A stretch of 36,228 nt of DNA from Verrucomicrobiota bacterium (GTDB lineage: Bacteria; Verrucomicrobiota; Verrucomicrobiia; Chthoniobacterales; JAFAMB01), in contig JAFAHI010000353.1 of assembly GCA_019237325.1 (NCBI GenBank), positions 1 through 36,228 on the forward strand. Reading direction: 5' to 3'. Each line of letters opens with the position of its first letter. The first letter of the stretch is position 1. Of this stretch, positions 1 to 36,228 are shown one piece after another. The notes below the pieces were generated by a model. The model made no database searches. It worked only from the letters and a program-made list of their open reading frames with translations, and was not told where the DNA came from. The translations under genes were made by a program, and so were the position numbers.

Positions 1-30
1 AGCAACCAGCAACCAGTAACGAGCAACTGC

Positions 31-927
31 TTACCGCTTGATTACCAGGAGATCCAGCGCTCCCGGCTGATTGTGAACGACGGTCGATGTCGGGGTTATT
101 GGGAACACCTTGCTGTCAATATGTGTCGGGGCGTCGACCTCGCGGAACAATATGCGTCGGCACCGGCTCGTGTGAATCGGCGGTTCTAGGTTAACTCCGT
201 CCCGAAGATCTCGGAGATAATCTCGAAATTCTCTCCGCTGATCCATATCGATCCATACCACTTCAAAGGCGCCATCGGATGGATCAACATTCGGAATCAA
301 GTTCAAGTTAGGGCCGATGAGACCCATGTTGGCGACTTCAATAAAAAGGAATTTTCCGGTCAGAATTTTATCGTCGAGCACCAGTTCGCACGTTGATTCC
401 GGGTAATCTTTGGCCAACGATCGCAAGTATTTCACGGCGCCGGACAATCTTTGTGTCGGCGTTAGGCGGCCTCGCGAATTCTTTCTCTTCTCTCGCTTGC
501 GCATCTCTATCATGAGCTGCGCCAGCAAACCGATACCGACGGATTCGATGAAAACCTGTTGTCCCAGGGGCATGGTGACGGTGCCGAGATCGACCTTTCT
601 GATGCCGGCCGAATCGAGATTAGCCGCGATGACTTCGACCGGATCAGTCTGCCCCAAGGTTTTCGCACAATTATTGGCCGTACCCAGCGGAAGTATACAA
701 AATGGAATATCGCGTGCCGCCAACCATGGAGCCAGCCGGCTAACGGTGCCGTCGCCGCCGGCGATGACCGCTCGATCGATGTGGTTTCTGAATACTGCCT
801 CCCAACCCCGGTGTTGGGTTGTCACGTACCGCACATCGTGCCCTGCCTCAGCAAAAAGCCGGATGAGCCGGTTAGCGTCAAGAGCGCGTTCGCCGGCGCC
901 GGGATTGTGAAATAGCGCGACCTTCAT
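31..927 (-). CDS. Diacylglycerol kinase-family lipid kinase
   Basis: A 298-residue protein of the DAGK/YegS/sphingosine-kinase superfamily, which phosphorylates a lipid alcohol with ATP at the inner membrane face. Seen: the N-terminal strand with a HNPGAG nucleotide-contacting turn (residues 7-12), the superfamily signature GGDGT at 57-61, and PLGTANN at 80-86, which is the second conserved loop. The C-terminal half has the family's beta-rich domain (VANMGLIGPNL, then DPSDGAFEV with the usual D-G-F pattern). The length is typical. Start is ATG at 927. It is transcribed away from the DUF892 gene, leaving a 204-base divergent region. The lipid substrate cannot be read from sequence; the family includes diacylglycerol, phosphatidylglycerol and ceramide kinases. 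Confidence 0.9.
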   Translation of the reverse strand: MKVALFHNPGAGERALDANRLIRLFAEAGHDVRYVTTQHRGWEAVFRNHIDRAVIAGGDGTVSRLAPWLAARDIPFCILPLGTANNCAKTLGQTDPVEVIAANLDSAGIRKVDLGTVTMPLGQQVFIESVGIGLLAQLMIEMRKREKRKNSRGRLTPTQRLSGAVKYLRSLAKDYPESTCELVLDDKILTGKFLFIEVANMGLIGPNLNLIPNVDPSDGAFEVVWIDMDQRREFRDYLRDLRDGVNLEPPIHTSRCRRILFREVDAPTHIDSKVFPITPTSTVVHNQPGALDLLVIKR

Positions 928-1041
928 GGTTGGAAACGAACGAGAAACAGTCGGGAGCGAGCGCGGACGTGGCCGCGGATCCCCTGGTCCATCCCCGGCT
1001 ACTGGGGCTCGTTCCTGCTGGCTAACACTCGCACTCGTTCA

Positions 1042-1071
1042 TTGATTTTACTTCGCATTCGATGATAAAAT
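1042..1071 (+). promoter_or_regulatory. Candidate sigma-70-type promoter for the first DUF892 gene
   Basis: TTGATT at 1042-1047 and TAAAAT at 1066-1071 are separated by 18 bases. The -10 matches TATAAT at 5 of 6 and the -35 matches TTGACA at 4 of 6. The predicted start of transcription lies about 50-55 bases before the preferred ATG at 1132. Found by eye only. Confidence 0.35.
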
Positions 1072-1131
1072 CGGACTCTCTGCATTACAGCAGAAATCCA
1101 ATGGGCTCCGATTGTGCGAATCCCGGTTATT

Positions 1132-1623
1132 ATGCAACTCGAAACCCTTCAAGATCTCTATGTTCACGAATTGAAAGACCTCTACAGCGCTGAAAAACAG
1201 TTGATCCGAGCGCTACCCAAAATGGCAAAAGCTGCCAAGAATGACAAACTCGCGGCAGGCTTTGAAGAACACTTAGAACAAACCAAGGAACATGCTGCTC
1301 GCATCGAGCGTATCCTGTCCCATCACAAGAAATCAACGCGTGGATCCCGCTGTAAGGGAATGGAAGGGATAATCGCGGAAGGCGCGGAGATGGTGGAGGA
1401 AGAAGCCGATCCTGAGGTCAAGGACGCCGGGTTGATCTCGGCCGCGCAGCGCGTGGAGCATTATGAGATCGCAGGCTACGGTACTGCCCGCACCTACGCT
1501 GAAATGCTCGGCGATAACGAGGGCGCGAAACTGCTTCAGAGCACATTAGGGGAAGAGGAAGAGACCGACCAAAAACTGACTAAGTTGGCCAAGTCCTTTA
1601 TTAACATTGCCGCCGCCCGCTAG
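1132..1623 (+). CDS. DUF892 (YciE/YciF-type) ferritin-like protein, copy 1
   Basis: A four-helix ferritin-like protein of the DUF892 family, whose members YciE/YciF are linked to stress and bind metal in solved structures. Seen: the opening L-x-x-LYVHELKDLYSAEKQ, a central EEHLEQTKEHAARIERI helix, and the family block AAQRVEHYEIAGYGTAR with conserved E/H residues, then LLQSTLGEEEETD. I prefer ATG at 1132 (163 residues, starting MQLETLQ, where family homology begins) over an in-frame GTG at 1114. A paralogue lies at 34533-35048 with the same RVEHYE-GYGTAR block. DUF892 genes often sit near CsbD, PfpI and SDR stress genes, as here. The reaction is unknown. Confidence 0.92.
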   Translation: MQLETLQDLYVHELKDLYSAEKQLIRALPKMAKAAKNDKLAAGFEEHLEQTKEHAARIERILSHHKKSTRGSRCKGMEGIIAEGAEMVEEEADPEVKDAGLISAAQRVEHYEIAGYGTARTYAEMLGDNEGAKLLQSTLGEEEETDQKLTKLAKSFINIAAAR

Positions 1624-1712
1624 TACGGTGATTGGAGATCGGTGGCGCAGCCATTGCTCGACGTAGTCAACGTCTAAAGCCCCATTAACGGTGTTTTCAA
1701 GGAGAATCGTTT

Positions 1713-2273
1713 TTGTCGGAAGAAAACGACTTAGAAAAGACAGCTAGCCTGCCGGCGACATCGATAGTGCGCAGATCTCTCGACGGAGGAGAGGAATTGA
1801 TCTATGTGATCGTGGCAGGTCTGCTGCTGATCGCCGCGGCGGCTGCCTGTGTCTACGCGATTTTTAGTGCTATTCGCCAGCTCGTGGCCGGCAGCCAGTT
1901 GGAAGCGATCTTTTCTCTGCTCAACGATCTGCTGTTGGTGTTGATCATCATGGAGGTGTTACGCACCGTTGCCAGATTTATCCGTAAACGGGAACTGAAT
2001 GTCGATGTTCAGGATGTTGTTCCCTTTTTGGTGATAGCCACTATTTCTGGCGCTCGACGAATCCTAGCGATCGGAGCAAACCTATCGTTAAACGAGGTAC
2101 AGCATAGTCAAAGTAATGGGTCTAACCTGGGATCGACGGCGGGATGGGATCGGTTTGATCAGGCAATGATTGAGCTGGGCGTCAACACGGGCCTAATCAT
2201 CGTGATCACCGTTGCTCTCTTAGTTATTCATCGTTACACGCTCGGCCGTTTTCAGCGAAACGAAGAGGATTAG
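1713..2273 (+). CDS. PsiE-like integral membrane protein
   Basis: A 186-residue membrane protein resembling the phosphate-starvation-inducible PsiE family. Seen: a charged N-terminal tail (1-30), then hydrophobic segments at about 30-54, 67-85, 100-115 and 155-172. Between them is the RTVARFIRKRELNV loop followed by VVPFLVIATISGARRIL, a pattern typical of PsiE-like domains. The start is TTG at 1713, supported by AAGGAG at 1699-1704 about 8 bases upstream; no ATG is available nearby. Residues 128-150 form a polar S/N/G-rich insertion. The gene follows DUF892 by 89 bases. The role is unknown; the name PsiE reflects fold similarity, and no Pho box was identified. Confidence 0.75.
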   Translation: MSEENDLEKTASLPATSIVRRSLDGGEELIYVIVAGLLLIAAAAACVYAIFSAIRQLVAGSQLEAIFSLLNDLLLVLIIMEVLRTVARFIRKRELNVDVQDVVPFLVIATISGARRILAIGANLSLNEVQHSQSNGSNLGSTAGWDRFDQAMIELGVNTGLIIVITVALLVIHRYTLGRFQRNEED

Positions 2274-2307
2274 GCCGGTGGGCGTTTGTGCGTTTGCCAA
2301 GGAAGCT

Positions 2308-2515
2308 AGCTCCGTTGGGAGCGGCATATATGGGTTTGGCTCGGCCATCGCGGTCAATCGTCTAAACATCTCCAACGACAAACGAGGGCATCGCTCGTTT
2401 TACGGAGGCCGACCCATCTTCCGTGGCTGTTCGGTGAAAACTAGATGCCGCTCCTACGGAGCTAACCATAATCCAGATATCGATAAGCTATGAATATTTC
2501 GCTCCGACAGAGCTG
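2308..2515. repeat. GCTCC-type palindromic repeat cluster, copy 1
   Basis: Fills most of the 414-base gap before the PfpI gene. Three imperfectly self-complementary motifs are visible: AGCTCCGTTGGGAGC at 2308-2322, GCTCCTACGGAGCT at about 2450-2463, and GCTCCGACAGAGCT at about 2501-2514. The last two are about 50 bases apart, the same distance as the right-hand pair in the cluster near 17.1 kb. The stretch before the last motif (CTATGAATATTTC) also resembles the corresponding stretch there (CTATAAAGATTTC). An open frame over this region (2278-2493) is an artefact of the repeats. Confidence 0.7.
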
Positions 2516-2687
2516 CCCGCTGACAAACGCCGACCGCCGACCGCCAAACGCCCATCCGACTACTCTTCCGCTCGCGAACCAAATCGGGTTCTGCTGTCTA
2601 GTTCGAATGAAAGACTCCTGGCCATACTGCTCGCTATGGCAAGCAACCCAGCTTGCTGCGTATCAGACCTGTCCAGAGGAGGAGAAT

Positions 2688-3254
2688 ATGAACCATGATT
2701 TGACCAGTGTTAAGATTGCTGCCTTGGTAGCAACCGGTTTCGAGCAAGACCACCTTCTCGACGCCCAAGAATTTTTGCATCGAGCTGGCGCGACGGTTAC
2801 AACGGTGTCAGTCGGCACGGACAAGCTCCGGGAAGCGGGTAAAGCCGGCAAACCATTGGCCAATATTGCTGTAGACGATGCTGATGAGACAGGTTTTGAC
2901 GCGTTGCTTTTGCCAGGCGGGAAGGCAAGTGCGGACAACCTTTCTCGAAACCCGGCAGCGATCGAGTTTGTCCGCTCGTTCCTGGCTGCTTCGAAGCCGA
3001 TTGGCGCGATCACTGACGGAGTCAAGGTTCTCGTTGCGGCTGATGGAGTGGCTGGGCTCCGGGTAGCCGCGGATCCCGTTTTACGAGGTGCGATTGAAAA
3101 TGTAGGGGGTGTATGGACCGAGAAACCCGTGGCGTACGATCGTTATCTTGTCACCGCGGCGCATATCCAAGCGATTGAGTGTTTCTGTGACGCCTTCGCT
3201 CAGAATTGTAGGGAGCTTAAGAGCGGCTCTGGATCAAGCCTCCGTACCGACTAA
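2688..3254 (+). CDS. DJ-1/PfpI-family protein lacking the nucleophile Cys
   Basis: A 188-residue class-I glutamine-amidotransferase-like protein of the DJ-1/PfpI group. Start is ATG at 2688, supported by a purine-rich GAGGAGGAG just upstream; an upstream extension to 2490 runs through repeats and is rejected. Seen: VATGFEQDHL with the conserved Glu (E19), DALLLPGGKASADNL (71-85), and the nucleophile-elbow region AITDGVKVL. In active family members that elbow reads AICHG; here Cys is replaced by Thr109 and His by Asp110. The paralogue at 32885-33565 keeps AICHGP. This copy is therefore probably not a protease or deglycase and may be a binding or regulatory homologue. It ends in a short polar tail. 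Confidence 0.85.
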   Translation: MNHDLTSVKIAALVATGFEQDHLLDAQEFLHRAGATVTTVSVGTDKLREAGKAGKPLANIAVDDADETGFDALLLPGGKASADNLSRNPAAIEFVRSFLAASKPIGAITDGVKVLVAADGVAGLRVAADPVLRGAIENVGGVWTEKPVAYDRYLVTAAHIQAIECFCDAFAQNCRELKSGSGSSLRTD

Positions 3255-3566
3255 AAGTATCTGCATTTCTTTCTACAAAACTGCAGCGAAGCCAAAACGC
3301 GAGCCTCGCCTGACGCCGAATGCCGAACGTCCCGGATCCCTGATGGCTTATTCAGGGAAAACCCTTACATCTGTAACCTGTGATTGGAACGGAGGTGAGC
3401 TGCCTAGGCCGCGATATCTTTGTTACTAACCGATCCGCTTAAGATAGTTAGTTTTCGTTTAACTGGACGGCCAGGCTTGCCCTATTAGCAGCTTTGCATC
3501 TAAAATTACTAGTAAATCCCTCTTGACGCCTCGTTGGCCTGTGGGAACGATTTTGTTTGCCAGCCT
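3255..3566. other. Intergenic stretch before the kai operon
   Basis: About 310 bases with no convincing gene; open frames here shadow neighbouring genes on either strand. The only signal I can propose is a candidate promoter at 3477-3506. No repeat-family member and no strong hairpin was seen. Confidence 0.5.
3477..3506 (+). promoter_or_regulatory. Candidate promoter of the kai operon
   Basis: TTGCCC at 3477-3482 and TAAAAT at 3501-3506 are separated by 18 bases, giving a predicted transcript start about 50 bases before the preferred kaiC ATG. The -10 matches 5 of 6 and the -35 matches 4 of 6 consensus bases. The spacing and -10 are the same as in the candidate upstream of the first DUF892 gene. 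Visual call only. Confidence 0.3.
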
Positions 3567-5288
3567 ATGCCGAAAGTTAACTCCCGGTTGACGATGCTCG
3601 AGAAAGTTCCGACCGGTATAAACGGACTCGACGAGATTACCGGCGGCGGCTTGCCCGCTGGACGACCAACGCTGGTTTGTGGCGCTGCGGGTTGCGGGAA
3701 ATCCCTTTTTGCGCTCGAATTTCTGATTCGAGGTGCTACCAAACACGATCAACCCGGCGTGCTGATGACGTTCGAAGAAAGCGTTGATGACATTCGGAAA
3801 AACGTCGCCTCGCTTGGATTCGATATTGACGCTCTGATCGCACAAAAAAGATTGATCATCGATTTCGTCAGGATCGAACGTGGGGAAATAGAAGAACAAG
3901 GCGAGTATGATTTGGAGGGTCTTTTCATCCGCCTTGCTCACTCCATCGCGCTGGTCGGCGCAAAACGCGTGGTTCTCGATACCATCGAGGCCCTCTTTGC
4001 CGGATTATCGAATCAAGCGATTCTGCGGTCCGAACTTCGCCGCCTGTTCGGCTGGTTGAAGCAGCGCGGGATGACGACGATCATCACCGGCGAACGTGCC
4101 GGTGATCAGTTGACTCGGCAGGGTCTGGAAGAATTTATATCGGACTGTGTCATTCTCCTTGATCACCGGGTCATAGGACAGATTTCGACTCGCAGGCTGA
4201 GGGTAGTCAAGTACCGGGGCTCAACCCATGGCACCAACGAGTACCCGTTTTTAATCGATGAGAGTGGTATTTCGATTCTGCCAGTCACCTCCTCTGGTTT
4301 GGAGTACGAGGTGTCAGCGGAACGAGTATCCACGGGTGTCGGTGGCCTCGACGAAATGCTGGGCGGCCTTGGTTACTATCGCGGTAGCACTGTCCTATTG
4401 AGCGGAACGGCTGGGACCGGGAAGACCAGTATGGCAGCACACTTGGCCCAAGCGACTTGTGCTCGTGGTGAGCGTTGTCTGTTTTTTTCTTTCGAAGAAT
4501 CAGCATCCCAGATTCTCCGCAACATGCGAACGATCGGTATCGATCTGCAGCCGTTCGTTCGCAAAGAGCTTCTTCGTATCCATTCGGCCCGTCCGACGGT
4601 TTACGGCTTGGAAATGCATCTTGCGCGGATGCATAAGCTGATCGGCCAATTCCGACCGACCGTAGTAATTGTGGATCCGGTTTCAAACCTGCGAAGCGCG
4701 GGCACGAACGAAGAAACCGCCACGCTTTTTGTGAGGTTGGTCGATTTCTTGCGAAGGAATGGAATCCTTGGGTTCCTGGTCAGTCTGACTAGCTGGGCGG
4801 GCACCTCGGAGACGACCGGGGACTCTATTAGCTCGATGGTGGATACTTGGTTGCTGCTTAGAGACATCGAATTGAGCGGCGAGCGGAATAAGGTGCTGTA
4901 CGTCCGTAAGTCGAGAGGGATGAACCATTCGAATCAGGTCCGCGAATTCCATATCACCTCGAAGGGAGTAAAATTGGTGGAGGCCTACCTGGGACCGGGT
5001 GGCGTCCTTACTGGAGCTGCGCGCCTCGCGCAGGAAACACGCGAAGTCGCCGAGGCTGAGAGATTGAAACAAGAAATGGAGCGACGAGAACTCGCGTTGA
5101 CGCATCGCCGAAAGGCAATGGAGGCTCAAATCGAAGCCCTCCGGGCGGCATTTGACGCGGAGGCAGAAGAACTTAGAAGGACGGCTGCGAATGGAAGAGA
5201 CCGTTTGGGGCAGCTTGAAATCGATCGAGAAGCGATGGCTCGTAGTCGTCGCGTCACGGAGCGATCAAAAAAGAATAATCATAGATGA
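3567..5288 (+). CDS. kaiC: KaiC-like double-domain ATPase/autokinase
   Basis: A 573-residue RecA/DnaB-fold protein with tandem KaiC domains. [20 protein letters not shown], Walker A GAAGCGKS at 39-46, catalytic Glu pair in FEES (E70-E71). [16 protein letters not shown], Walker A GTAGTGKT at 280-287, FEES with E310-E311, and Walker B IVDPVSNL. The segment SISSMVDT (420-427) aligns with the cyanobacterial phosphorylation loop ISTITDT, so S422 and S423 stand where S431 and T432 do. After the KaiC core there is a charged, Ala/Glu/Arg-rich coiled-coil tail of roughly 85 residues. Start: ATG 3567 is preferred; TTG 3534 and ATG 3594 are possible, and none has a good ribosome site. The stop overlaps the next ATG as ATGA, so it is co-translated with kaiB. 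Confidence 0.93.
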
Positions 5289-5635
5289 AGGCAACCACGC
5301 CGAAAAAGCATGGAATCGAGATAGCTCATTCGGACGCCCCTGATCCTGGCGCGGGGTGGAATCTTCGCCTTTATGTGGCTGGGCAAACTCCGAAATCGCT
5401 AACTGCCTTTGCAAATCTGAAGCGTATTTGCGAGGAACATTTGGCCGGGCGTTATCAAATCGAGGTGATCGATCTTTTGAAACAGCCGGAGCTGGCTCAG
5501 ATGGATCAGATCATCGCTCTTCCGACTTTGGTCCGCCGATTGCCGGAGCCCATCAAACGGATCGTAGGAGATCTATCAAATTCTGAACGCATAGTCGTTG
5601 GAATGAACCTGGAAAAGCGTCCGGGACCTAGCTAG
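5285..5635 (+). CDS. kaiB: KaiB-like protein 1
   Basis: A 116-residue KaiB homologue; KaiB binds the CI ring of KaiC and switches fold to drive KaiC dephosphorylation in clocks. Seen after a polar 28-residue N-terminal extension: [12 protein letters not shown], then [20 protein letters not shown], the [15 protein letters not shown] segment and the [12 protein letters not shown] end. This matches the cyanobacterial order almost motif for motif, including the cis-proline PTL and the GDLS fold-switch region. It starts inside the kaiC stop codon (ATGA). It is the more canonical of the two KaiB copies in this operon. Confidence 0.93.
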
Positions 5636-5670
5636 AAAAATAGTCGTAACCGGAATAGAAACCCAATCGG

Positions 5671-6042
5671 ATGCATGGAGGTCATAGCGAGCCAGTAGAT
5701 TCAATGCCGGAGTTCGAAGAGTTGTTGCAGGAAGCGGCTCATCGGGTCCAATATGTGTTGCGGCTCTACGTCACTGGCGCTACCGATCGCTCGACCAGGG
5801 CAATTACCAATACCCGATGGATTTGCGAACACTATCTTAAGGGGCGCTACGATCTACGGGTAGTTGATATCTATCAACAGCCTTTGCTAGCTAAGACCTA
5901 CCAGATCATTGCCGCTCCGACCCTGGTCAAGAGTGAGCCGCTGCCGCCAAAACGTCTGGTGGGCGATTTTTCTGATCGCGAACGCCTTGTCGCCGGCCTG
6001 GGGATTCCGCGAGAGAGAGAAGACGGAAGGAGAAACACCTGA
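5671..6042 (+). CDS. KaiB-like protein 2
   Basis: A 123-residue KaiB paralogue 35 bases after the first. Seen: a 30-residue acidic N-terminal extension (EFEELLQEAAHRVQ), LRLYVTGATDRSTRAI, ICEHYLKGRYDLRVVDIYQQP, AAPTLVKSEPLPPKR and GDFSDRERLVAG. It differs from copy 1 at the V-T-G-A-T turn, in the SEPLPP insertion after PTL, and by GDFS for GDLS. Its stop TGA at 6040-6042 shares its final A with the ATG of the kinase gene, so the two are translationally coupled. It may partner the kinase rather than KaiC; that is inference. Start ATG 5671 lacks a strong ribosome site; ATG 5704 is an alternative. Confidence 0.9.
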   Translation: MHGGHSEPVDSMPEFEELLQEAAHRVQYVLRLYVTGATDRSTRAITNTRWICEHYLKGRYDLRVVDIYQQPLLAKTYQIIAAPTLVKSEPLPPKRLVGDFSDRERLVAGLGIPREREDGRRNT

Positions 6043-7775
6043 TGCATAACGACACTCGAGGGCAACCGCAGAGCGGTGGGGCCAGTTCTTCCGGGCGCTG
6101 GGTTAGCGAAGATGAATTGGGCTTGCTGCATGCCAGTCTGCAAGAGGCACAGGAGACGCTGAATGCCATCCGCAACGGAGAAGTGGATGCGATCGTTGCG
6201 AACGGGAATCGCATCTACAGTTTGACCGGGGCCGAACATCCGTACCGAGTTTATGTAGAGCAGATGCAGGAGGGTGCCGTAACCGTCGCCTCTGACGGGC
6301 TCATCTTGTATTGCAATCAAAGGTTCTCAGATATGGTCGGGGGGCGGCTGGAGAGCGTGATCAGTTCGGTTATCTGCTCCTATCTTTCCGCAGAGAGCTG
6401 GGAAAAGATTTCCGCGGTCGTCCGCGGCGTCGAATCCGTGGTGAAGCACGAGAGTGTCCTTCACGGCCTAAGCGGCGAGGGAATCCCAGTCAACTTTACT
6501 GCCAGCAGATTGTCCCTGTCAGATCAGAACGTGATTTGCTTGGTGGTTACCGACCTGACTTTGCAAAAATCGGATCAAGAACTTCGCTTGGCCAAAGAAG
6601 TCGCCGAACGGGCGAATTTGGCCAAAGACGAATTCCTCGCTACGCTGAGCCATGAGCTTCGCACGCCTTTAACTCCTGCCCTGATGGCAGTCTCGGCTTT
6701 GCAGCAGCACAAAACCCTTTCACCACGCGCGCAAGCGGATCTAGCGATGATCCGCCGAAATATCATGCTGGAGACATGTCTGATCGACGATTTGTTGGAT
6801 CTGACCCGGATCAGCCACAACAAGCTCGAGATCTTAAAAGTGCCGCTGGATCTTCACAGTGTGCTGCAAAATGCCATCGATGTCTGCGTTTCGAGCATCG
6901 AAGCGAAAAATTTGGATCTTTCGCTTATTCTCAAAGCCAAGGACGCCGGCACCCTCGGGGACATGGTTCGCCTTCAACAGGTGTTTTGGAACATAATCCG
7001 CAACGCGACCAAGTTTACCCCGATTGGTGGTGCGATTCGAGTTTCCACCAGTAATCCACGACCCGGTGTATTTGCGGTCACGATCGCTGATTCCGGAATC
7101 GGGTTCGAACCGACAGATTCGGAAAAGCTATTTGAATCCTTCAGACAAGTTGGCGAATGGGCCACTCGACGCAGTGGCGGCCTTGGTTTTGGACTTGCTA
7201 TTAGCCGGGCTATCGTCAACGCCCATGATGGACACATCTGGGCGGAAAGCCCAGGTCCAAATCTTGGTGCAAGTATCCAAATCGAACTCCCGATTCGGAT
7301 CGCCAACTTGCCGTCGCCATTGGAAGTCGCTCCTTCCGCTATCACCGCCTCCGGCCTTAGAATTCTTCTGGTTGAAGACCACGAGGATACTCGCCTTGTC
7401 TTCCACGCGATTCTCAGTCAAAAGGGCCACTCGGTGGAAAGCGTTGCCAGCGGAGAAGCCGCTCTCGGATTGGCGGCCACTCAGAAATTCGATCTGGTAA
7501 TTAGCGATCTCGGATTGCCGGATCTGAGTGGAATAGAGCTGATGAATATCTTACGAGAGCGTTATTCCCTCCGCGGTATCGCTCTTAGTGGATACGGTAT
7601 GGAAGAAGATGTCCGCAAAAGCAAATCTGCTGGGTTCGACCATCACCTGACCAAGCCAGTGGATCCGGCCAAGATTGATCAGCTTATGGCCAAACTGATG
7701 GCTGAGAGTAGGGAATCAGTAATCAGTAATCAGGCGCAGCGAGTGCTGGACACGGAATCGGCTCAACCTTCTTGA
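6042..7775 (+). CDS. Hybrid sensor histidine kinase (PAS-HisKA-HATPase-REC)
   Basis: A 577-residue cytoplasmic kinase with no membrane segment. Domains: a short N-terminal helix with the motif RNGEVDAIV (44-52), a PAS domain at about 68-175, HisKA with phospho-acceptor His204 in LSHELRTP, HATPase_c with N box NIIRNATKF (317-325), G1 DSGIGF (350-355) and G2 GLGFGLAIS (380-388), then a C-terminal receiver starting ILLVEDHED with acceptor Asp489 in ISDLGLPD and conserved Lys538. The order resembles CikA more than SasA: it lacks SasA's KaiB-like N-terminal domain. AAGGAG at about 6027-6032 precedes the ATG, which overlaps the kaiB2 stop. The last 20 residues read through a CAGTAAT simple repeat. 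Likely output or input kinase of the Kai module (inference). Confidence 0.92.
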   Translation: MHNDTRGQPQSGGASSSGRWVSEDELGLLHASLQEAQETLNAIRNGEVDAIVANGNRIYSLTGAEHPYRVYVEQMQEGAVTVASDGLILYCNQRFSDMVGGRLESVISSVICSYLSAESWEKISAVVRGVESVVKHESVLHGLSGEGIPVNFTASRLSLSDQNVICLVVTDLTLQKSDQELRLAKEVAERANLAKDEFLATLSHELRTPLTPALMAVSALQQHKTLSPRAQADLAMIRRNIMLETCLIDDLLDLTRISHNKLEILKVPLDLHSVLQNAIDVCVSSIEAKNLDLSLILKAKDAGTLGDMVRLQQVFWNIIRNATKFTPIGGAIRVSTSNPRPGVFAVTIADSGIGFEPTDSEKLFESFRQVGEWATRRSGGLGFGLAISRAIVNAHDGHIWAESPGPNLGASIQIELPIRIANLPSPLEVAPSAITASGLRILLVEDHEDTRLVFHAILSQKGHSVESVASGEAALGLAATQKFDLVISDLGLPDLSGIELMNILRERYSLRGIALSGYGMEEDVRKSKSAGFDHHLTKPVDPAKIDQLMAKLMAESRESVISNQAQRVLDTESAQPS

Positions 7776-7927
7776 TCACGCTGCCCAAAGCTTTCCGGCC
7801 CGGCCCGGTCGCGCCTGACCTGATTTCCAGCGCCTCAGTGCCGGATTTAACAAACACGTCACTGAACCGGTTACATTCGAAATTCTCCAGCAGATCATTA
7901 CAGAAGTTTGCGGTAATAAACGAAACT

Positions 7928-8016
7928 CAACCGCAGATGAACGCAGATAAGAGGGGATTGATCTCGCTCCAGGGGCCTTGACTAATCGGCTGCGTATCTA
8001 CGGACATCTGCGGTTG
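7928..8016. repeat. CCGCAGATG inverted repeat
   Basis: A perfect 12-base inverted pair, CAACCGCAGATG at 7928-7939 and CATCTGCGGTTG at 8005-8016. Further imperfect pairing inside (ACGCAGATA near 7941-7949 with TATCTACGG near 7996-8003) gives a stem of about 24 bases around a 45-base loop. It lies between the kinase stop and the MATE gene. Apart from this, the 300-base gap 7776-8075 shows nothing; an open frame at 7772-7981 runs into the repeat and is not credible. Confidence 0.75.
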
Positions 8017-8075
8017 GATCCGTTTTTTAAGTCCGTTTGGCCCCGCTGCATCGAAACTCATGGTGAGACGAGAGG

Positions 8076-9461
8076 ATGGTTGGAAATTGGGGGTACGTCG
8101 AACGCATCAACGTGAACCGACGGTTCCAGCCCAGTCATTATCATGAGATCTTCAATGTTGCCTGGCCTGTCGGCTTGGAGGCGGTTTTTCAGTCTTCTTT
8201 TAGTCTGATCGATCAAGTGATCGTTGGCTCTTTAGGCGCCAGTGCTGTGGCTGCAGTTGGTTTATCTAACAATCTTTCGTTCATTCTCACGCTCTTATAC
8301 GCTGCCATCGGAACCGGTAGCGGTGCGTTCATAGCCCAGGCTTATGGCCGCCAGGATCTGGACGAAGTTTCAAAGATCGCCGCTATTGGTCAAACCGTTG
8401 CGGCCAGCTTAGGAGTTTGCAGCTCCATTCCTTTGATCCTGTTCCCTAGCCCAATTCTGCGGTTGGTAGGAGCGCAGGAAGAGTTGGTGAAGATTGCCTC
8501 TGTGTATCTGCAACTATTTGCGGCCTCGGCGCCACTCACGGTGATGAGCGCGGTTACTACGGCCACGTTTCGTTCGATGAGTGACTCGCGAACGCCGATG
8601 GCAATTACGATGGCGTCTGTATGTTTGAATACTCTGCTGGCACTGCTTTTGGTTCTAGGGATGGGTGGCGCTCCTCACTTAGGCGTAGCCGGCGCTGGGT
8701 TAGCAACCTTGATCTCTCAAGGTGTTCGGGCGGTCGTGCTGGTGACGGTGCTTTATTCAGTGAAGAAAGGAATGCGTTGGTACTGGCCAGTCAGGTCGAT
8801 TATTACTCGGATCGGTCCACCGTTATTCAAGGTAACTTACCCAATTGCATTGAGTGAGATGCTTTGGGGGACAAGCACTTTTGCTTACGTTGTCATTTTT
8901 ACGAGAATCGGCACCGGAGCTCTGGCCTCAAGCCAGATCGTTACTACGATGGAGAATCTTTTCATCTTAGCCGCTTCTGGCTTAGCTCCAGCCGCGGTGG
9001 CCACTGTGGGCCAGGCGCTTGGATCCGACGCCACGGAAAATGCCCAGCGACAAGCTCGCCGGGTGCTACATGTCGCCCTTGTGGCCGGACTTCTCTTCAC
9101 CGCGCTTCTTGCCGGTGTCAGTTTTCTTTTACCGGTAATCTATCCTCGGATTGATAGACAGGTTCTGAATTTAGCCTTTTGGGGCATCCTGATTGTGGCC
9201 GCTGTCCAACCCGCTAAAACAGTGAATAGTGTTCTCGGTACCGGTACTCTTCCTAGCGGTGGAGATACCAAGTTCGTACTGCTCAGTCATGTAGTCAGTA
9301 GTTATGCCGTTGGTCTACCGATTGGAGCGTCGACAGCACTCCTCCTCGGGTGGGGCCCTCTTACTACCTTTGGTTCCAGAGCATTAGAGGAGCTATTAAA
9401 ATCCGCGCTTCTGTTTGCGCGGTACCGAACCCGGGCATGGCAAAGAGAATTAGGGACATAG
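8076..9461 (+). CDS. MATE-family multidrug/sodium antiporter
   Basis: A 461-residue polytopic inner-membrane transporter of the MATE family, which exports cationic compounds in exchange for Na+ or H+. Seen: about 12 hydrophobic segments in two pseudo-repeats. The first carries the typical NVAWPVGLEAVFQSSFSLIDQVIVG opening pattern (given here as residues 27-51), GTGSGAFIAQAYGRQD and FRSMSDSRTPM. The second begins YPIALSEMLWG and has APAAVATVGQALG and the SVLGTGTLPSGGDTKF loop, which resembles the R-G-x-GDT pattern of the family. The length is usual. ATG 8076 has a GAGAGG close upstream; the extra N-terminal 25 residues may mean a later start. The substrate cannot be predicted. Confidence 0.93.
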   Translation: MVGNWGYVERINVNRRFQPSHYHEIFNVAWPVGLEAVFQSSFSLIDQVIVGSLGASAVAAVGLSNNLSFILTLLYAAIGTGSGAFIAQAYGRQDLDEVSKIAAIGQTVAASLGVCSSIPLILFPSPILRLVGAQEELVKIASVYLQLFAASAPLTVMSAVTTATFRSMSDSRTPMAITMASVCLNTLLALLLVLGMGGAPHLGVAGAGLATLISQGVRAVVLVTVLYSVKKGMRWYWPVRSIITRIGPPLFKVTYPIALSEMLWGTSTFAYVVIFTRIGTGALASSQIVTTMENLFILAASGLAPAAVATVGQALGSDATENAQRQARRVLHVALVAGLLFTALLAGVSFLLPVIYPRIDRQVLNLAFWGILIVAAVQPAKTVNSVLGTGTLPSGGDTKFVLLSHVVSSYAVGLPIGASTALLLGWGPLTTFGSRALEELLKSALLFARYRTRAWQRELGT

Positions 9462-9843
9462 AGTCGGATGGATGCAGCGGCGACGCGCGCACCAACAAAA
9501 ATGACCGTCAAGCCCTGCCAAGAACGGGCAATGGGGGGAGGGCCGCGGCGCGGTGGCGCGGCTGAACAGATTGGCCAGGTGCTTTAACCCTGGATGAGGC
9601 GTAAAAATGCGATTCGCCGGGCCAAGCCGCCCATGCACCCGAATGCGAACTGCTTCGATAGCTGATACGAGGCAATGGAAGTGTGAAGCCGGGGATCGGT
9701 CGATTGGACAGGTGGAATCCTTTTACTGATGCTTACCGCATGACCGATTCAACCTATGCCGCTACCCCGGTTGCAGGGCGCCGTTATACGACCTAAATGA
9801 ATCAGCTTTCTGAAAGCTAATGGGCAGGGTATGGTTGTTATAG
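9462..9843. other. Intergenic stretch with no identified feature
   Basis: About 380 bases between the MATE gene and the response regulator. Open frames are short and have no coding character. I see a GC-rich patch around 9530-9562 but no member of the repeat families and no convincing promoter or terminator. Confidence 0.5.
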
Positions 9844-10518
9844 ATGATCATGGAGAAAGCACCAAAACCAGCTTCAGTCGCTAAGAAGTTGATCTTATTG
9901 GTCGATGATCATCCAATTTTTCGTCATGGGCTTGAAGCTTTTTTAATGAAGCATCAGCCGGAACTTGTCTGCATCCATGCTGATACGCCGCTGGCAGCTC
10001 TGGAATCCATCGACGATTCCCCTCCGGAAATCGCGATGGTGGATGTATCTCTGGCTGGGGCGAGCGGCATCGAACTCGTAGCTCGGCTAAAAGCTAAAGT
10101 GCCTCATCTCCCTGTCATGGTGTTGTCCATGCACGATGAGCCGTCATGTGTTTTGCGGGCATTTAAAGCCGGGGCACAGGCTTACGTCATCAAGACCGAC
10201 CCGCCGCGGGAGCTATTCGATGCCTTGAACGCCATGGTCGCTGGCAAGATCTTTCTTAGCGCGCGGCTTCGCCAAAATCCGATTTTCAAGGTCTTGTCCG
10301 GAGCTGAATCAATGATGGGCCACCTCACCGACCGCGAAGCGGAAGTCTTGCTCATGATGGGTAGAGGACACAGCACTGCTTCAATCGCGCAAGCGTTGAG
10401 CCTGAGCGTGAAGACCGTCGAGACGCATCAAGCTCACATTAAAGATAAGTTGGGCCTCTCTAGCGGTAGAGAGATGGTCCAGTTTGCCATCAATCTGGTG
10501 ACTTATCGAGAAATCTAG
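9844..10518 (+). CDS. NarL/FixJ-type response regulator (REC-LuxR HTH)
   Basis: A 224-residue two-component regulator. The receiver begins LILLVDDHPIFRHG (acidic pair D21-D22), has acceptor Asp67 in IAMVDVSLAGASG, Ser95 in the switch position and conserved Lys117 in YVIKTD. The C-terminal LuxR-type helix-turn-helix (about 155-215) reads LTDREAEVLLMMGRGHSTASIAQ then LSVKTVETHQAHIKDKLG, the standard DNA-recognition pattern. No kinase gene adjoins it, so it is an orphan; the nearest kinase is the hybrid kinase of the kai operon 2 kb upstream on the same strand. Start ATG 9844, or the second ATG at 9850; no clear ribosome site for either. Confidence 0.92.
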   Translation: MIMEKAPKPASVAKKLILLVDDHPIFRHGLEAFLMKHQPELVCIHADTPLAALESIDDSPPEIAMVDVSLAGASGIELVARLKAKVPHLPVMVLSMHDEPSCVLRAFKAGAQAYVIKTDPPRELFDALNAMVAGKIFLSARLRQNPIFKVLSGAESMMGHLTDREAEVLLMMGRGHSTASIAQALSLSVKTVETHQAHIKDKLGLSSGREMVQFAINLVTYREI

Positions 10519-10553
10519 GCTTCGCCTAGGCTCAGCGGAGTGATGAGCGGAGT

Positions 10554-10757
10554 CCGGTAGCGGCGACTGTCCATGAGGCCTAATGGTGTGCCTTAATCTA
10601 TCATTTAAACGCAGCGATCGGTATTCCTAGGCTCAACGCCCAGTCGCCATCGGAGCGTCAATGGCGACTGCGTTCTGAGGCTAACCAGACCTGCGGCTTC
10701 GATATTATTACGGTTTTGAGCACACGATTGGGCCTCTTGGACAGTCGCCTCTACCGG
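10554..10757. repeat. Four-arm palindromic element with GGCGACTG core
   Basis: Outer arms CCGGTAGCGGCGACTGTCCA (10554-10573) and 10738-10757 are inverted copies matching at 19 of 20 positions. Inner arms CAGTCGCCAT (10641-10650) and ATGGCGACTG (10661-10670) are perfect. The shared core GGCGACTG occurs as plus 10562-10569, minus 10641-10648, plus 10663-10670, minus 10742-10749, with gaps of 71, 14 and 71 bases. It fills the gap between the response regulator and the convergent FAD monooxygenase. The geometry matches the elements at 25.7 and 27.2 kb although the arm sequence is unrelated. Confidence 0.8.
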
Positions 10758-10790
10758 TGGCCATCACTCCATTCCGCGGCCGTTCCGCCG

Positions 10791-12404
10791 TTATAGCGGA
10801 AGAAAATATTTGTCGATATAAGACTGGAGCAGGTTCTGCTTAGCTGCCAAGCATCGGAATGCGATGTAACCGTCCGGACGAACCAGATAGAGAACGGAAG
10901 CTGCATATTGCTGGGCAAACTGACCTTCGACATCAACTAACACGTCGACATCGGATTGCGCGGCGAGCCCCTCGTTAGGCAGAATGAAGTATGGTGTTAT
11001 GATCTGTCCGTAGTGTTTGTGAATCAGTTCGAAGATAGGTTTGACTGTTTGGAGTCCGTCTTGCCAGCTTTGTGGAGTGGCAAGGCACAACAAAACGTGT
11101 TCTCGGCCAAACAATGTCGCCAGGGCGATCTTCCCATTTTTTCCCGGTCTTGACACCAGGGCTCCCGCAGCGAAGTCGCCCGCGTGCGGTCCATCGGGGG
11201 CATAATGGTCTTCCACCACGGGGCTCGAGCGATATTCAATGACGGTTTCACTCACCGTCTTAGTCGCTGTTTTTTGAAACGCGTTGATCCCGCTTAAGAT
11301 GGGGAGCAACGTATCTCGTAGTAGACGATTGCTGCGTTTCTCGGCAGTTATCATGTTTTGGGTGAACTCCGTCATTCGCAGCACGTTGTGCTCGATGGGC
11401 AACCGTTCCCGCTCAAAAGAATCCAGCAGAGCGGGCTGGGCAAAGCACCGCTGCACGAGCGCTAGCTTCCAACCTAAGTTCCAGGCATCTTGGATCCCGG
11501 TGTTCATACCTTGGGCAAGTGCCGGACTATGAATATGAGCGGCATCTCCCAACACAAAGGCGCGGCCTCGCCGCAACCGCTCCACCATTCGGGAATTCAC
11601 TCGAAAATAGGTCGTCCATCCAAGATCGCTAAGTTTCATTTGGGTGCTGGAACGTCCATCCGCGATTCCTTGCCATTCGCTTAATGTAGGCTTCTTCTCG
11701 CTCCGCAACTGTTCCGGCGGATTATCGGCCACGAGCCGGTATCGGCCTTTTCCGAGTGGAAAGAAGGCAAGCAGCCCTTCCGGACGGCCAAAAACATGAG
11801 CGTGGTCTTCGGACAGAGTAGATTCCGCATGAAAATCTCCTAGCAGAAAGTGCAGATCAAAAGTCTTGCCGGCGAATTGCAAGCCCAGGCTTTCTCGAAC
11901 TTCACTGCGCGCTCCGTCGCAGCCCAGAAGCCAATCCGCACAAATCTCCTCGTTCCGGCCGTCGGGCAAAGCGATTTTCGCGAACACTGCAAAATCAGAT
12001 TGCTCGAAACTGATGAGAGTGGTTTGGCGTTCAATTTCCAATCCGCTCCTTCGCAGATGATCGCCAAGAATGCGTTCGGTCTCGCTTTGCGGTAGAGTCA
12101 GTATAAACGGGTACCGGCTTGGAATATGTCCGAAATCGAGATGGCCGATTTCGGCTCCGGTCTCGCCATACAGAGTAACACCGTTTAATCGATGACCAAG
12201 CTCCAGGAACTCATTGAGGATCCCGCTTATCTCAAATACTTCCAATGTACGAGCTTGAATACCGATAGCCCTTGATTCCTGGGCCCGATCCGCCGCGGAA
12301 TCGATAATCCGCACGTGCAGCCCTTGCGCGAGTAAGGCCGCAGCCATATTTAGCCCGACCGGTCCAGCTCCGACAACGAGCGCATCCAACTTCCTAGCCA
12401 TCAT
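10791..12404 (-). CDS. FAD-dependent aromatic-type monooxygenase
   Basis: A 537-residue class A flavoprotein monooxygenase of the PheA/TfdB/MhpA group, which hydroxylates aromatic or polyketide-like substrates using NAD(P)H and O2. Seen: the FAD-binding GAGPVG (12-17), the DG motif CDGARSEVR (162-170), and the GD motif VLGDAAHIHSPALAQGMN (284-301) followed by NTGIQDAWNLGWKL. After residue ~420 comes a thioredoxin-like C-terminal domain, as in phenol hydroxylases. Start ATG-ATG at 12404. The nearby hydrolase and alcohol dehydrogenase on the same strand suggest a catabolic neighbourhood, but a 547-base gap separates it from the next gene upstream, so it is probably its own transcript. The substrate is unknown. 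Confidence 0.9.
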   Translation of the reverse strand: MMARKLDALVVGAGPVGLNMAAALLAQGLHVRIIDSAADRAQESRAIGIQARTLEVFEISGILNEFLELGHRLNGVTLYGETGAEIGHLDFGHIPSRYPFILTLPQSETERILGDHLRRSGLEIERQTTLISFEQSDFAVFAKIALPDGRNEEICADWLLGCDGARSEVRESLGLQFAGKTFDLHFLLGDFHAESTLSEDHAHVFGRPEGLLAFFPLGKGRYRLVADNPPEQLRSEKKPTLSEWQGIADGRSSTQMKLSDLGWTTYFRVNSRMVERLRRGRAFVLGDAAHIHSPALAQGMNTGIQDAWNLGWKLALVQRCFAQPALLDSFERERLPIEHNVLRMTEFTQNMITAEKRSNRLLRDTLLPILSGINAFQKTATKTVSETVIEYRSSPVVEDHYAPDGPHAGDFAAGALVSRPGKNGKIALATLFGREHVLLCLATPQSWQDGLQTVKPIFELIHKHYGQIITPYFILPNEGLAAQSDVDVLVDVEGQFAQQYAASVLYLVRPDGYIAFRCLAAKQNLLQSYIDKYFLPL

Positions 12405-12516
12405 TCTTTAGACAGTTCGTGTGTCGGTAGTGAAATGGCCTGGACCTTTGATAGGGCATGCCGTAAGGAACTAGGACGAAGCGCCCTGTGAGAGAGGTTC
12501 CTAACACCATCAGTTA

Positions 12517-12536
12517 CCAAGGGTAAAAACCCTTGG
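12517..12536. terminator. Perfect 8-base hairpin with AAAA/TTTT loop
   Basis: CCAAGGGT, a four-base A loop, then ACCCTTGG. It stands 27 bases after the stop of the possible small minus-strand gene and about 110 bases before the FAD monooxygenase start on the same strand. No T-run follows on either strand, so it could be a weak terminator, an mRNA-stability hairpin or a protein-binding palindrome. Confidence 0.35.
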
Positions 12537-12562
12537 CTGAGTCCAAATTCCTTCGGGACAAA

Positions 12563-12757
12563 CTACTCCGCATCACTGGGTTCGTCCTCTTCCTGCCTTA
12601 CTTTGGACTTGCTCCATCCAGTGAACGGCTCTCGGTTCGGCATGCCGCGAGAACGAAAAAATTGCTCGCAGGCCAACGAAATACTTTGGATGCGCAGCAT
12701 CTGATTCGGTCTAGTCCGCTTGCGGAGCTCCTCTTTGCTTTTCTTGGTTCGGTGCAC
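12563..12757 (-). CDS. Possible small DUF2934-like protein
   Basis: A 64-residue, very polar frame starting at GTG 12757. Seen: a Lys/Arg-rich start (TKKSKEELRKR), then RIQSISLACEQFFRSRGMP and FTGWSKSKVRQEEDEPSD. The spacing of an A-x-x-FF-x-x-RG-x-P segment and a later W followed by charged residues resembles the DUF2934 small-protein pattern (A-Y-x-x-W-x-x-RG-x-P, then D-W-x-x-AE-x-E). This is a weak visual match. No ribosome site is evident upstream of the GTG. A hairpin follows its stop. It may be a chance frame; sequence conservation would decide. Confidence 0.3.
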   Translation of the reverse strand: MHRTKKSKEELRKRTRPNQMLRIQSISLACEQFFRSRGMPNREPFTGWSKSKVRQEEDEPSDAE

Positions 12758-12951
12758 AGCTAAAACGCTTTACCGGAGAGATCTTACGTCGCGCGAGGCT
12801 TTCCCGTAAATGAGGGTTTACCCTGAAATCGGGATCAGGACGGGCGACTCTTCTGAGGCGCGTCAAATGGCAAATGGTGCAAGAACTAGCGTATCAACTG
12901 AGATAGACCGTTTTGCTATCTGCTATTTGGTATTTCCTATATGCAGGAGCC

Positions 12952-14382
12952 TCAGGCAAGATGTCCCGCCTCAGGCGAGTGAATCTTTACCTTCGGATCG
13001 CCGCAGTCCTGAATGAATTTCAGAACCGCTGATAATGGGACAGAATGGGGAGACTGAGCTTTCTCACACCGCTGCCAGAGTTCGCGGTGGTAACGTAAAA
13101 ATGCGGCGAAGTCCCGCGGATAGGCTTTCCTGTCTGCCCCGATGAAGCGGCAGCTGGACCGGGCATATTGGGAAAGGGCTTCCCAGTCTTTGACTGACGC
13201 CAGGCCGACCGATTCGACTCCATGCGGGAAGAGCATGATCAAGATCTCGTCGAATACGCTTCCGCTATCAGCGGTGGCTACATACTCGAGAGCGCGTTCC
13301 AAAGACGGTTTTACGCTGAAAACGGTCCAATAAGGGATAGCCCTCGCCTGAAGCACCCACTGAGGATCAAGGAGGATGAATGATTCGACAAGCAACCGAG
13401 TGGTTGTTGGTTTTTCTTTCCTGTGCCAATCACGGTAAAAATTTGCGGTTACAGGGCTAAGATCTTCGGGCTCTTGAAACGTTATCCTTTTAAGCGCCCG
13501 TCCGTTTTGTGCCGAAAATCGTTGGATGTCTCTACGCAGTTCGGGATGAAATCCCCATTCAGCCTCCGGCGCGGTGGAATCCGGTTTGGGGGGCGACCAC
13601 GCTGACGGGCTAGTATGTTGCTTGGCTAAGAAAGTTCTAATCCGGTCGCCACCTCTATAATATTCTTCGCTAGAAGCGCCCCCGGTTGCGCCGAATTGGA
13701 AATAGTGGCGTTCACTGAGACGGACAACCGGCCAGATCTTCCCGCACTCGATCAGGAGGATCCTTCCATCCGGCGCGAGACTTGATTTTAGAAACTTCTC
13801 GTAGGACGCCCCTAGGGTTAGCTTTTTGATGCGGAAATAGCTGATGGCGCGGACCATGAGGCGATCCTGGATCGGATCCTGCATGTGGTGCAAAGATACG
13901 TCGGTGTTTCGGTTGAGAAACTCCGCCGCGATCAGGTTTCCCCAAGCCAATTCTTGTTCTGCATCGTCCGGAGCGATTCCGGTTCGGGCTACCGGCAAAA
14001 GGAAAGTTTGAGGAAGCCAAGGAATGCCTAAGGCCGCGAAAAGATGGATGGCCGCGCCATTGGTCGATCCGATGGCAACTGCAGGGTACTGACGGTTTGG
14101 ATATTGCTCAGTGACCCAGCGGCACATCTCCTCCACAGCCGCTAGGTGAAGCTGATTCGCGCGCATCGATTCTGTTTGACCGGCCGCAACGAACAAGCTT
14201 TCGCGTAGTGAACTCGGAATATGATTAACAATAGAAGCAAGCGGGCTAAGCAACGATTCAGTCCACGCCGGGAAAGTGCCAACCAGTGGGAATCCTTTTC
14301 CTCTTAACGATCTGGCGAGTGCAGCCACCATGGCAGTGGCTGAATCAAAAGCTGCTAATCGAGTGAATTGGCCGACTTTCAT
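12952..14382 (-). CDS. Conserved-looking protein of unknown function (476 aa)
   Basis: I do not recognise this protein. It has good coding character over 476 residues and starts 8 bases after the stop of the alpha/beta hydrolase, so the two form an operon. Seen: no signal peptide or membrane segment; a hydrophobic strand then AVAIGSTNGAAIHLFAALG (101-119), where G-S-T-N-G resembles a nucleophile elbow of alpha/beta hydrolases; a central Pro/Ser-rich linker (about 265-285, SPSAWSPPKPDST); and several W/Y-rich blocks in the C-terminal half. It could be a diverged hydrolase or a partner protein for the adjoining hydrolase. Confidence is in the gene, not in a function. Confidence 0.75.
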   Translation of the reverse strand: MKVGQFTRLAAFDSATAMVAALARSLRGKGFPLVGTFPAWTESLLSPLASIVNHIPSSLRESLFVAAGQTESMRANQLHLAAVEEMCRWVTEQYPNRQYPAVAIGSTNGAAIHLFAALGIPWLPQTFLLPVARTGIAPDDAEQELAWGNLIAAEFLNRNTDVSLHHMQDPIQDRLMVRAISYFRIKKLTLGASYEKFLKSSLAPDGRILLIECGKIWPVVRLSERHYFQFGATGGASSEEYYRGGDRIRTFLAKQHTSPSAWSPPKPDSTAPEAEWGFHPELRRDIQRFSAQNGRALKRITFQEPEDLSPVTANFYRDWHRKEKPTTTRLLVESFILLDPQWVLQARAIPYWTVFSVKPSLERALEYVATADSGSVFDEILIMLFPHGVESVGLASVKDWEALSQYARSSCRFIGADRKAYPRDFAAFLRYHRELWQRCEKAQSPHSVPLSAVLKFIQDCGDPKVKIHSPEAGHLA

Positions 14383-14390
14383 AGATCAAA

Positions 14391-15188
14391 TCAGTCCAAC
14401 CCCAGGAAAGGTACGATCGCGTCGCGCAATTGGTGGGGAGCAACGAAATTGGCGGTATGAGTGACTTCAGGCAGGATCTTAAGAGTACCGTGTTTCAGCA
14501 ATTGAGTTACCCGTTCTGCCCAATTCCTGCTCACGATCACATCACGATCACCCCAAACGACCAAGGTAGGCGCGGTAATTTTTGGAAGCTTCTCTTCCGG
14601 GCGATCGCGTAGCGCTTCCAAAAATGTATAGGTAGCCCGAAGAGGGCCGGCAGCCATGTTTTCGCGTAGGGTTAGCCGCCCCAGACTCGATGGCTCCCTC
14701 ATCGAGTTCTGAAGCCAGCGAAAACCTGCGACTATCGGATTCCTGGCGCATGGCTCCATCGTCGGACTCTGCAGAACAGCGCAATTCACGGTTTCAGGGA
14801 AACAAATCGCCAATTGCACAATGATTTGGCAACCGAACGAGTTACCAACAAAGTCTGCCTTGGTTATTCCTAGAGCTGTGATGAACTCGTGCAAAATCAC
14901 AGTCAGGCCGGTAAGATTCAGCGGCGGCCAGCACTTCGAACTAAGACCGAATCCCGGCAGATCAGGCACAAAAACGGGAGCGAAAGGAGTCAATTGATTA
15001 GCTAGCGGCAACAGATACCGCCCACTGATATTCAAACCATGAACCAGCACGATGGGCGGGCTTAGCCACTCCTGCCTCAGTTTCGGTTCAACAAAACAGA
15101 CGTTAGTACAAAAATGAATTTGAAACCCCGCAGCCTTGATGAACCGCCCGGAACACAAGGCCTCTTTTCTGAGCTGAGGAGCCAACAC
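14391..15188 (-). CDS. Alpha/beta-hydrolase (meta-cleavage hydrolase-like)
   Basis: A 265-residue serine hydrolase. Catalytic triad visible: Ser117 in GNSFG, Asp216 in VVWGDRDVIVS and His244 in EVTHTANF, with the oxyanion HG at residues 50-51 (IVLVHGLNISG). The core VPDLPGFGLSS and the cap region RENMAAGPLRATYTFLEALRD are typical of the MhpC/BphD/epoxide-hydrolase-like branch, which cleaves C-C bonds or esters. The N-terminal ~20 residues have no family match, so a later start is possible. It is the first gene of a two-gene unit with the 476-residue unknown (gap of 8 bases). With the neighbouring monooxygenase and alcohol dehydrogenase it hints at aromatic or aldehyde catabolism, unproven. 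Confidence 0.88.
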   Translation of the reverse strand: MLAPQLRKEALCSGRFIKAAGFQIHFCTNVCFVEPKLRQEWLSPPIVLVHGLNISGRYLLPLANQLTPFAPVFVPDLPGFGLSSKCWPPLNLTGLTVILHEFITALGITKADFVGNSFGCQIIVQLAICFPETVNCAVLQSPTMEPCARNPIVAGFRWLQNSMREPSSLGRLTLRENMAAGPLRATYTFLEALRDRPEEKLPKITAPTLVVWGDRDVIVSRNWAERVTQLLKHGTLKILPEVTHTANFVAPHQLRDAIVPFLGLD

Positions 15189-15264
15189 GCATAGGTTTCG
15201 ATGCGGGTCGTCCGGTCGGCCTTATGAATAGTATTCCACTCTTATCGGCCGCACCCCTGGCGGT

Positions 15265-16461
15265 TCAAGCGGCCGGCTCTAACTTTACTTTCGTCCATCC
15301 TCGATGACGTAAATCGAACTCACGGTAGGCCTCAACCGCCGACCCTAACGGTTCTGTTTCTGTGAGGATCTGCGTCGGGTCCACCACTCCCGTTCGAACG
15401 AAATCGATCAGTCGCGGGATGTACTTGCGATGATTACAATTCCCCATCTTCAGGGTCAGATTTTTGTTCATCGCAGTACCGATAGGGAAATTCTCGGCCG
15501 TAAGCGGGTAGACCCCGATAATAGACAGGGTGCCAGCTTTGCAGAGCGCTTCGACCGCCCAACGCAAAGCTTGTGAAGGCGCCTGACCCGGTTGCCAATT
15601 TTCGTGGTCCGGTTTTTGTATCGGTGCGATCCGGGAGCGTTCCTGTTCGAATTGAGCCTTCATCTCAGCTCCATCCGAAGAAGTTTCCGCTTCCACCCCG
15701 ACCGCATCGATCGCGCGATCGACGCCGATCTTGCCGGTAAGCCGCCCGATGGTTTGAACAGGGTCCTCTCGACTGAAGTCGATCACTTCCGCCCCTTGTT
15801 TTCGAGCCAATTCTAAACGATCGGCCACTTGATCGATTGCGAAAATGCGTCCTGCGCCAAAAAGCTTAGCACTGGTAATCGTGAACTGTCCGACAGGTCC
15901 GCATCCGAACACCGCCACGGTGTCTCCGGGCTTTATTTCTGCTAATTCAGCTCCGAAATAAGCAGTCGGAAAGATATCGGATAACAAGATTGCCTGGTCG
16001 TCTGAGACGGTGTCCGGCAATTTAACCAGACCAACATTGGCAAAAGGAATTCTTGCTCGTTCCGCCTGGAGGCCTTGGAACGGTCCGGAGTCCTTGGGTC
16101 CGCCAAAAAAGGCAGTGCCGGCGGTCGGCCCGTTGGGGTTAGCATTATCGCATTGGGCGTAATAGCCAGCCCGGCAGTAGACGCAATAGCCGCACGCAAT
16201 CGTGGACGGAATCACCACGCGGTCTCCCACATCGAGGTTGCGAACGTCGGAACCCAATTCTTCAACCACGCCAACACCTTCATGACCAAGGATTGTACCC
16301 GGCTCAAAATCCGACATGGTCCCTCGAATAAAGTGAAGGTCCGTTCCGCAAATAGCGCTTGCGGTCAGCCGCACCACAGCGTCTGTCGGTTCTTTGATTT
16401 TCGGTTCCGGAACATTATCAAGCCGAATGTCCCCAACGCCGTGCCATACAACTGCTTTCAT
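15265..16461 (-). CDS. Zinc-dependent alcohol/formaldehyde dehydrogenase-like
   Basis: A 398-residue medium-chain dehydrogenase close to the glutathione-independent formaldehyde dehydrogenase branch. Seen: catalytic zinc residues Cys38 (SAICGTDLH) and GHE at 59-61; the four-Cys structural-zinc cluster CGYCVYCRAGYYAQC; the NAD Rossmann motif VAVFGCGPVGQ; and the C-terminal HRGWTKVKLEP. An insertion of about 40 residues (QFEQERSRIAPIQKPDHENW...) precedes ALRWAVEALCKAGTLSIIGVYP, as usual in this branch. It uses NAD(P) to oxidise alcohols or aldehydes. Start ATG 16461. The 76-base gap to the hydrolase gene downstream permits co-transcription with it. The exact substrate is unknown. Confidence 0.92.
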   Translation of the reverse strand: MKAVVWHGVGDIRLDNVPEPKIKEPTDAVVRLTASAICGTDLHFIRGTMSDFEPGTILGHEGVGVVEELGSDVRNLDVGDRVVIPSTIACGYCVYCRAGYYAQCDNANPNGPTAGTAFFGGPKDSGPFQGLQAERARIPFANVGLVKLPDTVSDDQAILLSDIFPTAYFGAELAEIKPGDTVAVFGCGPVGQFTITSAKLFGAGRIFAIDQVADRLELARKQGAEVIDFSREDPVQTIGRLTGKIGVDRAIDAVGVEAETSSDGAEMKAQFEQERSRIAPIQKPDHENWQPGQAPSQALRWAVEALCKAGTLSIIGVYPLTAENFPIGTAMNKNLTLKMGNCNHRKYIPRLIDFVRTGVVDPTQILTETEPLGSAVEAYREFDLRHRGWTKVKLEPAA

Positions 16462-16773
16462 TTGGTTAATCCTTTAGAAGCCTTCCGCGTTGTTCGTTTC
16501 TGCCAGGAACTGTGGGTGTCGCTTGCACCGCAAAGTGCCGTTTTTTTTGGCGGTTCCCGCCATCGCGAAAGTAATAACCGGCTGTGGACGCAGGCCTGAC
16601 AACCCTATCAACCATCGAGGATTCTGAGAATCAGGCTAGAACCTGAAACGCGTCTCGGGGCTAGTATTTACCTCCGTGGCCGGATTGATGATGTGTCTCC
16701 TGCTAAAGCGCAATTGGCGGTTGGGGAGCGAACCATTGCTATCCGGTCGAGAAAAACTTGGGTGATATGAATC
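16462..16773. other. Intergenic stretch with no identified feature
   Basis: About 310 bases between divergent genes (alcohol dehydrogenase on minus, a small protein on plus), so it should hold promoters for both. I could not pick convincing -35/-10 pairs. Only small hairpins (ATTCTGAGAAT near 16620, CAGGCTAGAACCTG near 16633) were noticed. Confidence 0.45.
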
Positions 16774-16980
16774 ATGTCTGAAACATCACATAAACAGCCG
16801 CTCCGCCCGGCGGTCGGGACTGAGTTCGAGCGGGCCGCATTACAGATTGATGGGTTTTTGACTCTGATCAGCAATGAGCCTGGCGAATATGTCTGTCTGC
16901 TTGACGGTACGCTTTACAGCAACGTACCCGATTCAAGAGTGCAGGAGATCTTAACGCGCGCGTTGCGCAACTGGCAGTAG
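16774..16980 (+). CDS. Small hypothetical protein (68 aa)
   Basis: A 68-residue frame from ATG 16774 with plausible protein character. The N-terminus is polar (SETSHKQPLRP), then FERAALQIDGFLTLISNEPGEYVCLLDGTLYSN suggests a short helix followed by two strands, and EILTRALRNWQ closes with a helix. No recognised family, signal peptide or strong ribosome site. It is isolated between an intergenic gap and a repeat-rich stretch. It could be a real small stress or regulatory protein; the frame ends just where repeat-like sequence begins, which supports a true gene boundary. Confidence 0.5.
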   Translation: MSETSHKQPLRPAVGTEFERAALQIDGFLTLISNEPGEYVCLLDGTLYSNVPDSRVQEILTRALRNWQ

Positions 16981-17028
16981 GCGGTCGCGTTCGGCGTTCG
17001 GCAGTTGGCGGTTGAGCTAAGCGGTGCA

Positions 17029-17212
17029 TGGCTCCCTAGGAGCCGAATATTATAGAACGAAGGCAACCGAGACGTGATCAGCTCCGTTAGGAGCAATATA
17101 ACGATTCGTAGCTGCCGAGCCGCTCATTCTTGGACCCAAGATGCTGCTCCTAATGGAGCTTTCCACATTTATGGTGACTCTTGCTATAAAGATTTCGCTC
17201 CTACGGAGCTGC
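17029..17212. repeat. GCTCC-type palindromic repeat cluster, copy 2
   Basis: Four self-complementary motifs: GGCTCCCTAGGAGCC at 17030-17044, GCTCCGTTAGGAGC at 17081-17094, GCTCCTAATGGAGCT at 17146-17160, GCTCCTACGGAGCT at 17197-17210. The GCTCC starts are spaced about 50, 65 and 51 bases, so the array is symmetric. The middle two are inverted copies of each other, and the 65-base spacing between them recurs exactly in the copy near 24.4 kb. A GGCGTTCGGCAGTTGGCGG-like low-complexity stretch precedes it (16990-17013). An open frame at 17074-17328 covers the repeats and is not credible. Confidence 0.75.
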
Positions 17213-17353
17213 AAAATGTCCAAACTTCCGTGGTTTCTGGTAGCGGCCGGGATGGAATCGCTCAGACGAAGCGCCGGTGCTTACCCCTTACTCTGGAGCT
17301 AGGCCTGCTGACCGCTTGGCTGAGTTAGGAAATGACGCCATTACCAACATTAG

Positions 17354-17527
17354 CCGCGAATGGACACGAACTGACGCGAAACAGAGAGACTAAAACAAAC
17401 GCAGTTTAGCGCAGATGTAGGCAGATAAATTTCCTTCCGTGATTTTATTGCGTCATATATGTGTGCATCTTGTGATCGTCTTTTTTCTTCGTGTCCATTC
17501 GCGGTTTAGATTCGTGTCCATTCGCGG
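17354..17527. repeat. CCGCGAATGGACACGAA inverted repeat, left of DUF1275 gene
   Basis: CCGCGAATGGACACGAA at 17354-17370 is repeated in perfect inversion at 17488-17504 and again at 17511-17527, the last two being tandem direct copies separated by TTTAGA. Between the arms is a second motif, GCGCAGATGTAGGCAGAT (about 17409-17426), related to the CCGCAGATG repeat at 7.9 kb. The rightmost arm ends 19 bases before the DUF1275 start codon. The same 17-base word occurs again just after that gene. Confidence 0.85.
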
Positions 17528-17546
17528 TTTAGTTTAGGTAATCGGC

Positions 17547-18227
17547 ATGCCAGGTGGAATTCAGCTGACGCGTGCCGAAGGAATCGGCATTGTAGTTGCC
17601 GTTCTGCTTGGCGCGAGCGCCGGTGCAGTTGATATCATCGCTTATCTGCAGTTTGACCACGTATTTGTGGCAAACATGACTGGAAACACGGTCCTATTTG
17701 CGAGTGATGTGGTCGCTTTACAGTTTCCCAAAGCGGTAAATCACCTTTTACCGATTGTTACGTTCCTGGCTGGAGTCGTGACAGCGAGAATCGCAGTGAT
17801 CCAGTTCGATCAGCCGCGTTGGCCGAAATTGGGTGTTTGTTTGATTCTTATCTCAGGCCTTTGGGCCATCATAGCGGTGCTGGTACCTAACCTAGGCAGC
17901 GTCTTAATCCCGGTGCTCGCCTTCAGCCTGGGAGCTCAAAACGCCACCCTACCCAGGATAGAGAAAATACCGGTTAATACCGCCTTCATCACGGGTAACC
18001 TGGAGAAGCTGGGCGAGGTGATTGCCAGCGTATTGCAAAAGCCGGTCGATCGCGACGATCGGCTGAAGATCTGGGCAGTCGCCTCGATCTGGATTGCTTA
18101 CGCTTTAGGAGCGGCTGCCGGCGCGTCAGCGGCAATGCATATTGGGCGCCATTCGCTTCTACTACCTGCGGGAATACTCTGTTTCTGCGCGGCCTTTGCC
18201 TTTGCGACGCATTTCCGTGAAAAGTGA
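17547..18227 (+). CDS. DUF1275 (YoaK-like) membrane protein
   Basis: A 226-residue inner-membrane protein of the DUF1275/YoaK family with about six hydrophobic segments. Family signatures seen: GASAGAVDIIAYLQFDHVFVANMTGN (the D-x-x-x-Y and MTGNTV pattern, residues 22-50), AFSLGAQNATLPRI and the second half motif NTAFITGNLEKLGE, which mirrors the first MTGN. Length is typical. The function of the family is unknown. Start ATG 17547, with no strong ribosome site; the upstream sequence is a palindromic repeat up to 19 bases before the start. The gene is bracketed by two copies of the same repeat family, one ending just before it and one beginning just after it. Confidence 0.92.
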   Translation: MPGGIQLTRAEGIGIVVAVLLGASAGAVDIIAYLQFDHVFVANMTGNTVLFASDVVALQFPKAVNHLLPIVTFLAGVVTARIAVIQFDQPRWPKLGVCLILISGLWAIIAVLVPNLGSVLIPVLAFSLGAQNATLPRIEKIPVNTAFITGNLEKLGEVIASVLQKPVDRDDRLKIWAVASIWIAYALGAAAGASAAMHIGRHSLLLPAGILCFCAAFAFATHFREK

Positions 18228-18237
18228 CCGGGAATGG

Positions 18238-18320
18238 ACACAAATCTGAACCGCGAATGGACACGAATAGACGCGAATTTCTTCTTTTATTCGTGTCCAT
18301 TCGCGGTTTGAATTTGTGTG
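18238..18320. repeat. CCGCGAATGGACACGAA inverted repeat, right of DUF1275 gene
   Basis: Perfect 21-base inverted arms at 18249-18269 and 18288-18308 around an 18-base loop, each containing CCGCGAATGGACACGAA or its complement. Pairing continues imperfectly outward (ACACAAAT on the left, ATTTGTGTGT on the right). It begins about 10 bases after the DUF1275 stop, so the transcript would end in, or run through, a very stable hairpin. No T-run follows. It is the same repeat as on the other side of the gene. Confidence 0.88.
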
Positions 18321-18474
18321 TACCTCTTCCCCGATGTTTTACGTCGGACCAACCCGGTGACAATCTCAGGATTTCACCCGATGGGGATTCAGGGATGCGC
18401 CTTACCAAACCAACATGGTTTTGCCCGATTGTCTAAGTCATTCAGGTTGTTAGGCTTTTATAAATAAAGCAACC

Positions 18475-19065
18475 ATGGAGACAGAAACGATTTTAACCAA
18501 CGAATTTAGGTCGGATGCTGAATTGATGGAAGCGGTTGGCCGAGGCGACTCAGACGCGATTCAAGAAATTTCTAAGCGGTACGAATGCCCCCTGCGTAAC
18601 GCGATCCAGAGTGTCTTGCCTGACGACGGCGAAACCGACGACGTTTTAAATGATGTATTTCTGCAGCTATGGGACCAAGCGGATCGATTCAATCCGGCAA
18701 AAGGCCTACACGGCTTCATAGTCACGATTGCTCGCCGCCGGGCTCTCGACCGGTTACGCCGGCGCTCAGCCTATCGTCGCGCCACGGATCGTTTTGAGAA
18801 CGAACTAATGACCACGTACCCAGATAACATGAGGATTCATGATTTTCAGCTTCCGAACTCAGATTTGGCAGAACTGATTCAAGGGGTCATCGGCAATCTT
18901 CCAGTTCCCCAACAGGAAGTAGTTCACCTCACTTTTTTTGAAGGCCTGAGCCAACGCCAAATCGCGGCTCGCAAATCCATTGCTCTTGGCACAGTCAAGA
19001 CGCGTCTTAAGCTGGCCCAAAAGAAACTGTTCGATCAACTCACTCCGCTCCTGGAAATGATCTGA
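18475..19065 (+). CDS. ECF-type RNA polymerase sigma factor
   Basis: A 196-residue sigma-70-family protein with only regions 2 and 4, so it is of the extracytoplasmic-function type. Seen: region 2 from YECPLRNAI through DDVLNDVFLQLWDQADRFNPAKG to GFIVTIARRRALDRLRRR (about 36-97), and region 4 with LPVPQQEVVHLTFFEGLSQRQIA then LGTVKTRLKLAQKKL (about 143-188), the -35-binding helix-turn-helix. The pattern resembles the SigK/ECF19-like branch. ECF factors usually pair with an anti-sigma gene downstream; the next frame (79 residues) has no membrane segment or zinc motif, so none is evident. Start ATG 18475 lacks a clear ribosome site. Confidence 0.93.
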   Translation: METETILTNEFRSDAELMEAVGRGDSDAIQEISKRYECPLRNAIQSVLPDDGETDDVLNDVFLQLWDQADRFNPAKGLHGFIVTIARRRALDRLRRRSAYRRATDRFENELMTTYPDNMRIHDFQLPNSDLAELIQGVIGNLPVPQQEVVHLTFFEGLSQRQIAARKSIALGTVKTRLKLAQKKLFDQLTPLLEMI

Positions 19066-19153
19066 ATCTTCGACGCTACCCGAGTGCGAAAGCAAAAGAT
19101 AGCGCATTCACCGTAAAATGATTTTCATTAAAAAAAACAGGGAATCTTTAACT

Positions 19154-19393
19154 ATGGCAGACCAATCGTACCAAAGGCAACCAGGAACCGTCTTGGCGTT
19201 CCAAGAAGAATTGAATCAGGCCATTGAGATCTGGAATGAAACGCCTATATCGATTCTAGAACAGCAAGCGGTGCACACGCATGCACTTCTTTTGGCAATG
19301 GGAAAATACATCACCTATCGGAAGGAAAAAGGGGAGCTCGAGGCGTGCGCGGATGCCACAGATTTTCTCGATCGTTTGATAAAAGATGTGTAA
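19154..19393 (+). CDS. Small hypothetical protein (79 aa)
   Basis: A 79-residue frame from ATG 19154, or 91 residues from ATG 19118; the shorter start is preferred because the upstream codons lie in an A-rich stretch (AAAAAAACAGG). Seen: a soluble, mostly helical-looking sequence with LAFQEELNQAIEIWNETP, then HTHALLLAMGKYITYRKEKGE and a closing DFLDRLIKDV. No recognised family. It lies 88 bases after the sigma-factor stop on the same strand, so it might be co-transcribed and act on the sigma factor, but no anti-sigma signature such as an HxxxCxxC motif or membrane helix is present. Confidence 0.55.
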   Translation: MADQSYQRQPGTVLAFQEELNQAIEIWNETPISILEQQAVHTHALLLAMGKYITYRKEKGELEACADATDFLDRLIKDV

Positions 19394-19565
19394 GCCAGAG
19401 CGTGGCTGCGTTGTTAGTTGATTGGATTTCAGAGAGCTCATCACACTGATGTAGTCACTCCTTTCAGCTGGGCCAAACCGGCGAGGAGCGGAGTGACGAA
19501 TTTGGTTGGGAGGATAGCCAACTAATCACCTGTTGTTGCGAGGACATCGGTTAGGAAACGGACTT

Positions 19566-19904
19566 ATGAAGCAATTTCTTTACATCCAGTTTAAGATTGA
19601 CCCGAAAGGAACCCTAGCGCGTCCTTCTGGAACCGAAATGGTCGCAATCGAGCTTCCGGCCAAACATGTCGAAGATTGGAAAATCGAACGGCCTGATCGG
19701 AAGCTGTCAGCAGATGAAATCGCAATTTTGATAGCCGAACCAGTGGCCATCGCCACCGCTGACCGATTTGTCGCCTTAACCCATCAGCCGCTCCGGAAGC
19801 GGGAGATTCACTCCGGCAAATTCCTGGCGGAGCGCCTTGCGGTCATGAATGAGCGGAATTGCGACTATGAAGACAACGGGATCAGAGCTTGGTTTATAGC
19901 TTAA
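19566..19904 (+). CDS. Hypothetical protein (112 aa)
   Basis: A 112-residue frame from ATG 19566; an upstream start at 19533 would add MLRGHRLGNGL, which looks non-native. Seen: KQFLYIQFKIDPKG followed by alternating strands (EMVAIELPAKHVEDWKIERP), a helix (SADEIAILIAEPVAIATADRFVAL) and a C-terminal segment ending DNGIRAWFIA. Sequence has normal coding character but I recognise no family, and there is no signal peptide. A hairpin (20018-20045) lies about 110 bases beyond its stop. Confidence 0.55.
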   Translation: MKQFLYIQFKIDPKGTLARPSGTEMVAIELPAKHVEDWKIERPDRKLSADEIAILIAEPVAIATADRFVALTHQPLRKREIHSGKFLAERLAVMNERNCDYEDNGIRAWFIA

Positions 19905-20017
19905 CGCATTGCACACTAGGCAGTAAACTTGGCCAAATAATACAAAAACAGTGATCGACGAGCAGTCCGGAGAAGCAAATGCCCGCGATCCCACTGAGAC
20001 ATTGATCGGTAAGGGCG

Positions 20018-20045
20018 GAGCGGCGTCCATCTCCGGATGCCGCTC
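20018..20045. terminator. Strong hairpin in the gap before the Tat-SDR gene
   Basis: GAGCGGCGTCC at 20018-20028 pairs with GGATGCCGCTC at 20035-20045 (10 of 11 positions) around a 6-base loop. Only TT follows on the plus strand, so as an intrinsic terminator it is weak. It could serve the 112-residue gene upstream or be a repeat-type palindrome. Confidence 0.35.
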
Positions 20046-20175
20046 TTCAATCCTGATCCTATGAAAGCCTAAAGAGGGGCAGAATTTCTTCTCGAGTCTA
20101 AAGGAGAGAGGCGGCGCGATAGTAACTTTTATTTTATGGATGAATCCCCGGGGACAAGAGAACGCAGAAGGTTTT

Positions 20176-21183
20176 ATGAAAGAATATAATGCAGTCAGCC
20201 GGCGTAAGATGATCAGCGGGCTCGGGGCAGGCCTAGTTACGGCTGCCGCTTCGCGGAGTTTTGCGGCCGAACACACGTCAACACAGGAATCCATGACGGG
20301 AACAGAACTACAAAATCCCGTGGATAAATTTCCTAAGCCACCTTTCAAGAGCCAATCGCAGCCATGGCCTGGCCTGGCTAGCAAGATGGAGCCGCGTCCG
20401 GATCACGGAGAAGAAAGCTATAGAGGATCCGGTCGTTTGCTAGGCCGAAAGGCTCTAATCACCGGCGGCGACTCAGGAATGGGGCGAGCGGCCGCGATCG
20501 CCTTTGCCCGAGAAGGTGCGGATGTGGCAATTAACTATTTTCCAACCGAAGAATCAGACGCGCAGGAGGTTGTTGCACTGATCAAAGGTGCAGGTCGCAA
20601 GGCGGTTCCGCTGCCCGGAGATTTGCGAGAAGAAGCTTTTTGTCAGAAGTTGGTCCTCGATGCAGTGAACGGGTTAGGCGGTCTGGATATCTTGGTGAGT
20701 AACGCGGGGCGACAGCAATCGCACGCGTCCTTGCTTGATATCTCGACCGAGCAGTTCGATTGGACGATGAAGACTAACATCTACGCGCCCTTCTGGATCA
20801 TCAAAGCGGCCTTGCCGCATCTACAGCCCGGCTCTGTCATTATCGGAACTACCTCGGAGCAGGCCTACAATCCTTCGCCTGATTTGTATGACTATGCCCA
20901 AACCAAGGCTGCCACCATGAATTATGTTAAATCGCTCGCTAAGCAGCTCGGGCCGAAAGGGATTCGGGTAAATGGAGTTGCACCGGGACCGATTTGGACT
21001 CCACTGCAGGTAAGTGGGGGAGCCAGTCAGGAAAAGCTTCAAAAATTTGGGGGACAAACGCCTCTGGGCAGACCTGGCCAGCCAGCGGAACTGGCGTCAA
21101 TCTATGTGCAATTAGCTGCCAATGATGCCAGCTATGCCAACGGACAAATCTACGGCTCTACAGGTGGTTCGGGACAGCCATAA
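20176..21183 (+). CDS. SDR oxidoreductase with Tat-type signal peptide
   Basis: A 335-residue classical short-chain dehydrogenase preceded by a twin-arginine export signal. Start ATG 20176 is chosen because AGAAGG at 20166-20171 precedes it and it puts the signal at the N-terminus; ATG 20140 lacks both. Seen: SRRKMISGLGAGLVTAAA (8-25) with the twin Arg at 9-10 and a likely cut after SFA (about 30), then a linker with the EPRPDHGEESYRGSGRL block, cofactor motif TGGDSGMG (96-103), SNAG, catalytic Ser227, Tyr240 and Lys244 (YAQTK), and VAPGPIWTPL. The body is paralogous to the SDR at 23347-24222, which lacks the signal. The 3' end overlaps the convergent nucleoside hydrolase by 34 bases. Confidence 0.9.
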   Translation: MKEYNAVSRRKMISGLGAGLVTAAASRSFAAEHTSTQESMTGTELQNPVDKFPKPPFKSQSQPWPGLASKMEPRPDHGEESYRGSGRLLGRKALITGGDSGMGRAAAIAFAREGADVAINYFPTEESDAQEVVALIKGAGRKAVPLPGDLREEAFCQKLVLDAVNGLGGLDILVSNAGRQQSHASLLDISTEQFDWTMKTNIYAPFWIIKAALPHLQPGSVIIGTTSEQAYNPSPDLYDYAQTKAATMNYVKSLAKQLGPKGIRVNGVAPGPIWTPLQVSGGASQEKLQKFGGQTPLGRPGQPAELASIYVQLAANDASYANGQIYGSTGGSGQP

Positions 21184-22358
21184 CTGCTTTTCAAAAAATT
21201 CGGGTCGTCGCGCTGTCTGCCGATCTGTTCGGACTGCGCGTTGAGCCTAGGTGTCATCTGCATTGCAGCAACGAATTGGTTGACAAACCGGTTCACATCG
21301 ACTTCTTCGACAATATTTACTTTTCTTTCTCCCAGATGGGGAGCGACTGAATCCGGCCAGATTCGCGCGGTTCCATAGGCCGGGCCGTGATTCAAATCGA
21401 CATCCATATCGACCGCGGTTTCGCGTGTAATCAGAGTTGGATCTAGAAAAATACCGACCGTCAACTCGTCCCACAGAGGGACACCACGATTTGCATACTT
21501 GATAATGTATTCCGTCAGCGGTGTCGTTTTTTGAGCGATTCTTTTTATTAATTCGTCGTTGAAGAGAGTCTCATTCGCTACATCGCCAACCGACGTGATT
21601 TTCGGCCAGGAAGCGGTGAGTACAATTTCGGCAGCTTCCGGGTCAAATAATAAGTTGAAATCGGAGCCGAAATCCGGGTTACCGGTTTTGGACAGACCGG
21701 TGCCAATGAGCCCCCCCATAAAGATCAGTTCTTTGGCAAAGGAAGCGAATTCAGGATCCAGCTTAATCGCTAGCGCCAAATTTGTCAGAGGGCCGGCGGC
21801 TACAATGGTGATTTCATGCGGGTACTGATGAACTTCCCGGATCAAAAACTCCGCAGCGATCTCGGCCGACGGTTTAATAGACGGTTCGCCCTCCTCGAGC
21901 CGGGGCACCTCAAAGGGACCATGCGGCTTATAGTCCGGAAAGAAACCCTCCTTTGGATCATTCCAGGCGCCTTTCCAACGGATGATTCCGAAAGACTTCT
22001 CCCAAGCCTGTTGTTTGACCCGTGTATTGACAAGGGGAAAAACCGCTCCTGGCACCACCGGGACATCCGTCCTACCGATAATTTCCAAAAGCCTCAGAGT
22101 ATGCGCTACTTCTTCGTCCCTCCAAGCATCGCCGGTTACTACGGTTAACCCCAGGGTTTTAACGCTTGGGCTGTTTAGCAGCAGCGCCGCGGCTTGCAGA
22201 TTCGTACTAGCGGGACCGGAAAAATCATCGTCGAAAATGACCAGACGAGATGGCTCGGCAGCGTGAGTGGCGATAGCAGTCAGACATAGACCAATGCTGA
22301 GCAAAGAAACTTTGAGGCGCCTCTGACCGAGCGCAGATCGTATACCGGATCTGTTCAC
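21150..22358 (-). CDS. Secreted nucleoside-hydrolase-like protein
   Basis: A 402-residue protein of the inosine/uridine nucleoside hydrolase fold with an N-terminal signal peptide (RRLKVSLLSIGLCLTAIATHA, cut near residue 34). Seen: LGLTVVTGDAWRDEEVAHTLRLLEIIGRTDVPVVPGA, a VAAGPLTNLALA block that is diagnostic of the family, FMGG, and a late ELTVGIFLDPTLI segment. The canonical N-terminal calcium motif DxDPGxDDxxA appears as DDDFSGPAST, keeping the first Asp residues but not the DD pair, so metal binding must differ or be lost. GTG start at 22358 overlaps the Ku stop (GTGA). The 3' end overlaps the convergent SDR by 34 bases. Substrate unknown. Confidence 0.87.
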   Translation of the reverse strand: MNRSGIRSALGQRRLKVSLLSIGLCLTAIATHAAEPSRLVIFDDDFSGPASTNLQAAALLLNSPSVKTLGLTVVTGDAWRDEEVAHTLRLLEIIGRTDVPVVPGAVFPLVNTRVKQQAWEKSFGIIRWKGAWNDPKEGFFPDYKPHGPFEVPRLEEGEPSIKPSAEIAAEFLIREVHQYPHEITIVAAGPLTNLALAIKLDPEFASFAKELIFMGGLIGTGLSKTGNPDFGSDFNLLFDPEAAEIVLTASWPKITSVGDVANETLFNDELIKRIAQKTTPLTEYIIKYANRGVPLWDELTVGIFLDPTLITRETAVDMDVDLNHGPAYGTARIWPDSVAPHLGERKVNIVEEVDVNRFVNQFVAAMQMTPRLNAQSEQIGRQRDDPNFLKSSYGCPEPPVEP

Positions 22359-23191
22359 GCTGCTTTCTTGCGGCTTTTCGCTTGAGATTTCTTTCCAGCC
22401 CTCTCCGGCTTCCTCTCGCTGCCCCTTTTGCGGAGGCTTTGTTGCAGGACCGACATCAGATCTACGACGTTAGTAGGACTCTTCTTTTTAGACGGCGCGG
22501 GAGCGGGCTTACCGCCGCTCTCAATCTTTTTCTCGATCATTTTTTCCAGAGCCTTATGGTATTCGTCGCTGAACAGCCTGGGCTCCCATTTTGACGACAT
22601 GCTTTCGATGAGCTGCTTAGCGATTTGCATTTCATTCTTCCCAATCGATTTTGCCGCCGGCGCTTTGAATTCAGAGGCATCGAGGAGCTGCTCAGGGAAG
22701 TGCATCAGCTCTAGAATCAGGCCTTTCTTTTGAGGCTTCACCGCCGCTAAATGTTGTCGTGCCCGAATGACAACTCTGGCGATTGCGATTTTGCCAGTCG
22801 CGGCCAGAGAATCTCGCAACAGTGCGTACGCCTTGTCTCCTCCTTTCCCAACCTCAAGATAGTATGGCTTGTAGAAAAGAAGCGGATCGACATCGCTAAT
22901 CTTAACGAAGTTGACGATGTCGACCGTCTTAGTTGCTTCTACATCGACTCTGGCAAAATCTTCTTCCTTTAAGACAACAAATTTACCCTTCTCGTATTCG
23001 TACCCTTTAACAATCTGATCCCACGAGACTTCCTTTCCATCAGCCTCTGCCACTCTCTTATAGTTGATAGGGCTCAGGTCAGAGCGTCGTAACAGATGAA
23101 ATTTTAGCTCCTCGCGGTGTGTCGCAGGAAAGAGCGAAACCGGGATGGTAACCAGACCGAATCCAATGTTTCCTTTCCAAAGGGCTCTCAT
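22355..23191 (-). CDS. ku: Prokaryotic Ku, DNA-end-binding protein
   Basis: A 278-residue bacterial Ku, the homodimeric ring that binds double-strand breaks and recruits LigD in non-homologous end joining. Seen: the invariant start MRALWKGNIGFGLVTIPVSLF, then FHLLRR, VSWDQIVKGYEYEKGKFVVL, the family block FYKPYYLEVGKGGDKAYALLRD and IARVVIRARQHLAAVKP, followed by a Lys/Arg-rich C-terminal tail (from about 230: PSKKKSPTN ... KKSQAKSRKKAA) typical of bacterial Ku and used for DNA and LigD contacts. No ligD is in this window. The stop overlaps the GTG start of the nucleoside hydrolase, so the two genes are translationally coupled, an odd pairing. Confidence 0.95.
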   Translation of the reverse strand: MRALWKGNIGFGLVTIPVSLFPATHREELKFHLLRRSDLSPINYKRVAEADGKEVSWDQIVKGYEYEKGKFVVLKEEDFARVDVEATKTVDIVNFVKISDVDPLLFYKPYYLEVGKGGDKAYALLRDSLAATGKIAIARVVIRARQHLAAVKPQKKGLILELMHFPEQLLDASEFKAPAAKSIGKNEMQIAKQLIESMSSKWEPRLFSDEYHKALEKMIEKKIESGGKPAPAPSKKKSPTNVVDLMSVLQQSLRKRGSERKPERAGKKSQAKSRKKAA

Positions 23192-23239
23192 ATGAGGCAG
23201 GGATTAGAAGAGATGCCTCATCTAGATCGCAGTGAAGCC

Positions 23240-23299
23240 GCGCGTTGGTTGCAAACAGCCGACGCGCTTCCTAGTTCGATACCTTAGCATCTTAAGGTA
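23240..23299. terminator. Two adjacent hairpins between Ku and the SDR gene
   Basis: GCGCGTTGG (23240-23248) pairs with CCGACGCGC (23259-23267) at 8 of 9 positions, and TACCTTA (23280-23286) pairs perfectly with TAAGGTA (23293-23299). They lie after the stop of the minus-strand SDR gene and before the Ku start on the same strand. No T-run follows, so termination is only a suggestion. Confidence 0.3.
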
Positions 23300-23346
23300 C
23301 AGCCCTGGGGCCGTTCTGGAAAGCCGCTGCGGGGCGAATCTCTAAC

Positions 23347-24222
23347 TCAAATGGGCATTTGGCCGCCGGTGGCGCCGTATACTTCTCCGGTTATATAACT
23401 GCTTTGATGGCTTGCGAGAAAAACGTAAATCGGTGCGAGTTCCGCTGGTTGGGCCGGACGTCCAAAGACGGACTGTTTTCCAAATTCCTTCACTCTCTCC
23501 ATCGGCAGGGTTGAAGGGATCAGGGGTGTCCAGACCGGACCCGGCGCAACCGCGTTTACCCGGACACCGAGTTTGATAGCGAGACTTGCTAACGATCGAG
23601 TAAAACTAACGATGGCCGCCTTGGTGGACGCGTAGGCGATCAGTGTAGGAGTGGGATCGAAAGATTGGATTGAACCGGTATTGATGATCGTTCCGCCCGG
23701 CTGCATCTGCGGAAGCAATGCTTTACACAGGCGAAACATGGCGAACACGTTTACCCGATACGTTTCCTCGAAGTCGTCATCCGAGATATCTTCAAAATTA
23801 TCGTAGGTCCGCTGAAAAGCGGCATTGTTAACCAGAATGTCGATACTACCGAAGGCATCAATCGCTTCCCGAGCGATCCGCTCGCTTGTCGATCGGTCGC
23901 TGATATCGCCGGGAAGAAGAGCGGCCTTGCGACCTGCTTCGGTGACGAGGCTCTCAGTCTTCTTCGCGTCCTGATGTTCCGAAAGATAGGAGATCGCGAC
24001 GTCGGCTCCTTCTCTGGCGAAAGCCAGGGCAACAGCTCGACCAATGCCGCTATCTGCTCCGGTTATTAACGCGTGACGATCTTTCAGCCGGTCTGTGCCT
24101 TGATAGGTGGACTCTCCATGATCCACTTTCGGAATCATTTCCTTCTCAGTTCCAGGAGGCGCTTGCTGCGTCTCCGGAAACGGCGGCTGTTGGTAGAGAT
24201 TACGAGAATCCGGCGTTTTCAC
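23347..24222 (-). CDS. SDR oxidoreductase (YghA/general-stress type)
   Basis: A 291-residue cytoplasmic short-chain dehydrogenase of the branch with an N-terminal PPFPETQQAPPGTEKEM-like lead and a PKVDHGESTYQGTDRLKDR block, seen in YghA and the GsiB/Gs39-type stress oxidoreductases. Cofactor motif TGADSGIG (54-61), VNNAA, catalytic Ser184, Tyr197 and Lys201 (YASTK), and VAPGPVWTPLIPS. It reduces or oxidises an unknown alcohol or aldehyde with NAD(P). GTG start at 24222 with GGAG about 10 bases upstream. It shares its lead block and body with the Tat-exported SDR at 20176, so the two are paralogues, one of them targeted outside the cytoplasm. Confidence 0.93.
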   Translation of the reverse strand: MKTPDSRNLYQQPPFPETQQAPPGTEKEMIPKVDHGESTYQGTDRLKDRHALITGADSGIGRAVALAFAREGADVAISYLSEHQDAKKTESLVTEAGRKAALLPGDISDRSTSERIAREAIDAFGSIDILVNNAAFQRTYDNFEDISDDDFEETYRVNVFAMFRLCKALLPQMQPGGTIINTGSIQSFDPTPTLIAYASTKAAIVSFTRSLASLAIKLGVRVNAVAPGPVWTPLIPSTLPMERVKEFGKQSVFGRPAQPAELAPIYVFLASHQSSYITGEVYGATGGQMPI

Positions 24223-24382
24223 GGTCTGTTTACTCCAGGTTTTTGGAACGGTTCGTTAGCAGAGTGGCAACTGGTTCCATAATTCTTGGAAAGCGGTTCT
24301 TCCTTGAGCGCTGCGGTTAAAGACAGGTTCTTGCTCCGTAGCCGCCAATTCTTTTTAGCAAAACGACCGCAACGAATATAGC

Positions 24383-24466
24383 GAGCTCCGTTAGGGGCGA
24401 TATCTCAATCACAGGCGGCCATCTCGGCTAACCCTCGCTGTCCCAGGTTGCTCCTAACGGAGCTAG
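24383..24466. repeat. GCTCC-type palindromic repeat, copy 3
   Basis: GCTCCGTTAGGGGC from 24385 and GCTCCTAACGGAGCT from 24450 are inverted copies. Their starts are 65 bases apart, exactly as for the inner pair of the copy near 17.1 kb, and the intervening sequence keeps a similar GTCCCAGGTTGCTCC-like right end. Both motifs are themselves hairpins. Apart from this, the 304-base gap 24223-24526 shows only TTTTTGGAACGGTTCG near 24240. Confidence 0.75.
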
Positions 24467-24526
24467 TTTCATTTTGATCCTAGCATCTAGATAGATGCTG
24501 CTTCTTTGGAGCCAGGAAGACCGAAC

Positions 24527-24709
24527 CTAACTTTCAAGAATGTGCCGCACCTCATCTGCACTTTTGCCTAACTTCTTTTGAAGCCGGCCAATGAGTTCGT
24601 CGTCTTTCCCCTCGGCATATTTTAAATCGTCATCCGTTAACTGAGCGTACTTTTGTTTGAGCTTACCTTTGATTTCGTTCCAAGAGCGTTTGAATTTAAG
24701 CTTGTTCAT
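24527..24709 (-). CDS. CsbD-family stress protein
   Basis: A 60-residue CsbD-like protein, a family of small, highly charged, stress-induced proteins of unknown mechanism. Seen: WNEIKGKLKQKYAQLTDDDL (residues 10-29), the diagnostic W-x-x-x-KG-x-x-K...W/Y-x-x-LTDDDL pattern, then EGKDDELIGRLQKKLGKSADEV. Start ATG 24709 is chosen because CsbD homology begins there; a longer frame upstream (to 24988) is a chance extension through the neighbouring gene in another frame. It follows the lmo0937-like gene by 80 bases on the same strand, a common pairing of small stress genes. Confidence 0.93.
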   Translation of the reverse strand: MNKLKFKRSWNEIKGKLKQKYAQLTDDDLKYAEGKDDELIGRLQKKLGKSADEVRHILES

Positions 24710-24789
24710 ATTGATAATTCGTAGCGAGACTGATGGCTGGCTGTGAACATGAACATTTACATCGCAACTTGATTTGCGATTTCTACTAG

Positions 24790-24933
24790 TCAGGGTGTCC
24801 GACCGGTCACCAACCGGATAACAAGTACGATTACGGCAATTACTAAGAGGATATGAATGAAACCTCCAGCCACATGTCCGATGAACCCAAGTAGCCAGAG
24901 CACGAGTAGAATGACGAAAATAGTCCAAAGCAT
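24790..24933 (-). CDS. lmo0937-like (DUF5670) mini membrane protein
   Basis: A 47-residue membrane protein that is too short for ordinary ORF cut-offs. Reading the minus strand from ATG 24933 gives MLWTIFVILLVLWLLGFIGH, then VAGGFIHILLVIAVIVLVIR and LVTGRTP, stop TGA at 24790-24792. Two hydrophobic helices flank a short G-H-V-A-G-G turn, the exact pattern of the lmo0937/DUF5670 family. AGAAGGAAAG lies directly upstream of the ATG as a strong ribosome site. The gene precedes the CsbD-like gene, and the two are probably one small stress operon. A longer frame on the same strand (24843-25046) is out of frame and rejected. Confidence 0.92.
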   Translation of the reverse strand: MLWTIFVILLVLWLLGFIGHVAGGFIHILLVIAVIVLVIRLVTGRTP

Positions 24934-25024
24934 AACTTTCCTTCTGTGTCGCCGAACTGGCGTACAGCTGGATTTCGCGTAGCGTCATCTAAGTGGATTG
25001 CTGCAACCTGAATGAAAAGAACCA

Positions 25025-25675
25025 ATGGAGGTAATCTTAGAAACACATCGGGTTTTTCTCTTGTCGCCGGCCAATGTTGTAGGAAGACGCGCTCAGATTT
25101 TGCTGAATACAGAGGCGCCTTTCGCGCTGGCTCGTAGGCTGCATGCCGGCGACGCGGTTACATTGGGAGAAGCTTTCAGTTTTATGAGCGGGCTTTATTT
25201 TCGCGGTAAATTGGCGTATGCGCGCGCCTTTGCCCACCCGCCCCAGGGACTGGCTGGTGCGTATGCAATCACCAGTAACCGCGGCTTGCTTCCGGTCGAT
25301 ACGGTCATAACCACGGAGGAGTTAGGTTCGTTTGCCGGGGCGCCGATTGACGTCCAGAACAAAGCGTATAGCGAGCCATTGGTACGAACTGCGCTGGCGC
25401 TGGCCAACGCTTGCCCAAGCAATTGCCCCGTTATCCTACTAGGAAGTATTGCATCTCGAAAATATACTGACCATCTCCTTCCAGTCTTCGGTAGTAACCT
25501 GCATTTCCCGTTGGAATTTGTTGGTCGGGGAGATATGAGCCGTGGCGGCCTCTTGCTTAGAAGTGCGGCTGCGAATCAAATGCTGAACCATGTCCCCATT
25601 GCCGGTGCCTTGTTAAGAGGCGAACGGCCACCGAAGCTGACGCCGGTGAAAACGAACCGCAGAACGGGAGATTAA
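25025..25675 (+). CDS. Conserved-looking protein of unknown function (216 aa)
   Basis: I cannot assign a family. The 216-residue product looks soluble. Seen: LLSPANVVGRRAQILLN near the start, a MSGLYFRGKLAYARAFAHPPQG block (54-75), then AYAITSNRGLLPVDTVIT, VILLGSIASRKYTDHLLPVFG and the striking HFPLEFVGRGDMSRGGLLLR (about 165-184) followed by RPPKL near the C-terminus. The G-R-G-D-M-S-R-G-G run and the R-G-K-x-x-YAR run look like conserved motif positions in an enzyme or nucleotide-binding protein. Start ATG 25025 lies 91 bases from the divergent lmo0937-like gene. A four-arm palindromic element follows it. Confidence 0.75.
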   Translation: MEVILETHRVFLLSPANVVGRRAQILLNTEAPFALARRLHAGDAVTLGEAFSFMSGLYFRGKLAYARAFAHPPQGLAGAYAITSNRGLLPVDTVITTEELGSFAGAPIDVQNKAYSEPLVRTALALANACPSNCPVILLGSIASRKYTDHLLPVFGSNLHFPLEFVGRGDMSRGGLLLRSAAANQMLNHVPIAGALLRGERPPKLTPVKTNRRTGD

Positions 25676-25747
25676 GATCCGCCGATTACGCGACCCAAAA
25701 ATCTTTCGGACTAACCGTGCACGGATTTCTTTCAAAGCGGTTTTGAA

Positions 25748-26033
25748 CCTGGAGGGGAGCCGCTTTTGACCGCCGCAATACCGCTAGCATGATCGCGCGA
25801 AAAATCGAGACACCACCGCACGTTATGTAGCAGGCGGCTCCCGGAAACGTCTCCACGCTTGAACAACCCGCAACGTGTCCGATCGGACGAACCAACGGAA
25901 ATGATCCAGGAGATTGCGACACCAGGAGACGTTCGCGGGAGCCGCCTGCCAACACATCTCACCCCAACAGACACTAAAACTTAGTGAATACGGGTTTAAG
26001 TCAGGCCACGCTGTAAAGCGGCTCCCCTCCAGG
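25748..26033. repeat. Four-arm palindromic element, GGGAGCCGC core, copy E1
   Basis: Outer arms CCTGGAGGGGAGCCGCTTT (25748-25766) and its perfect 19-base inverse (26015-26033). Inner arms 25831-25854 and 25925-25948 are inverse copies matching at 22 of 24 positions. The shared core GGGAGCCGC runs plus 25755-25763, minus 25834-25842, plus 25937-25945, minus 26018-26026, with gaps of 70, 94 and 72 bases. The intervening sequences do not pair with each other. It occupies most of the 470-base gap before the L,D-transpeptidase gene; the rest of the gap shows nothing else. Confidence 0.88.
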
Positions 26034-26145
26034 CGCTGGGACCGGCGCCTGCTTGAATCGAAAGAAGCCCTAGTATAGTTCGCGTACTCTATGGAGGATC
26101 GAATACGACCAAGGACTCTGCGCGATCCGAATTTGGTTGAAGAGT

Positions 26146-27147
26146 ATGCGTCATGGAGTTCGGTTGTTAGCGCCCGTTTTTTGGGGGGTCATGATGCTAA
26201 ACGTTTCTCGGTTGTCAGGCTTCGAGAACCGATCTTCGCAGCCACCGGATATCTCAAGCGCTTCCCCCACTCACGATCGTGAAACGATCATACGTCTCAA
26301 GATTTTTTTAGACCAGCATTCCTTTGGGCCGGGAGAAATCGATGATCGCTGGACTGATCTCTGCGCGAACGCACTGCGACTTTATCAAGTCACGAACGGC
26401 AGTGGCGCCCCCGGGATCGACTCGGAGTTAAAGCAACAATTGAGCAATCTCACGCCGCTCTACGTGAGTTACCAGATCAAGTCCGATGATTCGGCTTGGG
26501 TGGGTAAATCTCCACAGAAGCCTGCCGCTCAGGCGAAGCGTAAGTTTATGCCTTATCCGTCGATCGCTGATTTCGTTGCCGAGCGTTTTCATACCAACCT
26601 GTCATTTCTGGCCAATCTAAATCGGGGAAAGAATCTCGGTGAATTGCGCCCTGGCGATACCGTGCAGGTCCCCAATGTATCTCCTTTGGAGCTTTCGGGG
26701 CTTAAGGAAGCCGATGATGTTCCGCCCAGACCGGCGCTTAAGACTCGCCGCGTCGAGATTGATACCAAAAGCAAAACTTTAACCATTACGGACGGCGGGA
26801 AAATATTAGCCGCATTCCCGATCACTCCAGGCTCAAAGCAGCTGCCGGCTCCGATTGGAACCTGGCAAATAGTGAAAATAGCAACTTTGCCATGGTTTCG
26901 ATGGGACAAAGCAATGCTGATGCATGGCAAACGCAGTGGAAATTTTCATACCATTCCTCCCGGACCTAGAAACGAGGTGGGTCTGGTCTGGATCGGTCTT
27001 AACAAGAAAGGCATCGGAATTCATGGGACCAATAACCCCGACTCGATTGGCCACTCCGCCAGCCATGGCTGTATCCGTCTGGCGAATTGGGATGCGGTCC
27101 GGGTGCTGAATGCGGTGACACAGGGAGTGACGGCTGAGATCAAGTGA
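26146..27147 (+). CDS. L,D-transpeptidase (YkuD) with PG-binding and LysM-like parts
   Basis: A 333-residue cell-wall enzyme that forms 3-3 peptide cross-links or anchors proteins to peptidoglycan. Seen: an N-terminal hydrophobic signal or anchor (LLAPVFWGVMMLNV), a putative peptidoglycan-binding helical segment (about 47-85), a LysM-like segment (SIADFVAERFHTNLSFLANLN with LRPGDTVQVPN, about 139-178), and a YkuD domain with His293 in IHGTNNP and the catalytic SHGCIRL (His307, Cys309). ATG 26146 is preferred over TTG 26137; no strong ribosome site. The gene is bracketed by two copies of the same four-arm palindromic element, 113 bases before and 40-70 bases after it. Confidence 0.92.
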   Translation: MRHGVRLLAPVFWGVMMLNVSRLSGFENRSSQPPDISSASPTHDRETIIRLKIFLDQHSFGPGEIDDRWTDLCANALRLYQVTNGSGAPGIDSELKQQLSNLTPLYVSYQIKSDDSAWVGKSPQKPAAQAKRKFMPYPSIADFVAERFHTNLSFLANLNRGKNLGELRPGDTVQVPNVSPLELSGLKEADDVPPRPALKTRRVEIDTKSKTLTITDGGKILAAFPITPGSKQLPAPIGTWQIVKIATLPWFRWDKAMLMHGKRSGNFHTIPPGPRNEVGLVWIGLNKKGIGIHGTNNPDSIGHSASHGCIRLANWDAVRVLNAVTQGVTAEIK

Positions 27148-27186
27148 CGGCACTGAATCGTGAGACGTGAAAGGTGAAAAGTGAAA

Positions 27187-27533
27187 GGTCACGTCGCCGA
27201 GCGAGGTCAGAGCCGAACGCCTGGAGGGGAGCCGCTTTTAACCGGTCTCAGACCAACCGCATTAATCGCGCGAAAATTCCGGCATTTACCTAGAGGTTCC
27301 ATAACAGGCGGCTCCCGGGAACGTTTCGTCGCATGCCATGTACTATCGGTGTCTCGCACGGTTTTCGTGGTACCAAAGGGTGATGGTACGCGCTGGGTAG
27401 TTTCCGGGAGCCGCCTGCTATCTAACGGTTTAGCCATTTTGCACGATAAGGAGAAACTCGCGCTGGGTTTAGCAACGGTTTGGAGCGGCTCCCCTCCAGG
27501 CCCTTGGCTCAGATCTCGCTCGGCGACGTGACC
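27187..27533. repeat. Four-arm palindromic element, GGGAGCCGC core, copy E2 with extra outer arms
   Basis: Same architecture as E1. Arms: CCTGGAGGGGAGCCGCTTT at 27220-27238 and its inverse at 27482-27500 (17 of 19); inner arms CAGGCGGCTCCCGGGAAC at 27305-27322 and 27400-27417 (17 of 18). Core GGGAGCCGC runs plus 27227-27235, minus 27308-27316, plus 27406-27414, minus 27485-27493; gaps 72, 89 and 70. In addition a perfect 19-base outermost pair, GGTCACGTCGCCGAGCGAG at 27187-27205 and its inverse at 27515-27533, encloses the whole; E1 lacks it. It fills the gap 27148-27603, apart from a GTGAAAGGTGAAAAGTGAAAG simple repeat (27167-27187). Confidence 0.9.
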
Positions 27534-27603
27534 AATCACCAATCGCGTCCCGCTGTTCCCACAGGTCCGAAGTTCCTGAATCCTTCGAATTACTTAGTAG
27601 CCG

Positions 27604-28629
27604 ATGAAGAATGGTAATTCTCCAAGAGTGATCGTGGTTACCGGTGCTTCTGCCGGTCTCGGTCGCGCGATTGTACAGGCGTTCGCCAAGAATGAAGGGG
27701 CGAGAATTGGTCTGATCGCCCGTGGCAAGGAGCGTCTTGAAGCCGCCAAATGCAATGTGGAAGAGTTGGGCGGCGAGGCATTAATTCTGCAGGCCGATGT
27801 TGCCGATGCCAGCGCGATCGAAGCGGCAGCCGAAAAAGTAGAGTCTGAATTCGGGCCGATTGATGTGTGGGTCAACAACGCGATGACCAGCGTGTTTTCG
27901 GCGATAAAAGAAATGACGGCGGCTGAATTTAAGCGAGTGACAGAGGTTACGTATCTCGGTTTCGTGAATGGCAGCCTGGCGGCGCTTAGGCGGATGTTGC
28001 CCCGTGATCGGGGCGTCATTATTCAGGTGGGCAGCGCCTTGGCTTATCGCGGTATCCCGCTGCAAGCGGCGTATTGTGCCAGCAAGCATGCAATCCAAGG
28101 TTTTGTTGATTCGCTGCGGAGTGAACTCATACATGACAGAAGCCACGTCCGGGTCACCATGGTTCAAATGCCGGCCATGAATACGCCGCAGTTTGATTGG
28201 GTAAAAAGCCATCTCGAAAAACGAGCGCAGCCGGTGCCGCCAATCTATCAGCCGGAAATAGGGGCTGCCGCGGTCGTGTACGCTTCTCGCCATCCGCGGC
28301 GGGAGATATTTGTCGGGATGCCGACTGTAAAAGCCATTGTTGGCAACAGGCTCTTTCCTGGGCTTTTGGACCACTATCTGGCACGTGCTGCTTTTGAAGG
28401 ACAGCAGACGGAAGAACCAGAGGACCCGAACCGCCTTTCCAATCTTTATGAGCCGGCGCCAGGCGATCATGGAGCACATGGTCGATTCGATGCGAAAGCG
28501 CATACTAGTAGCCCGCAGCTTTGGACCAGTCTTCACCGCAAGGCTTTGATCAGTTTGGTTCTCTGCGGCTTGGCGACAATCGGATTGGGTTGGCTTAAAC
28601 GCCAAACGCTTTCAAAAAAGATCAGTTAG
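27604..28629 (+). CDS. SDR oxidoreductase with C-terminal membrane anchor
   Basis: A 341-residue short-chain dehydrogenase. Seen: cofactor motif TGASAGLG (13-20), acidic Asp65 region QADVAD, WVNNAM (89-94), catalytic Ser144, Tyr157 and Lys161 (YCASK). After the SDR core (to about 250) comes a region typical of the DhrS7B-like/YqjQ-type membrane SDRs: PEIGAAAVVYASRHPRRE, then a polar linker and a single C-terminal hydrophobic helix (ALISLVLCGLATIGLGWL, about 313-330) ending in KR. It probably acts on a hydrophobic alcohol or ketone at the inner membrane. ATG 27604 follows the E2 element by 70 bases. Confidence 0.9.
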   Translation: MKNGNSPRVIVVTGASAGLGRAIVQAFAKNEGARIGLIARGKERLEAAKCNVEELGGEALILQADVADASAIEAAAEKVESEFGPIDVWVNNAMTSVFSAIKEMTAAEFKRVTEVTYLGFVNGSLAALRRMLPRDRGVIIQVGSALAYRGIPLQAAYCASKHAIQGFVDSLRSELIHDRSHVRVTMVQMPAMNTPQFDWVKSHLEKRAQPVPPIYQPEIGAAAVVYASRHPRREIFVGMPTVKAIVGNRLFPGLLDHYLARAAFEGQQTEEPEDPNRLSNLYEPAPGDHGAHGRFDAKAHTSSPQLWTSLHRKALISLVLCGLATIGLGWLKRQTLSKKIS

Positions 28630-28767
28630 TCCCTTCGGGCCAGGTCGCTTCGCGGCTGGTTCCCTACCGTCCGAACATCAGGTGTGATGCGAATATAATG
28701 ACGTAGAGGATTCGCAATCGCTTGCGATTAAAGACGAGCGGTGTCTCGAAATGGCGAAGCCCGTACT

Positions 28768-28926
28768 ATGACGACAACTAGACAACGTACCGCGGCGCGA
28801 AAGAACATTAAAAGGGCTGCTGGCGCGGCCAAGCGGAAGCGAACGATTTCCCACCTACCAAAAAATGTCAGGACCGCTCTGGGAAAAGAAGGAGCCAAAG
28901 CAGCTCGTAAGAAGCGGGCGAGCTAG
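28768..28926 (+). CDS. Small Lys/Arg/Ala-rich basic protein
   Basis: A 52-residue, extremely basic protein: MTTTRQRTAARKNIKRAA, GAAKRKRTISHLPKNVRT, ALGKEGAKAARKKRAS. ATG 28768 is preferred over GTG 28741, which would add nine unlikely residues. Composition (Arg/Lys/Ala) suggests a nucleic-acid-binding or histone-H1-tail-like peptide. Short proteins of this kind (T-R-Q-R-x-A-A-x-x-N-I-x-K-A, then K-R-K-R-T-I-x-H-L-P-K) are, from memory, found as hypotheticals in soil bacteria. It is 32 bases upstream of the PPC-domain DNA-binding-type protein and likely co-transcribed. Confidence 0.75.
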   Translation: MTTTRQRTAARKNIKRAAGAAKRKRTISHLPKNVRTALGKEGAKAARKKRAS

Positions 28927-28958
28927 CCAGAAAACGACCTATTTGGAAGGCCCATAAA

Positions 28959-29429
28959 ATGAGAACCAAATTAATCGACGATCCGGTCCACGACGCCGGA
29001 GCAGGCAGCCAACAGACCTTTGCGCTCATTTTTGACACGGGTGACCGGGTGATTTCGGGTTTGAAAGCGTTTGCTGAAGAACAGCATCTGGCTGCGAGCC
29101 ACTTCACCGCAATCGGGGCATTCAAGGATGTCACCCTCGGATACTTCGACTGGGAAAAAAAGGATTACGTCAAGATCCCAATTCGCGAACAGGTCGAGGT
29201 TCTCTCTTTGGTTGGTGACGTTACGATTAGCGAGGGTAAACCGAATATCCATGCCCATGTCGTCCTTGGAAGGCGTGACGCTTCGACCTGTGGCGGCCAT
29301 CTCATGGAAGCTGAAGCACGTCCCACGCTCGAGGTAATCCTGACGGAGTCTCCTGCCCATTTAGAACGGCGATTCGATAAAAACGCCGGTCTGGCTTTGA
29401 TATCAACTGAGACGAGCCCGAGAGACTAG
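28959..29429 (+). CDS. PPC/DUF296-domain protein
   Basis: A 156-residue bacterial PPC (plants and prokaryotes conserved, DUF296) domain protein. Seen: TFALIFDTGDRVISGLKAFAEEQHLAASHFTAIGAF, EVLSLVGDVTISEGKPNIHAHVVLG and the diagnostic GGHLMEAEARPTLEVILTE. In plants this domain lies in AT-hook DNA-binding proteins; bacterial single-domain copies form trimers, and their role is not settled, though the H-A-H and G-G-H-L residues could bind metal. It begins 32 bases after the basic peptide and ends directly against the ATG of the DUF1360 gene (no gap), so the three make one operon. Confidence 0.93.
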   Translation: MRTKLIDDPVHDAGAGSQQTFALIFDTGDRVISGLKAFAEEQHLAASHFTAIGAFKDVTLGYFDWEKKDYVKIPIREQVEVLSLVGDVTISEGKPNIHAHVVLGRRDASTCGGHLMEAEARPTLEVILTESPAHLERRFDKNAGLALISTETSPRD

Positions 29430-29933
29430 ATGGGCAGCATGACCATGATTCCGCCGAAGCAGTCGGGTGACGTGCTTATCGACGAGTACGGAGAACAGCA
29501 GCCGTTACCTCAGTTGTCGCTTTTAGTCGGGATCCAGCTCGGAGTGCTCTTCTTTCTCGCGCGCGTGGCCGGAATCCGGCGCTACCCAGCGATACGCATA
29601 GGTGATCTTCTACTGCTCGCGATCGGCACTCACAAGCTTAGCCGCATCGTTGCCAAAGATCGTGTCACCGCTCCGGTGAGAGCTCCGTTTACTCGGTTCA
29701 AGGAAAGGTCCGGCAGCGGGGAAGTGGAAGAGGAGGCGAGGGGCGCGGGATTGCAAGGAGTGATCGGGGAGTTAATCAGTTGCCCCTACTGTATGAGTGT
29801 TTGGATCGCATCCGGACTGTTACTACTGTTTATTGTTGATCAAAAATTAGCTCGGCTCGTCTGCAAATGGCTTGCGATGATTACGGCTTCTCATTTCCTG
29901 CATCGATTCTACGTCCGATTAGAGCCGCAATAA
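29430..29933 (+). CDS. DUF1360 membrane protein
   Basis: A 167-residue protein with the DUF1360 pattern. Seen: hydrophobic segments at about 30-45 and 57-72, the R-x-x-APFTRF loop (LSRIVAKDRVTAPVRAPFTRFKE), an acidic linker, then GELISCPYCMSVWIASGLL, the family's Cys-pair-plus-W signature, and a last hydrophobic helix. The first 30 residues look like a variable tail. ATG 29430 adjoins the preceding stop exactly. The related family in Bacillus includes sporulation YjcA, but the function is unknown. It precedes the GH15 gene by 29 bases. Confidence 0.88.
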   Translation: MGSMTMIPPKQSGDVLIDEYGEQQPLPQLSLLVGIQLGVLFFLARVAGIRRYPAIRIGDLLLLAIGTHKLSRIVAKDRVTAPVRAPFTRFKERSGSGEVEEEARGAGLQGVIGELISCPYCMSVWIASGLLLLFIVDQKLARLVCKWLAMITASHFLHRFYVRLEPQ

Positions 29934-29962
29934 GACAGCCGCGGTACGTCTGGAACCCGTAG

Positions 29963-31819
29963 ATGAATTCAGAAGCGCGCCGGCCGGTAACATTCCCTCC
30001 GATTAATCGCCACGGGGTGATTGGCGATAGACGTACAGGCGCGTTGGTAGCAGCGGATGGCACGCTCGACTGGTTTTGCGTGCCGCACTTCGATGGAAGT
30101 CCTATTTTCAGCGTCTTGCTTGACCCAGAGCGGGGCGGTTTTTGTCGTTTTGGTCCGACGCAATCCCACTTCGGTCGTCAGCACTACCTCCCGGAAAGCG
30201 TCGCCGTAGTAACGACCTGGGGCAAAGAGGCAAGAAACGGATTTATTGAGTTAACCGACGTCATGGCATGGCCCGGAAAGGAGCGTGACCCGTCTCGGCG
30301 TGATTCGCGGGTCATCGTACGGCGACTTCGCACTTGCGGCGCCGCCAACATTTGGTTCGAACTAAGTCCGCGGCGGGGATTCTTGCACCGGCCTGAGGAG
30401 ACTCGACTCACGTCGGATGGAGTCGAGTTTCGCTTTGGTAACGGTGAACTGGCGGCTTGGGCTTCGTTTCCGCTACGAATTGAAGGGTACGCCGCGCAGG
30501 CGGATCTGGAGGTCTTGGACGGCGCGTTATGGGTGGTGATCGCTTGGAATTCACCGCTCGAAAATTGGTCGCTTAAGCAAACAGCGGATCTTTTTGACTG
30601 GGCGTTGAGGTACTGGCGTGAATGGAATGCAGGCTTGACCGTTGATGCTGCTGACTCTCGTGGCCCCGGTTTGCGTCGTTCTGCCATGACCGTTCACCTC
30701 CTTACCCACGCAGAATACGACTGTTCAGTAGCTGCGCTTACTACGTCGCTTCCTGAACGACTTGGCGGAGATCGCAATTATGACTATCGCTTTGCCTGGG
30801 TGCGTGACGCTTCACTGTCATTGGCCTTTCTGGCCCGCCTAGGACAGACTGATGAAGTGCTGTGCTATCTGGACTGGCTCTGCGGCCGCCAGTCCGGCAC
30901 GAGTTCTCCCCTCCAGGTTTGCTATCGGCTAGACGGTAATGTGCGACTCGACGAGATCGATCTTTCCGCGGTGCGTGGTTACGGTGACAGCCGTCCCTGC
31001 CGCTACGGTAATGGCGCGGCCAAACAAAGGCAGATTGGTTCTCTTGCATTCTTTGCGGACTGCGCGCGCATTTACGTTGAAAATGGCGGGGCATGGGCAG
31101 AAAAACATTGGCGCTTGCTCAAGCAGGCTGCCGACTACACGTGCGTGCTGTGGCGCCTCCCTGACAGTGGAATTTGGGAACTACCGGTAGAGGCGCATTA
31201 TGTGGCCAGCAAAGTTTTGAGCTGGGTGGTGCTGGAACGGATCTCTCGAATTGCAAAGCTAACCGGTTTCAATGAAGAGAAGGATTTAGCCCGCTGGTCC
31301 GCGATTGCCGAGGAGATCCACACCGACGTTTTGAGAAGAGGATGGAGCAAGCGGCGAAACGCCTTTGTTCAGCGCTACGATTATGAGGCACTGGATGCCG
31401 CTGTTCTGCTGATTCCCCTGATGGAATTTTTACCGGCTGAAGACCCAAGGGTTGGCGGTACGCTGGCGGCAATCGAACAGGAGTTGGTTATCGACGGCCT
31501 GGTACACCGGTTTGAGCCAGGCGCAACTCTAGGCGGCGATCAATTACCTGTAGGCGACTATGAGGGGGCCTTTCTCCCAGCGACTTTCTGGTACGCCCAC
31601 GCCTTGGCGAAATGTGGACGCGTTGACGAGGCCGAAGTGGTGGTGCAGCGCTGTGAAAGCATCGCCGGCGAGCTAGGCCTCTTTGCTGAAGAGGTTGATG
31701 CCCGCAAACAGACCTTTCTGGGCAACACGCCGCTATTGTTCGCTCACGTGGAATACGCTCGTGCGGTTCGCGAGATAACCGAAGCTCGCCAGCGAAACCG
31801 CATAGCGAAGCTGAAATGA
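29963..31819 (+). CDS. Glycoside hydrolase family 15 (trehalase/glucoamylase-like)
   Basis: A 618-residue cytoplasmic GH15 enzyme that cleaves alpha-glucosidic bonds; this branch contains bacterial trehalases and glucoamylase-like enzymes. Seen: an N-terminal beta-sandwich domain (INRHGVIGDRRTGALVAADGTLDWFCVPHFDGSPIF, GGFCRFGP), then an (alpha/alpha)6 barrel with TTSLPERLGGDRNYDYRFAWVRDASLSL, the GIWE acid motif (PDSGIWELP) with its general-acid Glu, SKVLSWVVLERISRIA, and the C-terminal GDYEGAFLPATFWYAHALAKCGR, where the Glu is the usual general base. The usual R-G after GIWE is replaced by LPVEAHY, which may alter specificity. Its end overlaps the next gene as ATGA. It could recycle stress trehalose (inference). 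Confidence 0.93.
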   Translation: MNSEARRPVTFPPINRHGVIGDRRTGALVAADGTLDWFCVPHFDGSPIFSVLLDPERGGFCRFGPTQSHFGRQHYLPESVAVVTTWGKEARNGFIELTDVMAWPGKERDPSRRDSRVIVRRLRTCGAANIWFELSPRRGFLHRPEETRLTSDGVEFRFGNGELAAWASFPLRIEGYAAQADLEVLDGALWVVIAWNSPLENWSLKQTADLFDWALRYWREWNAGLTVDAADSRGPGLRRSAMTVHLLTHAEYDCSVAALTTSLPERLGGDRNYDYRFAWVRDASLSLAFLARLGQTDEVLCYLDWLCGRQSGTSSPLQVCYRLDGNVRLDEIDLSAVRGYGDSRPCRYGNGAAKQRQIGSLAFFADCARIYVENGGAWAEKHWRLLKQAADYTCVLWRLPDSGIWELPVEAHYVASKVLSWVVLERISRIAKLTGFNEEKDLARWSAIAEEIHTDVLRRGWSKRRNAFVQRYDYEALDAAVLLIPLMEFLPAEDPRVGGTLAAIEQELVIDGLVHRFEPGATLGGDQLPVGDYEGAFLPATFWYAHALAKCGRVDEAEVVVQRCESIAGELGLFAEEVDARKQTFLGNTPLLFAHVEYARAVREITEARQRNRIAKLK

Positions 31820-32691
31820 TAAAAAAGTCCTTATACGCCACATCATTAGTCCGACGACTCTTCGATTTGAAAAGGGACGTCGACCGAACCGAGCATCCGC
31901 GATTCTCTTGGGCTTTGGTCGCCACGTTACGATCGGTGACAGCCATCCTCTTCGCTCTTTTGTTGGAAGGTGGCATTCTCTCGGCGGACCCGATACCGGT
32001 GCGCCATCCAGAGGGGACTCTCCATGGGTTCCTCTCGATCCGGACGCTCGAAGGAAAGACCATTGCCACCGGTGACCTCATTCAAGTCCCCGATGAAGAT
32101 AGAATTACCTCTCGCCTTCTATTTCATTTCAAGGATGGCTCGATTGAAGACGAGACGACCGTCTTTTCACAACGCAAAATCTTTCATTTGATCAGCGATC
32201 ACCTCGTTGAAAAGGGGCCGTCGTTTCCTGATCCCGTAGATATGTCATTAGAGACGGCCAGCGGAAACGTGACTGTGCATAGGATTGACGGCGCAGGCAA
32301 AGACCACGTCGATACTTATCATTTCGATTTCCCACCGGACCTGGCCAATGGCCTGGTGCTAACATTGTTGAAAAATATCTCGTGGGATAGCCCTGAAACA
32401 AAGGTTTCTTATCTTGCACCGGGATCGAAACCGGTGTTGGTCAAACTAGCAATTTCACTGGGTGGTCAGGAGAAATTCTCGATCCAAGGCTCCCCGGAGA
32501 AGGTCAACCGTCTTATTGTTCGGCCAGAAGTTGAAGGAATTCCCGGTCTACTGATTTCCATTTTTGGCAAGCAACCACCTGATACTTACGTCTGGGTTCT
32601 AGGCGGCGAAGCTCCCACCTTCCTCAAACTGCAGACCCCCGCATATGAAGGAGGGCCGGTTTGGATCACGGAGTTAGCTAGCCCGCAATAA
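31816..32691 (+). CDS. Secreted or membrane-anchored protein of unknown function
   Basis: A 291-residue protein whose ATG overlaps the GH15 stop (ATGA), so it is translationally coupled. Seen: a positively charged N-terminus of about 30 residues, one hydrophobic segment (LRSVTAILFALLLEGGILSA, about 38-57) acting as anchor or signal peptide, then a strand-rich domain: HPEGTLHGFLSIRTLEGKTIATGDLIQ, SRLLFHFKDGSIEDETTVFSQRK, FHFDFPPDLANGLVLTLLKN. I recognise no characterised family; similar proteins are, from memory, hypotheticals in acidobacterial and verrucomicrobial genomes. The pattern of short alternating strands suggests an all-beta lipid- or outer-envelope-type domain. The tie to GH15 may be chance. 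Confidence 0.8.
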   Translation: MIKKSLYATSLVRRLFDLKRDVDRTEHPRFSWALVATLRSVTAILFALLLEGGILSADPIPVRHPEGTLHGFLSIRTLEGKTIATGDLIQVPDEDRITSRLLFHFKDGSIEDETTVFSQRKIFHLISDHLVEKGPSFPDPVDMSLETASGNVTVHRIDGAGKDHVDTYHFDFPPDLANGLVLTLLKNISWDSPETKVSYLAPGSKPVLVKLAISLGGQEKFSIQGSPEKVNRLIVRPEVEGIPGLLISIFGKQPPDTYVWVLGGEAPTFLKLQTPAYEGGPVWITELASPQ

Positions 32692-32884
32692 TGGAGTGAC
32701 TTCATTGCAGGCAGGATCGGAGCCAGAAACTCGCGAGGCCGTTTCAGATTGCTTCCGGCCTGACCAAGCGCTTCCATCGAATCCGGCACAGTCACCCCAT
32801 GCGAAACACTAATGAGAGCGACTAGGCCGGCGGCAGGATCGGATAATTCTGCTAACCGGCTCTGGATATTTTAGGAAGAATTTT

Positions 32885-33565
32885 ATGCCACAGCAATTAA
32901 CTGGAAAACGAGTAGCGATTGTCGTCACAGACGGTTTTGAACAGGACGAATTGGAAAAACCGAGACAAGCGCTGGAGGAGGCTGGCGCAAAGACCGAAGT
33001 CATTTCGCCGAAATCCGGCACGGTTAAAGGCTGGAAATACACCGACTGGGGGACTGAGGTTCCTGTCGATAAAGAGCTGCGGTCAGCAGACCCGAACGAA
33101 TATGACGCATTGATGTTGCCGGGCGGACAAATGAATCCGGACAACCTGCGCACGGACGTGACGGCGGTTCAATTCGTCGAGTCATTTGTTCGAACCGGAA
33201 AACCGATCGCTGCCATTTGTCACGGACCCCTGACTTTGATCGAGGCTAATGGGGTTAGAGGACGGCGAATGACTTCTTTTCCGTCGATTAAGACCGATCT
33301 TAAGAACGCTGGCGCGGACTGGGTTGATCAAGAAGTGGTGACGGACCAGGGATTAGTGACGAGCCGAAAACCAGATGACATCCCGGCATTCAACCGGAAG
33401 ATGATAGAGGAATTTGCGGAAGGTCGTCACCCATCTCGACTGAGGTCATTCACTCCGGCTACAGGAACTGGTAAACCAGAGACCACGACAGAAGGAACGT
33501 TCGCAGGAACAAAGGAGAAATCGAGCCAGGAGAACCTCGGGAGCCAGGGCCGAGGTCAGAATTAG
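32885..33565 (+). CDS. DJ-1/PfpI-family protein, intact nucleophile
   Basis: A 226-residue PfpI/YhbO-type protein, a family with reported deglycase and protease activities. Seen: VTDGFEQDELEKP with Glu19, the GLMPGG-like DALMLPGGQMNPDNLR (74-89), and the nucleophile elbow AAICHGPLTLIEA with Cys112 and His113 intact, then GRRMTSFPSIKTDLKNAGADW. The last 45 or so residues (from about 180) are a Ser/Thr/Gly/Lys-rich low-complexity tail not present in YhbO. ATG 32885 has AGGAAG about 8 bases upstream. Compare the copy at 2688-3254, whose Cys and His are replaced. Confidence 0.93.
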   Translation: MPQQLTGKRVAIVVTDGFEQDELEKPRQALEEAGAKTEVISPKSGTVKGWKYTDWGTEVPVDKELRSADPNEYDALMLPGGQMNPDNLRTDVTAVQFVESFVRTGKPIAAICHGPLTLIEANGVRGRRMTSFPSIKTDLKNAGADWVDQEVVTDQGLVTSRKPDDIPAFNRKMIEEFAEGRHPSRLRSFTPATGTGKPETTTEGTFAGTKEKSSQENLGSQGRGQN

Positions 33566-33581
33566 TACAACTGATCACTAA

Positions 33582-33920
33582 TCACTTATCCCGAGCATGT
33601 ACCTCCGCTGGCGGGTTGGTTACCTCGACCGCTGTGAAAGATTTTAGGATCTTGTAACGGTGTTTGGCTCCTTTGGGCACGACCCAGGAGTCGCCTGGTT
33701 CTAGAAGTACGCGTTGCCCCTCGATGTAGAGTTCCGCCGTTCCTTCTAAGACGAAGCCGACCGTTTCATAGTCTCGCTCCGTTTCTGGTTTGTCTGGAGT
33801 CGGGTTCTCCCTTTGCCAGAGCCGCATTGAAAGATGGACTCCAGAAGCGAGGTATTTCTGCCCCGCCGCGCCCTTTGGCGCGTACGCCGAACTCACCTTG
33901 GTAATGCTCTTGTCCGCCAT
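33582..33920 (-). CDS. Single-domain cupin protein
   Basis: A 112-residue one-domain cupin. Seen: YETVGFVLEGTAELYIEGQRVLLEPGDSWVVPKGAKHRYKI (residues about 51-91). The second cupin motif (PGD-x5-P-KG-x-x-H) is intact with His87. In the first motif the usual H-x-H pair is missing: the position reads D-Y-E-T-V, so metal binding would be partial or lost. Start ATG 33920. It is convergent with the PfpI gene, whose stop lies 16 bases away. The perfect 14-base palindrome GCGAACTAGTTCGC at 33960-33973 sits 40 bases upstream of its start and may be an operator. Confidence 0.88.
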   Translation of the reverse strand: MADKSITKVSSAYAPKGAAGQKYLASGVHLSMRLWQRENPTPDKPETERDYETVGFVLEGTAELYIEGQRVLLEPGDSWVVPKGAKHRYKILKSFTAVEVTNPPAEVHARDK

Positions 33921-33959
33921 TTTTTGCGATCTTTTATAGTTGGCCCTTCAACGGAATGG

Positions 33960-33973
33960 GCGAACTAGTTCGC
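33960..33973. promoter_or_regulatory. Perfect 14-base palindrome upstream of the cupin gene
   Basis: GCGAACTAGTTCGC is fully self-complementary with no spacer. It lies 40 bases upstream of the minus-strand cupin start. A compact perfect palindrome in that position is the usual shape of a repressor operator, but no matching regulator gene is visible and it could be chance. Confidence 0.4.
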
Positions 33974-34015
33974 TTTAGGAGTTTGGACTGGATTTCGATC
34001 ACCGCGGTCATTCTC

Positions 34016-34037
34016 CCGACTTCGTTAGCGAAGTCGG
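34016..34037 (-). terminator. Perfect 9-base hairpin after the lone-receiver gene
   Basis: CCGACTTCG (34016-34024), loop TTAG, CGAAGTCGG (34029-34037). It begins 15 bases after the stop of the minus-strand receiver gene and precedes the cupin gene on that strand. The position and stability fit a terminator or processing hairpin, but no T-run follows on the minus strand. Confidence 0.45.
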
Positions 34038-34052
34038 AAGGACAGCTAAAGT

Positions 34053-34421
34053 TTAAGGCTGAGGTTCAGCGTTTCGGAGCGCCTCTTCCAGTGCCGCCGG
34101 CACAAAAGGTTTCACCAGATGATATTGATAGCCAGACGCCAAGCTGCGTTGCACATCCGCCTCGTCTCCGAAGCCGCTCATGGCTATGGCGTAGGCGCGA
34201 GTGCGGGGGCGAAGTTGTCTCATCAGATCCCAACCGTTCACATCGGGTAAGCCGATATCGCTCAGAATAGCATCAAACTTAGCGAGATCGTCGCGGCTTA
34301 GCGCGCTATGTCCGTCGGGGACTATCGTCACTTGGTGCCCGGAGCGTTGCAGGAACAACGAGATGAACTTAGCGGTCACCTCGTGATTTTCTATGACTAG
34401 GATCCGTAAGGGAGTACTCAT
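34053..34421 (-). CDS. Single-domain receiver (CheY-like) protein
   Basis: A 122-residue receiver without an output domain. Seen: LRILVIENHEVTAKFI, acceptor Asp55 in ILSDIGLPDVNGWDL, AMSGFGDEADV with the conserved S, and the Lys of YHLVKPF. One of the two acidic residues that hold Mg2+ is replaced (Glu11-Asn12-His13 in place of E/D-D-H). It resembles the C-terminal receiver of the kai-operon hybrid kinase (LVEDHEDTRLVF, ISDLGLPDLSGIEL, ALSGYGMEEDV), suggesting recent common ancestry. Start ATG 34421. It is divergent from the second DUF892 gene across 111 bases. Confidence 0.9.
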   Translation of the reverse strand: MSTPLRILVIENHEVTAKFISLFLQRSGHQVTIVPDGHSALSRDDLAKFDAILSDIGLPDVNGWDLMRQLRPRTRAYAIAMSGFGDEADVQRSLASGYQYHLVKPFVPAALEEALRNAEPQP

Positions 34422-34532
34422 GCACTAGGCGGGGCGTCGCTATCTTAGCACAAAGCCTGCATTTCCAGAGCCTGAATGATTTCGGGGCTTTGAGGAATCC
34501 GGCCTTGGGACGGTCGGCGAAACCTTTTTTAT

Positions 34533-35048
34533 ATGAGACTTACATCTTTGAAGCTCGAGTCGGTTGAGGACCTTTTCTTAGCGGAATTACGCGACCTTTA
34601 CGATGCAGAAAACCAGCTGCTGAAGGCTCTTCCAAAGCTAGCCGACGCCGCTGCGGCACCGGCACTAAAAATGGCGTTCAGTCAGCATTTGGAGGAAACA
34701 AAAGGACATGTAGCCCGGTTAGATCGGGTATTTCGCCAACTCGACGTCAAGCCGTCCGGAGAAACCTGCGAAGCCATGAAGGGGTTGGTGAAGGAAGGAG
34801 AAGAATTCATCCAGGCCAAGGGAGAACCCTCGGTGCGTGACGCTGGATTGATCGGAGCAGCTCAGCGGGTTGAGCACTACGAAATGGCCGGCTACGGAAC
34901 CGCCCGCACTCTGGCGAAACGGCTCGGTTTCCAGGAGATCGCGACCTTACTCCAAAACACTCTGGAAGAGGAAGGCGAAGCAGACAGGAAGCTCTCGGCA
35001 GTTGCGGAAGGCGAGGTAAATGTCCGAGCCACAGCAACAGCGCCCTAA
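34533..35048 (+). CDS. DUF892 (YciE/YciF-type) ferritin-like protein, copy 2
   Basis: A 171-residue DUF892 protein, paralogue of the one at 1132-1623. Seen: SVEDLFLAELRDLYDAENQLLKALPKLADAA, FSQHLEETKGHVARLDRVF, then the diagnostic AAQRVEHYEMAGYGTARTLAKRLG and LLQNTLEEEGEADRKLS. The two copies are clearly homologous, but differ enough (SGETCEAMKGLVKEGEEF against GSRCKGMEGIIAEGAEM) to be an old duplication or separate gains. ATG 34533 has no good ribosome site, TTTTTTATATG preceding it. It probably protects against oxidative or osmotic stress as inferred for the family. Confidence 0.92.
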   Translation: MRLTSLKLESVEDLFLAELRDLYDAENQLLKALPKLADAAAAPALKMAFSQHLEETKGHVARLDRVFRQLDVKPSGETCEAMKGLVKEGEEFIQAKGEPSVRDAGLIGAAQRVEHYEMAGYGTARTLAKRLGFQEIATLLQNTLEEEGEADRKLSAVAEGEVNVRATATAP

Positions 35049-35091
35049 GGTGGTTGCTGCAGCGAAACAACAAGTTCACAAAGAGAATATG

Positions 35092-35209
35092 AATTGCACA
35101 GCAAGGCCACAAAGGCCGCAAAGATAAAGCCAGGAAAGCCATTGATGAAAAGTATTTGGAGTGCCGATTATGATTTATCTTTGTGACCTTCGTTGCCTTG
35201 CTGTGAATT
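35092..35209. repeat. CACAGCAAGGC long imperfect inverted repeat
   Basis: About 36 bases at 35092-35127 (containing CACAGCAAGGC and CGCAAAGATAAA) pair with 35174-35209 (containing TTTATCTTTGTG and GCCTTGCTGTG) at most positions around a 46-base loop. A remnant of the same words (TCTCTGTGGCCTTAAA) follows near 35216-35231. It fills the space between the DUF892 and SurE genes. Confidence 0.8.
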
Positions 35210-35270
35210 TTTTCTGTCTCTGTGGCCTTAAAGGGAAATCTTTTTTGGCACCTTTTGCGATCTTCCTGTG

Positions 35271-36029
35271 ATGCGTATTCTCATCGCGAACGATGACGGG
35301 ATTTACAGTCCGGGAATTATCGCGCTGGCCGAGGTTGCGACTCGATTTGGCGAGGTCCGGATCGTGGCGCCGGATGTGGAACAGTCTTCGATGGGGCACG
35401 CGATTACCGCTAACCGGCCGCTCAACTATCTGAAAACTCGGGTTAAAGAATTCGAGGCTTATCGCGTGAACGGGACGCCGGCGGATTGCGTTGCGCTCGG
35501 TCTGCATCAGTGGGGTGGAGCGGACCTGGTGCTGTCAGGAATCAATCTAGGCCTGAATCTCGGCAGCGCACTGTGGCATTCGGGAACTTTGGCGGCCGCT
35601 AAACAGTCGGTTCTCTTAGGGGCACGAGGTATTGCCTTCAGCACCGCGGCAGAGCACGAGGAACCCATTTTCGAAAAACTACAACCTCACGTTGAAGCGG
35701 TATTGAAAGTACTCGTCCGGCATCCGTCGTTGCGGCTGGTGAATGTGAACCTGCCGCCGGAGCCTAAAGGAATTCGTTGGACCCGCCAATCGATCCGGCA
35801 ATACGACGGCCGGATGGTCCAAAGCAAGGATCCGATGGGACGGGAGATTTATTGGTTCACGGTAGTCCCGGTTCGTGAGGCCGAAGAAGGTACAGATCGA
35901 TGGGCAATCGAAAACGGTTGGATCTCCATTACCCCGTTGCGGCTTGATCTGACTAACGATATCGAGTTGGCCAAACTGGCGGCTGCGCCGACGAGCGCTG
36001 AGCAAGCATTAAGCGCGTCGAACGGGTGA
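35271..36029 (+). CDS. surE: 5'/3'-nucleotidase SurE
   Basis: A 252-residue SurE, a metal-dependent survival phosphatase that removes phosphate from nucleoside monophosphates and can act on polyphosphate. Seen: MRILIANDDGIYSPG with the metal-binding NDD at 7-9, VAPDVEQSSMGHAI with the phosphate-contacting Ser residues, VNGTPADCVALGL, LVLSGINLGLNLG and HSGTLAAAKQSVLLG. The canonical SGTVGAA reads SGTLAAA here. ATG 35271 (MRIL) is preferred over the overlapping GTG at 35268. The usual downstream pcm gene is not present; instead the tandem repeat begins about 17 bases after the stop. Confidence 0.96.
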   Translation: MRILIANDDGIYSPGIIALAEVATRFGEVRIVAPDVEQSSMGHAITANRPLNYLKTRVKEFEAYRVNGTPADCVALGLHQWGGADLVLSGINLGLNLGSALWHSGTLAAAKQSVLLGARGIAFSTAAEHEEPIFEKLQPHVEAVLKVLVRHPSLRLVNVNLPPEPKGIRWTRQSIRQYDGRMVQSKDPMGREIYWFTVVPVREAEEGTDRWAIENGWISITPLRLDLTNDIELAKLAAAPTSAEQALSASNG

Positions 36030-36045
36030 GAAGTGAGAGGTGGTT

Positions 36046-36228
36046 GGTTACGTTGCCGAGCGACATCGGAGGGTTGAACGCCTGGAGGGGAGCCGCTTCA
36101 AAACGTGGCTAGCTCTGTAGCGTGGCAGCAAGCGGCTCCCGGAAACGTCTGCAGGTGTGACCATCGCTCAGCGCCTGGAGGGGAGCCGCTTCAAAACGTG
36201 GCTAGCTCTGTAGCGTGGCAGCAAGCGG
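36046..36228. repeat. GGGAGCCGC-core element E3, tandem form, cut by the window edge
   Basis: Starts with GGTTACGTTGCCGAGCGA (36046-36063), which matches the outermost arm of E2 at 16 of 18 positions. Then a 55-base unit (36081-36135) is repeated without a mismatch at 36174-36228, a period of 93 bases; the second copy runs off the window. Each unit has CCTGGAGGGGAGCCGCTT followed after a short loop by AAGCGGCTCCC, a perfect 11-base stem (36088-36098 with 36130-36140). The gap between paired cores is 35 bases, about half of the 70-72 found in E1 and E2. Confidence 0.85.

Follow-up and report, generated by a model that had tools for sequence, protein, structure and literature searches.

Four-armed palindromic repeats beside an L,D-transpeptidase gene of a Verrucomicrobiota bacterium belong to a genome-wide family probably spread by a cognate RAYT

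The locus and its repeat elements

The window, i.e. the whole stretch of DNA that was analysed (36,228 nucleotides), is contig C32 of the soil Verrucomicrobiota genome G000 (6.05 Mb, 785 contigs). It carries a gene for an L,D-transpeptidase with a four-armed palindromic element on either side, E1 and E2, and the beginning of a tandem array built from the same arms. The features are:

25748-26033: E1, four-arm element (outer arm, loop of 70, inner arm, spacer, inner arm, loop of 72, outer arm)
25748-25766, plus strand: E1 left outer arm, CCTGGAGGGGAGCCGCTTT, a 19-nt perfect inverted repeat with 26015-26033
25830-25854, minus strand: E1 left inner arm, GCAGGCGGCTCCCGGAAACGTCTCC, a 25-nt inverted repeat, 92% complementary to 25925-25949
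25855-25924, unstranded: E1 central spacer, which by comparison would occupy the position of the transposase gene in RAYT loci
25925-25949, plus strand: E1 right inner arm
26015-26033, minus strand: E1 right outer arm, AAAGCGGCTCCCCTCCAGG
26137-27147, plus strand: L,D-transpeptidase gene (YkuD domain; PF03734, 68.8 bits), between E1 and E2
27190-27531, unstranded: E2, four-arm element whose extra outer stem pairs 27190-27219 with 27501-27531
27220-27238, plus strand: E2 left outer arm
27305-27327, minus strand: E2 left inner arm, CAGGCGGCTCCCGGGAACGTTTC
27400-27418, plus strand: E2 right inner arm
27482-27500, minus strand: E2 right outer arm
36081-36228, plus strand: start of a 93-bp tandem array of the same arms with short (35 nt) loops; cores at 36088+, 36132- and 36181+

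The core GGGAGCCGC lies at 25755+, 25834-, 25937+ and 26018- in E1 (gaps of 70, 94 and 72) and at 27227+, 27308-, 27406+ and 27485- in E2 (gaps of 72, 89 and 70). This alternation and these gaps had been described in an earlier, sequence-only reading of the window, and recomputation gave exactly the same values. Two arm sequences, related yet distinct, make up each element, the outer one being CCTGGAGGGGAGCCGCTTT and the inner one GCAGGCGGCTCCCGGAAACGTCTSC. In the window 11 cores were observed against 0.51 expected from shuffled sequence, and no shuffle attained 11. In E2 the 80-nt arms 27181-27260 and 27460-27539 are 79% complementary. The array at 36081-36228 is partial, as the contig ends inside it, and it was probably this array that broke the assembly; arrays of the same kind flank the RAYT gene described below. 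An Rfam search of the window found no family. At 10554-10757 the window also holds a 97-nt inverted repeat, 70% complementary, with a 10-nt loop.

A genome-wide family with fixed spacing

Pattern counts were made over the whole genome, with the reversed pattern as control. The 16-bp outer arm was found at 393 sites with at most two mismatches (control 6), and 284 doublets had a loop of 60-85 nt (control 0). The pattern of the first three arms of a tetrad matched 112 and 105 times on the two strands (control 0). The genome is thus estimated to hold roughly 110-140 copies of the four-armed element, E1 and E2 among them. All other statistics come from 0.73 Mb of contigs, a sample that is unfit for reading densities because most of it (about two thirds) was picked for containing hits. 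In this sample 42 clusters showed the plus, minus, plus, minus order; their loops measured 68-74 nt and their middle gaps 85-98. The histogram of plus-to-minus distances had a sharp peak at 65-75 nt and a small second one at 34-35 nt. Each half of a tetrad consists of a 9-11 bp stem and a 68-74 nt loop, and the whole unit measures about 270-345 bp. The preference for a spacing of 70-72 bases, which the sequence-only reading had proposed to look for, was found, copies were numerous, and the loops did not prove to be conserved as a coding or RNA gene.

The tetrads are biased towards intergenic DNA. With ORFs of at least 130 aa as a crude gene model and overlaps above 30% counted, 9 of 39 tetrads overlapped an ORF, versus 86% of random 270-bp pieces. 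The genes beside tetrads were co-directional in 15 cases, convergent in 8 and divergent in 4.

Among 147 genomes searched, the family was confined to the four genomes of the genus that carry an orthologue of the RAYT described below (G000 and three others, G001, G002 and G003) and to one tetrad contig in a further member of the bacterial family, G010. The three other genomes of the genus contained 33, 292 and 138 doublets; G010 gave seven doublet matches and a real tetrad on a single contig (C13). The arms were absent from the 136 order-level relatives included in this search. Among the matches listed, all GTDB contigs carrying the arm belonged to metagenome-assembled genomes (MAGs) of Verrucomicrobiota.

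The tetrad as the unit of inheritance

The loops were previously thought simply to drift while the arms are kept. Divergence of the loops stood up, but they also fall into subfamilies that travel as fixed pairs. The loops of E1 group with those of copies at L135:244, L136:2027 and L076:725, and the loops of E2 with those at L091:6641, L148:4225, L145:6319 and L089:3103. When the nearest relative of a half was taken, its partner ranked on average 8.4 of 76 among the relatives of the other half (37.5 expected) and stood in the top five in 52 of 78 cases. Since the two loop halves travel in fixed pairs, tetrads are inherited as wholes, and the unit is the complete four-armed element rather than a pair of separate doublets. 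Lone doublets amounted to a handful in the 0.73-Mb sample, some of them tetrads with one decayed arm and a few with short loops.

Folding predictions agree with this unit. E1 was predicted to form a single nested hairpin (z -9.6 as RNA, -7.0 as DNA), and in the RNA folds of the tetrads (z -9.6 and -8.8) outer arm pairs with outer arm and inner with inner. A lone long-loop half of E1 or E2 folded no better than its shuffles (z 0.31 and 0.05). Conserved stems formed by pairing of loop with loop, or by the spacer, were considered and rejected: complementarity within elements was no higher than between elements, and therefore only the arms, and in some copies the outer stem, are supported as paired.

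A probable cognate RAYT flanked by the same arms

RAYTs (REP-associated tyrosine transposases) are HUH single-strand nucleases. They are domesticated, single-copy transposases, and their recognition rule has been established for GTAG-tagged hairpins in E. coli. The window contains no RAYT gene, as already noted from its sequence; a gene of this kind was found on a different contig (G000:C435), with the family's arms on both sides. Its 152-aa product scored 88.9 bits against NCBIfam NF047646 (cut-off 80) and 27 bits against PF01797 (cut-off 23), versus 25.7 against the NCBIfam IS200 model (cut-off 55), and its best PDB match in a sequence-profile search was 4er8, TnpArep of E. coli (8.9e-13). 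The HUH motif (as HIH) and the tyrosine motif YVRNNP are kept, as are W104, Q105, D110, R111 and R114 (positions by comparison with PMC6006769), the residues whose counterparts were reported to read the GTAG guide (PMC6006769). On these sequence criteria the gene is a RAYT. Orthologues in the three other genomes of the genus are 86, 81 and 67% identical, with a dN/dS of about 0.11-0.18.

In all four species arms flank the RAYT gene on both sides, and every flanking hairpin runs from outer to inner arm towards the gene. The same inward orientation was found around a pseudogene (G003:C45) and around a remnant (G000:C742:1322-1941; L112/L148), in which a 32-aa stretch matching the RAYT lies between intact arm arrays. 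With inward hairpins everywhere, the RAYT locus reads as a series of outer-inner hairpins, the gene, and a series of inner-outer hairpins, and the tetrad as one outer-inner hairpin, about 90 bp, and one inner-outer hairpin. The remnant may be a natural intermediate between the RAYT-bearing unit and a passenger form. Two points weigh against a spread of the family by this RAYT: in three of the four species the hairpins next to the RAYT have 35-nt loops, versus about 70 nt in tetrads, and the assemblies compared are fragmented MAGs.

Five Y1 transposase genes were found in the genome, on C435, C188, C368, C284 and C503. No arms of the E1/E2 family were present within the fetched flanks of those on C188, C368 and C284, nor in the flanks of the one on C503, which bears other arms.

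A second RAYT with its own arms

The RAYT paralogue on C503 (G000:C503:8901-9700; L102 1287-2100) is 56% identical to that on C435 and has relatives at G003:C350 (L106) and, with one stop, at G002:C337 (L103). It is flanked by gene-facing arms, GGAGGGGCGTYGCATTCCG outside and GAGACGCGACGCCC inside, with a core gap of 67-69. These second-family arms (GGGGCGTYGCAT ... GCGACGCCC) are unrelated to those of the first family but similarly spaced: gaps in the fetched loci were 67-70 within a search range of 20-120. Counts over both strands were 39 in G000, 22 in G002 and 70 in G003, and none was found in G001 or in seven other members of the bacterial family searched, all of which lack a close relative of the C503 RAYT. 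Since the second paralogue keeps the spacing but has arms of unrelated sequence, arms match their own transposase and the geometry of about 70 nt is common to both. Although correlative, the link between each of the two arm families and a RAYT of its own argues more strongly than anything else that the transposase reads arms and spacing. The inverted repeats with CCGCGAATGGACACGAAT arms at 18238-18319 and 17343-17515 of the window have arms that also enclose the second RAYT locus in G002 (C337, L103).

Occupancy differences between species

Occupancy differed between species at four loci, be it by gain or by loss. Next to the L,D-transpeptidase gene, G003 has E1 with one loop cut to 35 nt and G002 has no E1, and E2 is found at its position in neither relative. 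In place of E2, G002 carries an unrelated nested palindrome with GCCGCGAAGCGGC-type arms (L117:1470-1850), and G003 a doublet from a different arm family. With an unrelated palindrome filling the slot of E2 in G002, a single intergenic slot is seen to hold different palindromes in different species. The earlier emphasis on the two copies sitting on either side of the L,D-transpeptidase gene has to be abandoned: because the relatives have no E2 there and G002 has no E1, the bracketing is incidental and the gene is a bystander.

Positions 27192-27548 (E2 with its outer stem) match G003:C307:1638-2001 at 81%, about 5 kb away. A local inversion that had carried the orthologue of E2 to this place was considered and rejected: in all other respects the contig is collinear with the window, and the copy sits between the equivalents of window positions 32690 and 34508.

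Two more tetrads occur in both G000 and G002 but not in G003, and another is partly deleted in G002. In two orthologous tetrads the arms were kept and the loops differ. Orthologous tetrads with decayed arms indicate that many copies are old, which counts against mobility through the RAYT. Neither an excision nor an insertion was seen in the species comparisons, which also gave no clean empty site on which target-site duplication could be strictly tested; where a tetrad is missing, another palindrome is usually present. Inspection of the 39 listed flanks by eye showed no target-site duplication.

Origin of E1 and E2

The occurrence of the same arms around the RAYT gene in all four species makes E1 and E2 most likely passenger copies; with high probability, judged from sequence comparison, they are non-autonomous and belong to a high-copy mobile repeat family that this RAYT spreads. 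The autonomous form would consist of one or more units of outer arm, loop and inner arm, the RAYT gene, and one or more units of inner arm, loop and outer arm. A tetrad would have the same termini with the gene replaced by a spacer of about 90 bp, much as a MITE derives from its parent element. When single-stranded, as in the lagging-strand template, it could fold into one nested hairpin made up of an outer stem of 19 bp, a two-sided internal loop with about 60-70 nt on each side, and an inner stem of about 20 bp. The RAYT may then recognise and bind the GGGAGCCGC/GCGGCTCCC stem pair held at about 70 nt, cut at the ends of the element and insert a copy elsewhere between genes, frequently within a further palindrome.

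The layout had at first been likened to two back-to-back REP doublets (REPINs). Were the doublets independent and tetrads merely their clusters, the 93-bp doublet arrays beside the RAYT and at the end of the window would be readily understood, as would the few lone short-loop doublets. This is nevertheless unlikely: long-loop doublets almost never stand alone, the order is always outer-inner followed by inner-outer, the two loops are of different types and travel in fixed pairs, and the doublet alone folds like its shuffles (z 0.31 and 0.05), in contrast to the tetrad with its z of -7 to -9.6. What stood of that comparison is a genome-wide palindromic family with fixed spacing, whose arms flank a RAYT in four of four species and whose occupancy differs between species; what did not is the pairing of two doublets, and the arms lack the GTAG or GTGG foot of canonical REPs, as described below.

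It is quite improbable that the tetrads are structures maintained by the host, such as terminators, mRNA 3' structures or sites for a nucleoid protein, with the tie to the RAYT secondary. Their intergenic location, the very stable predicted folding and the two orthologous tetrads that kept their arms while their loops came to differ would suit such a role. However, the orientation of neighbouring genes shows no clear convergent excess over large gaps generally, Rfam gave no match, and sites vary among close species and hold unrelated palindromes; moreover the family is confined to one genus, the G010 contig apart, and its arms flank the RAYT in every species. The 19-nt perfect terminal inverted repeats and the size of about 270 bp would also suit MITEs of a DDE-type transposase, with the RAYT a mere neighbour. 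Against this stand the absence of a visible target-site duplication at the element ends, the framing of the RAYT by arms in the right orientation in four of four species and two decayed copies, and the second arm family framing a second RAYT, so that a DDE origin has very little probability.

Comparison with known systems

The repeat falls outside the canonical GTAG REPs and REPINs. In spite of the guide-reading residues kept by the RAYT, no fixed offset carried a GTRG (GTAG/GTGG) foot in more than 5 of the 78 halves. CGTC, an alternative foot of canonical REPs, is present inside the inner arm (ACGTC), not at the foot of the hairpin, and is absent from the arms flanking the RAYT of G001. Canonical REPs are 20-40 bp with a small loop and form an inverted doublet, and the 9-11 bp stem and 68-74 nt loop found here differ from this. 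The family does share with REPs and REPINs a high copy number, an intergenic and dispersed distribution and conserved ends. REPINs (Bertels and Rainey 2011, PMC3116915) are likewise non-autonomous palindromes, intergenic and present in hundreds per genome, with conserved ends and a variable middle, clustered by cognate RAYT with one RAYT per family. In contrast, a REPIN comprises two REPs with cores of about 16 nt in some 71-110 bp (PMC3116915), whereas the tetrad has four arms in about 270-345 bp, ends that are two-arm stems and no GTAG-type foot.

As far as the TIRtrons/TIRYTs are set out in the sections of Di Nocera et al. (2013, PMC3733652) drawn on here, the tetrad fits them best, as a high-copy, fixed-spacing, double-stem variant. 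TIRtrons too have a RAYT-type HUH transposase between long inverted repeats unlike GTAG REPs, dispersed copies of the repeat, several RAYT paralogues with a repeat of their own and self-complementary ends, and some TIRs are termed 'double palindromic' (PMC3733652). Both a RAYT-like gene between long inverted repeats and a dispersed TIR family are present here. The TIR families in those sections are moderately abundant, whereas here more than 100 tetrads keep a fixed plus, minus, plus, minus order with 68-74 nt loops; the TIR cases given there name no Verrucomicrobia. The motif GGGGWSAS, common to some but not all of the TIRs given there (PMC3733652) and thus optional, is absent from the outer arm, which reads GGGGAGCC.

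Elements of the IS200/IS605 type also have an HUH Y1 transposase of about 150 aa and subterminal hairpins at both ends. Unlike these multi-copy insertion sequences, the RAYT described here is a single-copy gene under purifying selection, and long inverted repeats form its ends.

Nested palindromes

The 40-nt stretches just outside the arms were compared between the two sides of each tetrad, and in 17 of 39 their mutual complementarity exceeded the 95th percentile of mismatched pairs. Several such outer stems are bound to a subfamily (the E2 group), and others are repeats that also occur without tetrads, one of them being the GCCTCGCTTGCGAGGC hairpin beside the RAYT paralogue on C368. A fixed target motif for insertion was rejected, since tetrad flanks are of several unrelated kinds. 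Insertion of REP dimers within palindromes has precedent in the portion of PMC3733652 considered here: in A. variabilis (GTAG-15) and T. roseum (GTAG-23) a repeat is centred in another, long palindrome as it is here, and the T. roseum target palindromes also occur free, again as here. The difference from those dimers (PMC3733652) is that the host palindromes here are of several unrelated kinds, one of which resembles the arms by the RAYT paralogue G000:C368.

We tentatively propose, as an idea somewhat short of even probability, that this clade of RAYTs may read a two-stem unit at a fixed spacing of about 70 nt in place of a GTAG-guided short hairpin, the arm sequence being specific to the paralogue and the geometry common, and that insertion in the middle of palindromes could yield nested (matryoshka) intergenic palindromes. 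Two sister RAYTs with unrelated arms, the same two-stem geometry of about 70 nt and no detected GTAG foot offer a natural experiment on whether sequence, guide or distance is read. The process would be a possible mechanism for the dense, nested and fast-changing intergenic palindromes of soil Verrucomicrobiota, which break assemblies, and the C742 remnant would offer an intermediate from transposase-bearing unit to passenger.

Other palindromes of the genome were noted in passing. A classical REP-like hairpin, GTGGAGCGYTGCCTCGCTTGCGAGGC, adjoins the third RAYT paralogue (G000:C368; L150:7346-7561 and 8565-8598), and its sequence encloses several GGGAGCCGC tetrads elsewhere (L136, L144). Long inverted repeats with simple-looking arms, CGTCCTCGTACTCGTCGTCGTCCTCGTCC, and unrelated interiors of 80-190 nt are abundant (L144:16070-16252, L169:6562-6836, L159:500-660, L146:1245-1470 and L149:1040-1210).
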